DNA of 64,000 nt. Origin: Prevotella sp. (GTDB lineage: Bacteria > Bacteroidota > Bacteroidia > Bacteroidales > Bacteroidaceae). Location of the stretch: the NCBI GenBank assembly GCA_024682415.1, contig JAIKZG010000013.1, positions 87,219 to 151,218 on the forward strand, in the 5' to 3' direction. Of the stretch, positions 1 through 64,000 are shown piece by piece (the stretch's first letter is position 1; each line of letters starts with the position of its first letter). A program made the translations under genes and the position numbers. The notes under the pieces are model-generated. The model was given only the letters and a program-made list of their open reading frames with translations, had not been told where the DNA came from and searched no databases.

Positions 1-582
1 TATAGACGTGATAACAATGCCTGCTATGGTAGAGAAAAATGTGGCAAGCAATATAGGAATGAAAATATCGGTAGGCTGAGCCGCCCCCATCTGTGAGCGG
101 TACACCATTATGGAAATAGGTATCAGTGTAAGTCCGCTGGTGTTGAGCACCAGAAACATTATCATCGGATTGGTGGCAGTGTCCTTCTTATTGTTCAGTT
201 CCTGCATCTGCTCCATCGCTTTTAGTCCAAGCGGTGTGGCGGCGTTGTCAAGACCGAGCATATTGGCTGCTATATTCATGAAGATGCTGCCTGTTACAGG
301 GTGTCCCTTCGGAATGTCGGGAAACAGCTTCACGAATACCGGGCTGAGCAGTCGCGACAAAGCATTCACCACGCCGCCTTTCTCGCCTATCTTCATTATG
401 CCGAGCCAAAGAGAGAGCACGCCTGTAAGTCCGAGGCTGATTTCAAATGCCGTCTTTGACGATTCGAATGTGGAGTTCATCATTGCGGGAAACACTTCCA
501 TGTCGCCCATGAAAATAAGTCTTATGAGCGCGATGACAAACGCAATGACGAAGAACGCTATCCAAATGTAATTCAGTACCAT
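1..582 (-). CDS. Nucleoside-recognition / spore maturation (SpmA/SpmB-like) membrane protein, 3' part cut by window edge
   Basis: Reverse complement from ATG at 582 reads MVLNYIWIAFFVIAFVIALIRLIFMGDMEVFPAMMNSTFESSKTAFEISLGLTGVLSLWLGIMKIGEKGGVVNALSRLLSPVFVKLFPDIPKGHPVTGSIFMNIAANMLGLDNAATPLGLKAMEQMQ..., typical of the family; open to base 1. Confidence 0.8.
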   Translation of the reverse strand, partial: MVLNYIWIAFFVIAFVIALIRLIFMGDMEVFPAMMNSTFESSKTAFEISLGLTGVLSLWLGIMKIGEKGGVVNALSRLLSPVFVKLFPDIPKGHPVTGSIFMNIAANMLGLDNAATPLGLKAMEQMQELNNKKDTATNPMIMFLVLNTSGLTLIPISIMVYRSQMGAAQPTDIFIPILLATFFSTIAGIVITSI

Positions 583-737
583 TTCTTTCTAATTGTTTTT
601 AGTTCTTCATGGAGATAAAAATGCTCTCACAGATTTCACGGATAACACGGATTTTTTCCATGAATGTTTTTTCGGAAATAGGTGAAAATTTTCTGTGAAA
701 TCAGTGAGAGCTTTCTCTAAATATTGAGAGTTTTAAA

Positions 738-1289
738 TTATTTCATTGCGAAATAAGTGCCGTTGCCGGTAGCCATGCGCACCTGGTATACTCCTGCTGC
801 GTCTGGCTGTACGTCGATACCGCCGCCGTTAGGAAGGAATGCGTGTACTGTGCCGTCTTCGTTGAAGCGGAGAATGTCGGTAGTCTTACCGTCTTCCATC
901 TTTGACCATGTGTCGGTCTTAGCGTCGTGGATAAACTTCACGGTCTTTCCTTCCGGAGTCTTTATCTCATATCCGTTCTTAAGAGTGGTAACAGCATAAT
1001 ATCTGCCGTCCTCACCGAGCACGTTCTTAGTCTTTCCCACGTTGTCGGCCAATGGGTTTGTGCCGCTCCAAAACTCTATTGAGTTGAGCACTATCCAGTC
1101 GGCAGCTGCGCAGAAACCATAAATAGGAGAAAGCAGCAAGCCGATGATTTCGTTGAGGAATTTGCTGTTGGTAGCTCTTCTGTTCCACTTAGCGAAGTGA
1201 TTAAACAGAGAGAACGAACCGATGCAAGAAGATGTGAGCAAGAGTGTAGCCATAGAAATAGCAGCTACTTGCAGATGCTTAATTTTCAT
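738..1289 (-). CDS. DUF3332-type lipoprotein/small secreted protein
   Basis: 183 aa ORF with signal sequence and SSC lipobox; FNHFAKWN...FLNEIIGLLLSPIYGFCAAADWIVLNSIEFWSG pattern. Confidence 0.75.
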   Translation of the reverse strand: MKIKHLQVAAISMATLLLTSSCIGSFSLFNHFAKWNRRATNSKFLNEIIGLLLSPIYGFCAAADWIVLNSIEFWSGTNPLADNVGKTKNVLGEDGRYYAVTTLKNGYEIKTPEGKTVKFIHDAKTDTWSKMEDGKTTDILRFNEDGTVHAFLPNGGGIDVQPDAAGVYQVRMATGNGTYFAMK

Positions 1290-1363
1290 AATCTTTGAGT
1301 TTATTTGTTTTGTTAATAAAAGTTTAGTCTATGCCTTTATTTCGCAGTGCGTATCTGCCTTCC

Positions 1364-1789
1364 TTAGAGCGCAGCCTTCAAGTCTTCTGCCATCTTGGCA
1401 TATTCAGCGTCGGTGAGATAAACGCTCTTAGGGTTCATCTGGAATGTGCCGCCGAAGTCAGGGCCGCCCTTATATTTAGGAATGAGGTGGAAGTGGAGGT
1501 GCTCCAATGTGTCAGAGTAAGCGCCATAGTTTATCTTGTCTGGGTTGAACACCTTCTGCATAGCGCGTGTCACCTTTGCCACGTCTGCCATGAAAGCGTT
1601 GCGCTTCTCGTCGCTCAGCAGGTTGAGGTCGTCTACATGCTCATCGTAAGCCACGAGGCAGCGACCGTGATAAGTCTGCTCCTTGAAGATGAATACGCGT
1701 GAAACGCTCAGCTTGGCAACCTCAATCATAAGGTCGTGCTGTGTCTGGTTGTTAGTGCAGTATAAGCACTCTTTTGGATCACTTTTCAT
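1364..1789 (-). CDS. HIT family protein
   Basis: MKSDPKECLYCTNN...HGRCLVAYDEHVDDL...LEHLHFHLIPKY (HxHxH-like motif); start chosen at internal Met of the 192 aa ORF. Confidence 0.85.
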   Translation of the reverse strand: MKSDPKECLYCTNNQTQHDLMIEVAKLSVSRVFIFKEQTYHGRCLVAYDEHVDDLNLLSDEKRNAFMADVAKVTRAMQKVFNPDKINYGAYSDTLEHLHFHLIPKYKGGPDFGGTFQMNPKSVYLTDAEYAKMAEDLKAAL

Positions 1790-1829
1790 AAGTTTTCTTT
1801 TGTATAATGTTTTTATGTTTCCTGATTTC

Positions 1830-2432
1830 TTATAAGTATAATATCGTTTCGTTACCCTCATTGAATAGCAGGTCGAGAATGCTGAGATTAGGCATGAAGC
1901 CGTGCTTCTCTTTATACACCTGGTAATATTCCCTCGGCTCAAAATCCTTATCCTCCTGTGGGTGCTTCGGGTCTATCACGTTTCTGAAGTCGGCTACGTC
2001 CTCAGGGTATTCCTTGCGGAAATTCGTGGTGAGCGAAACATTCGGCTCAAAGTCTATCAGCTCAGCCATCTTGTGCATTATCTCCATGTTGAAGTCGATG
2101 AGATATTCCCATTTCTTCTCGAAGAAAGAACGCAGGTCGTCGGCATAAAACTCAAAGAAAGGGCTTTCGCCGTAAGCTGAAACCAACGCCTTCCAATGCA
2201 GATGTCGCCAGTTGCCGTGATCGCTTATCTTGATGTCCTTCATGAGCTTCGCTCCGTGCTCCACAGGTATGGAGAGCATCTGCGTGCCTGCCGTAGTGGC
2301 AATCATGCAGCGGTTGCGAAAAGTTTGCTTCACGAATGAGTCGCATTGCTCTACTAAGCAATGGTCGTAGCGGTTGAGCTTCTGATACCACTGCACAGGG
2401 CCGAAATATGTAGTTCCGAGGATTGCCTCCAT
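1830..2432 (-). CDS. WbqC family protein
   Basis: 200 aa ORF, LGTTYFGPVQWYQKLNRYD...FRNRCMIATTAGTQMLSIPVEHG. Confidence 0.85.
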   Translation of the reverse strand: MEAILGTTYFGPVQWYQKLNRYDHCLVEQCDSFVKQTFRNRCMIATTAGTQMLSIPVEHGAKLMKDIKISDHGNWRHLHWKALVSAYGESPFFEFYADDLRSFFEKKWEYLIDFNMEIMHKMAELIDFEPNVSLTTNFRKEYPEDVADFRNVIDPKHPQEDKDFEPREYYQVYKEKHGFMPNLSILDLLFNEGNETILYL

Positions 2433-2442
2433 CTATATTATT

Positions 2443-3888
2443 TTACTTTATGTTGTCTACGAATGTGAACAGTCTGCTCCATCTTATTCCGTTGAAGCCG
2501 CTGTGGTCGGGGTCGTGACTCCACCAGATGAAGATAGGCTTGCCCACGATGTGGTCTTCAGGCACAAATCCCCAGTATCTTGAGTCGGCGCTGTTGTGGC
2601 GGTTGTCGCCCATCATCCAGTAATAGTCCATCTTGAAAGTATATTTCGTGGCTATCTTGCCGTTGATATATATCTTTCCGTTCTTAATCTTCAGGTCGTT
2701 GCCCTCATACACGCGGATAGGACGCTCATAAACGGCGATGTTGTCCATAGAGAGCTTTATGCTCTCGCCCTTCTTCGGAATCCAAACAGGGCCGTAGTTG
2801 TCGCGAGTCCATCCCGTAACGGCGTTGAGAGGGTAGAGGTCGCCAGTGGTCTGATCCTGATTGAGGGCAATGCTCTCCACCAAGTCTTTGCGCGCTTTCA
2901 GCACTTTGTAGGCACGCTTTGTGAGAGGCATATATCCGTTTTGGTTGAGGCTCGTAAGGTCTTCCATTGATATGCCAAGCTCGCGCAGAAGCTCTTCGGG
3001 CAGGTCAGCCTTCAGCTTTATATAATATGTGTATTGCACGTTTTCAGGCTCTTTGTTAGCCTTTCCGTTAAGATACACTATGCGGTTCTTTATCTGCAAA
3101 GTCTGTCCTGGCAAGCCTACGCAGCGCTTCACGTAGTTCTCACGGCGGTCGGCAGGGCGGTGGTCTATGTCGCCAAACTCGTTAGGATTGGCCTCGATGT
3201 AGCTTCGTCCTAAGGCGTAGGCTTTCTCAAAATAGGCACGCTGCTGCGCCTTGTTGAGCGTCTTTATGTCGATAGGCGCAGAGTTTTGAGCCATTATCTG
3301 CTCGCCGAATGAGTAGACCATCTGATAGTAATCATTGGCCTGATAGCTTGGCTCGCTCACAATAGTGTCGCCGGCAGGATAGTTGAACACTACGATGTCG
3401 TTGAGCTTCACGTTGCCGAAACCTTTGGCGCGGCGATATTCCCACTGCGGCCACTCTATATACGACTTAGTGCCTATCAGCGGCATAGTGTGCTGAGTGA
3501 GCGGCATGGTGAGCGGAGTCTGCGGAATGCGCGGGCCGTAGCTCATCTTGCTTACAAAGAGGTAGTCGCCCGTGAGCAGGCTCTTCTCCAATGATGAAGA
3601 AGGGATTACATAGTTCTGAAAGAAGAACAGGTTGATGAAATACACCGCCACGAGGGCAAACACCAGAGCGTCTACCCAGCTCATGATAAATCTCACGGGG
3701 CGCTCGGCATATTCCCACCATTTCCAGTTTATCTTCTTTGTGATATACGCATCGAAAATGAAAGGCAGCACTATCAGTCCCAGCCAGCTTTTCAGCCACA
3801 CGAGGAAGATAAGATAAAGTATCGTCACAATGGCAAACTTTGCCCATTGCGCTTTCATGTTTATCGCTTTTTTCTTTTTATCAATCAT
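2443..3888 (-). CDS. lepB: Signal peptidase I
   Basis: 481 aa; PSSSLEKSLLTGDYLFVSKMSYG...RRENYVKRCVGLPGQTLQI...MMGDNRHNSADSRYWGFVPEDHIVGKP motifs; large insert usual in Bacteroidota. Confidence 0.93.
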   Translation of the reverse strand: MIDKKKKAINMKAQWAKFAIVTILYLIFLVWLKSWLGLIVLPFIFDAYITKKINWKWWEYAERPVRFIMSWVDALVFALVAVYFINLFFFQNYVIPSSSLEKSLLTGDYLFVSKMSYGPRIPQTPLTMPLTQHTMPLIGTKSYIEWPQWEYRRAKGFGNVKLNDIVVFNYPAGDTIVSEPSYQANDYYQMVYSFGEQIMAQNSAPIDIKTLNKAQQRAYFEKAYALGRSYIEANPNEFGDIDHRPADRRENYVKRCVGLPGQTLQIKNRIVYLNGKANKEPENVQYTYYIKLKADLPEELLRELGISMEDLTSLNQNGYMPLTKRAYKVLKARKDLVESIALNQDQTTGDLYPLNAVTGWTRDNYGPVWIPKKGESIKLSMDNIAVYERPIRVYEGNDLKIKNGKIYINGKIATKYTFKMDYYWMMGDNRHNSADSRYWGFVPEDHIVGKPIFIWWSHDPDHSGFNGIRWSRLFTFVDNIK

Positions 3889-3936
3889 GTTTAATGTTCG
3901 GTTATAGTGTTTAAGTAAAAAATGGGTGAGCGCTAC

Positions 3937-4692
3937 TTAAAATTTGAATAAGTCGCTTGTCGTCAATAGTCCTTTGTGCTCGGCAGTGTATTCAGCCGCG
4001 AGCACTGCTCCGAGGGCAAATCCCTTGCGAGAGTGAGCGTCGTGGGTGATAGTTATCATGTCGGCTTCCGAGTCGTAGCTTATGCTGTGAATGCCAGGCA
4101 CCTCGTCGCGGCGAATGCTTGCTATAGGCAGCTCGTCGGCAGCGCAGTCGTTGGTGCCTTCCTCCGTGCCGTCGGCATTATGCTGAAAGCCCTTCACCCA
4201 TTTGTCCTTGCGGTCAATATTGTCGATTATCTCCTCAGCCAGCGTGATAGCCGTGCCCGATGGAGCGTCGAGCTTATGAATGTGGTGAGTCTCCTCCATC
4301 TTCACCTCATAGCCCGGGAATTTATTCATAATCTTAGCCAAATAGCGGTTTACGGCAGAGAAAATAGCCACGCCCACCGAGAAATTGCTTGCCCAGAAAA
4401 GAGTCTGTCCGCCCTCCGTGCAGAGCTTCTCCACATCTGCCTTGTGCTCGTTCATCCATCCTGTAGATCCGCTCACCACCTTCACGTTGTGCTCAAACGC
4501 CTTCAGATAGTTGCCGTAAGCGGCAGTAGGGTTGGTAAACTCGATAGCCACGTCGGCACTTGCGAAGGCAGGGCTGTCGAAGTCTTGCTGATTGTCCATG
4601 TCGATGATGCTTACTATCTCGTGTCCACGGCTTATGGCAATCTGCTCTATCATTTTGCCCATCTTGCCATAACCTATTAATGCTATTTTCAT
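3937..4692 (-). CDS. dapB: 4-hydroxy-tetrahydrodipicolinate reductase
   Basis: 251 aa; MKIALIGYGKMGKMIE, GSTGW, EETHHIHKLDAPSGTAITLAE, RRDEVPGIHSI. Confidence 0.95.
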   Translation of the reverse strand: MKIALIGYGKMGKMIEQIAISRGHEIVSIIDMDNQQDFDSPAFASADVAIEFTNPTAAYGNYLKAFEHNVKVVSGSTGWMNEHKADVEKLCTEGGQTLFWASNFSVGVAIFSAVNRYLAKIMNKFPGYEVKMEETHHIHKLDAPSGTAITLAEEIIDNIDRKDKWVKGFQHNADGTEEGTNDCAADELPIASIRRDEVPGIHSISYDSEADMITITHDAHSRKGFALGAVLAAEYTAEHKGLLTTSDLFKF

Positions 4693-4883
4693 GATTATAT
4701 GTATGATTTGTATTTATGTTCAATTCGCAAAGGTACACAAAAGATATCACTTATGCCGTGTTTTTTAATTCTTTATCTTTTTGTATAAAATGTGTTTCCA
4801 CGCCAAGGGAGAGTGTGCCTTTTGTCGGCACACTCTCTTGGTGGCATTCAAATGCTATGGGAAATCTCCGCTCAGCTGGTATG

Positions 4884-5975
4884 TCACAGAGCGGGTTTCA
4901 AGTCGCCGGGCTGTTCTTCGCCTTGCTGTTTCTGCTGCGGAGATTCGCCCCCTTGCGGCTGATTGTTGCTTCCCTGTGGCTGACTGCCCGCATTGCTGCC
5001 TTGCGGCTGCTCCGTATTCGGGGCTTGGTTGTCGCCGCTGCCCGATGGCTGCTTGTCGCTCGGAGCGTCAGAGTGAGGAGCTTCGTCGGCAGCAGGAGTG
5101 AGGTCGGTCTTGCCCTCTTTGCCTGTGTCCTTCTGCTTGTTGTTCTTGCTGTTCTTTCCACTCTTGTCCTTCTTATTCTCCTTGCCAGTGGCAGCGTTCT
5201 CGGCAGGGTTTTCTGCCTTTTTCTTGTTGGCTTCCTTCAGAGCATCGCTTATCTCTTCACCGTTCTTTATGCGCTGCATCTTGCTGTTGGCGTCGTCGGC
5301 AAACTTGCCAAACTGCTCCGTCTTGCCCATATATAAAGCGGTGTTCACATACCATGCAAGGTCGTTGAGAGCTTCCTTCACCTTGTTTTTCGCCTGCAAA
5401 GGCTTAATCATCTTCTTGCGTCCAGAGGCTTCGCGGTCGCGCTTGCCGATAAGCGTAAAAAGCTGCGAACTTGACTCCTGCAAGTCTGCCACCTCATCGC
5501 CGATGCCAAGTGTAGCTACATCTGCGCTGCGTGTTGTGGTAAGGACTGTTACCACCACTTTGGCGCGAGCGGCGAAGTCCTCCTTAGTGTCGTTGCTGCT
5601 TATCTCTGAACCCTTGATTACGCTGAGCACTCTGTCGGCAGCTTCCTTCTTTCCAGCAGTCTTGCTCTTGCCACGGCTGCGGGTTAGAGCTACAAGCGCT
5701 GCGAGGTTGCTCTTTCCCTCCGATTCGAGATCGTTGATTGCGGGCGTGTCCTCAAACTTTTTAGGCTGAATGTAAACATTATTATAGCTGTCTACAGCGT
5801 TAAGGAAGTTGGCTTTCACCTCCTTTCCCTTTGCGTCGAGTTTTTCATCATCAAAAGCGGTAGATGTGTTGATAAGTTCTACCATCTGGTTACCCAATTT
5901 GTTAATGTCTGCCTTGCTTCCTTTCTCAATAGAGATAGGGCTAATCATGCCCTCTAATAATTTCATATTATTCAT
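4884..5975 (-). CDS. DUF6261-like family protein with ~105 aa low-complexity K/N/Q/P/G-rich C-terminus
   Basis: 363 aa ORF; C-terminal KENKKDKSGKNSKNNKQKD...QPQGSNAGSQPQGSNNQPQGGESPQQKQQ. Confidence 0.6.
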   Translation of the reverse strand: MNNMKLLEGMISPISIEKGSKADINKLGNQMVELINTSTAFDDEKLDAKGKEVKANFLNAVDSYNNVYIQPKKFEDTPAINDLESEGKSNLAALVALTRSRGKSKTAGKKEAADRVLSVIKGSEISSNDTKEDFAARAKVVVTVLTTTRSADVATLGIGDEVADLQESSSQLFTLIGKRDREASGRKKMIKPLQAKNKVKEALNDLAWYVNTALYMGKTEQFGKFADDANSKMQRIKNGEEISDALKEANKKKAENPAENAATGKENKKDKSGKNSKNNKQKDTGKEGKTDLTPAADEAPHSDAPSDKQPSGSGDNQAPNTEQPQGSNAGSQPQGSNNQPQGGESPQQKQQGEEQPGDLKPAL

Positions 5976-6540
5976 CTTATTGTAAAAATTTTAAGTGCTC
6001 CATGTCGGAGCGGTTAGAGTAAAACTATCCCTGTCCTGCCTTCGTGAGAAGTGGACATAATGGGAAATTGAAGAAAATTAATGCTAAATTATGGTTGTAG
6101 TTTTTCAAAATATACTATCATACTAAATATGATATGAATATATAAAAAATACAAGCTTCTGTAAAGTCCTTAGCATTATGGACTTTTCTTGACCTACAGG
6201 GGCAGGGACTTTTCCGTGTTTTCTATTCAGTCCCGCGCATTTACTTTATTATCCTTCCAGCCTGCTACTGGTCAAATCTTGTTGGTTATATATATGTTAT
6301 GTGGTGCAAAAATATAAAATACTTTCCGTCTGTGCAACTAATCTTTTCACCGTTTAACTATTTTAACTCTCCACCTTATTTCTCCTTATCGTAATAGTAA
6401 TATAACCTACGCCTGCAACATCACTCGTAGGAGTAGTTGCAGGCGCAGGTTTATGATGGGGAAATAGCTGATTTCCTTCAAAATTTACGGTTTTAACCTG
6501 CGTTCAAATTCCGCCTGCATATGCACTGAGACGTTTGTTT

Positions 6541-7278
6541 TTATATTGCCATTATTGCATGGTATACTTTGTCACGAAAAGTTGTCCAGTCGTTTACAAT
6601 AAGAGAATTTCCATGCTTTCCTAAGTCGTTTGAAGAAAGCGTTATCTTCGTATCGCTTGTCTTGTAATAATCCATGTATTCGGATTTTTTCTTTCCTAAC
6701 AATGATTCATTGTCTGGTAAATGAACAACATATAGCAATGTCTTATCAGGGGTGTGTAGACTTATTTTTGTATCGTCATTTGACAATATTATATATTTAT
6801 GAGAATTGTTAGCATTGAATAATTCCCAATGTTTCAACACGCCGCTGTTGTCATAGTAAGGTAATTTATCGAAAACAATAAATACTTGAAAATAGGGCAC
6901 ATTAGAACAGCGAATGTTTGCCGTTTCGCCAAGCATATTCTCAAAATAGTTATTTGAATTCTGCTTATAATTCTGCATGACAAACTTTACAGCAATTCCT
7001 GCTACAGGCTTATTATCTTTACTTATGGTAATGTCTACCATTTTATCTATATACCTACCTTCAATCTTAGCCTCTTTGTCATCGCCATATCCTTGTGAAC
7101 TTACCTTGTATTCATTACCAAGTTTATCTGCAAGGTCTTTTGCTATCGCTCCATGCAAGTCTTTTAATTTTGCCGTGCTGCGTGAAGTTCCTACATTTAG
7201 GAATGTATTAAAAGATTTCGAGATAACGTTCAGGAAATCTTCGTTTTCCATTGGATAATTTATTGTCTTTGCTATCAT
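6541..7278 (-). CDS. Putative type II restriction endonuclease (PD-(D/E)XK-like)
   Basis: 245 aa ORF overlapping the 3' end of an N6-adenine MTase gene; IEGRYIDKMVDITISKDNKPVAGIAVKFVMQ resembles a nuclease core; the alternative start at Met10 (7251) also overlaps. Confidence 0.65.
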   Translation of the reverse strand: MIAKTINYPMENEDFLNVISKSFNTFLNVGTSRSTAKLKDLHGAIAKDLADKLGNEYKVSSQGYGDDKEAKIEGRYIDKMVDITISKDNKPVAGIAVKFVMQNYKQNSNNYFENMLGETANIRCSNVPYFQVFIVFDKLPYYDNSGVLKHWELFNANNSHKYIILSNDDTKISLHTPDKTLLYVVHLPDNESLLGKKKSEYMDYYKTSDTKITLSSNDLGKHGNSLIVNDWTTFRDKVYHAIMAI

Positions 7279-8695
7279 CGCTATAAAGTTTATAATTTAT
7301 ATATTGTTGTATATCCTTTGTGCTATAAGTATAATATCCTCCACTCTTATATTTCTTTAGACACGATATATAGTGAATGAATTCATCTGTTAAGATTATT
7401 GATTTTATCTTTTCATAAGGAATTTTAGACAAAATGTAAATTCCGCTGTATACTCCCGAACCGCTTGGCACATCATTGATTTTTACAGTGCTTATATCTT
7501 TTATTACTGTATTTATGGAAATTTTATTGGTATACACGTCTTTCAATGCCTGTGTGCGACCGAACAAAAACCAATTAGGTTTTTGCTTCTCTGTTTTTCC
7601 TTTCAACAGTTCTTTTTTATGAATATTCAGATAATTGGCTATTTCTGTATTTGCAAAAATTGTTTCCTTATCAAAAGGCTTGCCTTTCTTGTCATAAGGA
7701 TAAAAGCAATATCGCCATTTTCCGGTTGATCCTTTAATAACAGGTATAGTCATTTCTTTAAAAGGAAAGTCGCCGACAAAGACTTTATCTGCCAATGTCG
7801 CAAATCCATTTTTGGCTACAGTATATTCTGGATAGTGGCACGACTTTATGTTTCTCAATAATTCTAAGTCCTCCTTATCAGAAAGATAAAAATCACCATT
7901 TATATCGATTTCGTCAAAGGTTAATGTACAGATAAAATCTTTATCTTGTTCTGATTCATTATACTTATAGTAATTCAGGAAATTATCATGCTTTGAATTG
8001 TCGAATAGGGAAATTATAGTATATGTCATTGCATTTTCAAAAGCTTGAAAATGTTCAAGATCAATAAGTCCACAAAGTTTTTTAGTCATAGTGATATACC
8101 TACGGAAGGTGTTGGCTGCAACACTGTTAAGCCATGAACTTGGAGTAATATAGCATAGTTTTCCTGTATCATTAAGCATTTTAAAACCAATCTCGAAAAA
8201 TACAAGATATAAATCAGTCATTCCATCGGAAGCAAAGATGTATGACTTAACAGCCTCATAGCTATCTCCTAAGTTATGAACTCTCACATATGGTGGATTA
8301 CCTATGACATAGTCCATACGATTGTTAAAATCATATACTTTTAAAGTATTGGTATTTCTTATGTCCCACTTTATCCTTCTTAGTCCATAAGCTTCTGTGA
8401 TATGATTCAGATTATCGATACAATTATTATAGGTAACATTATCCAATTCTATTCCGTGGATAAATGTTTCCAATTCATTAGCTAAAATGTCCTTTTTACA
8501 ATTAGCATTTAAAGATACATTGCAATACCTTGCAACAATTGAGCATAGAAAGGCACCATCTCCACAACTATTGTCAATAACATGTTTTTTGAGAATACAA
8601 TTGCCTACGTATCCACAAAAATCCAACATTTTATCAACAATAAATTGTGGAGTGAAAATTTGCCCGCTATGCTTTATTCGGGAATTGTCCTCCAT
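7208..8695 (-). CDS. Eco57I/N6-adenine-specific DNA methyltransferase
   Basis: 495 aa; motif I DNSCGDGAFLCSIV, motif IV NPPYVRVHN, C-terminal target-recognition-like region. Confidence 0.88.
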   Translation of the reverse strand: MEDNSRIKHSGQIFTPQFIVDKMLDFCGYVGNCILKKHVIDNSCGDGAFLCSIVARYCNVSLNANCKKDILANELETFIHGIELDNVTYNNCIDNLNHITEAYGLRRIKWDIRNTNTLKVYDFNNRMDYVIGNPPYVRVHNLGDSYEAVKSYIFASDGMTDLYLVFFEIGFKMLNDTGKLCYITPSSWLNSVAANTFRRYITMTKKLCGLIDLEHFQAFENAMTYTIISLFDNSKHDNFLNYYKYNESEQDKDFICTLTFDEIDINGDFYLSDKEDLELLRNIKSCHYPEYTVAKNGFATLADKVFVGDFPFKEMTIPVIKGSTGKWRYCFYPYDKKGKPFDKETIFANTEIANYLNIHKKELLKGKTEKQKPNWFLFGRTQALKDVYTNKISINTVIKDISTVKINDVPSGSGVYSGIYILSKIPYEKIKSIILTDEFIHYISCLKKYKSGGYYTYSTKDIQQYINYKLYSDDSKDNKLSNGKRRFPERYLEIF

Positions 8696-8725
8696 GCAGC
8701 ATACGCTTTTGAAGCGATCTGCATT

Positions 8726-8878
8726 GTTCCTTCAAAAAACCTACGAACACAAAACACGGGCGTGTACATGCCCGAACTGTGGTCGTAGGAAACCAGAAGG
8801 AACGACAAGACGCGCCCGTGAAATAACACGGACGTCTGCACTTGTACATTATTCCTTCTTAGTCTAAAATTTCCTACG
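8726..8878 (-). promoter_or_regulatory. Candidate transcription attenuator / structured leader of the RM operon (terminator hairpin + U6 with mutually exclusive upstream stem)
   Basis: Minus strand: CGTAGGAAA (8878-8870) can pair with TTTCCTACG (8792-8784), enclosing hairpin AGAAGGAA...TTCCTTCT (8859-8795). CCTACGACCACA (8789-8778) can instead pair with TGTGTTCGTAGG (8751-8740), followed by TTTTTT (8739-8734). Confidence 0.55.
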
Positions 8879-9106
8879 TTTCAGTTCGAATGGAACAATA
8901 GCAAACGCTATAATTATTACCAGTAAAATAAGTAGTGGAGCTTAATACTCCGACTTGCATTGCAAAGGTAATAATAAACAGTTAATTGGTAATACTTTAT
9001 TCTGCTAATTAACATGGAATTAACGAAATCTTATGAATTTTGCTCGTCTGTCATTGAGTGTCTGTAGAGTAATTTTTGTGAATAGCTGCGCAAAGAAAGT
9101 TTTTTT

Positions 9107-9440
9107 GCTCGGTCAGTGTGTTTGCGCATCGTCACAGCTATCTCCCTTGCTCGGTTAGTGTGTTTGCGCATCGTCAAAGCTATCTCCCTTGCTCGGTTAG
9201 TATGTATGCGCATCGTCATAGTTATCTCCCTTGCTCGGTCAGTGTGTTTGCGCATCGTCACAGTAATCTCCCTTGCTCGGTTAGTATGTATGCGCATCGT
9301 CAAAGCTATCTCCCTTGCTCGGTCAGTGTGTTTGCGCATCGTCACAGCTATCTTCCTTGCTCGGTTAGTATGTTTGCGCGTCGTCACAGTTGCCTTCCTT
9401 GCTCGGTTAGTATGTTTGAAGTGTATTCTGCGTTGTTCTT
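9107..9440. repeat. 42-bp tandem repeat array, 7 full copies plus a partial copy
   Basis: Unit tgctcggtcagtgtgtttgcgcatcgtcacagctatctccct repeated head-to-tail with alternating A/B subtypes. Confidence 0.95.
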
Positions 9441-9739
9441 TAGAATATCAGTTTACGTATTATGAAATAGTACACTACATAACTTATCATAATTGTCATT
9501 CGGATGAACTTATATTTATAGTAGCCGAACTCATAAAGGAATTTATCGAGAAGATAAGCACCTGCGAGGATTGTTATTATAATGTCGTTATATAACTCAT
9601 TTCCGACTTTTAGGGATTCTCCTATCAGTGAGGGGCATGTAAAATCAATAATTTCAACGATGAAAACCACAATCATGATTATGTCCATAACGCTGAAAAT
9701 GAGATTGCTCCTTTTCTGAACTCTCTTAATTTTTATCAT
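9440..9739 (-). CDS. Small hypothetical membrane protein
   Basis: 99 aa ORF with 2-3 hydrophobic segments, located between array and AAA gene, same strand as AAA gene. Confidence 0.55.
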   Translation of the reverse strand: MIKIKRVQKRSNLIFSVMDIIMIVVFIVEIIDFTCPSLIGESLKVGNELYNDIIITILAGAYLLDKFLYEFGYYKYKFIRMTIMISYVVYYFIIRKLIF

Positions 9740-9787
9740 AATATTTGTATTTATTGTTTAGACGTTTGATGGTAAAGGTAAGCTAAT

Positions 9788-11224
9788 TTACTTCTGGTCA
9801 AGAAATTCTCTTGCCATTCGCGTAAGTTCATCGGTGTCTATTGTTTCCAAAATCACTTCTTCTGGCTCTAAATTGAGCAGGAATTGCATATAGGTGGGGA
9901 GAGTCAATAGGTCTCCATCTCGCCCGACGTTGTAATCTCCGAACTTGATGAAATGTTTTATCCCATATTTCTCAGGGTGTTTTCTGACGGTAGAAAAACT
10001 TTTTGCCTGGGCGCTTTTTGCTTTCACCTCAACTGGAATGCACTCGCCTTTATAACGGATAAGGAAATCCAACTCCAAGCCAGAATCTTTTTGGAAATAG
10101 TATAGGCTCTGTCCTTTTTTGATGAGTGTGTCGGCCATCAGGTTTTCAAAGATAGCTCCTTTGAATCCTCCCAAATTGCCTTGAAGAATATCTGCTCTTG
10201 TCGTACCTCCAAGCATGGCTACCAACATGCCGATGTCGGCAGTGTAGACCTTGAACACGTTGTCTATGGCATTGCCTTCCAAAGGAAGCCCTGTTATGTT
10301 GGAGTTATAGCATCGGCGTATGATGTCGGCATCTTCCAACCATTGGAGGGAGTCTTTGTAAAACACACCGCGTCCACCACTTTCCACTTTAGACCACTGG
10401 TATTTTTTGTTTTCTTTTGCCAGCTGTTTTGGAATGGCATTAAAACAGGCCCGAATGTGAGGTTTGTCCTTATCATCGGCATATTTCAGCATGTCTGAAC
10501 GGTATTCTTTAAGAAGGGAATTCCAAACATCATTCACCTTGCCCATGTTGCCAGTTTCTATTAGTGCATTTACTGCAGCAGGCATTCCTCCCACTGCAAC
10601 ATATCGATACAGGAGAGTTTTCATAGCAACGTGGATGCCACTTGGTACAGGAGTCTCATCCTTCAAACATCGCTTCAATACATTGATGACATCTTCATTC
10701 ATATCGTTCGCCCACAGAAACTCTTCAAAATCGAGTGGATACATCTCTACTATTTGCTCGTAGCCAACAGGGATGGAATTACTTCCCTTTTCTTGTTTGG
10801 TTGGTTTCCTCGTACGCTGCCTTTTTTCATCTTGACCATAGCCTTGTACACCGAGTAGCGAGCCTGTAGCAATGATGTCATAACGACCGTCTTCCTTGAA
10901 GAACTTCAAGCTGGTACGAGCTTCCGGGCAATCTTGGATTTCATCCAGAATAATGCATGTTTCTCCAGGAACGAATTTTGTAGCTCTCATCTGGGCAGAA
11001 AGGTTAAGGATTATGCTATCGACATCCTTTGAGTCATAGAAAGCTTCTTTCCTTCTTTCTTGCTTGATGAAATTGATATATACCACATACTTGTAGTTCT
11101 CTTCAGCAAATATTTTGGATATATAGGTTTTTCCGCATTGGCGGATGCCCATGATAACAAGTGGGGAATGGTTTGATTGCTCCTTCCACTTTTTTAACGT
11201 CTCATATATTTTTCTTTTAAGCAT
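9788..11224 (-). CDS. AAA family ATPase with DUF4143 domain
   Basis: 478 aa; IMGIRQCGKTYI Walker A, CIILDEIQDCP Walker B, C-terminal FENLMADTLIKKG...LELDFLIRYKGECIPVEVKAK (DUF4143). Confidence 0.92.
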   Translation of the reverse strand: MLKRKIYETLKKWKEQSNHSPLVIMGIRQCGKTYISKIFAEENYKYVVYINFIKQERRKEAFYDSKDVDSIILNLSAQMRATKFVPGETCIILDEIQDCPEARTSLKFFKEDGRYDIIATGSLLGVQGYGQDEKRQRTRKPTKQEKGSNSIPVGYEQIVEMYPLDFEEFLWANDMNEDVINVLKRCLKDETPVPSGIHVAMKTLLYRYVAVGGMPAAVNALIETGNMGKVNDVWNSLLKEYRSDMLKYADDKDKPHIRACFNAIPKQLAKENKKYQWSKVESGGRGVFYKDSLQWLEDADIIRRCYNSNITGLPLEGNAIDNVFKVYTADIGMLVAMLGGTTRADILQGNLGGFKGAIFENLMADTLIKKGQSLYYFQKDSGLELDFLIRYKGECIPVEVKAKSAQAKSFSTVRKHPEKYGIKHFIKFGDYNVGRDGDLLTLPTYMQFLLNLEPEEVILETIDTDELTRMAREFLDQK

Positions 11225-11483
11225 AATATGTTATTTTTGCGCGTAAAGATACGTTTTTTTTATGACTTTTGTAATAATCGTTGTCGTTTTTCTAACGACT
11301 TTTGCTTGTCTTTATGCTTTTTTTAAAACGAAGTTTCAAAATCCGTTGCTTTTTTTAACCGATCTGCATTATTGCATTGCAAAGGCAAGAATAAACCGTT
11401 GATAGGTAATCATAAAGGAATTATTTATTGTTCAATTGTTTCGTGACAAATGTAAGCTAACGAAATTTAGTTGTGCACCGCTT

Positions 11484-12962
11484 TTACTTCCTACTTCTTA
11501 CAAGTCGCTGATACACTGACGGCGTCATGCCGTTCTCCTTTTTGAACGCGCTGATGAAGCTGGCAGCGGAGCTGTAGCCCAAATCCTGATAGATGGCCTG
11601 AATGGTCATGTTGCCGTAGTTGTCGGTGTCGGAAAGGCGCTTGCACGCTTCCATGATGCGAGCCTCGTTGAGCATAGACTTGAAATTCTTGCCAAGCACA
11701 TCGTTGATAATCCACGACACATATTTGGTGTTGCTCTCCACAGCCTGAGAGAGCATGCCAAGGCTGAAATCGGGACGGGAGATATAGTCTACATCGTCCA
11801 TAACGCGGATGATGCGCCTTTTCAGCTCGTCGATCTGCTCTTCGCTAAGCCCGATGCCGAGACGCTCTTGCTGTTTAGCGTCGTCGGCAGCGGAAATGCT
11901 GAGCTGCATCTTGTCGCACAAGGCCTTGCTGCGCACGATAAGCTCCTCGTTTTTCTTCACGAGCATCTGCTGAGCCTGCAACAGCTTGCGACTTTTGCGA
12001 CGCAGCATATAATATAAGGTAGAGAGTAGAATCACGCAGCATGATATTACGGCTATCATGAGCATGAGGTGGTGGTTGAATATCTGTAGGCGGCTTATCG
12101 CCTTGTCCTGACTCTTGCGCTCGCATTTCAGCAGCTTGTTGTTCACCATGTAGTATTTGTGGTAGCTGAACACGGAGTCGGAAATGGAAAGGGCCATAAG
12201 CTTCTGCTTGCGGGCGTTGATGGAGTCGCCGGCACGGCAGTAGGCAATGCTCTTGTGGCGATGGATGTCGGCAAGCACGTTCATGTCGTTGTAGCGCACA
12301 GCAAAGGCGGAAGCCTTGTCGTAAAAAGCATGTGCCTTGGGGAATAGATTCTGCATGCAGTAGAGCTTGCCAAGCTGAATATATACTTCCTCGCTGTATT
12401 GTGGCGCATATTCCTTCTCCTCGGCATAGCGCAGAGCCTTGTTGAAATAGTATTCCGCTATCTGGTATCGCTTTTCGAGCGTGGCGATGAGGCCGTTGTA
12501 GAAAAGGTTGTCGCTGCGCTTCTCAGTAACGTTGTCCCACGGCAGCAGCTGCATGGCGTTGAGATAACGGCGCGCGCCTGCCACGTCTTCTAAATGGCAA
12601 TAGGCCTGCACCAAATTGCACGCCAAGGGATATTGCAGCTTCTCGTCGCCCAGTTTCACTGCTCCTCGGTAAGCCTTTAGCTGATAGTTGAGGCAACGCT
12701 GATAATCGCCCACAATGCCGTAGATGTTGCCAAGGCGACCGAGGAATATCGCCTTGTCGCGCTCGTTGCCGCTCTCCTCGGCGAGGTCAAGACCATAGAT
12801 ATAGCAGTCCATCGCCTCCGTGAGCTGTTCGGATGCGTAATAATTGTCGCCTTTTTGTCGTATGTAATTTAGGTTCGCCGTCTTTGCTGAGAGGTGAACG
12901 CATGGGGTAATGAGTAATAGAGCGCAAAGCATCGCTTTGTATGCGCATGAGAATAGTTTCAT
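11484..12962 (-). CDS. TPR-containing transmembrane transcriptional regulator with C-terminal AraC-type HTH
   Basis: 492 aa; signal, TPRs, one TM (LMLMIAVISCCVILLSTLYYML), HTH DLGYSSAASFISAFKKENGMTPSVYQR. Confidence 0.85.
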   Translation of the reverse strand: MKLFSCAYKAMLCALLLITPCVHLSAKTANLNYIRQKGDNYYASEQLTEAMDCYIYGLDLAEESGNERDKAIFLGRLGNIYGIVGDYQRCLNYQLKAYRGAVKLGDEKLQYPLACNLVQAYCHLEDVAGARRYLNAMQLLPWDNVTEKRSDNLFYNGLIATLEKRYQIAEYYFNKALRYAEEKEYAPQYSEEVYIQLGKLYCMQNLFPKAHAFYDKASAFAVRYNDMNVLADIHRHKSIAYCRAGDSINARKQKLMALSISDSVFSYHKYYMVNNKLLKCERKSQDKAISRLQIFNHHLMLMIAVISCCVILLSTLYYMLRRKSRKLLQAQQMLVKKNEELIVRSKALCDKMQLSISAADDAKQQERLGIGLSEEQIDELKRRIIRVMDDVDYISRPDFSLGMLSQAVESNTKYVSWIINDVLGKNFKSMLNEARIMEACKRLSDTDNYGNMTIQAIYQDLGYSSAASFISAFKKENGMTPSVYQRLVRSRK

Positions 12963-13179
12963 TGATGTCCTATATATATAAATATGTGTATGTAGGCTGC
13001 AAAGGTAGCTATTTTTTTTATATTCTTGAAATTAAAAATCAATAATGGCTGATTGTTAGGCTGGCAGCGATGGGGGCGTTACCTTTGCGCCATGTTTTTC
13101 TGACGGAAAGGAAATCGGTGAATTCGTATATAGAACATTACCAAGTTAAACACACACATATAAAAGATTAGAGAAAAGG

Positions 13180-13226
13180 CTGCGCCTCTCTGCGTACATT
13201 GATTTGTTGATACGCAGGAGGCGCAG
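13180..13226. other. Strong hairpin, probable radC terminator and/or part of an unannotated RNA
   Basis: CTGCGCCTC(T)CTGCGTA / TACGCAGGAGGCGCAG, 16 bp stem with a single bulge and 14-nt loop. Confidence 0.6.
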
Positions 13227-13284
13227 TTGCTATATGCTGCTTTGAAGTAGAATCTACGTCTGCTGAAAATGAGAATGGCAGTCG

Positions 13285-13968
13285 TTATATTCTGCCCTGC
13301 TCACGATAAGAATAGTAGTTGCCGTCGGTGATTATCACGTGGTCGAGGAATGTAAGGCGCATGAGCGAGCACGCCTTTGAGATGTTGGTGGTAAGAGTGT
13401 CGTCGCTGCGGCTGGGGTGGAGGTTGTTGCTCGGGTGGTTGTGGCAGAGCACTATCACAGTAGCGTTATTGAGCAGAGCTTCCTTCATGATGATGCGCAC
13501 ATCAACAGAGGTGTCGGTAATGCCGCCATGAGAAAGGCGCACGCTCTTGATAAGCCTGTAGTTGTTGTTCATAAGTATCACCCATGCTTCCTCCACATCA
13601 AGATCTTGCATCTTGGGGTGCATATATTCATATATGTATGACGCTGCTCCGAGGTCTTTGCGCTCTTCTGCCTTCTCTCTCGCGCGACGTTTGCCAAGCT
13701 CGCAGGCAGCAAGCACCGTTATCGCCTTTGCTGGGCCCATGCCGTGATACTGCTCCAGCTCTCTTATGCTCATCTTGCCCAAAGTGTTGAGGTTGTTGTT
13801 GCAGTCGTTGAGCACTCGCTTCATCAGCGCCACCGCACTTTCCTTGGTAGAGCCAGAGCCGATAAGAATGGCAAGCAGCTCGGCGTTGCTCAGGGCTTCC
13901 GCTCCGAGCGTCATCATCTTCTCTCTCGGGCGGTCTTCCTTCGCCCATTCGTTAATGTTGAGTTTCAA
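13285..13968 (-). CDS. radC: RadC family JAB-domain protein
   Basis: 227 aa; HGMGPAKAITVLAACELGKRR, LCHNHPSNNLHPSRSDDTLT. Confidence 0.93.
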   Translation of the reverse strand: MKLNINEWAKEDRPREKMMTLGAEALSNAELLAILIGSGSTKESAVALMKRVLNDCNNNLNTLGKMSIRELEQYHGMGPAKAITVLAACELGKRRAREKAEERKDLGAASYIYEYMHPKMQDLDVEEAWVILMNNNYRLIKSVRLSHGGITDTSVDVRIIMKEALLNNATVIVLCHNHPSNNLHPSRSDDTLTTNISKACSLMRLTFLDHVIITDGNYYSYREQGRI

Positions 13969-14027
13969 TTTCTTAAATTCTGTGTTATCTGTGAAATCCG
14001 TGAGAGCCTATTCTTTCTCAGCGTGAG

Positions 14028-15029
14028 CTATTTATAAAAGTTCTTTTTGAAAGCCTGAGTGTTCTCATCGCCACGTTTCAGCACTATGCGCACCCACCAT
14101 GCCCAGAGGAAGCCGAAGCCGTAGCCCATAAGCTGAATGAATGCCGCTATTACGCTTAATGCGCCTATCACGACGCTCTTGTTCTTAATGCTGCTGTCGG
14201 CAAATATCAGCAGAATGTATAGGGCGATAGGGGCAAGGAGAGGAAGACATTGAAGGATATGCCCGATTACTAAAAGGGCAAACACTCCGAGAGTGAATAC
14301 CATAGGCAGCAGATGGACAATCTTCAGCGACTCAGGATATCGCTTATAAAGGTTGATGCGCGCCATTCCGCTGTTGAACACCTGGCGGAAGAACTTCACG
14401 AAGTCGGTGCGGCGCTTGTGCCATACCCATGCCTCGGGAAACAGACGGCAACGCAGCCCGGCCTTGAAAATGCGGATGGAGAAATCAATGTCTTCGCCGA
14501 AACGCATATCAGAGAAACCTTTCAGCTCCAGATACTTGTCGCGACGAATGCCCATATTGAACGAGCGTGGATAGAACTTGTCGAGCTTCTTCTTGCCACC
14601 ACGTATGCCGCCCGTGGTGAAGAAGCTTGTCATGGAGTAGGAGATGGCTTTCTGCACAGTGGTGAAGTTGGCATTGGCGCAGTCGGGCCCTCCGAAGGCG
14701 TCGGCAGGCTCTCGGCGTAGCTCCTCGCTTACAGCATTAAGATACCCATTGGGCACTACCACGTCGCTGTCGAGGATGATGAGATATTCGCCCTGAGCAA
14801 GCTCCGCGCCATAGTTGCGACTCTTGGCAGGGCCGCTGTTCAGTTTCTGATAATAAGATATGTTGAGGCTGTCGGCATATTTGTGGCATACGTCCTCGCA
14901 TGGTATGCTTGAGCCGTCTTCCACGATGATGACTTCAAAATCCTTTTCCTCCTGATGGGTAAGGCTTTCAAGAAGCTCATCAACCTCGTCGGGACGGTTG
15001 TAGACAGGAATGATAAAACTGTATTTCAT
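14028..15029 (-). CDS. Glycosyltransferase family 2
   Basis: 333 aa; FIIPVYNRPDEVDELLESL...VIIVEDGSS...LIILDSDVVVP; C-terminal TM segments. Confidence 0.92.
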   Translation of the reverse strand: MKYSFIIPVYNRPDEVDELLESLTHQEEKDFEVIIVEDGSSIPCEDVCHKYADSLNISYYQKLNSGPAKSRNYGAELAQGEYLIILDSDVVVPNGYLNAVSEELRREPADAFGGPDCANANFTTVQKAISYSMTSFFTTGGIRGGKKKLDKFYPRSFNMGIRRDKYLELKGFSDMRFGEDIDFSIRIFKAGLRCRLFPEAWVWHKRRTDFVKFFRQVFNSGMARINLYKRYPESLKIVHLLPMVFTLGVFALLVIGHILQCLPLLAPIALYILLIFADSSIKNKSVVIGALSVIAAFIQLMGYGFGFLWAWWVRIVLKRGDENTQAFKKNFYK

Positions 15030-15085
15030 GTGTGTATATACGTGTAAAAACTGAATAGATGATAGGTAAATGTCGGTAAAAAAAT

Positions 15086-15137
15086 AAGGAACTTAACAGC
15101 TCGGCAAGCGATGTTCCCGAAAGTTGTTAAGTTCCTT
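15086..15137 (-). terminator. Intrinsic terminator of efp
   Basis: AAGGAACTTAACA ... TGTTAAGTTCCTT, 13 bp perfect; followed by a T-rich run on the minus strand. Confidence 0.85.
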
Positions 15138-15171
15138 AATATAATTCGTTAACAGAACATCCCGTGAGAGA

Positions 15172-15738
15172 TTATTCTGTTACTCTCTGCAAGTAGCTTC
15201 CGTCGCGTGTATCAACCTGCACCTTGTCACCCTCGTTGATGAACAAAGGAACGCGAATCTCAACACCTGTCTCAAGAGTAGCTGGCTTTGTAGCGTTGGT
15301 AGCAGTGTTGCCCTTGATACCTGGCTCGCTGTGAGCTACGAGGAGCACAGTCTTAACTGGCATTTCAGCGAAAAGGATTGTGCCGTCTGTTGTATCGGTA
15401 ACAACCTCTACGATGTCGTTCTCCTTCATGTAGTCAACACCTGTGATGGCTTCCTTAGCGATAGGAGCCTGCTCGAATGTCTCCTGATTCATGAAGATGT
15501 AGTCCTCACCGTCCTTGTAGAGATACTGATAAGGACGACGCTCGATGCGAACATCCTCAAGCTTAAATCCAATCTGCCATGTACGCTCCAATACGCGACC
15601 AGTTGTCACGTTCTTCAGCTTACAAATCATAACGGTGTTTCCCTTACCCGGCTTTCTGTGCTGGAAGTCGATACATGTCCAGATCTGACCGTCCATGCGG
15701 ATGCATGTTCCAATCTTGATTTTCTCTGAGTTGATCAT
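15172..15738 (-). CDS. efp: Elongation factor P
   Basis: 188 aa; KIKIGTCIRMDGQIWTCIDFQHRKPGKGNTVMICKLKNVTTGRVLERTWQ. Confidence 0.96.
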   Translation of the reverse strand: MINSEKIKIGTCIRMDGQIWTCIDFQHRKPGKGNTVMICKLKNVTTGRVLERTWQIGFKLEDVRIERRPYQYLYKDGEDYIFMNQETFEQAPIAKEAITGVDYMKENDIVEVVTDTTDGTILFAEMPVKTVLLVAHSEPGIKGNTATNATKPATLETGVEIRVPLFINEGDKVQVDTRDGSYLQRVTE

Positions 15739-15851
15739 TGTTGTATTGTTTTTTATGTTATAATAATCGTAATATAATGATATTGTTGCGGTTGCAAAGT
15801 TACAAAGAAATTATAAAAATGGGTTGTTTTTAGGCTAAAAATAGATTATTT

Positions 15852-15883
15852 TTTGGTTGTTACAAAAGAAATGAGTACTTTTG
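15852..15883 (+). promoter_or_regulatory. Bacteroidota-type promoter upstream of rpmH
   Basis: TTTG (15852) - N20 - TACTTTTG (15876-15883), matching TTTG-N19-21-TAnnTTTG. Confidence 0.8.
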
Positions 15884-15968
15884 CACCCCAAACGAGTATC
15901 TTGTTTGCTCGTTTCTCGCTGATAGATAGCGATTAAGCAGATTAATAAAACAATAAAATTATATAAAA

Positions 15969-16124
15969 ATGAAAAGAACATTTCAGCCTCACAACCGTCG
16001 CCGCGTAAATAAGCACGGCTTCCGCGAGCGTATGGCAACAAAGAACGGTCGCCGCGTATTGGCAGCTCGCCGCGCACATGGCCGCAAGAAACTCACTGTT
16101 TCTGATGAGCACCACGGAAAATAA
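15969..16124 (+). CDS. rpmH: 50S ribosomal protein L34 (absent from the ORF track, 51 aa)
   Basis: Translation [51 protein letters not shown]. Confidence 0.97.
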
Positions 16125-16164
16125 TCTTTTCCGCGTTGTAATGTAAGGAATTAGTTTAAACTAA

Positions 16165-16201
16165 AAAAGGCAGTAGGGAATTTTATCTCTGCTGCCTTTT
16201 T
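16165..16201 (+). terminator. rpmH terminator
   Basis: AAAAGGCAG ... CTGCCTTTT followed by T. Confidence 0.75.
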
Positions 16202-16230
16202 GGTTCTTAAAGCTATTATTCGTATATTTG
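16199..16230 (+). promoter_or_regulatory. metK promoter
   Basis: TTTG (16199-16202) - N20 - TATATTTG (16223-16230). Confidence 0.8.
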
Positions 16231-16270
16231 CACACAAAATTTCAATCTATTATATATTCATATAAAAAGT

Positions 16271-17527
16271 ATGGCATATTTATTTTCATCAGAATCAGTT
16301 TCTGAAGGACATCCTGATAAGGTGTCAGACCAGATTTCAGACGCTCTTCTCGATCAGTTCCTTGCCTATGACGACAAGGCACACTGTGCAATCGAAACGT
16401 TCTGCACGACAGGACAGGTTGTAATTATGGGCGAAGTACGCTCAGAAGAATATGTTGACTTGCAAACCGTTGCCCGCAACACCATCAACAGAATCGGTTA
16501 CACCAAGGCCGATTATCAGTTTGACGGTAACAGCTGCGGTATTCTTACTGCCATTCACGAACAGAGCGACGATATCAATCGTGGCGTAAGCCGTGAGGAG
16601 GAAGAAAATCAGGGAGCAGGCGACCAGGGCATGATGTTTGGTTACGCTATCAATGAAACTGAGAGTTATATGCCAGTTTCACTTGATTTGGCTCATCTCA
16701 TCATGCGTACTCTTGCCGACATTCGCAAGGAAGGCAAGGAGATGACATATCTCCGTCCCGACTCTAAGAGTCAGGTGACGGTGGAATACAGCGACGACAA
16801 TATTCCACAGCGTATTGATACTATTGTGGTGTCTACTCAGCACGACGAGTTTGACAGCGACGACGAGAAGATGCTTGCCAAAATCCGTGAGGATGTGCTT
16901 AACATCCTTATGCCTCGCGTGAAGGCGCAGTGCGGTGAGAAGATTCTCGCCCTGTTTAACGACGACATCAAGTATTTCGTAAATCCTACGGGCAAATTCG
17001 TTATCGGTGGCCCTCATGGCGACACAGGTCTGACAGGACGTAAGATTATCGTGGATACTTATGGCGGCAAGGGCGCTCACGGTGGTGGCGCGTTCTCAGG
17101 TAAAGATCCAAGTAAGGTAGACCGTTCGGCTGCTTACATGGCACGCTACATTGCCAAGAATATGGTTGCTGCTGGTATCAGCGACGAAGCGCTCGTGCAG
17201 CTTGCTTATGCTATCGGTGTGGCAGAGCCGGTGAGCGTTTATGTGAACACTTATGGTCGCAGTCATGTGAATATGACCGACGGTGAGATTGCCGACAAGA
17301 TAAAGGGTATGTTCGACTTGCGTCCTAAGGCAATAGAGCGTATTTTGAAGCTCCGTCAGCCGATGTATCTCGAAACCGCTGCTTATGGACACATGGGCAG
17401 AAAGAATGAGGTGGTAGAGAAGACATTCACAAGCCGTTACCATGAGAAGAAGACAATGCAGATTGAATTGTTCACATGGGAGAAGCTCGACCAGGTGGAT
17501 CGCCTGAAAGAGGCTTTCGGTCTGTAA
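16271..17527 (+). CDS. metK: S-adenosylmethionine synthetase
   Basis: 418 aa; [58 protein letters not shown]. Confidence 0.98.
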
Positions 17528-17617
17528 TCGGGAAAACGTATATCAAGAAAACATAATCATAACTCCACATTGTTCTTTCATTATGAAAAGGGCAATGTGG
17601 TTTTTACTTAATCGAAA

Positions 17618-18643
17618 TTGAGAATGTATTCGCAGGAAACGCAAGATTCAATATCTGCCGCTGAGCAGGTGGAGGCGGGAGCGCAGAATTACAAGAAGCA
17701 TAGCGAGCCTACGCCTGCCGAGATATTGAGCTGGCTGCCTAAATCGGCAACGCCGGAACAGCAAGACTCGGCAATACAGGCGCACATAAAGCAGCAACCT
17801 ATACATTGGAGCAGCGAGCCAGATACTCTCCATATGCCCGGCTTTCCTAAGGGCAAAAGCATGAAGGAGGTGAGCTTGCCGCAGTATTATCGTGAGTCTT
17901 ACTTCTCTAAAAGCCCGATGTTTCATCCTGAGCTTCAGGGCGGAAGAGTGGGAGTGGCAGGCGACCCTATTCCTTATACCATTGCCGGCGACAATGTGAT
18001 GACGGCGGTGCTTATAGCCTGCTTTGTGCTTACGCTGCTTACATTGGCGAGATTTAGCTATCTCGTGGGCAGGCAGTTTAAGAGCTTCTTCTACTCTGCG
18101 GAGCGTGATGCCGACACTACAGAAACTACGGGTGAGTATGAATTTCAGCTCTTGTTGGGATTGCAGTCGTGCTTGCTCATGTCGATGGTATTCTTCTTCT
18201 ATACCAATTCGCCTATTTCGGGCACGTTTATAGTTCAGCAGTATTCCATCATAGGGATATTCACGGCTATCATCGCGGCTTATTTCCTGATAAAATCCAT
18301 GGTCTACGGCATTGTGAACATAACGTTCTTCGGTGGTAGAAAAAACTTACAATGGATGCGCTCTTTCCTGTTTATAGCGGCAATGGAAGGTATATTTTTA
18401 TTCCCTGCCGTTATGCTGTTGGCGTATTTTGATATGTCGGTGAAAACGGTGTTCATTTATTCTGTGGCAGTGGTGGGATTGTTTAAATTCCTTGCTTTTT
18501 GCAAGTCGTATTCAATCTTTTTTGCCCATAGGCGTGGCGGACTGCAAAATATTTTGTACTTTTGTGCCCTTGAAGTTGTGCCTCTCGCAGCCTTGTGGGG
18601 ATTTTTGCAGGTGGCAAGTGAATATTTAAAAGTAAACATTTAG
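17618..18643 (+). CDS. DUF4271 domain-containing membrane protein
   Basis: 341 aa, multiple TM segments, immediately upstream of hemD as is usual in Bacteroidales. Confidence 0.8.
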   Translation: MRMYSQETQDSISAAEQVEAGAQNYKKHSEPTPAEILSWLPKSATPEQQDSAIQAHIKQQPIHWSSEPDTLHMPGFPKGKSMKEVSLPQYYRESYFSKSPMFHPELQGGRVGVAGDPIPYTIAGDNVMTAVLIACFVLTLLTLARFSYLVGRQFKSFFYSAERDADTTETTGEYEFQLLLGLQSCLLMSMVFFFYTNSPISGTFIVQQYSIIGIFTAIIAAYFLIKSMVYGIVNITFFGGRKNLQWMRSFLFIAAMEGIFLFPAVMLLAYFDMSVKTVFIYSVAVVGLFKFLAFCKSYSIFFAHRRGGLQNILYFCALEVVPLAALWGFLQVASEYLKVNI

Positions 18644-18647
18644 AACA

Positions 18648-19394
18648 ATGATAAAGAAGATACTGGTATCTCAACCGAAACCGTCAAGTGAGAAATCACC
18701 ATACTACGATATCCAAAACAAGTATGGTGTGGAGTGTGTCTTTCGTCCATTCTTTAAGGTAGAGGGACTGTCATCAAAGGAATTCCGTCAGCAGAAAGTG
18801 AGCATTGCTGATTATACTGCTGTCGTATTCACATCGCGCCATGCCATAGATAACTTCTTTAAGCTGACTAAGGAGTTGCGTATTACAATTCCTGAGACAA
18901 TGAAGTATTTCTGCACAATCGAGACAATAGCACTTTATATTCAGAAGTACGTTCAGTATCGTAAGCGTAAGGTATTCTTCGGTACAAACGGAAAGATTGA
19001 CGGCCTTTTGCCTCAGATGATGAGACACAAGGACGAACGCTATCTCGTGCCTATGAGCAGCGTGCATACCGATGAAATCACTAATCTGCTCGATTCTAAG
19101 GGATTGAAGCACAAGGAATGCGTGATGTATCGCACGGTAAGCAACGACTTTACAGAGGAGGAAAAGAAAGACGCTGATTATGATATGCTTCTTTTCTTCA
19201 GTCCTACAGGCGTAAAGGCGTTGAAGAGCAACTTCCCTGATTTCGTACAGGGTGAAAAGGTTATCGGCGCGTTTGGACCTGCTACCGCTAAGACTGTCGT
19301 TGATCTTGGTCTGCGACTCGACTTCGGTGCTCCAAGCAAGGAATGTCCTTCAATGACAAGCGCGTTGGATGCCTATCTGAAAGAGCATAAATGA
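18648..19394 (+). CDS. hemD: Uroporphyrinogen-III synthase family protein
   Basis: 248 aa; ILVSQPKPSSEKSPYYDIQNKYGVECVFRPFFKVEGL...VVFTSRHAIDNFF...FFSPTGVKAL. Confidence 0.88.
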   Translation: MIKKILVSQPKPSSEKSPYYDIQNKYGVECVFRPFFKVEGLSSKEFRQQKVSIADYTAVVFTSRHAIDNFFKLTKELRITIPETMKYFCTIETIALYIQKYVQYRKRKVFFGTNGKIDGLLPQMMRHKDERYLVPMSSVHTDEITNLLDSKGLKHKECVMYRTVSNDFTEEEKKDADYDMLLFFSPTGVKALKSNFPDFVQGEKVIGAFGPATAKTVVDLGLRLDFGAPSKECPSMTSALDAYLKEHK

Positions 19395-19864
19395 TTTTGG
19401 CAGACAACAATAGAAACACATTGGCAAAGAGAGAGCGCATAAATAGCTTGAAACAGCTTGAGGTGCTCTTCGACAGAAGCGGCAGCTTGTCACTGTCGTC
19501 TTTCCCTTTGCGTGTGGTCTATCGTGTTGTGGCTCGTGGTGAGAATGAACCATTGGTTCAGATGCTGATAAGCGTTCCTAAAAAGCATCTGCACAGAGCG
19601 GTGAAGCGTAATAAGGTGAAGCGACAGGTGCGCGCAGCCTACCGCGTGAACAAGCATGGGCTTATAAGCTATTTCGAGACTGTTAATAACAGGTTGGCTG
19701 CCACTGGAAAAGATGGCAATGCTGATAGCGAGATGAAACGTGAGGGGGTGGACTTGGCTTTTATATGGCTAAGCGACGACCTCTATGAATCATCAGTAGT
19801 TGAGCGTCGTGTGGTTAATTTGCTTGACCGCTTGCAGGAACGTCTTGCTAAATCTACGAATTAA
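19391..19864 (+). CDS. rnpA: Ribonuclease P protein component
   Basis: 157 aa; FPLRVVYRV...LISVPKKHLHRAVKRNKVKRQVRAAYR; overlaps hemD stop. Confidence 0.93.
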   Translation: MILADNNRNTLAKRERINSLKQLEVLFDRSGSLSLSSFPLRVVYRVVARGENEPLVQMLISVPKKHLHRAVKRNKVKRQVRAAYRVNKHGLISYFETVNNRLAATGKDGNADSEMKREGVDLAFIWLSDDLYESSVVERRVVNLLDRLQERLAKSTN

Positions 19865-19893
19865 TCTTCCCGATAAAGTTTTTAACGTGAATT

Positions 19894-20148
19894 ATGGCGG
19901 CTGCATTTCATAACATATTGCGTTGTTTTGCTCATAATGCAGTTAAAATCTTAGTGCTGCCTATAATATTCTACCAAAAGTTTATTAGCCCTTACACCCC
20001 TCCTTCATGCAGATTTGTTCCGACATGCTCGGAATACGCTAAGCAGGCGTTGAAGAAACATGGCCCTATAAAAGGGTTGGGGCTGGCTATATGGCGCATA
20101 TTGAGGTGTAATCCGTGGGGAGGAAGCGGTTATGATCCTGTTCCATAG
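19894..20148 (+). CDS. yidD: Membrane protein insertion efficiency factor YidD
   Basis: 84 aa; [58 protein letters not shown]. Confidence 0.97.
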
Positions 20149-20228
20149 GAGATCATGCCTTGGGATATTCTCACGCGTGTACATATAATATATATAAATT
20201 GCGTATAAAATAATAAATAGATACAGAG

Positions 20229-21527
20229 ATGAAAAATTTCGTTGAAGAATTGAAGTGGCGCGGCATGCTGTCACAGATAATGCCGGGCACAGAGGAGTTT
20301 CTTAATAAAGAGATGACTTCGGCTTATCTTGGTACAGACCCTACTGCCGATTCTCTGCATATAGGACACCTCACAGGTATTATGATGCTGCGTCATCTGC
20401 AGCGTTGCGGTCATAAGCCATATTTGCTCGTCGGCGGTGCTACCGGTATGATTGGCGACCCTTCAGGAAAGAGTCAGGAGCGCAACTTGCTTGATGCTGA
20501 AACATTGTATCACAATCAAGAGTGCATCAAGGCACAGGTTTCAAGATTCCTTGATTTCGACTCAAAGGACGCTAACGCAGCAGTCTTGGTAAATAACTAC
20601 GACTGGATGAAAGATTTCTCTTTTCTCGATTTCGTGCGTGAGATAGGTAAGCACATCACCGTGAACTACATGATGGCAAAGGAGAGCGTGCAGAAGCGTC
20701 TTAACGGTGAGGCTCGCGATGGTTTGTCGTTCACAGAGTTTACTTATCAGCTTCTTCAGGGATATGACTTCTTGTATCTGTATCAGCATCATGGCGTAAA
20801 ACTCCAGCTTGGCGGTAACGACCAGTGGGGCAACATGACGACCGGTGCTGAGCTTATACGTCGTACTCTCGGTGTAGAGAACAATGCTTATGCTTTGACC
20901 TGCCCACTTATCACAAAGGCAGACGGCACTAAGTTTGGCAAGAGTGAGGGCGGCAATGTATGGCTTGATCGTAATCGTACTACTCCATATAAGTTCTATC
21001 AGTTCTGGCTCAACGTAAGCGATGTAGACGCAGAGCGTTACATTAAGATTTTCACTTCTTTGCAGAAGGACGAAATCGACGCTTTGATAGAGGAACATCG
21101 TCAGGATCCGGGTCGCCGTGTGCTTCAGAAGCGTCTTGCTGACGAGGTAACCGTGATGGTTCACTCACAGGAGGATCTCGATATGGCTAAGGAGGCAAGT
21201 AACATCCTCTTCGGCAAGGCTACAAAGGACAGCTTGCAGAAACTCGACGAGGCTACATTGCTGAGTGTGTTTGACGGCGTGCCTCATTACGAGATTGGTA
21301 AAGACCAGCTCGGACAGACTGCCATCGACTTGTTTAATCAGGATGGAATGGAGATATTCCCAAGCAAGAGCGAAATGCGTAAGCTCGTTAAGGGTGGTGG
21401 CGTTTCATTGAACAAGGAAAAGCTCCAGGCTTTCGATCGCCCAGTTACTTCGGAAGACTTAATTGACGGTAAATATTTGCTTGTTCAGCGTGGCAAGAAA
21501 AACTATTATCTCGTCACTGTCAAATAA
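20229..21527 (+). CDS. tyrS: Tyrosyl-tRNA synthetase
   Basis: 432 aa; [42 protein letters not shown] (KMSKS-like). Confidence 0.97.
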
Positions 21528-21596
21528 TAAAAAGTAGAGCAAAAATTTGGTGGCTGCATAAAAAAGCACTACCTTTGCACTACTTTACCGAATGAT

Positions 21597-21667
21597 TGTC
21601 CTATGGTGTAATGGTAGCACTACAGTTTTTGGTTCTGTCAGTGGTGGTTCGAGTCCGCCTGGGACAA
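21597..21667 (+). tRNA. tRNA-Gln(TTG)
   Basis: TGTCCTATGGTGTAATGGTAGCACTACAGTTTTTGGTTCTGTCAGTGGTGGTTCGAGTCCGCCTGGGACAA; acceptor pairs, GGTTCGAGTCC T-arm. Confidence 0.93.
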
Positions 21668-21670
21668 CAG

Positions 21671-21704
21671 AAAGAGTTCATCTTGCAAAAGATGAGCTCT
21701 TTTT
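21671..21704 (+). terminator. tRNA-Gln downstream terminator
   Basis: AAAGAGTTCATCTT GCAA AAGATGAGCTCTTTTT. Confidence 0.8.
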
Positions 21705-21754
21705 GCATTTTATTATGTCTGGGAAATGGGCGTTTCCCACGAAAATGTGGGCAA

Positions 21755-21785
21755 TAAAAAAGCCCGAAGCCGTGTGGCTCCGAGC
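21755..21785 (-). terminator. HU gene terminator
   Basis: Minus: GCTCGGAGCC ACAC GGCTTCGGGC TTTTTT. Confidence 0.75.
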
Positions 21786-21813
21786 TTTAAAGCTGTTAGT
21801 ATCTTATAGTTGA

Positions 21814-22086
21814 TTACTGAATAGCGTCAGCGAGTTCAGCACCTGCCTTGAACTTAGCAACTTTCTTAGCAGCAATCTTAATCTTCTGCTTTGTTGCTGG
21901 GTTGATACCCTCGCGAGCTGGACGCTCATTAACAGAGAATGTACCGAAGCCAATCAACTGAACCTTGTCACCTGCAACCAAAGCTTCCTTCAAAGCTTCT
22001 GTAGTTGCGTCCAATGCCTTCTTTGCATCAACCTTGCTGAGACCTGCTTTTGCAGCAATCTTCTCTACCAATTCTGTCTTATTCAT
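21814..22086 (-). CDS. hup: HU family DNA-binding protein
   Basis: 90 aa; MNKTELVEKIAAKAGLSKVDAKKALDATTEALKEAL...IGFGTFSVNERPAREGINPATKQKI. Confidence 0.96.
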   Translation of the reverse strand: MNKTELVEKIAAKAGLSKVDAKKALDATTEALKEALVAGDKVQLIGFGTFSVNERPAREGINPATKQKIKIAAKKVAKFKAGAELADAIQ

Positions 22087-22355
22087 AATTTGTTAGTTTA
22101 TTGATTAATAATTGTATGTCTATCAATGTATATATCAATTGAATGTCAAATGATTGTTTTTAGATAGTTTCCAATAGCAAATATACACGAAACATTTTAT
22201 AAAACAAGCAAAAAAACAAAAAAAATAAAGTTTTATGGCAAAAAAAGCCCCGCATCCCCTTATTTCATGCCTTTTAACAGATATTTTTATTAAATTTGCG
22301 TGCAATTCGTAGATGGTCGTCCGTTTGCGATTTTAACGGATATAATAATACATAT

Positions 22356-23279
22356 ATGTTTAGAATACCGACAATTACACGTAATCTTCTTATAATTAAT
22401 GTTATCGCTTATCTGGCAATGACTGTACTTGGAAGCAGGGTGGATTTGAATGATGTTCTCGGACTTCATTTCTTTCGCGCTTCCGATTTTCAGCTTTACC
22501 AGCTTTTCACCTATATGTTTATGCATGCCAGTCTGCAACATCTGTTTTTTAATATGTTTGCGTTGTGGATGTTCGGATGTGTGGTGGAAAACGTATGGGG
22601 ACCGAAGAAATTCCTGCTTTATTATATGGTCTGTGGCGTGGGCGCAGGCCTGTTGCAGGAGGCGACGCAATATTGCAGTTTTATTGCCGAGGGACTGACT
22701 AATTATGATGCAGTGAGCCTGGATGGCTACAGAATGGCTATGGGTGATTATCTCAATCGCTGGACCACGGTGGGTGCTTCGGGCGCTATATATGGCGTGC
22801 TGCTTGCTTTCGGCATGCTTTTCCCTGAGGACCGCATCTTTATTTTCCCATTGCCTATACCTATTAAGGCGAAATGGTTCGTTTGCATATATGTGGGCGT
22901 AGAGTTGTTCTCGGCGCTTGGCTCTACAGACACCAATGTGGCTCATTTCGCTCATCTCGGTGGTATGCTGTTCGGCTATATCCTTATACGCTATTGGCAG
23001 AAGCATTCATATTATGGTGAGGATTACGGACTGGGTAGAGGGCGACAGTTCTTTGACAACTTGCGCAACAACTGGGAAAGACGCAGCCATAAGAAGGCTG
23101 AAATGACGGCGCATCGTGGTGGTGCTTATAACGGTCATGAAAGCGATTGGGAATATAATGCAAGAAAGAAAGCCAATCAGGAGGAGATAGATCGCATACT
23201 TGATAAAATACGCCGCAGCGGATACGACAGTCTGACCCGCGACGAGAAGCAGAGCTTATTCGATGCGAGCAAAAACTAA
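22356..23279 (+). CDS. Rhomboid family intramembrane serine protease
   Basis: MFRIPTITRNLLIINVIAYLAM...FTYMFMHASLQHLFFNMFALWMFG...VGASGAIYGVLLAFG...AHLGGMLFGYI (GxSG + H). Confidence 0.93.
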   Translation: MFRIPTITRNLLIINVIAYLAMTVLGSRVDLNDVLGLHFFRASDFQLYQLFTYMFMHASLQHLFFNMFALWMFGCVVENVWGPKKFLLYYMVCGVGAGLLQEATQYCSFIAEGLTNYDAVSLDGYRMAMGDYLNRWTTVGASGAIYGVLLAFGMLFPEDRIFIFPLPIPIKAKWFVCIYVGVELFSALGSTDTNVAHFAHLGGMLFGYILIRYWQKHSYYGEDYGLGRGRQFFDNLRNNWERRSHKKAEMTAHRGGAYNGHESDWEYNARKKANQEEIDRILDKIRRSGYDSLTRDEKQSLFDASKN

Positions 23280-24378
23280 AGGATTAAAGGAAGTCACCGT
23301 GCAGATGGTGTCGGGCGCGAATATCGCTACCTTGGTGATGATGCTTCTTGTGGGATATGCCGGCAGACTTAGCCCCGTAGCTCACCCTACGCTGTCTACT
23401 CTCACGCTGGGATTTCCGCTGTTTATGCTGATAAATGTGCTGTTCGCTGTGTTTTGGCTCGTATTCAAGCCACGACGGGTGATTATACCGGTAATAGGTT
23501 TTATCGTTAGTTATGTGCCTGTAAGGGCTTATATGCCGTTGAATGTAGGTGGCGACGCGCCTGAGAAATCTATAAAGGTGCTTTCGTATAATGTAATGGC
23601 ATTCCATGACGACGGCAGTGGCGATGACGAGCTGCACCCGATAATAGATTATATTCTCAACAGCAATGCCGATATAGTGTGTCTGCAGGAGTCGAATGTT
23701 GGGGCAGGCAAGCGCGAACTGTATGATTCTCTTCTCGCCAAGACTTATCTTTATTATGACCACACTCTTGGCAATGCAGCTTACGACGAATTATCAGTTT
23801 ACAGTAAATATCCTGTCGTGAGTATTCGCCGGGTGCCGATAGAGTCGGAGCACAATATGGTGATGGCTTATGATGTGGTGATAGACGGTGATACTGTGCT
23901 CGTGGTGAACAGCCATCTGGAAACCAACGGAATGTCGGAGCATGATAAGCGCATGTTTTGCGAAATGGTGACAGGCGACGTGAAGCGCGACAGCGTAAGG
24001 GAGGAATCGGGAAAAATCTTCGCCAAGCTCACTCGCTCTAACAGTATCCGAGGGGTGCAGGCCGATGTCGTGGCTGATTATATTGAAAGCAGTGGTAGAG
24101 AGCATGTTATAGTGTGTGGCGATTTTAATTCCGACCCATTGTCGTATGCTCACAACAAAATAGGTGAGAATCTCACCGACTGCTATATAGCCACTGCCAA
24201 CGGAGTGGGGTGGTCTTATCATCGCTCGCTCATGTATTTTCGTATTGACAATATATTTTGTTCGAAATCATTTACGCCTTATGCTTGCCGTGTAGACAGC
24301 AAAATCAAGGCGAGCGATCATTATCCGATATATTGCTGGCTGAAAAAGAATAAGGCAAAGACACCTGTTATGGGATGA
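23263..24378 (+). CDS. Endonuclease/exonuclease/phosphatase family protein
   Basis: 371 aa; IKVLSYNVMAFHD...DIVCLQES...VVNSHLET...VCGDFNSDP...ASDHYPIYCW. Confidence 0.93.
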   Translation: MRAKTKGLKEVTVQMVSGANIATLVMMLLVGYAGRLSPVAHPTLSTLTLGFPLFMLINVLFAVFWLVFKPRRVIIPVIGFIVSYVPVRAYMPLNVGGDAPEKSIKVLSYNVMAFHDDGSGDDELHPIIDYILNSNADIVCLQESNVGAGKRELYDSLLAKTYLYYDHTLGNAAYDELSVYSKYPVVSIRRVPIESEHNMVMAYDVVIDGDTVLVVNSHLETNGMSEHDKRMFCEMVTGDVKRDSVREESGKIFAKLTRSNSIRGVQADVVADYIESSGREHVIVCGDFNSDPLSYAHNKIGENLTDCYIATANGVGWSYHRSLMYFRIDNIFCSKSFTPYACRVDSKIKASDHYPIYCWLKKNKAKTPVMG

Positions 24379-24419
24379 ATGAAATCAGTATTGAAATTCG
24401 CATATATAGGAAGGCGCTA

Positions 24420-24435
24420 ACATTACATGTAATGT
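24420..24435. promoter_or_regulatory. Perfect 16-bp palindrome upstream of secDF (operator-like)
   Basis: ACATTACATGTAATGT; a further TGTAATGT half-site at 24443-24450. Confidence 0.45.
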
Positions 24436-24615
24436 AATTTTTTGTAATGTTTAATTCGATGCCTGGATAAAAAAGCATAATAAACAATGTGATAAATTTC
24501 ATGAAATAACAAAAAAACGTTATCTTTGCACGTCATATATAGATAATGAGAAAACTCGTGAACCTCAAATTCATGAACTCGTAACCTGAAATAATATCAA
24601 ATAACTAAAATAAAA

Positions 24616-27603
24616 ATGCAAAACAAAGGACTTGTAATTGTAACAGCCGTCTTACTGACGCTTGCAAGTATCTTCTATTTGTCTTTCTCGGTCGCTACTA
24701 GCTATTATGATAGTGAGGCCGCGAAGTTAAAAGATCCGATCGCGCAGCAGGATTATAAAGATTCTGTTAAGTATCTCGGCATCTACTCATATCAGAAGTG
24801 CTTGGAAACTCAGATTGGTCTCGGACTTGACCTCAAGGGCGGTATGAACGTTATCCTTGAGATTTCTGTGCCGGATGTAGTGGAAACACTCGCTGACCAC
24901 AAGACCGACCTCGCTTTTACACGTGCAATGAATCAGGCACGCAAGGAAGAGGAAACTTCACAGGACGACTTCATTTCTCTTTTTATCAAAGCTTATCATC
25001 AGACTGCTCCTGGTCATCGTCTCGCAGAGATATTCGCCACTCAGCAGTTGCAAGGCAAAGTTTCTCCACAAAGCTCAGACTCTGAAGTGGAAAAGGCTCT
25101 GCGCACTGAGGTACAGAATGCTATCGACAACTCATTCAATGTCGTTCGCACTCGTATTGACCAGTTTGGCGTAGTGCAGCCTAACATTCAGAAGCTTGAG
25201 GGACAGCAGGGACGTATCATGGTAGAAATGCCTGGTATACGTGAGCCTGAGCGTATGCGTAAACTCCTTCAGGGTAGCGCTAACCTTGAGTTCTGGGAAA
25301 CTTATAATGCCGAAGAGGCTATCCCTTATTTGCAGCAGCTCGATCAGCGCATGGCAAATGGCGGTGAAGAGGTTGCTGACACAGCAGTAGCTGATTCTGC
25401 AAAGAATGTAGTGGCTAAGGCCGCAAAGCCTAAGTTCCAGCTTAAGGGCGCAAAGAAGAACAACAGCGCTGAAGCTGCCGCTAACGCTGCTACAGCTCAG
25501 GCTAAAAAGCTTCATCCGTTGCTCTCTATGCTTCAGACTACTGGCGCTCAGTCTTTGTCTGTTGTAGGCTACGCAAGCGTTCGCGATACAGCGGCAATCA
25601 ATAAGGTGATTTATTCTCAGACAGCTTCACAGGTGCTTCCTTCTGATATGAAGCTCCTTTGGAGCGCTAAGCCAGCAGATGGTATTCAGGCTAAGAATAT
25701 TTTCGAGCTTCATGCTTTGAAGGTCACCACTACTTCTGGTCGTGCTCCTCTTGAGGGTGACGTCGTAACCGACGCTTCCGACCAGTTTAACAACCTTACT
25801 GGTACTCCTGAGGTAAGCATGAGTATGAATTCAGAGGGCGCTCGTCGTTGGGCTTCTTTGACTAAGGCTAACGTAGGTAAGGCTATCGCTATCGTTCTCG
25901 ATGGAGTGGTTTACTCAGCTCCTCGTGTAAACGGCGAGATTGATGGTGGACAATCTTCTATCTCTGGTAACTTCACTATCGAAGATACAAAAGACTTGGC
26001 AAACACTTTGAAGTCAGGTCGTATGCCTGCTCCTGCACGTATTGTTCAGGAAGAGGTTGTAGGTCCTACTCTTGGTGCTCAGTCTATCCAGCAGGGTATC
26101 ATGTCGTTTGCAATTGCATTCGTAATCCTGATGTTGTACATGGTAGCTATGTATAATGTAATTCCGGGTATGATGGCAAACCTCGCCTTGGTGGTTAATA
26201 TCTTCTTCACCTTAGGTATATTGACATCGTTCCAGGCTGCCCTTACGATGAGTGGTATCGCTGGTATGGTGCTCTCTCTCGGTACGGCGGTAGACGCCAA
26301 TGTGCTTATCTATGAGCGTACGAAGGAAGAACTTCGTGCCGGCAAGAACACTCGCGACGCTATGGCTGCCGGTTATAGCAACGCGTTCTCAGCTATCTTT
26401 GACTCTAACTTTACATCTATCATCACAGGTGTAATCCTCTATGTATTCGGTACAGGTCCTATCCGTGGTTTCGCTACCACATGGATAATCGGTATTGTAT
26501 GCTCTTTCTTTACAGCGGTTTATCTGACTCGTCTTGTGTTCGACTATAAGATGCGTCACGACAAGTGGCTCACTCAGACATTCACCACATCGTTGTCTAA
26601 GAACTTGATGCATGGCTCTCACTTCGGTTTCATGAAGATGCGCCGATTCTCATTCTCTGTAATGGGAATAGCAGCAGTTGTATTCATTGCAAGCTTTGCC
26701 CTTCGCGGACTCTCTCAGAGCATCGACTTCACAGGTGGACGTAACTATGTAGTGGTATTCGAGAAGGCTGTAGAGCCTGAGCAGGTGCGCACTTTGCTCG
26801 GCGAGGCATTCCCTAACTGCACTTCTGGAGCTTTGGCTCTCGGTACAGATCATAAGACTATACGTATCTCTACCAACTATAAGATAGATAGCAACAACCC
26901 TGCCGTAGACGACGAGGCAGAGACTATCCTTTACAATGCTTTGCATAAGGCAGGTCTTGTTTCTCAGCCGAATGTGGCATCATTCAAGAATCCTGATGTG
27001 CGCCAGGGTGGTTCTATCATTAGCAGTTCTAAGGTAGGTCCTTCAGTTGCTAAGGATGTTACTCATGCAGCTATCATCAGCGTAATCTTGGCTCTTGTCG
27101 CAATATTCCTTTATATATTGGTACGCTTCCGTAATGTGGCGTTCTCAGTAGGCTCTGTTGTGGCTTTGGCATGCGATACTCTTGTAGTGCTCGGTGTATA
27201 TTCATTGTGCTGGGGATGGATGCCATTCTCGCTCGAGGTGGATCAGACCTTTATCGGTGCTATCCTTACTGTGATAGGTTATTCTATCAATGATAAGGTG
27301 GTGGTGTTTGACCGTATACGTGAGAACCTCCGTTTGCACAAGCATTTGGATTTCGAGAGCTTGTTCAACAATAGTATTAACGAGACATTGACTCGTACCA
27401 TCAACACCTCTATGTCTACATTGATTGTGTTGCTATGTATCTTCTTCCTCGGTGGAGAAAGCATCCGCAGCTTCTCATTCGCAATGATTCTGGGTGTAAT
27501 CTTCGGTACATTGAGCTCAATCTTCATTGCCGCTCCTGTAGCATTCCTTACTCTTAGCAAGCGTGCAGCAGGCAAGCGTCACCTTTCATCAGAAGAGGCT
27601 TAA
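24616..27603 (+). CDS. secDF: Protein translocase subunit SecDF fusion
   Basis: 995 aa; GLDLKGGMNVILEI, AVDANVLIYERTKEELRAG, second-half SIDFTGGRNYVVVFE, VGYSINDKVVVFDRIREN. Confidence 0.97.
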   Translation: MQNKGLVIVTAVLLTLASIFYLSFSVATSYYDSEAAKLKDPIAQQDYKDSVKYLGIYSYQKCLETQIGLGLDLKGGMNVILEISVPDVVETLADHKTDLAFTRAMNQARKEEETSQDDFISLFIKAYHQTAPGHRLAEIFATQQLQGKVSPQSSDSEVEKALRTEVQNAIDNSFNVVRTRIDQFGVVQPNIQKLEGQQGRIMVEMPGIREPERMRKLLQGSANLEFWETYNAEEAIPYLQQLDQRMANGGEEVADTAVADSAKNVVAKAAKPKFQLKGAKKNNSAEAAANAATAQAKKLHPLLSMLQTTGAQSLSVVGYASVRDTAAINKVIYSQTASQVLPSDMKLLWSAKPADGIQAKNIFELHALKVTTTSGRAPLEGDVVTDASDQFNNLTGTPEVSMSMNSEGARRWASLTKANVGKAIAIVLDGVVYSAPRVNGEIDGGQSSISGNFTIEDTKDLANTLKSGRMPAPARIVQEEVVGPTLGAQSIQQGIMSFAIAFVILMLYMVAMYNVIPGMMANLALVVNIFFTLGILTSFQAALTMSGIAGMVLSLGTAVDANVLIYERTKEELRAGKNTRDAMAAGYSNAFSAIFDSNFTSIITGVILYVFGTGPIRGFATTWIIGIVCSFFTAVYLTRLVFDYKMRHDKWLTQTFTTSLSKNLMHGSHFGFMKMRRFSFSVMGIAAVVFIASFALRGLSQSIDFTGGRNYVVVFEKAVEPEQVRTLLGEAFPNCTSGALALGTDHKTIRISTNYKIDSNNPAVDDEAETILYNALHKAGLVSQPNVASFKNPDVRQGGSIISSSKVGPSVAKDVTHAAIISVILALVAIFLYILVRFRNVAFSVGSVVALACDTLVVLGVYSLCWGWMPFSLEVDQTFIGAILTVIGYSINDKVVVFDRIRENLRLHKHLDFESLFNNSINETLTRTINTSMSTLIVLLCIFFLGGESIRSFSFAMILGVIFGTLSSIFIAAPVAFLTLSKRAAGKRHLSSEEA

Positions 27604-27678
27604 TACTTTGCGATAAAGCATATATACGCACATGCTTCATGTTTCTTTTTATTCGTGAAGTATAGGGGTTGATAATAT

Positions 27679-27724
27679 AAAGATGATCGATAGAGATGTG
27701 TTCTCTGTCGGTCATCTTTTTTTT
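27679..27724 (+). terminator. secDF terminator
   Basis: AAAGATGATCGATAGAGA TGTG TTCTCTGTCGGTCATCTTTTTTTT. Confidence 0.85.
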
Positions 27725-27946
27725 ATACGCTCAAAAACAGTGAAAAATACGTTTGATTTTTTATAAAAGTATGAATGATTTTATGGAAAATCGTGCATAA
27801 AAAATATTTCATTACATTTAATGAATTTCTTGAAAATGTAACACCGCATATTTTTTCTTTCTGTCTTTTCGCGGGAGCATAACATTTGCGCGCATTATTC
27901 TTATGCTTGATAAAAAAGATTAAAATGATATATTTTTGCCTATAAA

Positions 27947-27978
27947 TTTGTTTGTTTCAGATATTTAGCGTAATTTTG
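27947..27978 (+). promoter_or_regulatory. rpsU promoter (possibly tandem, second -7-like TATTTTTG at 27931)
   Basis: TTTG (27947-27950) - N20 - TAATTTTG (27971-27978). Confidence 0.75.
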
Positions 27979-28061
27979 CAGCCGCAAAAGCGAGGAGATA
28001 TTGTATCTAATCGCTAAATGCATGATAATGAATTAAATAACAATTAAACAAAAGAAACAAA

Positions 28062-28253
28062 ATGATTATCGTACCAGTTAAGGATGGTGAGAACATTGAG
28101 CGCGCGCTCAAGAAGTTCAAGAGAAAGTTTGAGAAAACAGGTGTTGTTAAGGAGTTGCGTTCACGTCAGCAGTATAACAAGCCTAGTGTTCTGAAGCGTC
28201 TCAAGATGGAACATGCCATCTATGTACAGAAGTTGCGTCAGGAAGAAGAATAA
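28062..28253 (+). CDS. rpsU: 30S ribosomal protein S21
   Basis: 63 aa; MIIVPVKDGENIERALKKFKRKFEKTGVVKELRSRQQYNKPSVLKR. Confidence 0.97.
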   Translation: MIIVPVKDGENIERALKKFKRKFEKTGVVKELRSRQQYNKPSVLKRLKMEHAIYVQKLRQEEE

Positions 28254-28376
28254 AGATATATTATTCTCTCAATCCTTTGATGTATTTAAGTTGAACTTAT
28301 TAAGAAAGGTAGGTTAAGCATAGTTTTATAGAAAACATTCCGTGTTTTAAAAATTAAAATTTTGAATATATATGGG

Positions 28377-28414
28377 CATAGTGGATGACTTTTGTCATTC
28401 ACTATGTTTTTTTT
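28377..28414 (+). terminator. rpsU terminator
   Basis: CATAGTGGATGAC TTTT GTCATTCACTATG TTTTTTTT. Confidence 0.9.
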
Positions 28415-28554
28415 ATACCTATAGCAATAGGTGTTGTCGCAAACAGTTGTTTATGGCTCGTGAAAAACATGAAAAATACTTTGAAAATTTTGTGGAATGA
28501 AAAAAAAACGGTACATTCGTGGCGTAATACAAGTTACAACCGACGACAAAACTT

Positions 28555-29436
28555 ATGGTTGAAGAGTTTTTGGAATATAACAGATATGAGAAAAATCGCT
28601 CGCCTCGCACGATTCAAAATTATGCCGATGCGATAACCGATTTTCAGCGCTATTTTTCAATGCTTGATACCGGGATGACTTGGGAAACTGTCGATGCCGA
28701 CGTGATACGCGACTGGATGGAGTGGCAGATGAACAATGGCATAGCAGCGTCGTCAATAGATACTCGTCTGAGCGCAATACGATCTTTATATAAATTTGCC
28801 CTTTCAAGAGGATTTGTAGACAAAGATCCTGCTCACGAAATAGCCGGCCCTAAAAAGTCGAAATCTCTTCCTCAATATTTGAGGGAAGACGAGATGAATA
28901 AGCTTCTCGACGATTTTCCCTGGGGTGTAGACTATAAGAGCATACTCGCACGGACTGTCATAATGACTTTCTATGAGACGGGCATAAGATGCTCGGAGCT
29001 TGTGGGGATGAATGACAATTCGGTAGACTTTATCGCAAAACAGATAAAGGTGCTCGGCAAGCGAAACAAACAGAGACTCGTTCCTTTCGGTTCGGAATTG
29101 GAAGCGGCTTTCAGAAAATACCTTGATGTCCGTAATGAGACATTCGGATTTCGGGAAGAGGGCTTCTTCTTATCGGTCAAAGGGAAAAGAGTAAGCGGAG
29201 CGCAGGTGTATAAGATGGTGAGAGAACATTTGAGGAGTGTATGCACATTGAAAAAATGCTCGCCCCATGTGCTGAGGCACACGTTCGCCACCGCCATGCT
29301 TAATCATAATGCCGGGCTTGAGAATGTGAAAGAGCTGCTCGGACATGAAAGCGTTGCTACGACTGAGATTTACACTCATACTACGTTTGAACAATTAAAA
29401 CGGGTGTACGCGGAATCACATCCGCGACTCGGATAA
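28555..29436 (+). CDS. xerC: Tyrosine recombinase XerC/XerD-type
   Basis: 293 aa; FYETGIRCSELVGM, SPHVLRHTFATAMLNHNAGLENVKELLGHESVATTEIYTHTT. Confidence 0.9.
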   Translation: MVEEFLEYNRYEKNRSPRTIQNYADAITDFQRYFSMLDTGMTWETVDADVIRDWMEWQMNNGIAASSIDTRLSAIRSLYKFALSRGFVDKDPAHEIAGPKKSKSLPQYLREDEMNKLLDDFPWGVDYKSILARTVIMTFYETGIRCSELVGMNDNSVDFIAKQIKVLGKRNKQRLVPFGSELEAAFRKYLDVRNETFGFREEGFFLSVKGKRVSGAQVYKMVREHLRSVCTLKKCSPHVLRHTFATAMLNHNAGLENVKELLGHESVATTEIYTHTTFEQLKRVYAESHPRLG

Positions 29437-29496
29437 AGTGAAACATACATATAATAATAACAAGAAGGACTAACCTTTATAAAATTGGAGGTAACT

Positions 29497-29796
29497 ATGG
29501 AAATTAAGATTCAGTCGATTCATTTCGACGCAACAGAGAAGTTGGAAGAGTTTATCGAGAAGAAGGTCGCTAAGCTGGAGAAGGCGTATGAGGATATCCA
29601 GAAGGTAGATATTCAGCTCAAGGTGGTTAAGCCTGCGACAGCTCTCAACAAGGAAACTTCTATAACCGTAACCGTTCCTGGACATCAGATACATGTCGAA
29701 AAGACATGCGACACCTTTGAGGAAGGTGTTGACCAGTGCGTTGACAGTTTGAAGGTTTCTTTGGTGAAATACAAAGAGAAGATGCGTAAGAAATAA
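29497..29796 (+). CDS. hpf: Ribosome hibernation promoting factor / RaiA family
   Basis: MEIKIQSIHFDATEKLEEFIEKKVAKLEKAYEDIQKVDIQLKV; internal Met of ORF 29485. Confidence 0.9.
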   Translation: MEIKIQSIHFDATEKLEEFIEKKVAKLEKAYEDIQKVDIQLKVVKPATALNKETSITVTVPGHQIHVEKTCDTFEEGVDQCVDSLKVSLVKYKEKMRKK

Positions 29797-29834
29797 GAAA
29801 TTTGCGCTTTTTTGAGATTTTTTTCTCGAAAAGT

Positions 29835-29865
29835 TTTGGAGGTTTAAAAATAATGCCTATCTTTG
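29835..29865 (+). promoter_or_regulatory. Promoter of tRNA/tuf cluster
   Basis: TTTG (29835-29838) - N19 - TATCTTTG (29858-29865). Confidence 0.8.
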
Positions 29866-29920
29866 CAGCCGTTTTACAACACGTCCTAACTTAGAGTCGT
29901 AAAAACGGCTGCAAGGATTT

Positions 29921-29994
29921 GCCTCTTTAGCTCAGTTGGCCAGAGCACGTGATTTGTAATCTCGGGGTCGTTGGTTCGAATCCGACAAGAGGCT
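29921..29994 (+). tRNA. tRNA-Thr(TGT)
   Basis: GCCTCTT...AAGAGGC acceptor, loop TTTGTAA, GGTTCGAATCC T-arm. Confidence 0.95.
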
Positions 29995-30039
29995 CACAAG
30001 GAAGATGACGAGTTGCTAAAGCAAACAGACATAAGGATT

Positions 30040-30122
30040 GGGTAGTTACCAGAGTGGCCAAATGGGGCAGACTGTAAATCTGCTGGCTTTCGCCTTCGGT
30101 GGTTCGAATCCATCACTACCCA
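30040..30122 (+). tRNA. tRNA-Tyr(GTA)
   Basis: GGGTAGT...ACTACCC, anticodon loop CTGTAAA, long variable arm, GGTTCGAATCC. Confidence 0.95.
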
Positions 30123-30139
30123 CTTCAATTTGAAGTTTT

Positions 30140-30212
30140 GCGGAAATAGCTCAGTTGATAGAGCACTAGCCTTCCAAGCTGGGGGTCGCGGGTTTGAGCC
30201 CCGTTTTCCGCT
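30140..30212 (+). tRNA. tRNA-Gly(TCC)
   Basis: GCGGAAA...TTTCCGC, loop CTTCCAA. Confidence 0.95.
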
Positions 30213-30220
30213 CTACTTAT

Positions 30221-30292
<72 letters not shown>

Positions 30293-30437
30293 CTTTATAT
30301 GGGTGTAATGAAGAGACGGAGAGCTGGTTTTTCACTTCTATTTTGTGATTTGAGTTTTCAAATCTCTTTTGTTTCCCTGAAATTTATTAATCGAGATAAT
30401 TCGACAATTTTAAAAATTTAAATAAAACAAGAAAGCT

Positions 30438-31628
30438 ATGGCTAAAGAGACATTTCAGCGTACCAAGCCACATGTAAATATTGGTACAATCGGTCACGTA
30501 GACCACGGTAAAACTACTCTTACCGCTGCCATTTCATTGACATTGAGTAAGAAGGGTTTTGGTTCTGAAGAAGTTAAGTCTTTCGATCAGATCGATAACG
30601 CTCCTGAGGAGAAAGAGCGTGGTATTACCATCAACACTGCTCATATCGAGTATGAAACAGAAAAGCGTCACTACGCACACGTAGACTGCCCGGGACACGC
30701 CGATTATGTAAAGAACATGGTAACTGGTGCTGCTCAGATGGACGGTGCTATCCTTGTAGTTGCTGCTACTGATGGTCCTATGCCTCAGACACGTGAGCAC
30801 GTACTTTTGGCTCGTCAGGTAAACGTTCCTCGTTTGGTTGTATTCTTGAACAAGTGCGACCTCGTTGAAGACGAAGAAATGCTCGAGCTCGTTGAAATGG
30901 AAGTTCGTGAGATTCTCGAACAGTATGAATACGAAGAGGATACTCCTATCGTTCGTGGTTCTGCTCTTGGTGCTTTGAACGGCGTTGAGAAGTGGGAAGA
31001 CAAGGTTATGGAGCTTATGAATACTGTTGATACATGGATTGAAGAGCCAGTTCGTGATACAGATAAGCCATTCTTGATGCCTGTTGAGGATGTATTCTCA
31101 ATCACTGGTCGTGGTACTGTTGCTACTGGTCGTATCGAGACTGGTAAGGTTAAGGTAGGCGACGAAGTTGAGTTGCTCGGTCTTGGTGAGGACAAGAAGT
31201 CAGTTGTAACTGGCGTTGAGATGTTCCGTAAGATCCTTGACGAGGGTGAAGCTGGTGATAACGTAGGATTGCTTCTCCGTGGTATTGATAAGGCTGAAAT
31301 CAAGCGTGGTATGGTACTCTGCCATCCAGGACAGATTCATCCACACAAGAAGTTCAAGGCTTCTATTTATGTATTGAAGAAAGAAGAAGGTGGTCGTCAC
31401 ACTCCATTCGGAAACAAGTATCGTCCACAGTTCTATCTCCGTACAATGGACTGCACCGGTGAAATCTCATTGCCAGAGGGCGTAGAGATGGTTATGCCAG
31501 GTGATAACGTTGAAATCACAGTTGATTTGATTTATGCTGTTGCATTGAACGTAGGTCTCCGTTTCGCTATTCGCGAGGGTGGTCGTACAGTGGGTTCAGG
31601 TCAGATCACTGAAATTCTTGACGATTAA
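30438..31628 (+). CDS. tuf: Elongation factor Tu
   Basis: 396 aa; [37 protein letters not shown]. Confidence 0.99.
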
Positions 31629-31703
31629 TCTTTAACGATTATAAAGGATTTGAAGGATTGAAGAATAATCCTTCGGGAAGTCTTCAATCCTTCTTTTCAA
31701 CTT

Positions 31704-31776
31704 ACGGGTTTAGCTCAGTTGGTAGAGCACTGGTCTCCAAAACCAGGTGTCGAGAGTTCGAGTCTTTCAACCCGTG
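31704..31776 (+). tRNA. tRNA-Trp(CCA)
   Basis: ACGGGTT...AACCCGT, anticodon loop CTCCAAA. Confidence 0.95.
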
Positions 31777-31790
31777 CTAATAAAGATAAT

Positions 31791-31982
31791 ATGTTTAAGA
31801 AATTCGTAAATTATTGCAAGACTTGCTACGATGAACTTGCTCACAAGACAACGTGGCCAACGCGTGCACAACTTACACATAGCGCTGTAATTGTATTATC
31901 TGCTTCCCTTATTATTGCGCTTGTGGTGTTCTGTATGGACAGTGTGTTCCGTTTCGTAATGCAAACGATTTATCCTAATTAA
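31791..31982 (+). CDS. secE: Preprotein translocase subunit SecE
   Basis: MFKKFVNYCKTCYDELAHKTTWPTRAQLTHSAVIVLSASLIIALVVFCMDSVFRFVMQTIYPN; position tRNA-Trp-secE-nusG. Confidence 0.95.
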   Translation: MFKKFVNYCKTCYDELAHKTTWPTRAQLTHSAVIVLSASLIIALVVFCMDSVFRFVMQTIYPN

Positions 31983-32025
31983 ACATCTAAACGTTTAATT
32001 TTTCACAAGGTAGTCTACTAAAGAA

Positions 32026-32574
32026 ATGGCTGAAACAAGTAAAAATTGGTATGTACTCATTGCTATCAGTGGCAAGGAACTTAAGGTCAAAGAGTATATC
32101 GAGGCCGAAATGAAGCACAACGATTTTTTGCGTGCTCATGTTTCTCAGGTACTGGTTCCAATCGAAAAGCATCCTATTACTCGTAACGGTAAGCGTGTCG
32201 TGCAGGAGAAAGTTTCTCTTGCCGGTTATGTGTTTCTGGAGTCAGATGTTCGTGGAGGTGAGGTAGCGCGTATGGTGCGCTTTATGCCTAATGTCCTCGG
32301 ATTCCTTGGCGGAATGGATAAACCGTCGCCAGTACCACAGCGAGACATAAACCGTATGCTTGGAACTGTCGAAGAGACCGAAATCGAGGATGATGTAATG
32401 ATTCCTTATGAGGTTAATGAGGTGGTGAAAGTTACGGATGGTCCATTCAGTGGATTCAATGGTATCGTGGAAGAAATCTATCCTGAAAAGCGTAAGCTTA
32501 AGGTTATGGTTAAAATCTTCGGTCGTCAGAATCCATTGGAGTTAGGTTTCACGCAAGTCGAAAAAGAAGGATAG
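32026..32574 (+). CDS. nusG: Transcription termination/antitermination protein NusG
   Basis: 182 aa; NWYVLIAISGKELKVKEYIE...VKVTDGPFSGFNGIVEEIYPEKRKLKVMVKIFGR. Confidence 0.97.
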   Translation: MAETSKNWYVLIAISGKELKVKEYIEAEMKHNDFLRAHVSQVLVPIEKHPITRNGKRVVQEKVSLAGYVFLESDVRGGEVARMVRFMPNVLGFLGGMDKPSPVPQRDINRMLGTVEETEIEDDVMIPYEVNEVVKVTDGPFSGFNGIVEEIYPEKRKLKVMVKIFGRQNPLELGFTQVEKEG

Positions 32575-32635
32575 GTATTGTTACGAGTACTGAGGTCTTC
32601 TATACAAACTTCAATTTTTTTAATTAACAAAAGAA

Positions 32636-33076
32636 ATGGCTAAAGAAGTTGCTGGATTAATCAAATTACAGATTAAAGGTGGCGCAGCAAATCCTTCTCC
32701 TCCAGTAGGTCCTGCCCTTGGTTCTAAGGGTATCAACATCATGGGCTTCTGCAAGGAGTTCAATGCGCGTACACAAGATAAGGCTGGAAAGATTCTTCCT
32801 GTCGTTATAACTTACTATACCGACAAGTCTTTTAGCTTCGTCATCAAGACTCCTCCTGCTGCAGTACAGCTGAAGGAAGTTGCTAAGGTGAAGAGCGGTA
32901 GTGCTCAGCCTAACCGTCAGAAGGTTGCTTCAGTTACTTGGGAACAGGTAAAGGCAATCGCTCAGGACAAAATGGCAGACCTCAACTGCTTCACTGTAGA
33001 AAGTGCAATGCGTCTTGTTGCCGGTACAGCTAGAAGTATGGGTATTACAGTTAAAGGGGATTTCCCTGGTGAATAA
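32636..33076 (+). CDS. rplK: 50S ribosomal protein L11
   Basis: 146 aa; [38 protein letters not shown]. Confidence 0.99.
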
Positions 33077-33103
33077 GAACTTCAATTAAGTAAGCATTAA
33101 GAA

Positions 33104-33796
33104 ATGACTAAATTGACAAAAAATCAAAAGGCAGTCGCTGACAAGGTTGAAGCAGGGAAAGCATACTCTCTGAAAGAGGCTTCTGAGTTGGTAAAGGAAA
33201 TCACCACTACCAAGTTTGATGCTTCTTTGGACATCGACATACGTTTGGGCGTAGACCCTCGTAAGGCTAACCAGATGGTTCGTGGCGTTGTTTCATTGCC
33301 TAACGGAACTGGTAAGGTTACACGTGTGTTGTGTCTCTGTACTCCTGATCAGGAAGCTGCTGCAAAGGAAGCCGGTGCTGACTATGTAGGTCTTGACGAG
33401 TATATCGAAAAGATTAAAGGTGGCTGGACCGACGTTGACGTTATCATCACAATGCCTTCTTGCATGGGTAAAGTAGGTCCTTTAGGACGTGTCCTTGGTC
33501 CTCGTGGCTTGATGCCTAACCCTAAGAGCGGTACTGTAACTATGGACGTTGCTAAGGCAGTTAAGGATATTAAGCAAGGTAAGATTGATTTCAAGGTAGA
33601 TAAGGCTGGTATTATTCATACTTCAATCGGTAAGGTTAGCTTTACCGCTGAGCAGATTTACCAGAATGCAAAGGAATTCATTCAGACCGTTATCAAGCTG
33701 AAACCATCTGCTGCTAAAGGTACATATTTGAAGAGTATCTTTATTTCTAGCACAATGAGTAAGGGTATCAAGATTGATCCTAAGTCAGTTGAATAA
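33104..33796 (+). CDS. rplA: 50S ribosomal protein L1
   Basis: 230 aa; [19 protein letters not shown]. Confidence 0.99.
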
Positions 33797-33815
33797 CTCT
33801 AAAAGTTTGTAAAAG

Positions 33816-34334
33816 ATGAAAAAAGAAGTAAAAGATACTATTATAGTTGAACTCGGTAATAAGTTGAAGGAATATCCACATTTTTATGTTGTGGATGTTA
33901 CTGGCTTGAACGCTGAGCAGACGAGCTCACTTCGTCGTAAGTGCTTCGGTCAGGGTATCAAGATGGTTGTCGTAAAGAACAACTTGATGCTCAAGGCTTT
34001 GGAAGCTTCTGACGTAGATTTCGAGGCTTTGTATCCTACATTGAAGGGCAATACAGCTATCATGTTCGCACAGGTAGCTAATGTTCCTGCTAAGCTTTTG
34101 AAGGAATATAAGAAAGAAGGTATCCCTGCTTTGAAGGGTGCTTATGCTGAGGAAGGCATCTATACTGGTGCAGACAAGCTCGATGAACTTGCAGCTATCA
34201 AGAGCAAGACTGAGGTTATTGCAGAGATTGTTTCTTTGCTCCAGAGCCCAGCCAAGAACGTTGTTTCTGCTCTTCAATCAGGCGCAAACACCATCCATGG
34301 TGTGCTCAAGACCTTAGGCGAGCGTCCTGAATAA
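33816..34334 (+). CDS. rplJ: 50S ribosomal protein L10
   Basis: 172 aa; position between rplA and rplL, YVVDVTGLNAEQTSSLRRKCFGQGIKMVVVKNNLMLKAL. Confidence 0.98.
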   Translation: MKKEVKDTIIVELGNKLKEYPHFYVVDVTGLNAEQTSSLRRKCFGQGIKMVVVKNNLMLKALEASDVDFEALYPTLKGNTAIMFAQVANVPAKLLKEYKKEGIPALKGAYAEEGIYTGADKLDELAAIKSKTEVIAEIVSLLQSPAKNVVSALQSGANTIHGVLKTLGERPE

Positions 34335-34398
34335 ATCGATTTTATCGAATTGAGGTTACATATTTAATAATAACGAATAAATTAAAATTTAGAATAAA

Positions 34399-34773
34399 AT
34401 GGCAGACGTTAAAGCTATTGCTGAAGAATTGGTAAATTTGACAGTTAAAGAAGTAAATGAGTTGGCAACAGTCCTCAAGGACGAGTATGGTATCGAGCCT
34501 GCTGCTGCAGCTGTTGCTGTAGCTGCTGGTCCTGCTGCTGCTGGTGCAGCTGCTGAGGAGAAGTCATCTTTCGATGTAGTTCTCGCTGAGGTAGGTGCTG
34601 CTAAGTTGCAGGTAGTTAAGGCTGTTAAGGAAGCTTGCGGTCTTGGCTTGAAGGACGCTAAGGATCTCGTAGACAAGGCTCCTGCTACATTGAAGGAAGG
34701 TTTGTCTAAGGACGAGGCTGAGAACTTGAAGAAGGCTATCGAGGAGTCTGGTGCAAAGGTAGAGTTGAAGTAA
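34399..34773 (+). CDS. rplL: 50S ribosomal protein L7/L12
   Basis: 124 aa; [44 protein letters not shown]. Confidence 0.99.
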
Positions 34774-34790
34774 TTCAACCACTGCACACA

Positions 34791-34897
34791 GAAAACTGAT
34801 GTCATCGGTTTTCTCAGCTGGACATTCTTAGTCCAACAAAACTAATTAGCAAATTCGTGGTTAGGATTTTCCAAGTAGGTGAGTCCTAACCTTTTTA
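34791..34897 (+). promoter_or_regulatory. rplL-rpoB intergenic hairpins, probable partial terminator/processing site
   Basis: GAAAACTGA TGTCA TCGGTTTTC (34791-34813); GGTTAGGA ... TCCTAACC TTTTT (34859-34896). Confidence 0.6.
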
Positions 34898-34910
34898 TGT
34901 CTTTAAATAT

Positions 34911-37900
34911 ATGTCTAAACTTGTTGATAACAGAGTAAACTTTGCCAGTGTGCATAATCCTATGCCATATCCGGATTTTCTCGCTGTGCAATTAAAGTCA
35001 TTCAAAGACTTCCTACAGTTAGATACTCCGCCAGAGGAACGCAAGAACGACGGTTTGTATAAGGTGTTCGCAGAGAATTTCCCTATCACCGACTCTCGTA
35101 ATAATTTCGTACTTGAGTTCCTGGACTACTACATTGATCCGCCTCGCTATTCTATTGATGAATGTTTGGAGCGCGGACTTACTTACAGTGTCCCACTTAA
35201 AGCGAAGATGAAGCTATACTGTACGGATCCTGACCATGAGGATTTCGGTACTTTTATTCAGGATGTATTCTTGGGTACTATTCCTTATATGACCCAGAAT
35301 GGTACATTCGTCATCAATGGTGCTGAACGCGTTGTCGTTGCTCAGTTGCATCGTTCTCCTGGTGTGTTCTTCTCTCAGGGACAACACGCTAATGGTACAA
35401 TGTTGTATTCTGCTCGTATCATTCCTTTCAAGGGCTCATGGATTGAATTCGCTACTGACATCAACAATGTTATGTATGCCTATATCGATCGTAAGAAGAA
35501 GTTGCCTGTTACAACTATGCTTCGCGCAATTGGTTATGAGTCTGATTCTGATATCCTTCAGATATTCGACTTGGCTGAAGAGCTGAAAGTTAATAAGAAG
35601 AACTTGAAGGCTGCAATCGGTCGTAAGCTTGCAGCGCGTGTAGTAAAGAGTTGGAACGAGGACTTCGTAGACGAAGATACAGGTGAGGTCGTTTCTATTG
35701 AGCGTAATGAAGTTGTGATGGAGCGTGAAACAGAAATCACGCTTGATAATATGGATGAAATTCTTGAGAGTGGTGCTTCTGCTGTTCTTTTGCATAAGGA
35801 TGCTGAAGCTGCTCAGAAGTATTCTATTATCTTCAATACGCTTGCTAAAGACCCGACTAATTCTGAGAAGGAAGCTGTAAATTATATCTATCGTCAGCTT
35901 CGTAATGCAGATCCCGCTGATGACGCAAGTGCAAAGGAAGTGTTCCAAAACTTGTTCTTCTCAGATAAGCGTTACGACCTTGGTGAGGTTGGACGTTATC
36001 GTATTAATAAAAAACTCGGACTTGATAGCAGCATGGATACACGTGTGCTTACCAAGGACGATATCATAGAGATTATTAAATATCTCATCCAGCTTATTAA
36101 CTCAAATGCTACTGTTGATGATATTGACCACTTGAGCAATCGTCGCGTGCGTACAGTAGGTGAGCAATTGGCTAATCAGTTCTCTATTGGTTTGGCTCGT
36201 ATGAGTCGTACTATTAAAGAACGTATGAATGTACGTGATAATGAGGTGTTTACTCCAACAGACTTGATTAACGCCAAGACTATTTCAAGCGTTATTAATT
36301 CTTTCTTTGGCACAAACCCATTGTCACAGTTTATGGATCAGACTAACCCATTGGCTGAGGTTACGCATAAGCGTCGCCTTTCAGCTCTTGGTCCTGGTGG
36401 TCTTACTCGTGATCGTGCCGGCTTTGAGGTTCGAGACGTTCACTTTACTCACTATGGTCGTCTGTGTCCTATTGAGAGTCCTGAAGGTCCTAACATCGGA
36501 CTTATCTCTTCTCTCTGTGTTTACGCGAATATCAACCACCTTGGTTTCATTGTTACTCCTTATCGTAAGGTTAATAATGGTAAGGTTGATATGGATAATA
36601 AAGACATCCTGTATCTTACAGCCGAAGATGAGGAAGACAAGATTATCGGTCAGGGTAATGCTCCTCTGAATGAAGATGGTAGCTTTATCCGTAAGGTCGT
36701 TAAGTGTCGTCGTGATGCTGATTATCCAGTCGTTCCTCCTGCAGAGGTGGATTATATGGATGTCAGTCCACAGCAGATTGCTTCTGTCAGCGCTTCTTTG
36801 ATTCCATTCTTAGAGCATGATGACGGTCACCGTGCGTTGATGGGATGTAACATGATGCGCCAGGCCGTTCCTTTGCTTCATAATGATGCTCCAATCGTTG
36901 GTACTGGTTTGGAGAAGCAGGTTTGTGAGAACTCTCGTACTCAAATTACAGCTGAGGGCGATGGTGTAATCGACTATGTTGATGCTACCACAATTCGTAT
37001 CCTTTATGACAGAACGGATGATGAGGAATTCGTAAGCTTTGAACCTGCTTTGAAGGAATATCGTATTCCTAAGTTCCGTCGTACCAACCAGAACATGACT
37101 ATCGACCTTCGTCCTATTTGCAGCAAGGGTCAGCGTGTTAAGGAAGGTGATATCTTGACAGAAGGATATGCTACTGAAAATGGAGAGTTGGCATTGGGTC
37201 GTAACCTCCTTGTTGCTTACATGCCTTGGAAGGGTTACAACTATGAGGATGCTATTGTGTTGTCAGAACGTATGGTTCGTGATGACGTATTGACATCTGT
37301 TCATGTAGATGAATATTCTCTTGACGTGCGTGAAACAAAGCGTGGCGTTGAAGAGTTTACAGCAGATATTCCTAACGTAAGTGAGGAAGCAACTAAGGAT
37401 TTGGATGAAAACGGTGTAGTACGTGTTGGTGCTCGTATCGAACCGGGTGATATCCTTATCGGTAAGATTTCACCTAAGGGCGAGAGCGATCCTACTCCAG
37501 AAGAGAAATTGCTTCGTGCTATCTTTGGTGATAAGGCTGGTGACGTGAAGGATTCTTCACTCAAGGCTAATCCTTCATTGAGTGGTGTCGTGATTGATAA
37601 GAAATTGTTCACACGCGCCGTTAAAACTCGTGAAAGCAAGAAGCAAGATAAGATTATTCTCGCTAAGATAGACGAGGAATATGAAGCTAAGGCTGCTGAT
37701 CTTAAGGGTATCTTGGTAGATAAACTTATGGAGCTTACTGAGGATAAGACTTCACAGGGCGTTAAGGATTATTCTGATGTTGAGATTATAACAAAGGGTA
37801 GCAAGTTCTCTATTGCAGCTCTTAATAATCTTGATTATGAAGGCATTCTTACTAATAATTGGACAGGTGATGAACATACAGATAGTCTTATCTCTATGCT

Positions 37901-38720
37901 TATCCGCAATTATTTGCGCAAATATAAGCAGCTTGACGCAGAGTTGAAGCGTCGTAAGTTTGCTATTTCTATTGGTGATGAGCTTCCTTCTGGTATCCTT
38001 CAGATGGCTAAGGTATATGTCGCTAAGAAACGTAAGATTAGCGTAGGTGATAAGCTTGCCGGTCGTCATGGTAATAAGGGTGTAATCTCAAAGATTGTTC
38101 GTATGGAGGATATGCCATTCTTGGAAGATGGACGTCCTGTAGACTTGGTGCTTAACCCGATGGGTGTGCCTTCTCGTATGAACCTTGGACAGATTTTCGA
38201 GGCAATTCTTGGTGCAGCAGGTAAGAAACTTGGTGTTAAGTTCGCAACTCCAATCTTTGATGGTGCACATCTTGACGATCTTGAGGAATGGACAGAAAAG
38301 GCAGGCTTGCCTCATTTGTGCTCTACTCACCTTTATGATGGTGAAACAGGTGAACGATTTGACCAAAAGGCAACTGTTGGTATTACATACTTCTTGAAGC
38401 TTGGTCATATGGTTGAGGATAAGATGCATGCACGTTCTATTGGTCCTTACTCACTTATTACACAGCAGCCACTTGGTGGTAAAGCACAATTTGGTGGTCA
38501 GCGTTTTGGTGAGATGGAGGTTTGGGCTCTTGAAGCATTTGGTGCAAGTCATGTTCTTCAGGAGATACTTACTATCAAGAGTGATGATACAGTTGGACGT
38601 TCTAAGGCATACGAGGCAATCGTTAAGGGTGATCCTATGCCAACGCCTAACATCCCAGAATCACTTAACGTGTTGTTGCATGAACTTCGTGGTTTAGGAT
38701 TAAGCATTAAGCTCGACTAA
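34911..38720 (+). CDS. rpoB: RNA polymerase beta subunit
   Basis: 1269 aa; [68 protein letters not shown]. Confidence 0.99.
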
Positions 38721-38740
38721 TCAACTCAAAATTAAGAAAA

Positions 38741-43078
<4,338 letters not shown>

Positions 43079-43113
43079 TTAATTCGAAAGAACTATTTCA
43101 TAAATGATAAGAG

Positions 43114-43149
43114 GGGAGGCACAGATGTGATGTCTGAGCCTCCCTTTTT
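43114..43149 (+). terminator. rpoBC operon terminator
   Basis: GGGAGGC ... GCCTCCC TTTTT. Confidence 0.9.
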
Positions 43150-43178
43150 GTAAAATCTTAATAATTGATATATTTGTT

Positions 43179-44525
43179 ATGGATAATGATTCTTTTCAGG
43201 TAGTGCAAAAACCGTTTACTACAGACGAGGCTATAAAAGAGGCTAAACGTTGCCTTCATTGCAAGAAGCCTACATGTGTTACAGGATGTCCTATCGGTAA
43301 TTCAATACCGGATTTTATTCACCAACTTTCTATGGGAAACATGGGTGAAGCGATGTCTATCATCAATGAGAAGAGTAATCTTCCAGCGATATGCGGACGC
43401 GTATGTCCTCATGATCGTCAGTGCCAAGGACATTGCATTCTCAACAAGAAAGGTACACCTATACAGATTGGCAAGCTTGAGAGCTTTATTGCCGATTTTG
43501 ATACAAAGATGAAACTTACTCGTGAGCGTCTTCCGCAGAAAACTCGTGGAAAGGTGGCTGTAATTGGTTCAGGCCCTGCCGGCTTGACTGTTGCGGGCGA
43601 TTTGGCTCGTGAGGGATTTGCCGTTACTATTTTTGAGGGACAGAATGAAGCCGGTGGTGTGTTGATGTATGGTATTCCAGAATATCGACTGCCGAAAGAC
43701 GTAGTAAGGGCAGAGATAAAGAAGATTGAAGAATTAGGCGTGAATTTTGTGGTCAATACCATGGTGGGACGCAATAATGTGACCATCGACAGTATTTTCC
43801 AGGCAGGATTCGACGCAATATTTATCGGTTCGGGCACGGCTCTTCCTAAGGATATGGATGTACCTGGAGCCGACTTGCGTGGCGTTACGCAAAGTGTTTA
43901 TTTCCTGCATCAGGTAAATAGCTTCAACGTTGGAGCTATCGGCCGTGAGCGTGTGCCTCTCGTGGATGGTGAAAAGGTAGCTGTAATCGGTGGCGGAAAC
44001 GTGGCTATGGATGCAGCGCGCACTGCTATTCGTATGGGCAGCGACGTTACTGTAATCTATCGTCGCAAGCAGGAGGATATGCCTGCTATCAAGGCTGAAT
44101 ACGATGAAGCTGTAAATGAAGGCGTGCATTTCTTCTGGGAGTCATCTACCATTGATTTCGTAGGTGAGGATGGACATCTTAAGGCAATCCACCTCAATAC
44201 TCCTGACGGCGAGCAGACTTTGCCTTTCGACAGGGTGTTCCTCGCAATAGGTTCACGTCCTGCCGATCGCATCGTTTCTACCACAGATGGTATTGAAACA
44301 GATGAAAAGGGATATGTGATTGTGAATGAGCGTCCGTTGGGTATGACTTCACGCCGTGGCGTATTTGCCGGAGGTGATGTCGTGCATCGTCCTCAGACTG
44401 TTGTCCTCGCAATGAAAGCGGCTAAGGAGGTGGCTGCCGGCATAGCTCAATATGTTGATGCCGTTAAGCTTCTCGATGCCGTTGAGGAGGATGAAAATCG
44501 CAAGAATCAGACAGAAGAAAACTAA
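43179..44525 (+). CDS. NADPH-dependent glutamate synthase small subunit / GltD-like oxidoreductase
   Basis: 448 aa; CLHCKKPTCVTGCPIGNSIPDFI, GSGPAGLTVAGDLAREGFAVTIFEG, GGGNVAMDAARTA. Confidence 0.93.
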   Translation: MDNDSFQVVQKPFTTDEAIKEAKRCLHCKKPTCVTGCPIGNSIPDFIHQLSMGNMGEAMSIINEKSNLPAICGRVCPHDRQCQGHCILNKKGTPIQIGKLESFIADFDTKMKLTRERLPQKTRGKVAVIGSGPAGLTVAGDLAREGFAVTIFEGQNEAGGVLMYGIPEYRLPKDVVRAEIKKIEELGVNFVVNTMVGRNNVTIDSIFQAGFDAIFIGSGTALPKDMDVPGADLRGVTQSVYFLHQVNSFNVGAIGRERVPLVDGEKVAVIGGGNVAMDAARTAIRMGSDVTVIYRRKQEDMPAIKAEYDEAVNEGVHFFWESSTIDFVGEDGHLKAIHLNTPDGEQTLPFDRVFLAIGSRPADRIVSTTDGIETDEKGYVIVNERPLGMTSRRGVFAGGDVVHRPQTVVLAMKAAKEVAAGIAQYVDAVKLLDAVEEDENRKNQTEEN

Positions 44526-44553
44526 TATTAATTTCAAAAAAACAATAAATTTT

Positions 44554-44868
44554 ATGCCGAACAACAACGAAAACCAGAATCAGCAGATGAGCATTGGTAT
44601 CGATCCTCAGACTGCTAAGGGCATTTATTCTAACATGGTAATGCTCACTCATTCTACTACAGAATTTGTACTCGATTTCGCCTCAATCCTTCCGGGAGGA
44701 ATGGGCCCACAGGTGCAGAGCCGAATAATCATGGCGCCGGAGCATGCAAAGCGTCTTCTCGCAGCTCTTTCTGAGAATATCTCTCGCTATGAGAATGCTT
44801 TCGGCCCAATCGATATTACTAATGGTGATCCTAAGACGGCTACTCCATTCGGTAAAGGTCAGGCTTAA
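44554..44868 (+). CDS. DUF3467 domain-containing protein
   Basis: MPNNNENQNQQMSIGIDPQTAKGIYSNMVMLTHSTTEFVLDFASILPG...RIIMAPEHAKRLLAAL. Confidence 0.9.
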   Translation: MPNNNENQNQQMSIGIDPQTAKGIYSNMVMLTHSTTEFVLDFASILPGGMGPQVQSRIIMAPEHAKRLLAALSENISRYENAFGPIDITNGDPKTATPFGKGQA

Positions 44869-45029
44869 TTGCGAGGAGCATAGCCAAGCTAATCGCTATA
44901 AAAAATAAAGAAGCGTACTGAGATGATTTAATCTTGGTACGCTTCTTTTCTGTATTTATGGTATAACTCTTCCGCGGCTTGGGAAAATGATTTCCTATGG
45001 TGGTGTAATCTTTCAGCGGCAGACGCTAA

Positions 45030-46577
45030 CTACCATTGACGTTCTGCCCAGTCACCGCGGTCGAGATTTCTGTAGGAAATTGCTTCCGCAAGATGTCGCG
45101 CTTCCACTTTCTCGCTTCCGTCAAGATCGGCAATAGTGCGCGCCACTTTTAGAATTCTGCTATATGCTCTTGCCGATAGGCTGAATTTCTCCATCGCCAT
45201 TTTAAGAAGGTCGAGTCCTGCTTTGTCGGGCTCGGCATATTGATGAATCATTCTTTCGCTCATCTGAGCGTTGCAATATACGCCTTTCGATTCCTTATAT
45301 CGCTCTTCCTGAATCTTTCTCGCAGCTATCACCCTCTTTCTTATCACTTCGCTCTTTTCGCCTTCCCTGGCTTGGGAAATGTCTTTAAACGGCACAGGAG
45401 TGATTTCCACCTGAATGTCTATTCTGTCGAGCAGAGGGCCTGAAATTTTGTTCATGTATCGCTGAATCTGCCCCGGTGAGCAAACGCAGGTGTGCGTAGG
45501 GTCGCCATAATATCCGCAAGGACATGGATTCATGCTCGCCACAAACATGAATGAGCATGGAAATTCCACAGTGTATTTAGCTCTTGAAATAGTGATTTTT
45601 CTGTCTTCCAGCGGCTGTCGCAGCACTTCCAATGTGCTCTTGTTGAATTCCGGTAATTCATCAGCGAAAAGCACACCGTTGTGAGCCAGTGATATTTCGC
45701 CTGGCTGTGGAGAAAGACCGCCGCCTACGAGGGCTACTTCAGAAATAGTGTGATGAGGTGAGCGAAACGGACGTTGAGAGATAAGCGATGTGTCTTTGTC
45801 GAGTTTTCCGGCTATGGAATGTATCTGTGTAGTTTCGAGGCTTTCCTGTAATGTTAGCGGAGGAAGAATGCTCGGTAATCGCTTTGCCATCATTGATTTT
45901 CCGCTTCCCGGAGGGCCTATCATTATAAGATTATGTCCGCCTGCCGCAGCCACTTCGAGCGCGCGCTTCACGTTTTCCTGACCTCTCACGTCAGCGAAAT
46001 CCAAATCAAAATTGTATTGATGCTCGTAGAACTCTTTTCGAGTGTCTACAAATGTAGGTTCAAACTTTTCTGTGCCCGAAACCAACGCAATCACTTGTTT
46101 CAGGTCGTCAAGCCCATATACATCGAGATTATTTACCACGGCAGCCTCTCTCGCGTTCTGTCGCGGCACAATCAGAGCCTTGTATTTCTCCTTTCTCGCC
46201 CTTATCGCAATAGGCAGCGCGCCCTTTATCGGTTGCAATGCGCCATCGAGTCCGAGTTCGCCCACAAACATATATTTGTCTAACTCTTTATGCTCAATGC
46301 TTTTGTTGGCAGCAAGGATAGCTATTGCAAGAGGCAGGTCAAATCCGCTGCCTTCCTTTCTCAGGTCGGCAGGGGCGAGGTTGATTGTTATGTCGGCTTT
46401 AGGGAATTTATATCCTATGTATTGTATTGCAGAAGCTATTCTGTCTCGTCCTTCTCTCACGGCAGTGTCGCCGAGTCCGGTGAAATGAAACATTATTCCA
46501 TTCTTTATGTTCACTTCTATTCTTACCGTCGTTGTTTCCAGTCCGTTGACTGCTGCAGAATAGACTTTTACAAGCAT
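45030..46577 (-). CDS. YifB family Mg chelatase-like AAA ATPase (ComM-like)
   Basis: 515 aa; MLVKVYSAAVNGLETTTVRIEVNIKNG, MIGPPGSGKSMMAKRLPSILPPL, FMFVASMNPCPCGYYGD. Confidence 0.96.
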   Translation of the reverse strand: MLVKVYSAAVNGLETTTVRIEVNIKNGIMFHFTGLGDTAVREGRDRIASAIQYIGYKFPKADITINLAPADLRKEGSGFDLPLAIAILAANKSIEHKELDKYMFVGELGLDGALQPIKGALPIAIRARKEKYKALIVPRQNAREAAVVNNLDVYGLDDLKQVIALVSGTEKFEPTFVDTRKEFYEHQYNFDLDFADVRGQENVKRALEVAAAGGHNLIMIGPPGSGKSMMAKRLPSILPPLTLQESLETTQIHSIAGKLDKDTSLISQRPFRSPHHTISEVALVGGGLSPQPGEISLAHNGVLFADELPEFNKSTLEVLRQPLEDRKITISRAKYTVEFPCSFMFVASMNPCPCGYYGDPTHTCVCSPGQIQRYMNKISGPLLDRIDIQVEITPVPFKDISQAREGEKSEVIRKRVIAARKIQEERYKESKGVYCNAQMSERMIHQYAEPDKAGLDLLKMAMEKFSLSARAYSRILKVARTIADLDGSEKVEARHLAEAISYRNLDRGDWAERQW

Positions 46578-46652
46578 AGTTTTTCTTTTCCTTTCTCTTT
46601 TTTAAGGGTTGTTTTCTCTGTGAGTATCAGTGTCGGGGTGTATCTTTCCTTC

Positions 46653-47678
46653 TTACTTCTTTATCTTGTTTTCAAGTTCATCTCTCGACAAGTCTTTGCC
46701 TATTATTTTGCCATTCTCCACGAGTATTGTAGAAGGGTAGGTCGTTATGGCAAGAGTGCGCAGAATCGGAGTGTCAAACATCTGACCTGTGCATATATTT
46801 TGCCAATTCAGGCTGTCTGAGCGCAGATAGTTTTTGCATGCGTCGATACTTGCGTCTACGCTTATTCCAAGCACATTCAGCTTGCCATTCGACGACTCTT
46901 TTAGCTGTCTTACAATGTTTGATGTGCTGCGGTTGCTTCCGTCCCATGAAGCCCATGAGTATATCAGCCACAATCCCTTTGACACATTTGCGCTTGTAAC
47001 CGCCTTTCCGTTAATGTCGCGTGCTGAGAAAGAAGGCAGTCTTTTTCCGGCGGAAAGTTGCGCGAGCGAACGCAGATGTTGGTTTACGCGTTTCGCAAGA
47101 CCATTTCTCGGCTGTTCTTTGCATACAAGTTCAGCCAGTTTGATAGCTTTTGAATAATCCTTCATAGTCTTGTCCTGAATGAAGTATTTCAGAAGCATAT
47201 ACGAACTTACTATCGATTCCGGATTGTCTTCTATGAAAAGTTCAGCGTAATGACGTATTTCGGCAGGCGAAGAGTTGGCAATCTGCTCGCGGAAAGCCGT
47301 CATCAGCTTATTATTCTTCGAGCCTTTCACCACGAGCTGTTTCAAATGTGAAGCATCGCCCTTTATCTCAATGTCATTTCCTGGCGCTACGAATATCGGC
47401 TCTTCATAGAAATTAGGGAATACGATAATCAGAGTGCCTTCCGATTCACATGAAATCTCCTTTGAAAATCTGCTGCCTTGCACTTTCAGCGTGTCGATAC
47501 CTTCTATTGCGCCGTCAGGACTATATACATAAAATTCGCCCGTGTTGATGTTGAGCAATCGTCCTTCAAGACGTGCGTGATGGCTGTCAGCTCCACATGA
47601 GCTGAAAACCAAAGATGCCAGTCCCAAAATTGTAGGGACCAGCATCTTATAAGTATTTTTAATTCTAAAATTAATCAA
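46653..47678 (-). CDS. Thioredoxin/TlpA-like lipoprotein with DUF4369-like N-terminus
   Basis: 341 aa; signal + SSCGAD lipobox; LPSFSARDINGKAVTSANVSKGLWLIYSWASWDGSNRSTSNIVRQL (CXXC replaced). Confidence 0.8.
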   Translation of the reverse strand: MINFRIKNTYKMLVPTILGLASLVFSSCGADSHHARLEGRLLNINTGEFYVYSPDGAIEGIDTLKVQGSRFSKEISCESEGTLIIVFPNFYEEPIFVAPGNDIEIKGDASHLKQLVVKGSKNNKLMTAFREQIANSSPAEIRHYAELFIEDNPESIVSSYMLLKYFIQDKTMKDYSKAIKLAELVCKEQPRNGLAKRVNQHLRSLAQLSAGKRLPSFSARDINGKAVTSANVSKGLWLIYSWASWDGSNRSTSNIVRQLKESSNGKLNVLGISVDASIDACKNYLRSDSLNWQNICTGQMFDTPILRTLAITTYPSTILVENGKIIGKDLSRDELENKIKK

Positions 47679-47735
47679 AGCGAAAAATTAAAGAGTTATG
47701 TTCTGTCTTGTCTTTGCTTATCGCAAATGTATTTT

Positions 47736-49415
47736 TTACTTAATGCTCTTCAACTCCAAATCGTTGTCAGCATAAGCCTTGAGAGAAGGATCCATCTGGA
47801 GAGCGTCCTTCAAGTGAGAGTTTGCGGCATACTTGTTGCCCTGACGAGCCATTGCAATGGCATGCAGATATTCTGTAATGCCTGTAGGGTTCTTAACAGC
47901 GTCGAGAGTGCGTGCTGCGCCGGCGTAATCCTTGGTCAAAATCTTAGCCAAGCCTTCAGCGTTGGTGTTAGTGCCGTTCAGGTCATTAACAGCCTGCACA
48001 TATTTGCCCTTTGCGATATTAAGATTACCGATAGCATAGCGGATATTGTCCTGACCTGAAGCCTTTGCTATGTCGTTCTCGGCAGCGTTCATGTCGCCAT
48101 TGAGCAATGCTATAAGACCACGGTTAGCGATAGCTTCCTTAGCATCGGCGTTCTTCTCGATAGCCTGAGCGAGATATGACTTAGCTGTAGCCTCGTTACC
48201 CTTTGCCAACTCCATTGCGGCTACGTTGTTGTATGCGCGATAGTCGTTAGGATACAAGCGTGTTGTAGTCTTGTAGATATCTTCCTTCTTGTCAATATCC
48301 TTCTCCAATGTAGCAGCATAGAGCAACTCATCGTTTGAAAGCTTAGAAGCGTCTTCCTTATATTGAGCCTGAATCTCGCTGTCTGTGCGACCTATTACAT
48401 TATAGTTGATAATAAGACGTGAACGGCGGAGTTCTGGAAGCACGCTTGTTGCCAACTCTCTGAAGCCCTCGCTCATATTGCGAATCTGCTTTTCGCGCTC
48501 CTCAGGGTCGGTATACATGCTCAAAACGCGAAGGATAACCTCCTTGTCCTGAATGTTGCTTGCCTGAACAAGTTTCTGGAATCCATCCCAGTCCTGTGCT
48601 GTGTAGTGAGCGTCTACATCGGTCTCAACCTTGTTGGCGCGCAGCTGCTTGTTTACATATTTAGAGCTTTCCTTCTTACGGTTGTTTGCCAACTTGTCGT
48701 TGAACTTCACACCGCCTTCTGGAGAAGCGTATGCTGCAACTTCCACATTCTCAAGCTCAAGAGCTTCATCGTCGTTGATAGTGCGGAGCATCTTGATGAA
48801 ATCCTTTATTGAGCGGCTCTTCAACTGTGAAGCGCGGAGAGTAGCCTGATTGATAAGGAACTTAACGCTTGCTTCCTGCTTTTGAGCGACGATTCTTTGG
48901 AATGAGTCAGGAGCGATGATTGCGCCGCCTGCGAAAAGAGCTTTCTTGTAAAGTTCAGAAGTGGCGATTACGCCATAACCTACTTTTACAGCCGGAATCT
49001 CAACTTCTTTCTTGCCTACCTTAGCCTTGAAAGTCATGTAGAGGTCGCTCTTCTGCATTTCCGGAGTATAGGCGATGCTGCTCTTCATTGTATATCGTCC
49101 ACCAGTGCGGTAGAAAATAGTCTGGTCGTTGCCAAGCACCTTTTCGCCCTGGAATGTCTGTCCTACGCCCTGAGCAGCCTGTCCGTTGCCGTAACGAAGT
49201 TCCGGAACTACAGTTACCACGGCCTTCTTCTTCATGTATTTCTCTGGGAAAACACCGTTTACCGTGAGAGGCACTCTGCCTGCTTCGGTCTCCAATGGAG
49301 TAGGAGTTACATTAAAATTGTCTGCTGATAAATTACCCAACTTGCTTGAGCATGATGACAGTGCAACAAATGAACCCACTGCCACTACTGATGTAAGAAT
49401 AGAAATTTTCTTCAT
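47736..49415 (-). CDS. TPR-containing OmpA-like outer-membrane associated lipoprotein
   Basis: 559 aa; VALSSCSS lipobox, VAAYASPEGGVKFNDKLANNRKKESSKYVNKQL, C-terminal TPRs. Confidence 0.75.
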   Translation of the reverse strand: MKKISILTSVVAVGSFVALSSCSSKLGNLSADNFNVTPTPLETEAGRVPLTVNGVFPEKYMKKKAVVTVVPELRYGNGQAAQGVGQTFQGEKVLGNDQTIFYRTGGRYTMKSSIAYTPEMQKSDLYMTFKAKVGKKEVEIPAVKVGYGVIATSELYKKALFAGGAIIAPDSFQRIVAQKQEASVKFLINQATLRASQLKSRSIKDFIKMLRTINDDEALELENVEVAAYASPEGGVKFNDKLANNRKKESSKYVNKQLRANKVETDVDAHYTAQDWDGFQKLVQASNIQDKEVILRVLSMYTDPEEREKQIRNMSEGFRELATSVLPELRRSRLIINYNVIGRTDSEIQAQYKEDASKLSNDELLYAATLEKDIDKKEDIYKTTTRLYPNDYRAYNNVAAMELAKGNEATAKSYLAQAIEKNADAKEAIANRGLIALLNGDMNAAENDIAKASGQDNIRYAIGNLNIAKGKYVQAVNDLNGTNTNAEGLAKILTKDYAGAARTLDAVKNPTGITEYLHAIAMARQGNKYAANSHLKDALQMDPSLKAYADNDLELKSIK

Positions 49416-49437
49416 AAATAAAAAAGTCTAGGGAAAG

Positions 49438-49523
49438 TGCCGCGAGCGGGACTCGAACCCGCACAGCCATTACTGGCCAAGGGATTTTAAGTCCCTCGTG
49501 TCTACCAATTCCACCATTGCGGC
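49438..49523 (-). tRNA. tRNA-Leu(TAA)
   Basis: Minus: GCCGCAATGGTGGAATTGGTAGACACGAGGGACTTAAAATCCCTTGGCCAGTAATGGCTGTGCGGGTTCGAGTCCCGCTCGCGGCA. Confidence 0.96.
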
Positions 49524-49783
49524 AACCGGTTTTTATAAAGCATAAATTGTTTTATGCGAATGCAAAGGTAACTTATTTGATTGTATACCGCAAAATTATT
49601 TTGAAGAAATTAACAGAAAATCAATATTTATGGTTCATATATCAAAAAAATATGGCACTTAATATGGTTGGCAATATATCTTTGCAATCGTTTATTACCA
49701 GAGCTTTATGCTAAAAACTACGATTAGAAAAAAGTAGAGCGAATAATTAAAAACAAAACCATATAACTTATAACAGTAGATAA

Positions 49784-52700
49784 ATGAAACATCTAAGTCA
49801 AACTCTATTGCTTGCGTCTATGTTGTGCACAGGCGCGCCGGCTGCCGTAATGGCATCAGGTGGCGTGAACAGCGTAATGAGCACCGCAGCTCAGCAGGCA
49901 GCAAAGAAAATCACCGGAATTGTAGTCGATGGTAATGGTGAGCCTATCGTTGGCGCAACTGTAATGGTGAAAGGCACATCTAACGGTACTATCACCGATA
50001 TTGATGGTAATTACACGTTGAATGTGGCAAAAGGTAAAACCATTGAAGTCTCTTACATCGGATTTATTAATCAGACTATTGTCGTGGGAACGGCAAATAA
50101 ATACGATGTAACCTTAAAGGAAGACAATCACACGCTTGATGAACTCGTTGTCGTAGGTTATGGCGTTCAGAAGAAGAGCGATGTAACTGGCGCGATGATT
50201 AATGTCGATGAAAAGCAGCTCAATACAAAACCAGTAAACAACGCATTCGAGGCATTGCAGGGTAAAGCCGCAGGTGTTGATATCACTTCAGGCGGTCGTC
50301 CTGGTACTCTCGGCTCTGTGCGTATTCGTGGTAATCGTTCGCTCAATGCTACCAACGCTCCTCTTTATGTCGTTGATGGCGTGCCATTGAGCTCAGGCGG
50401 TATTGAAACCCTCAACCCTGCCGACATCGCGAGCATTGATATCTTGAAAGACGCTTCTTCTACAGCTATCTATGGTTCGCGTGGTGCCAACGGCGTAATC
50501 CTTGTTACCACAAAGCGCGGTACTGCCGGCACTTTGCAGCTCAATTATAGCGGTTCTGTTTCTTTTGATAAGATTCATGATAAGGCTAAGTCAATGAGCG
50601 CAAGCGAATATATCACATTCCGTCGCTGGGCTTACCACAACTTGGATCCTAATAAATATACTCCTGGTAATCAGCCTACTTATGAGCAGGACCAGAAGAT
50701 GTTTGCCGGCGATCAAGTTGCTCTTGACAATGTAAACAAAGGCTGGAATGAAGACCACACACAGTGGGATGGCTCTAAGGTGACAAACACCGATTGGACA
50801 GACTTCGTAGTTCAGACAGGTGTTACCACAGAGCATACTCTTAGTGCTCGTGGCGGTACGGAGAAGATGAATGGCTCTGTATCTTTCGGCTACCTTAATA
50901 ATAAGGGCACAACAAAGGGGCAGAACTATACTCGCTATAACCTTGCTTCTGCCGTTGATATTCAGGCAAAGCCTTGGTTTAAGATGGGTGTTACTTTGAA
51001 TGCCGCTTATTCTAAGCAGAAATATGGCTACTCTCGCACAGGTCAGAGCAGCAATTCAGGCCCTGTAGATTTGTACGCAGCTGCAAAGGCAATTCCTAAC
51101 TACACTTTGCCTTACGATGAAAAGGGAGAAATAGTTTCTAACCCTGGCGGCTCTTCAGTAAATGTGTATACAGTTATTGATGAATGGAACAAGAGTAATG
51201 ATAATCGCGAGACATTCCGTGTTCTCGGAAGTGCTTACGGACTTGTAGACTTCGGCAAGATTTGGAGTCCTCTTAAAGGCTTGACTTATAAGCTTTCATT
51301 CGGTCCTGATTTCCGTTATAATCGTAATGGTATATTCATCAGTGATAAGTCGGCAGTTAAGATGGGTAGCAAAAACTACGCAAGCTACGCTCCTTCACGC
51401 TATTTCTCTTGGACTCTTGACAATCAGATTGACTACAACCGCACATTCGGTCAGCACAATCTTGGCGTAACATTGCTTCAGAGTGCTTCTAAATACAATG
51501 CGGAAACAGGTTCTATCAGCGCCAACTCTATTCCTAATGAAGAATTCCTTTGGTATAACATGGGAATTGTCGATCTTACAGACCCTACAACTTATGGCGC
51601 TAAGGTAGGAACAGGATTCACTCAGAGCCAGCTTTCTTCTTACATGGCTCGCGTAAACTATTCTTTCATGGATAGATATTTGCTCACATTGTCAGGACGT
51701 TACGATGGATCTTCTGTGTTGGCAAAGGGCAATAAGTGGAGCTTCTTCCCATCTATGGCATTGGGCTGGCGCATGGAGCAGGAAAACTTCATGAAGGATA
51801 TTAAGTGGATTGATCAGTTGAAACTTCGTTTCGGTGTAGGTACAACAGGTAACTCTGCCGTAGATCCATATTCTACTCTTGGTGAAATCCAGTCGTTCTT
51901 CGTGCCATTTGGCGCAGATGCCGTTCGCGCTTTCGCTACAAATGAGCCTTATTATACAAATAAGTCAAAGACTTTGGCAAATCAAAATCTTGGTTGGGAG
52001 AAAACCACACAGTATAACTTCGGTATTGATTTCAGCTTCCTCAATGGTCGCTTAGGTGGTGCTATCGATATGTACACTTCTCGCACAAAGGATTTGCTCA
52101 TGTCGATGACAATTCCTACAGTTTCAGGTTTCCCAAGCACTCTTGCTAACGTTGGTAAGACAAAGAACAAGGGTATTGATATTACAATCAACGCAGTTCC
52201 TGTTTCTTATCGTGGCTTTGAGTGGAACACTATCCTCAACGCTGCTTATCAGAAAGATGAAATCGTTGAGCTTTCAAATGGTAAGGTAGACGATATCGCT
52301 AATAATTGGTTTATCGGTAAATCAATCAGTTCTTTCTACGGCTATGAGTGCGCAGGCATTTGGCAGAACACAGAGGAAGACCTCAAGGAAATGGCATTGT
52401 ATAATGCAAATGGAGAGAATTTTACTCCAGGTAATGTGCGTCCTAAAGATCAGGACAAAAACCATATTATTGACGCAAACGACCGTGTAATCCTTGGCAG
52501 CGGTACTCCAAAGTGGACTCTTGGCTGGACCAACACATTCTCATGGAAGGGCATTGAGCTTAATATTGAGCTTTACGGACGTCTTGGCTATATGATTAAC
52601 ACGGGTGGCGAAAGTCAGTATGGTATGTATCAGCAGCGCTCTATCAGCTATTGGACTCCGGATAATCCTAATTCTGATTATCAGAAGCCTATCTACAGCA

Positions 52701-52951
52701 CAGCAGGCGGTGATCCATATTCTTCATTGCTCGGTTACAAGAAGGCTTCGTTTGTCAAGCTCCGTAACATTTCTCTTGGCTATTATTTGCCAAAGAGTGT
52801 ATGCAGCACTATCGGAATCAGCAACTTGAAGGTTTATTTCCAGGCAAAGAACTTGGGCGACATCTATTCATCTGTTGATTTTATGGATCTTGACACAGGC
52901 TATAGCTATAGCAACCGTGGCTTCACATTCGGTCTTCAGCTTGGCTTCTAA
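49784..52951 (+). CDS. SusC/RagA family TonB-linked outer membrane protein
   Basis: 1055 aa; ITGIVVDGNGEPIVGATVMVKGT, LVVVGYGVQKKSDVTGAM, NPADIASIDILKDASSTAIYGSRGANGVILVTTKRG. Confidence 0.98.
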   Translation: MKHLSQTLLLASMLCTGAPAAVMASGGVNSVMSTAAQQAAKKITGIVVDGNGEPIVGATVMVKGTSNGTITDIDGNYTLNVAKGKTIEVSYIGFINQTIVVGTANKYDVTLKEDNHTLDELVVVGYGVQKKSDVTGAMINVDEKQLNTKPVNNAFEALQGKAAGVDITSGGRPGTLGSVRIRGNRSLNATNAPLYVVDGVPLSSGGIETLNPADIASIDILKDASSTAIYGSRGANGVILVTTKRGTAGTLQLNYSGSVSFDKIHDKAKSMSASEYITFRRWAYHNLDPNKYTPGNQPTYEQDQKMFAGDQVALDNVNKGWNEDHTQWDGSKVTNTDWTDFVVQTGVTTEHTLSARGGTEKMNGSVSFGYLNNKGTTKGQNYTRYNLASAVDIQAKPWFKMGVTLNAAYSKQKYGYSRTGQSSNSGPVDLYAAAKAIPNYTLPYDEKGEIVSNPGGSSVNVYTVIDEWNKSNDNRETFRVLGSAYGLVDFGKIWSPLKGLTYKLSFGPDFRYNRNGIFISDKSAVKMGSKNYASYAPSRYFSWTLDNQIDYNRTFGQHNLGVTLLQSASKYNAETGSISANSIPNEEFLWYNMGIVDLTDPTTYGAKVGTGFTQSQLSSYMARVNYSFMDRYLLTLSGRYDGSSVLAKGNKWSFFPSMALGWRMEQENFMKDIKWIDQLKLRFGVGTTGNSAVDPYSTLGEIQSFFVPFGADAVRAFATNEPYYTNKSKTLANQNLGWEKTTQYNFGIDFSFLNGRLGGAIDMYTSRTKDLLMSMTIPTVSGFPSTLANVGKTKNKGIDITINAVPVSYRGFEWNTILNAAYQKDEIVELSNGKVDDIANNWFIGKSISSFYGYECAGIWQNTEEDLKEMALYNANGENFTPGNVRPKDQDKNHIIDANDRVILGSGTPKWTLGWTNTFSWKGIELNIELYGRLGYMINTGGESQYGMYQQRSISYWTPDNPNSDYQKPIYSTAGGDPYSSLLGYKKASFVKLRNISLGYYLPKSVCSTIGISNLKVYFQAKNLGDIYSSVDFMDLDTGYSYSNRGFTFGLQLGF

Positions 52952-53006
52952 GCCTTGTGATATTCACATATATAGATTTACTATATAACTAAAGCTTTTA
53001 TAAACA

Positions 53007-55157
53007 ATGAAACGTAACAAACTAAATATAGCTATTTCGGCTCTCGCATTAGGTTGCGCGCTGACTACTACTTCTTGCAGCGACAGCTTCCTCGACGAGA
53101 CAAATAGATCTTCGTATACTACAAAATATTTCGAAACCGAACAGGGTATTCAGGAAGCTGCTGCTGCCCTCTATGGCAACATCCGTTGGCATTTCGGTTA
53201 TGAGTGGGCTTATGGTATCACTCTTTATGGTACAGATGAGTTTACAAACGGCAACGACCTCACAAGTCAGCCGTGGAACACTTACGACAACCGTCTGCAA
53301 GCTCTTGACTGCGTTCCAGCAAATGGCGCTGCCAACAAAAACTGCCCTCCTGTGAGCGGTCTTTGGGATGAAATGTATTATGGTATCGCCAATGCCAATA
53401 AAATTATCGCTTCAGGCGACATGATAAGCAATGAAGACACTCGCAATAAGTGCGTAGGCGAGGCTTATTTCCTTCGTGGCTACAACTACTACCGCTTGTT
53501 TGCCCAGTATGGTGGCGTGGTTCTCAGCACAAAGCCAGTAGAAGGCCCTGTGCGTAATTTCAACCGTGCTTCTGAAGAGGAGGTGCTCAATCAGGTGATT
53601 GCCGACTTTGATAAGGCTTACGAAATGCTCCCTACTACTAAGTGGCGTGGCAATGGTAGCTGGACTAAATACACAGCTGCTCATTTCCTTGCCAAGGCTT
53701 TGCTTTATCGTCAGTCAGAGCGTTGTTCTGATTGGAATGGCTCTTACGATGCTAAGGCCGATCTCGATCGTTGTATCGCTCTTTGCGATGAGGTAATCAA
53801 GGCGTGCCCTCTTGCTTCCAACTACAGCAACCTCTATAATGAGTGGACAGGTATAGACTGCAAGGCAGAAGGACAGTCGGAAATATTGATGTCATGTCAG
53901 CACACTGCGTCTTATGCAGGTCGTTATGGCAACCGTGTATATTCTTATTTCAATCCTCAGATTTCAAACTTCTCAGGCTCTTGGGTTCAGCGTGGACAAT
54001 ATGTAGGTCTTGATTTCCAGCGTTGTCGTCCTACAGAGTATTCTTACTCTATTTTCGACAATGTGAACGACTCTCGTATGTGGAAGACTTTCCGCACTGT
54101 TTACGGGCTCAACAATGTGGCTAAGACCGACTCTGCCGTTATGGCAGACAATGGCGTTACTGCCGACCAAGTGCCAACTTTAGGTGATGAAGGTATCATC
54201 TTTATCCTTAACAAGAAAGATGATCATCGTTTCGACAACGACGCACATGGCTCATTCGGCAACGGCACATCAAACCACACTTTTGTAAACCCATTGACAG
54301 GCAAGTGGGTGCCTAACGCATTCCCTACATTCCTTAAAGGCGAATATGTGCAGAATAAGTATAGCACAGCTACCGAGAGCAAGAGCAATGTGTTCTGCGG
54401 TGTAGGTAAGTTTGAGGATGGTACTCGCACAGGTGAGAAAGCAGATTCACATCGCGACGTAGTAATGGCTCGCACTGGTGAAACTTATCTAATAAAGGCA
54501 GAAGCTCAGGTGCGTGAGGGCAACTATCAGGAAGCTATCAACACCGTGAATGTGCTTCGTCGTCGCGCAGAGTGGAAGAATGGCGAAGATCGTGCTTTCT
54601 ACACCGACGGCACAATGGCTTTCTCTAAGGCAACAGGTGGCGATGCTGACAACACAACAGGCGCTTCTTCTCTTGGCAAATGTAAGAATGCAGCAGGCAA
54701 AAAGCTTACTAATCTTGAGGCATTTAAAGCTTCATTCCTACAGCATAGCACTTACTATCTCTCTACAGGCATTGCGGAGACCACAGCAGCAAGCGATTTG
54801 CAGATACGCGATTATCACAATCTTCCTGCCGAAGATGAGGCTGTATTGGCAGAGATGGGCGTAACGGGCGATAAGGAACGCCTTATCAACTTCATCCTCA
54901 ATGAGCGTTCACGCGAGCTTCTCGGCGAGTTCAATCGTTGGGAGGAACTGAGCCGCACAAAGACTCTCGTTCAGCGTGCTAAGCTCTTCAATCCAGAGGC
55001 TAAGCCAAACGTATCAGCTAAGCATTTGCTTCGTCCTATTCCACAGAAGTTTATCGACCAGCTCCAGAATGAGGATGGCTCTAATCTCTCTAAGGAGCAG
55101 CAGGCAGCATGGCAGAATCCAGGTTATGTAAACACCGATGCGGCTGCCAAGCAATAA
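53007..55157 (+). CDS. RagB/SusD family nutrient-uptake lipoprotein
   Basis: 716 aa; TTSCSDSFLDETN lipobox, GEAYFLRGYNYYRLFAQYGGVVL, NERSRELLGEFNRWEELSR. Confidence 0.97.
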   Translation: MKRNKLNIAISALALGCALTTTSCSDSFLDETNRSSYTTKYFETEQGIQEAAAALYGNIRWHFGYEWAYGITLYGTDEFTNGNDLTSQPWNTYDNRLQALDCVPANGAANKNCPPVSGLWDEMYYGIANANKIIASGDMISNEDTRNKCVGEAYFLRGYNYYRLFAQYGGVVLSTKPVEGPVRNFNRASEEEVLNQVIADFDKAYEMLPTTKWRGNGSWTKYTAAHFLAKALLYRQSERCSDWNGSYDAKADLDRCIALCDEVIKACPLASNYSNLYNEWTGIDCKAEGQSEILMSCQHTASYAGRYGNRVYSYFNPQISNFSGSWVQRGQYVGLDFQRCRPTEYSYSIFDNVNDSRMWKTFRTVYGLNNVAKTDSAVMADNGVTADQVPTLGDEGIIFILNKKDDHRFDNDAHGSFGNGTSNHTFVNPLTGKWVPNAFPTFLKGEYVQNKYSTATESKSNVFCGVGKFEDGTRTGEKADSHRDVVMARTGETYLIKAEAQVREGNYQEAINTVNVLRRRAEWKNGEDRAFYTDGTMAFSKATGGDADNTTGASSLGKCKNAAGKKLTNLEAFKASFLQHSTYYLSTGIAETTAASDLQIRDYHNLPAEDEAVLAEMGVTGDKERLINFILNERSRELLGEFNRWEELSRTKTLVQRAKLFNPEAKPNVSAKHLLRPIPQKFIDQLQNEDGSNLSKEQQAAWQNPGYVNTDAAAKQ

Positions 55158-55324
55158 AATGAAAAATTAAAACAGCATGAATTGTTTTAAGTGCATTGTT
55201 ATTTAAATATTTTAACGTGAAAATGGAGAAAGGGAAACCGTGAGGCTTCCCTTTCTTGTTTTTATAGAGTTATCGTTGCTGCTTCCTTTTTTGATAGCTT
55301 CTTAATTCGTGCTTATTTCGCTCT

Positions 55325-55621
55325 TTATACGTTATCCTTCATCCAGTCGGTCACTTCTTTGCTTACGGCGTAAGTAGCCCATTCAGCGTCGGTAGTCTGC
55401 ACCACCATCACCTGGTCTTCTTCGTTTTTAAGCAGCTTCTTCAGTTCATCTCTCAGATAGCCTGCTGTCGTGCGGGTGCGTACAAACCATGTGTGAGCGC
55501 CTACGCGAGCCCAGTTCGGGCATGAGCGCAGATATTCTGCTATTGCCGGATAAGTTTCGTCGTATGATTCGAGTTCGTATGTTATCAAATAAGATTTTGT
55601 TCCTTTTAGTTGTACTATCAT
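55325..55621 (-). CDS. Orphan Cas2-like / SinR-like ferredoxin-fold protein
   Basis: 98 aa; SYLITYELESYDETYPAIAEYLRSCPNWARVGAHTWFVRTRTTAGYLRDELKKLL...WMKDNV. Confidence 0.6.
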   Translation of the reverse strand: MIVQLKGTKSYLITYELESYDETYPAIAEYLRSCPNWARVGAHTWFVRTRTTAGYLRDELKKLLKNEEDQVMVVQTTDAEWATYAVSKEVTDWMKDNV

Positions 55622-55677
55622 GATTAGTGTCCTTTTATATCTATATTATATAATGTGATTATTCTTTCGCTTATTGC

Positions 55678-55789
55678 AAAGGTACTTAAAATCGAGAGCA
55701 GAATAAAAAGAAATTTCTTCTTTTTTTATGCCGAGATGAATAAACCTTCTCTAAAGGTACTTAAAATCGAGAGCAGAATAAAAAGAAAT
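55678..55789. repeat. Tandem direct repeat, 37-bp identical core at 75-bp spacing
   Basis: AAAGGTACTTAAAATCGAGAGCAGAATAAAAAGAAAT at 55678-55714 and 55753-55789. Confidence 0.97.
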
Positions 55790-55847
55790 CATTCTTTTTT
55801 TGTTAAAATGAAAAATCCTGTAATTATTTGTGTACCTTTACAGCGAT

Positions 55848-58412
55848 ATGAAAAAAATAGCATATTTAGGCACGGCACTTTTAGCCTTGACAATAACATC
55901 AAAAGCCGAAACCTTAAGCACTATTGACAATGCCGCTATGATGATCAACGCTGGCGACACTACTGTGCAAGTATTGTTTTATAATTCTTCTCCTCGCGAC
56001 GGTATGCACCTCGCTTATCTCAACGACGATGAGCAGTGGACGGAGCTGGGGCAGGTATTCTCGTCAGACTATGGACAATGGGGTAGCGAGAAGCGCATGT
56101 ATAATCCCTATGTGGAGCGCGCTCTCGACGGCACTTGGCGAGCTGTGTGGAGCGTAAACAAGTATGCTCCGTGTTTCGCTGCCGCTTATGGCTTCGACCT
56201 CGTCACATGGCGCACGCAAGATTATCCTGTCGTTTCCGTGAAGGGCATTGACAAGCCTATCGTCTTCCCTATGGACGGAGGAAAATGCGACATCTATTTC
56301 AAGTCAGAAAAGGGTAAGCGATATGTTTCTTCCGATGAGTCGTTTCGCCATTTCTCTCAGGACGAGCCTTCCACAATAGGCGATGAGGCTTGGCTTGCTG
56401 ATACCGCTACCGTAAATGGAAAGCATGTAGAGGGACACGCCTTTGAGATAAACGTGGGCGAACTCCGCAAAGCCATTAGTTTCTTTAATAATCAAATGGC
56501 GCAGAATAAGCTCAATGCCGAGCGCATGAGCAGCAAAGAGCAGCTTGCTCCGCAGACCGTTACGCTTTCCATAAATCAGAATGCGCAGAAAAGCATAAGC
56601 GACAAACTCGTTGGTATCTTTTTCGAGGATATAAGCTATGCTGCCGATGGCGGACTCTATGCCGAACTTATTCAGAACCGTGATTTTGAATACACCGCTG
56701 CCGACCATGCAGGGTGGACAGCCACCACGTCGTGGACTTCAGACAAGCCGATAAAGATTCTTACGGAGAACCCTCTCAGCGCGAACAATCCTCATTATGC
56801 TGTCCTTTCAGGCGAAACATCGCTTATCAATGGCGGTTGGGATGGCATTTCTGATAAGGGCGCAGCCTACAACTTCTCTTTCTATGCTCGCAACATAGAC
56901 TGCAAAAAGAAGAAACTCACAGTCGCCCTTGTTGCCGAAGATGGCACAGTTCTTGCCGAAGCCAATATCAAGACGGAGGGTAATGGTTGGCATAAGTATG
57001 AAGCGCAGCTTAACACCATGGGCAAAAAGCGTGCTGCCGACGCTGCTCCACAGAACGTGAAGCTCTGCCTTATGGCTCATAAGGACGGCAATGTGGCTGT
57101 AGACATGATTTCCCTTTTCCCTGCCGAGACATTCAAAGGTCGCCCAAACGGAATGCGAAAGGATTTGGCTGAGGCTCTCGCAGCCTTGCATCCTAAGTTT
57201 ATGCGATTCCCCGGTGGCTGCATGAGCCATGGTCAGGGTATCGACAATATCTATCATTGGAATGAGACAATAGGCGCTTTGCAGGATCGCAAGCCGGCAA
57301 TGAACATATGGAACTATCATCAGACTCGCGGACTTGGCTTCTATGAGTATTTCCAGTTTTGTGAAGACTTAGGTTGTGAGCCGTTGCCGGTTCTCGCAGC
57401 AGGCGTGCCTTGTCAGAATTCCGCTGCCAACGCTCTCGGCATAGGTGGACAGCAGAATGGCATTCCTATGAAGGATATGAAGGCTTATTGCGATGAGATT
57501 TGCGATCTCGTGGAGTGGGCCAACGGCGACCCTGCCACAAGCAAATGGGCTAAGATGCGTGCCGACGCAGGTCATCCTGCTCCGTTTAATTTGCATTATC
57601 TCGGCATAGGCAACGAAGACCTCATGTCCACCGTTTTTGAGGAGCGTTGCAAGATGATTGCCGAAGCCGTCCATGCCAAATATCCCGATATAAAGATTGT
57701 GGGCACGGCAGGTCCTTTCCATGCTCCTTCGTCTGATTATGTGGAGGGATGGAAGTTTGCCAAGGCGAATAAAGACCTTTTCTATTCCTTAGACGAGCAT
57801 TATTATGAGAGCGTAGGTTGGTTTATCAACAATCAGCATTACTACGATGCTTACGACCGTCATGCTCCGAAAGTTTATCTCGGTGAATATGCCGCCAAGA
57901 TGGGCCATACGCCTACTATCGAGACAGCTCTTGCCGAGGCTCTCCATCTTGCTAATGTGGAGCGCAACGCCGATGTTGTCACCATGACGAGCTATGCCCC
58001 ATTGCTTTGCAAGAAAGGTCATGCCAACTGGAATCCCGACATGATTTATTTCGACAACAACCGCGTGATTACCACTCCAGCCTACGAAACTCAGCGACTA
58101 TTCTCCATTCATTCTGGCGACAAATACATCGGCAGCACCATTTCGGGCACTATCCCCAATGGCATGGCGAAGCGCGTGGCAGCATCGGTGGTAAGCGACA
58201 GCAAAACGGGCAAGTCATATCTCAAGATTGTCAATACCTTGCCGTCGCAGCTCACTCTTAACATCAGTGGAATGAACATCCCTGTCGGCACTAAGCTCAT
58301 TGGTTATGCCGGCAAGCCTGAGGACACTAAAGCCACCATTCAGACCATCGCCACAACGTCTGCCAATCAGATTGTCGTGCCGGCATTCTCGCTGTTTGTG
58401 GCAGAGCTATAA
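55848..58412 (+). CDS. GH51 alpha-L-arabinofuranosidase with extra N-terminal module
   Basis: GIFFEDISYAADGGLYAELIQNRDFEY, MRFPGGCMSHGQGIDNIYHWNETIG, IGNEDLMSTVFEERCKMI; start at internal Met of ORF 55830. Confidence 0.93.
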   Translation: MKKIAYLGTALLALTITSKAETLSTIDNAAMMINAGDTTVQVLFYNSSPRDGMHLAYLNDDEQWTELGQVFSSDYGQWGSEKRMYNPYVERALDGTWRAVWSVNKYAPCFAAAYGFDLVTWRTQDYPVVSVKGIDKPIVFPMDGGKCDIYFKSEKGKRYVSSDESFRHFSQDEPSTIGDEAWLADTATVNGKHVEGHAFEINVGELRKAISFFNNQMAQNKLNAERMSSKEQLAPQTVTLSINQNAQKSISDKLVGIFFEDISYAADGGLYAELIQNRDFEYTAADHAGWTATTSWTSDKPIKILTENPLSANNPHYAVLSGETSLINGGWDGISDKGAAYNFSFYARNIDCKKKKLTVALVAEDGTVLAEANIKTEGNGWHKYEAQLNTMGKKRAADAAPQNVKLCLMAHKDGNVAVDMISLFPAETFKGRPNGMRKDLAEALAALHPKFMRFPGGCMSHGQGIDNIYHWNETIGALQDRKPAMNIWNYHQTRGLGFYEYFQFCEDLGCEPLPVLAAGVPCQNSAANALGIGGQQNGIPMKDMKAYCDEICDLVEWANGDPATSKWAKMRADAGHPAPFNLHYLGIGNEDLMSTVFEERCKMIAEAVHAKYPDIKIVGTAGPFHAPSSDYVEGWKFAKANKDLFYSLDEHYYESVGWFINNQHYYDAYDRHAPKVYLGEYAAKMGHTPTIETALAEALHLANVERNADVVTMTSYAPLLCKKGHANWNPDMIYFDNNRVITTPAYETQRLFSIHSGDKYIGSTISGTIPNGMAKRVAASVVSDSKTGKSYLKIVNTLPSQLTLNISGMNIPVGTKLIGYAGKPEDTKATIQTIATTSANQIVVPAFSLFVAEL

Positions 58413-58545
58413 AGAGAGAATTACACATTCTTAAATCTCCCAAATCCAAAAATCTTATAAGAAATCAGGAATACAATCCAAAAAACTTATAAGATTTTTG
58501 GATTTTGGCGTATTATTGACTATTTAGTGAAAAAAAAGAAATAAC

Positions 58546-59667
58546 TTAGTATTTCTTTTGCAACCAGATAGAGAAAAATTTGTCGTATGCCTCGTAATAG
58601 TCGCGAGAGAATATCACAAAGTTCTTTTCCAATAATCCCTTTATCGCTGCCTGCACAGAGCTTGCTGTTATGCCGTGTGAATGGCAGAACGCCTTCGAGG
58701 TGATGTTGCGCGCTTTGCCCTCTTTGCAAATAGCCACAAGCAGTTCTTTTTGTTTTGGCGGAAGCTGAAAAAGGAGAGATTCGTAAATCAACTCGCTCTC
58801 TTCCAAAATTCTGTCTATGGCGAAATCAATCTTTCCCAAATCGCACTTCTCGTTAGGTGGCGTTAAAGTAAACAGCTTATTCATGACCCTTTGCAGATAC
58901 CATGTTATTCCCTCAAACATATCATACACTTTGTAGACCACTTCTTCATCTATTTCGCGCGAATAGTTGCCAAACATTTTCATGGCAAACTGCGCGTACT
59001 TCTGCCTGTCTATAAGCCCTAACCCCTGAATGGCGGTGCTTTGATAGAATGGTCGTTTCTTCTTCATAAACATTTCTTGCATCATGGTCTGCTGTGAGCC
59101 AGAGAAAATGAAATGAGTGTTGTGGCATTTCTGAATATAAGTGCGCAGCATCGCTTCCGCAGACTTGCCAGGATATGTTGCCACAGTCTGAAATTCGTCA
59201 ATGGCTACGATGCAAGGTCTGTCGGCATTTTCAAGATAATGGAACACTTCATCTATCGTGGTCTGCGGAGAATGGATGTCGCCCAGCTCAATGCTCCACG
59301 AGGGATTGCCGAAAGAATCAAAAGCTATGCCTTGTTTCAGCGACATTACAATGTCGATGAATTTCTGTATGGCTGTAGCCCCCTTCCCTCTGAGCGACGA
59401 CAGCACGGCTTTGCTGAAAACATAGGTAAACTCCTCTATGTTTTTTGTGGCATATATGTCTACAATGATAGTGTTGTATTCTTCCTTAATGCGAGGTTGA
59501 TTGAAAAGATAATATATCAATCCTGTTTTGCCGATGCGCCTTTGAGCTATCAGCGCGATGTTGTTGCCATTGGTAATTTCTTCCTGCAAAAGCTCCACTT
59601 CGCGCTCTCTGTCGCAAAACAATTCCTCGTTCTCGTAAGCCTTTAATATGAATGGATTTTCTATCAT
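58546..59667 (-). CDS. AAA family ATPase (archaeal ATPase-like)
   Basis: 373 aa; IALIAQRRIGKTGLIYYLF, CIVAIDEFQTVATYPG, FIFSGSQQTMMQEMF, C-terminal wHTH-like. Confidence 0.9.
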   Translation of the reverse strand: MIENPFILKAYENEELFCDREREVELLQEEITNGNNIALIAQRRIGKTGLIYYLFNQPRIKEEYNTIIVDIYATKNIEEFTYVFSKAVLSSLRGKGATAIQKFIDIVMSLKQGIAFDSFGNPSWSIELGDIHSPQTTIDEVFHYLENADRPCIVAIDEFQTVATYPGKSAEAMLRTYIQKCHNTHFIFSGSQQTMMQEMFMKKKRPFYQSTAIQGLGLIDRQKYAQFAMKMFGNYSREIDEEVVYKVYDMFEGITWYLQRVMNKLFTLTPPNEKCDLGKIDFAIDRILEESELIYESLLFQLPPKQKELLVAICKEGKARNITSKAFCHSHGITASSVQAAIKGLLEKNFVIFSRDYYEAYDKFFSIWLQKKY

Positions 59668-59945
59668 AACTTATTGTATTTCTGCTACAAATATAATTAT
59701 AATCATTGTATTATGATACTATCATAATTATAAAATAATAATAATTAAGAGTTGCCTTGCCTGTGGCGTTTGCGTTTCTTAGCATGAAGGTAAATGCGCC
59801 TTATGTATCATAAGGCAAAAAACTTGTTACATTGCGCAAAGTCTGTTTGGAGAAATAATCTTAATTTCGTATTCGGCTTTTGCTACTGACAAATGCTGTT
59901 CGTTTCCATTCAGATAAACATAGTAACTGTGATAGCTATTATTGA

Positions 59946-61529
59946 TTATTTTACCCTTTCAATAAAATAGTCTGAAATTCCTCTTTCCTTTGTGCTGAAA
60001 CTTATTGCCACAGAATAAACGGCTTTAGTCTTTTCCGCTGAGAAGATAGAAGCATAATTTCGGTCAATAATCTGTTGCTTGGCGGCTTCTATGCCACCAT
60101 TATTATCAAGTTTAAGTTCCATCACAAGGATGCAGTTGTCATAATGAGCTATGAGGTCTATTTGCCCTGTTGCCATCTGCTTTTCTTCCTCCACCTTGCA
60201 GCCTATCACGTAGAAAGCAAGTTTCAGAAGATAGCGATAACGCTCTTCTGAAAGATATTCATTGCTGTCGTGGGCAAAAGGCACACCGGCAATAAGCTCT
60301 TTCAGCCCTTCTATGGCATTCTTGATATGCTGTTTGTCGAGAGCTTCTTCTATGTCGCCGATGATATTGTCCACATAGCTTTCTTTCTTCTTTAGGGCAT
60401 TGGGCAACACTATCTCGTAGAGAGCGGTGCGCACCTCTTTGTTGGGGAAGCCTAATGTGTAGCGACGCGGTTTGGCTTCCTTTATCGTGAGATAACCTGC
60501 CTGATAAAGGAATAGCGGAATGTTGTCGAGAGAAATATCAGCTTCCTCTACCGTGGAGCGACGCATCACGCAGCCGTCAAGACTTTCTCCCTCCACTTCC
60601 GTGTGTTGCAACATCTCGTTAAGCAGAGAGCTGCCTCCCGAAGAAACCCAATAATAGCCTAAGTTGTTGTCGGCTAAAGCGTTGATAAGGCTGTAGGGAT
60701 TGTAAACGCCTTGCATCTCGGCAGTGAAATGATAGCCGTCATACATATCTTTCAGCTCTGCCATCGTCTGCTCCATGTTCCATCCCTTTGTTCTGCCCAT
60801 CCTTTCCAGTTCGGGCATGAAATTGCTTCTTATCTCATCTTCCGTGATACCGCAGACCGTGGCATATTGTGGCATAGAGCCAAGCATCGTAACGTTGTTG
60901 AGCGTAGAGAAAAGGCTTAGCTGGCTGAATCGTGTCACGCCGGTGAGAAACGCGCATTTTATGTATTCTTCGCCAGTCTTCAAGGCTGGGAAAAAGCTTG
61001 TGTATATGTCGCGCACCTTTTCGTGCTCCTTGCCGTTGTATAATGTGTGCTGCAAAGGCGTGTCGTATTCGTCTACCAATACGGCTACGGGCGCGCCATA
61101 TTTCTCCGCGCCTTTTGCCAACAATGTCATGAAGCGGTCTTTCAGAGTGTTGTCGTAATCGTTTCTGCCATATTCCTCCTCATATTGTGCGAGTGCGGAG
61201 TTGAGATAGTTTTTCAGAGCGTCGGCAGAATTGTTGCCGCTGAAATCGAAATGAAACACCTGTCGTGGCTTCCATTCCTTTTCCAGCTTCATTATTTTCA
61301 GTCCTTCAAAGAGTTCACGTTTCCCCTCGAAGTAGCATTTCAGCGTACTTGTAAGCAAGCTCTTTCCGAAACGTCGTGGACGGCTCAGAAAATTGTTTTG
61401 TCTTCCGTTGGCAATTTGCCACACCATGTCGGTCTTGTCTACATATACATATCCTTCTCTGCGGATTTTCTCGAATCCTTGCAGACCGACAGGCAAGCGT
61501 CTTGCGTTATTATTCATTTGCTCACTCAT
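59946..61529 (-). CDS. AAA-ATPase-like (PF09820-type) with PD-(D/E)XK nuclease-superfamily C-terminus
   Basis: 527 aa; LPVGLQGFEKIRREGYVYVDKTDMVWQIA, FLSRPRRFGKSLLTSTLKCYFEG, C-terminal GQIDLIAHYDNCILVMELKLD. Confidence 0.93.
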   Translation of the reverse strand: MSEQMNNNARRLPVGLQGFEKIRREGYVYVDKTDMVWQIANGRQNNFLSRPRRFGKSLLTSTLKCYFEGKRELFEGLKIMKLEKEWKPRQVFHFDFSGNNSADALKNYLNSALAQYEEEYGRNDYDNTLKDRFMTLLAKGAEKYGAPVAVLVDEYDTPLQHTLYNGKEHEKVRDIYTSFFPALKTGEEYIKCAFLTGVTRFSQLSLFSTLNNVTMLGSMPQYATVCGITEDEIRSNFMPELERMGRTKGWNMEQTMAELKDMYDGYHFTAEMQGVYNPYSLINALADNNLGYYWVSSGGSSLLNEMLQHTEVEGESLDGCVMRRSTVEEADISLDNIPLFLYQAGYLTIKEAKPRRYTLGFPNKEVRTALYEIVLPNALKKKESYVDNIIGDIEEALDKQHIKNAIEGLKELIAGVPFAHDSNEYLSEERYRYLLKLAFYVIGCKVEEEKQMATGQIDLIAHYDNCILVMELKLDNNGGIEAAKQQIIDRNYASIFSAEKTKAVYSVAISFSTKERGISDYFIERVK

Positions 61530-61635
61530 TTTCTTAGTATATAATTACGCCTTGTAATGCTCTTTTGTGGCAAATATACGAAGAAATTGGCAAATAGCAA
61601 ATTAGAATGTTTTGATTTGGACAATTTCTCCACCC

Positions 61636-62168
61636 AATCAAGTTTGATTTTGCTTCACCAGGGAATTTCTAAGTTCAATCAAGTTTGATTTTGTGCCGCC
61701 AAGAAATCTCCAGCTCCAATCAGGTTTGATTTTCTGTCGCTAAGGAATTTCCAGCTCCAATCAGGTTTGGTTTTGGTTCGCCAAGGAATTTCTAACTCCA
61801 ATCAAGTTGGATTTCATGTCGCCAGGGAATCTCCAGCTCCAATCAAGTTGGATTTTTCATCGCCAGGGAATTTCTAACTCCAATCAACTTTGATTTTGCT
61901 TCGCCAAGGAATTTCCAGCTCCAATTAACTTTGATTTTGTGCCGCCAAGGAATCTCCAGCTCCAATCAAGTTTGATTTTGCTTCGCTAAGGAATTTCTAA
62001 GTTCAATCAAGTTGGATTTTGCATCGCCAGGGAATTTCCAGCTCCAATCAACTTTGATTTTGTGCCGCCAAGAAATTTCTAACTCCAGTCAAGTTTGATT
62101 TTGCTTCGCCAGGGAATCTCCAATCCCAATCAAGTTTGATTTTGTGTCGCCAAGAAATTTCTAATGAG
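61636..62168. repeat. 41-bp tandem repeat array, 13 copies, each starting with palindromic AATCAA(G/C)TTTGATT
   Basis: Contiguous units, e.g. AATCAAGTTTGATTttgcttcgccaaggaatttctaactcc; period not divisible by 3, no ORF across it. Confidence 0.96.
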
Positions 62169-62321
62169 GTTGTAAATAAATGCCATGAACATTTGTATAG
62201 CTTATTTCTTTGCAGTACTTTTGCACAAAGTATATTACTTACAATAGTCCTAATTTTGCGCTCGCAATCTATATGATGAAAATATGTTTACCGGAATTTG
62301 AAGTATCAGCCATAAGAAAAA

Positions 62322-62759
62322 ATGATGAAAAAAAATCTATTTGTGCTCTTATTGTCGTTTTCATTCGCATTACCTATATATTCGCAAACAAAGGACACTT
62401 TGCTATGTGAATATATGTTTCTTAATAAGGATATTTATAAAATAATAGATTCCTATGTTAAAAATAAAGCTTATGATATTGAAATGTATTTCTATGGTGA
62501 TAATCCAGAGATGATACTCTTCAGAATAGAAAATTATAGGCATAATATAAAACATTTGGTTGGAAGTAAAGCATATGGATATGTAAAGTATAAAAAAAGA
62601 AGAATTTTTTTATTTGGGGATACAAATCTTGTTATAAAGAAAAGGAGAAAAGCGAAATTTAAAATTATTGAAGCCCCTATCTTAAATAAGATAATAGATC
62701 CTGACGTATATATATTTAAACTTTATAAAAAAACAGGAATGATATTTAGGGTAGGATAA
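62322..62759 (+). CDS. Hypothetical secreted protein
   Basis: 145 aa, clear signal peptide MKKNLFVLLLSFSFALPIYSQ. Confidence 0.6.
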   Translation: MMKKNLFVLLLSFSFALPIYSQTKDTLLCEYMFLNKDIYKIIDSYVKNKAYDIEMYFYGDNPEMILFRIENYRHNIKHLVGSKAYGYVKYKKRRIFLFGDTNLVIKKRRKAKFKIIEAPILNKIIDPDVYIFKLYKKTGMIFRVG

Positions 62760-62809
62760 TTATATCGTTATATTTAATCTTGAATGGGCAAATTGATTAT
62801 TTGAGGTTT

Positions 62810-62875
62810 TGTATCATAAGGCAAAAAACTTGTTACATTGCGTAAAGTATATTACTTACAATAGTCCTAATTTTG
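62810..62875. repeat. Composite dispersed repeat joining sequences found at 59804-59836 and 62227-62258
   Basis: 33-bp exact match TGTATCATAAGGCAAAAAACTTGTTACATTGCG to 59804-59836, then 32-bp exact match AAAGTATATTACTTACAATAGTCCTAATTTTG to 62227-62258. Confidence 0.95.
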
Positions 62876-62934
62876 AAGTGCAGCTATTGCAACAGAATCT
62901 CTTTATAAAAAAAAGACTAAAGAGGATAAATAAT

Positions 62935-63222
62935 ATGAGTTTAAAAGATAAAATATTAAGTGTGATTGCTATATTGCCATGGATATACTTTTTATTAGTG
63001 TATCCAATTGCACTTCAAATTTTAAAGTGGGATGGGGTGAGAACTAAAGCTATTATAACAGCTGATCCCGGTGGCTATTATAAGGGTACAAAGTGGTATC
63101 TATATTATGAGTTCTGGTATAATGGTGAGCGGTATCGGGGAAATTCTCAAATACCCAAAAATCCTGATGTCGTCGGTGACTCAATAGATATCGTATTTCT
63201 TGATTTTTTGGCCTTCCTTTAA
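62935..63222 (+). CDS. Hypothetical membrane protein, DUF3592-like; possibly frameshifted at the 3' end
   Basis: MSLKDKILSVIAILPWIYFLLVYPIALQ...TKWYLYYEFWYNGERYRGNSQIPKNPDVVGDSIDIVFL. Confidence 0.5.
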   Translation: MSLKDKILSVIAILPWIYFLLVYPIALQILKWDGVRTKAIITADPGGYYKGTKWYLYYEFWYNGERYRGNSQIPKNPDVVGDSIDIVFLDFLAFL

Positions 63223-63262
63223 TTGCCCGGTATCTTTTTTGGAAGAATAAATAGAAAAAACA

Positions 63263-63664
63263 ATGATTGATTTTTTTTACATTATACATTACGTAGTGTA
63301 TCGCTTTTACAGAAGACATGGACAAGATTTTGGCATGTCGATGTTTTATGCTTGTGGCTTGCATCTTTTATTATCATTTATAATGATAGAAGAATTTGAT
63401 TATTTCGTTAGCTTATTGCTTGATTTGCCGCTTCATATTAATAAAACTATTGGTTGGGTATATATTATTATATGGGCTATTTTTGAATACATGTTGTTTT
63501 ATCGAAAGGATAGATACAAAGAAATATTTAATGAATATGTAAGACAAAGCGATGTTCCAGCAATGAAATCCAAATTTAAGACGGCAAAGATATTTAACTC
63601 CTGCTTGCTTGCCCTTGATATATTCATGCTTATTATGGTGGATTATTGCAATCACCACAAATAA
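63263..63664 (+). CDS. Hypothetical small membrane protein
   Basis: 133 aa, 3-4 hydrophobic segments. Confidence 0.5.
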   Translation: MIDFFYIIHYVVYRFYRRHGQDFGMSMFYACGLHLLLSFIMIEEFDYFVSLLLDLPLHINKTIGWVYIIIWAIFEYMLFYRKDRYKEIFNEYVRQSDVPAMKSKFKTAKIFNSCLLALDIFMLIMVDYCNHHK

Positions 63665-63677
63665 TTCGAACACCTCA

Positions 63678-63711
63678 CCGTTCTAACGCCATTCGAACAG
63701 CGTTAGAACGG
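63678..63711. repeat. Inverted repeat, 12-bp perfect arms
   Basis: CCGTTCTAACGC CATTCGAACA GCGTTAGAACGG. Confidence 0.9.
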
Positions 63712-63763
63712 CGTTCTGGTAAATGGGCTGCATTTCGTGCGTATCTACAAATATATTTGATTT

Positions 63764-63811
63764 AAGGTGGGTTCTATTAATCTGATAAAGCTAATTAATA
63801 GAACCCACCTT
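63764..63811. repeat. Inverted repeat, 18-bp perfect arms
   Basis: AAGGTGGGTTCTATTAAT ctgataaagcta ATTAATAGAACCCACCTT. Confidence 0.95.
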
Positions 63812-63940
63812 TAATGAAAAACATTGCTTTTATAGATGATTTTAAAGCGAAGAATAAAGGAAAAATAGTGTTCGCTGCGAACATGGAAAATTAAAGGGAA
63901 AAGAAAATTAAAAGAAATGGGAAATAAATTATAGTTTTTC

Positions 63941-63972
63941 TTTGCGCGTATAAAAAGAATGTAGTATATTTG
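63941..63972 (+). promoter_or_regulatory. Bacteroidota-type promoter for a gene beyond the window
   Basis: TTTG (63941-63944) - N20 - TATATTTG (63965-63972). Confidence 0.75.
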
Positions 63973-64000
63973 CAGCACATAACATATGGCAATGGAATTA

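Follow-up and report, generated by a model that had tools for sequence, protein, structure and literature searches.

Controller proteins are the usual explanation for how a restriction-modification system is switched on safely after entering a new host, and a leader-RNA switch acting on such genes would be unusual. The Prevotella sp. DNA analysed here (a stretch of 64,000 nucleotides, referred to as the window) raises the question of whether such a switch exists. Upstream of a methyltransferase gene the first-pass annotation had described a switch-like attenuator with three mutually competing segments, CGTAGGAAA (1), TTTCCTACG (2) and TGTGTTCGTAGG (3). These segments, the T6 tract, the inner helix AGAAGGAA/TTCCTTCT and the promoter box TACCTTTG all lie on the minus strand exactly where they had been placed, correct to the base (Table 1). 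We consider it likely that the leader is a co-transcriptional terminator/antiterminator switch belonging to an uncatalogued family of cis-regulatory RNAs.

The methyltransferase matches PADLOC MTase_II (E 4.6e-146) and contains the catalytic NPPY motif, as a type II restriction-modification operon requires, while the product of the second gene of the operon has no match in Pfam, PADLOC or NCBIfam. The restriction-modification operon adjoins a gene (9788-11224, minus strand) for an AAA_14/DUF4143 ATPase that matches PDC-S01, a candidate defence family of PADLOC (E 4.6e-147). Upstream of the latter, at 11360-11383 (minus strand), the sequences TTTGCAATGCAA and AATGCAGATCG are almost adjacent; in the methyltransferase leader the same two sequences flank the switch, at 8966-8955 and 8725-8715. 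The short site resembles a promoter copy without the switch, possibly an empty or deleted site. A 42-bp tandem repeat in 7.5 copies (9105-9418) is located just upstream of the leader promoter, and a tandem array (about 1690-2240 of locus L002) likewise lies ahead of this genome's second methylase-type leader. At 61623-62164 there is another tandem array, whose 41-bp units are organised into a higher-order unit of 123 bp.

Table 1. Parts of the methyltransferase leader and the genes downstream of it, in window coordinates
Feature	Position	Strand	Basis
Promoter -7 box TACCTTTG, Bacteroidota type TAnnTTTG	8963-8970	-	sequence
H0, 5'-terminal hairpin GGAG...CTCC	8934-8956	-	fold
H1 hairpin ATAGC-GTTT-GCTAT	8898-8911	-	highest sequence conservation in the family
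Strand a, 5' half of P0, TGTTCC.TTC	8888-8897	-	growing-transcript fold, own-versus-cross test
P1a 5' strand CGAACTG, partner 8779-8773	8882-8888	-	covariation
P1b 5' strand CGTAGGAAA (segment 1)	8870-8878	-	covariation
P2 5' strand AGAAGGAA	8852-8859	-	covariation, pairing test
Strand a', 3' half of P0, GAAGGAATA, overlapping P2 5' strand	8850-8858	-	growing-transcript fold, own-versus-cross test
P3/P4 hairpin, 3' arm common to the T pairing	8804-8845	-	covariation, pairing test
P4 within P3/P4, GTCCGTG / CACGGGC	8833-8827 / 8820-8814	-	covariation, pairing test
P2 3' strand TTCCTTCT	8795-8802	-	covariation, pairing test
P1b 3' strand TTTCCTACG (segment 2)	8784-8792	-	covariation, pairing test
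P1a 3' strand CAGTTCG	8773-8779	-	covariation, pairing test
Flank CGGGC, continuing from P1a 3' strand, able to pair with T	8774-8770	-	pairing test
T strand ACACGCCCGTG, partners P4 3' arm (10/11) or flank CGGGC	8755-8765	-	sequence, own-versus-cross test
First U run, immediately 3' of T	8751-8754	-	sequence
Segment 3 TGTGTTCGTAGG, partner 8789-8778	8740-8751	-	sequence, fold; lineage-specific
Terminator T6 tract	8734-8739	-	sequence
Adenine DNA methyltransferase gene (Eco57I / N6_Mtase), presumed controlled gene	7208-8695	-	family match
Second operon gene, putative restriction endonuclease by position only	6541-7278	-	no family match

The leader folds at -90.1 kcal/mol compared to -63.8 kcal/mol for shuffled sequences (z -5.5), and none of 200 shuffles was as stable. 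The minimum-energy fold of the transcript cut exactly at the U tract is the 1:2 rod, and that of the full leader is the 2:3 terminator. The fold without P1/P2 pairs is at most 0.2 kcal/mol from the minimum of the tested stretch and includes P0, the pairing of strand a, just 3' of hairpin H1, with strand a'; this pairing, which the first-pass annotation had overlooked, is incompatible with the 1:2 rod and is a conserved early alternative to it. Within the energy model the bistability of the leader is real, and it was judged by family-wide tests, replacing a claim from a single minimum-energy fold. The 5'-terminal hairpin H0 has a mean z of -2.0 in 139 folded family copies.

The same genome contains a second, diverged relative of the leader DNA, with CCTAGGAAAT/ATTCCTAGG in place of CGTAGGAAA/TTTCCTACG; the gene that follows this relative carries a methylase-like AEVFTP motif. 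A pattern search revealed more copies in other genera. A covariance model (R1) was made from 9 copies with a hand-built structure comprising H1, P1a, P1b, P2, P3 and P4; double changes were present at 22 of 43 pairs in this initial alignment. R1 matches at least 164 of 301 genomes of the same bacterial family (E up to 1e-4), and its genome counts are lower bounds since only the best 10 candidates per genome were scored. With R2, a model made from 99 copies, about 25 copies are detected in the window's genome, including a weak one of 42 bits. Of 299 genomes sampled across the phylum, 35 have a match (E up to 1e-7), and these include members of its other classes. A gapped sequence pattern located at least 120 stretches in named genomes, the carriers being Prevotella, Xylanibacter, Paraprevotella, Muribaculaceae, Tannerella, Alistipes, Butyricimonas, Paludibacteraceae, Pedobacter and a few Kiritimatiellae bins. 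Of 80 fetched pattern loci 79 were confirmed across the full model, the exception (L160) being partial. Cultured strains are among the carriers, for example Xylanibacter brevis ATCC 19188 (L169, where the leader precedes an HsdM-like gene, and L217) and Paraprevotella xylaniphila YIT 11841 (L224). Because metagenome bins can be contaminated, the Kiritimatiellae copies are not proof of residence in that group. The rod shape alone does not account for the matches, since the reverse complement of a rod scores only 29 bits compared to at least 60 bits for the Bacteroidaceae copies of set 1 (see below) and at least 42 in later sets; confidence is lower for the weakest matches, which score 42 bits (L203 and the G000:C20 copy).

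In Rfam 15 the window leader has no match at the gathering threshold and nothing meaningful at E up to 10; related copies have no match there either, and the lack of a match to the T-box model places the leader outside the T-box RNAs. No description of the family was found in the main texts of the open-access literature. No match was obtained in a plasmid search with the leader DNA. The single match among viral contigs (L288, 6624-6730, plus strand) is near the end of a 7-kb contig that also carries integrase, primase and relaxase-like genes and is therefore a mobilizable element, not a phage; this one copy suggests that the leader can ride on such elements. A survey of candidate structured RNAs from the human microbiome lists 3161 anonymous entries, including palindromic, terminator-containing Bacteroidetes motifs, and the leader family could be among them, although the main text of that survey contains no description that matches it (PMC8040213). 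We therefore report a new RNA family proposed to exert control of a known kind, and that catalogue may include part of the family.

Covariation in homologues, the absence of which was to count against the proposed switch, is extensive. In 101 aligned rows, including one spurious reverse-complement match, compensatory changes occur at 39 of 43 pairs, and 92.9% of cells are paired compared to 33-40% when the strands are slid. P1b is paired in 99.9% of cells of these rows, one of its pairs occurring as AU (46), GC (30), CG (15) and UA (10). In an independent set of 97 further sequences, phylum-wide and from named contigs, 42 of 43 pairs covary. Such alignments are fitted to the model, which favours rod pairs, and a second test was therefore used, in which duplex energies within a copy's own RNA are compared to those with segments from other copies (98 Bacteroidaceae copies, set 1; 94 phylum-wide copies, set 2). 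The z values for sets 1 and 2, respectively, are -34.6 and -36.9 for P1a, -26.2 and -15.0 for P1b, and -28.4 and -31.6 for P2. Two pairings absent from every covariance model are likewise recovered, namely P0 (a:a'; -16.3 and -15.5) and T with the 3' arm of P3/P4 (T:P34-3'; -17.7 and -16.4), along with that of the flank with T (-13.9 and -10.6). Control windows mostly give about -2 to +3, with the exceptions of a:d (-5.7, set 1) and P1b3:d2 (-3.7, set 2), part of which may be strand 3. The 2:3 stem, taken for an intrinsic terminator in the first-pass annotation, is significant in the Bacteroidaceae set (z -10.2) but not phylum-wide (z -1.2); it is a lineage-specific extra rather than the general competition.

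A 7/7 match of T to the 3' strand of P4 is present in 75 of 99 copies, compared to 4 of 99 in a control region. At P4 wobble sites T has the base that would form a Watson-Crick pair with the 3' arm in 110 cases, and the base of the 5' arm itself in 38, a bias that would fit competition between T and the P4 5' arm. Unpaired bases are conserved as well, namely AA and CC of the P1a/P1b loop (94-100%) and AGC..GCU of H1, and may mark a candidate binding site.

The helices thus form two incompatible sets, each conserved: the rod of P1, P2, P3 and P4, and P0 together with either T:P34-3' or flank:T. P0 would exclude P1/P2 in any simple model, since strand a lies directly against P1a and strand a' lies against P2 or overlaps it, a compact tertiary fold being the exception to this argument from spacing. 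T:P34-3' clashes with P4, and its coexistence with P1/P2 would require a pseudoknot. In simulated growing transcripts the probability of P0 exceeds 0.5 in 90-98% of copies as long as the distal strands are still to be transcribed, the rod is present in all copies at the end of the element, and terminator-type pairing appears in about half of copies after T is added; the free fold retains the rod despite T in about half. The rod and the alternative differ by 3.8 kcal/mol on average, and the alternative is favoured in one third of copies. At equilibrium P0 disappears as soon as rod formation is possible, and the favoured fold seldom includes T:P34-3'; therefore, both would be relevant only with help from kinetics or a bound factor, the RNA energies leaving out proteins and kinetics.

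A TAnnTTTG box, the motif by which promoters were called, is located upstream of 144 of 192 copies (14.5 expected from shuffling), at a distance of 48-102 nt (10th-90th percentile); by this simple criterion no clear box is present in about a quarter of copies. A U-tract (at least 6 T in 8 nt, within the 50 nt past the element) follows 82% and 73% of copies compared to about 25% in the control, 18-27% lacking a clear one by the same kind of simple criterion. Of 102 copies, 95 have a same-strand ORF that starts no more than 330 nt downstream, at a median distance of 94 nt, and same-strand ORFs are more frequent than divergent ones (83/98 versus 29/98). The element therefore occupies the position of a leader, between a promoter and a same-strand gene, and, as in an attenuator, its terminator strand is common to an alternative helix, judging by sequence and coevolution. 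The attenuator originally proposed is upheld in its covariation, common strands, promoter, U-tract and same-strand gene, while its aptamer or ligand part is conjectural. Leader ORFs (ATG, at least 7 codons) occur in 98 of 194 copies compared to 149 in shuffles, fewer than expected by chance, making a leader peptide unlikely; a leader-peptide attenuator was therefore rejected.

The family is not specific for restriction-modification genes. In 94 copies the Pfam families of the first downstream gene, which can overlap within one protein, include EcoRI_methylase (13), BspA LRR_5 (9), N6_Mtase (8), fimbrillin-like Mfa_like_1 (7), Eco57I (5), and N6_N4_Mtase, HsdM_N, SNF2-related and ResIII (4 each). 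Eighty other copies precede genes with N6_Mtase, N6_N4_Mtase, MmeI, EcoRI_methylase, Mrr, DarT, LRR_5, TonB-receptor plug and other domains. An amino-methyltransferase motif is present in 34 of 174 downstream proteins (2.5 expected from shuffling). DNA methyltransferases make up about one fifth of the targets, and surface genes, such as fimbrillin-like and BspA genes, are frequent too; the targets have no common metabolic pathway. A methyltransferase at L083, 53% identical to that of the window, has its own leader, with diverged sequence and the structure kept. In the window's genome, coordinate matching places 18 of 25 copies before Mfa_like_1 genes and at least 3 before methylase- or defence-type genes (the window, C37:47.6k and C14:37.8k). 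This genome has 38 Mfa_like_1 genes above the cut-off, 18 of them with the leader, so that the fimbrillin-like genes under this leader form a large set.

Transcription attenuators and riboswitches with terminator-antiterminator exchange are exemplified by the T-box and SAM-I leaders. The present family resembles them in its 5' location, in domain strands common to an intrinsic terminator, in exclusive helices and in conserved unpaired bases. Unlike them, it has no Rfam 15 match, its targets are DNA methyltransferases and surface proteins rather than a metabolic pathway, and a ligand is only conjectural here. EAR/LoaP and UpxY-type leaders act by processive antitermination, and here too a leader RNA could enable polymerase to read through terminators ahead of operons that are long or costly; however, the terminator strand pairs with the element itself, there is no Rfam match, and no NusG-like first downstream gene appears among the Pfam families shown. 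FopS of Bacteroides comprises trans-acting paralogous sRNAs with an unpaired 5' seed, a terminator hairpin and SusC-like mRNA targets; it shares with our family a multi-copy distribution in Bacteroidaceae and a rho-independent terminator, but the latter is a cis leader with a long rod (PMC11697453).

Several other explanations may be considered. The parts could be identical and the signal missing, so that kinetic competition between rod and terminator passively sets a low or cell-to-cell variable expression of costly genes. This sub-case of the switch accords with the near balance of the two states and with costly or variable targets (restriction-modification, fimbrillin-like, BspA) lacking a single metabolic theme, but the conserved unpaired bases of the P1a/P1b loop and H1 suggest a binding partner, and we regard it as rather unlikely. 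The promoter and U-tract would also suit a free-standing, terminated small RNA acting in trans, with incidental read-through, and multi-copy families of this type exist in Bacteroides, for example FopS (PMC11697453). However, a same-strand gene lies about 90 nt past nearly every copy; only 10 of 192 copies have a TAnnTTTG box in the interval separating element and gene, and the genes therefore seem dependent on read-through. The strand-exchange design would be superfluous for a plain sRNA, which makes this reading improbable.

Somewhat less probable still is a processing or stability element, the rod being cut or protected by a nuclease without switching; the very long rod with its many base pairs would fit, but the conserved P0 and T pairings and the U-tract would be left unexplained. 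According to the first-pass annotation, occurrence of the same block at many unrelated loci would indicate a dispersed palindrome instead of a leader. The family does occur at many unrelated loci, with 25 copies in the window's genome and a copy on the contig of a mobilizable element, and the shortened promoter copy at 11360-11383 could be read in the same way, as a REP- or MITE-like element landing upstream of genes by chance. However, the copies share structure, not sequence, and lie in one orientation before genes, with promoters and U-tracts; the orientation and the lack of sequence identity largely refute the dispersed repeat, which we consider highly improbable.

In the terminator/antiterminator switch that we favour, polymerase would start just 3' of TACCTTTG, and strands a and a' would pair as P0 as soon as both are transcribed. 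The emerging distal 3' strands would then displace P0 and zip up the long P1-P2-P3-P4 rod. With the rod formed, the 3' arms of P3/P4 and P1a would be occupied and T left partnerless, so that no hairpin would precede the U-tract and transcription would run on into the methyltransferase gene (ON), the rod serving as antiterminator. If P0 persisted or the rod formed late, T would pair with the 3' arm of P3/P4 or the P1a flank to give an intrinsic terminator (OFF), to which the window copy would add the pairing of segment 3 with segment 2. The ON and OFF states are assigned by which of them leaves T free ahead of the U-tract, and the balance between them would presumably be set by a signal.

It is possible, although we propose it only tentatively, that one common signal acts over DNA-defence and variable surface genes of Bacteroidota through a phylum-wide orphan class of signal-sensing leader RNAs, which would serve about 25 genes in the window's genome and move with restriction-modification cassettes between species, perhaps into Kiritimatiellae. 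A working switch would mean that, in dominant bacteria of the gut and rumen, many genes for defence and the cell surface are under one RNA-level control, and a direct search for its trigger would be possible. With the covariance model, the two pairing sets and the cultured carriers at hand, the proposal is testable at once.
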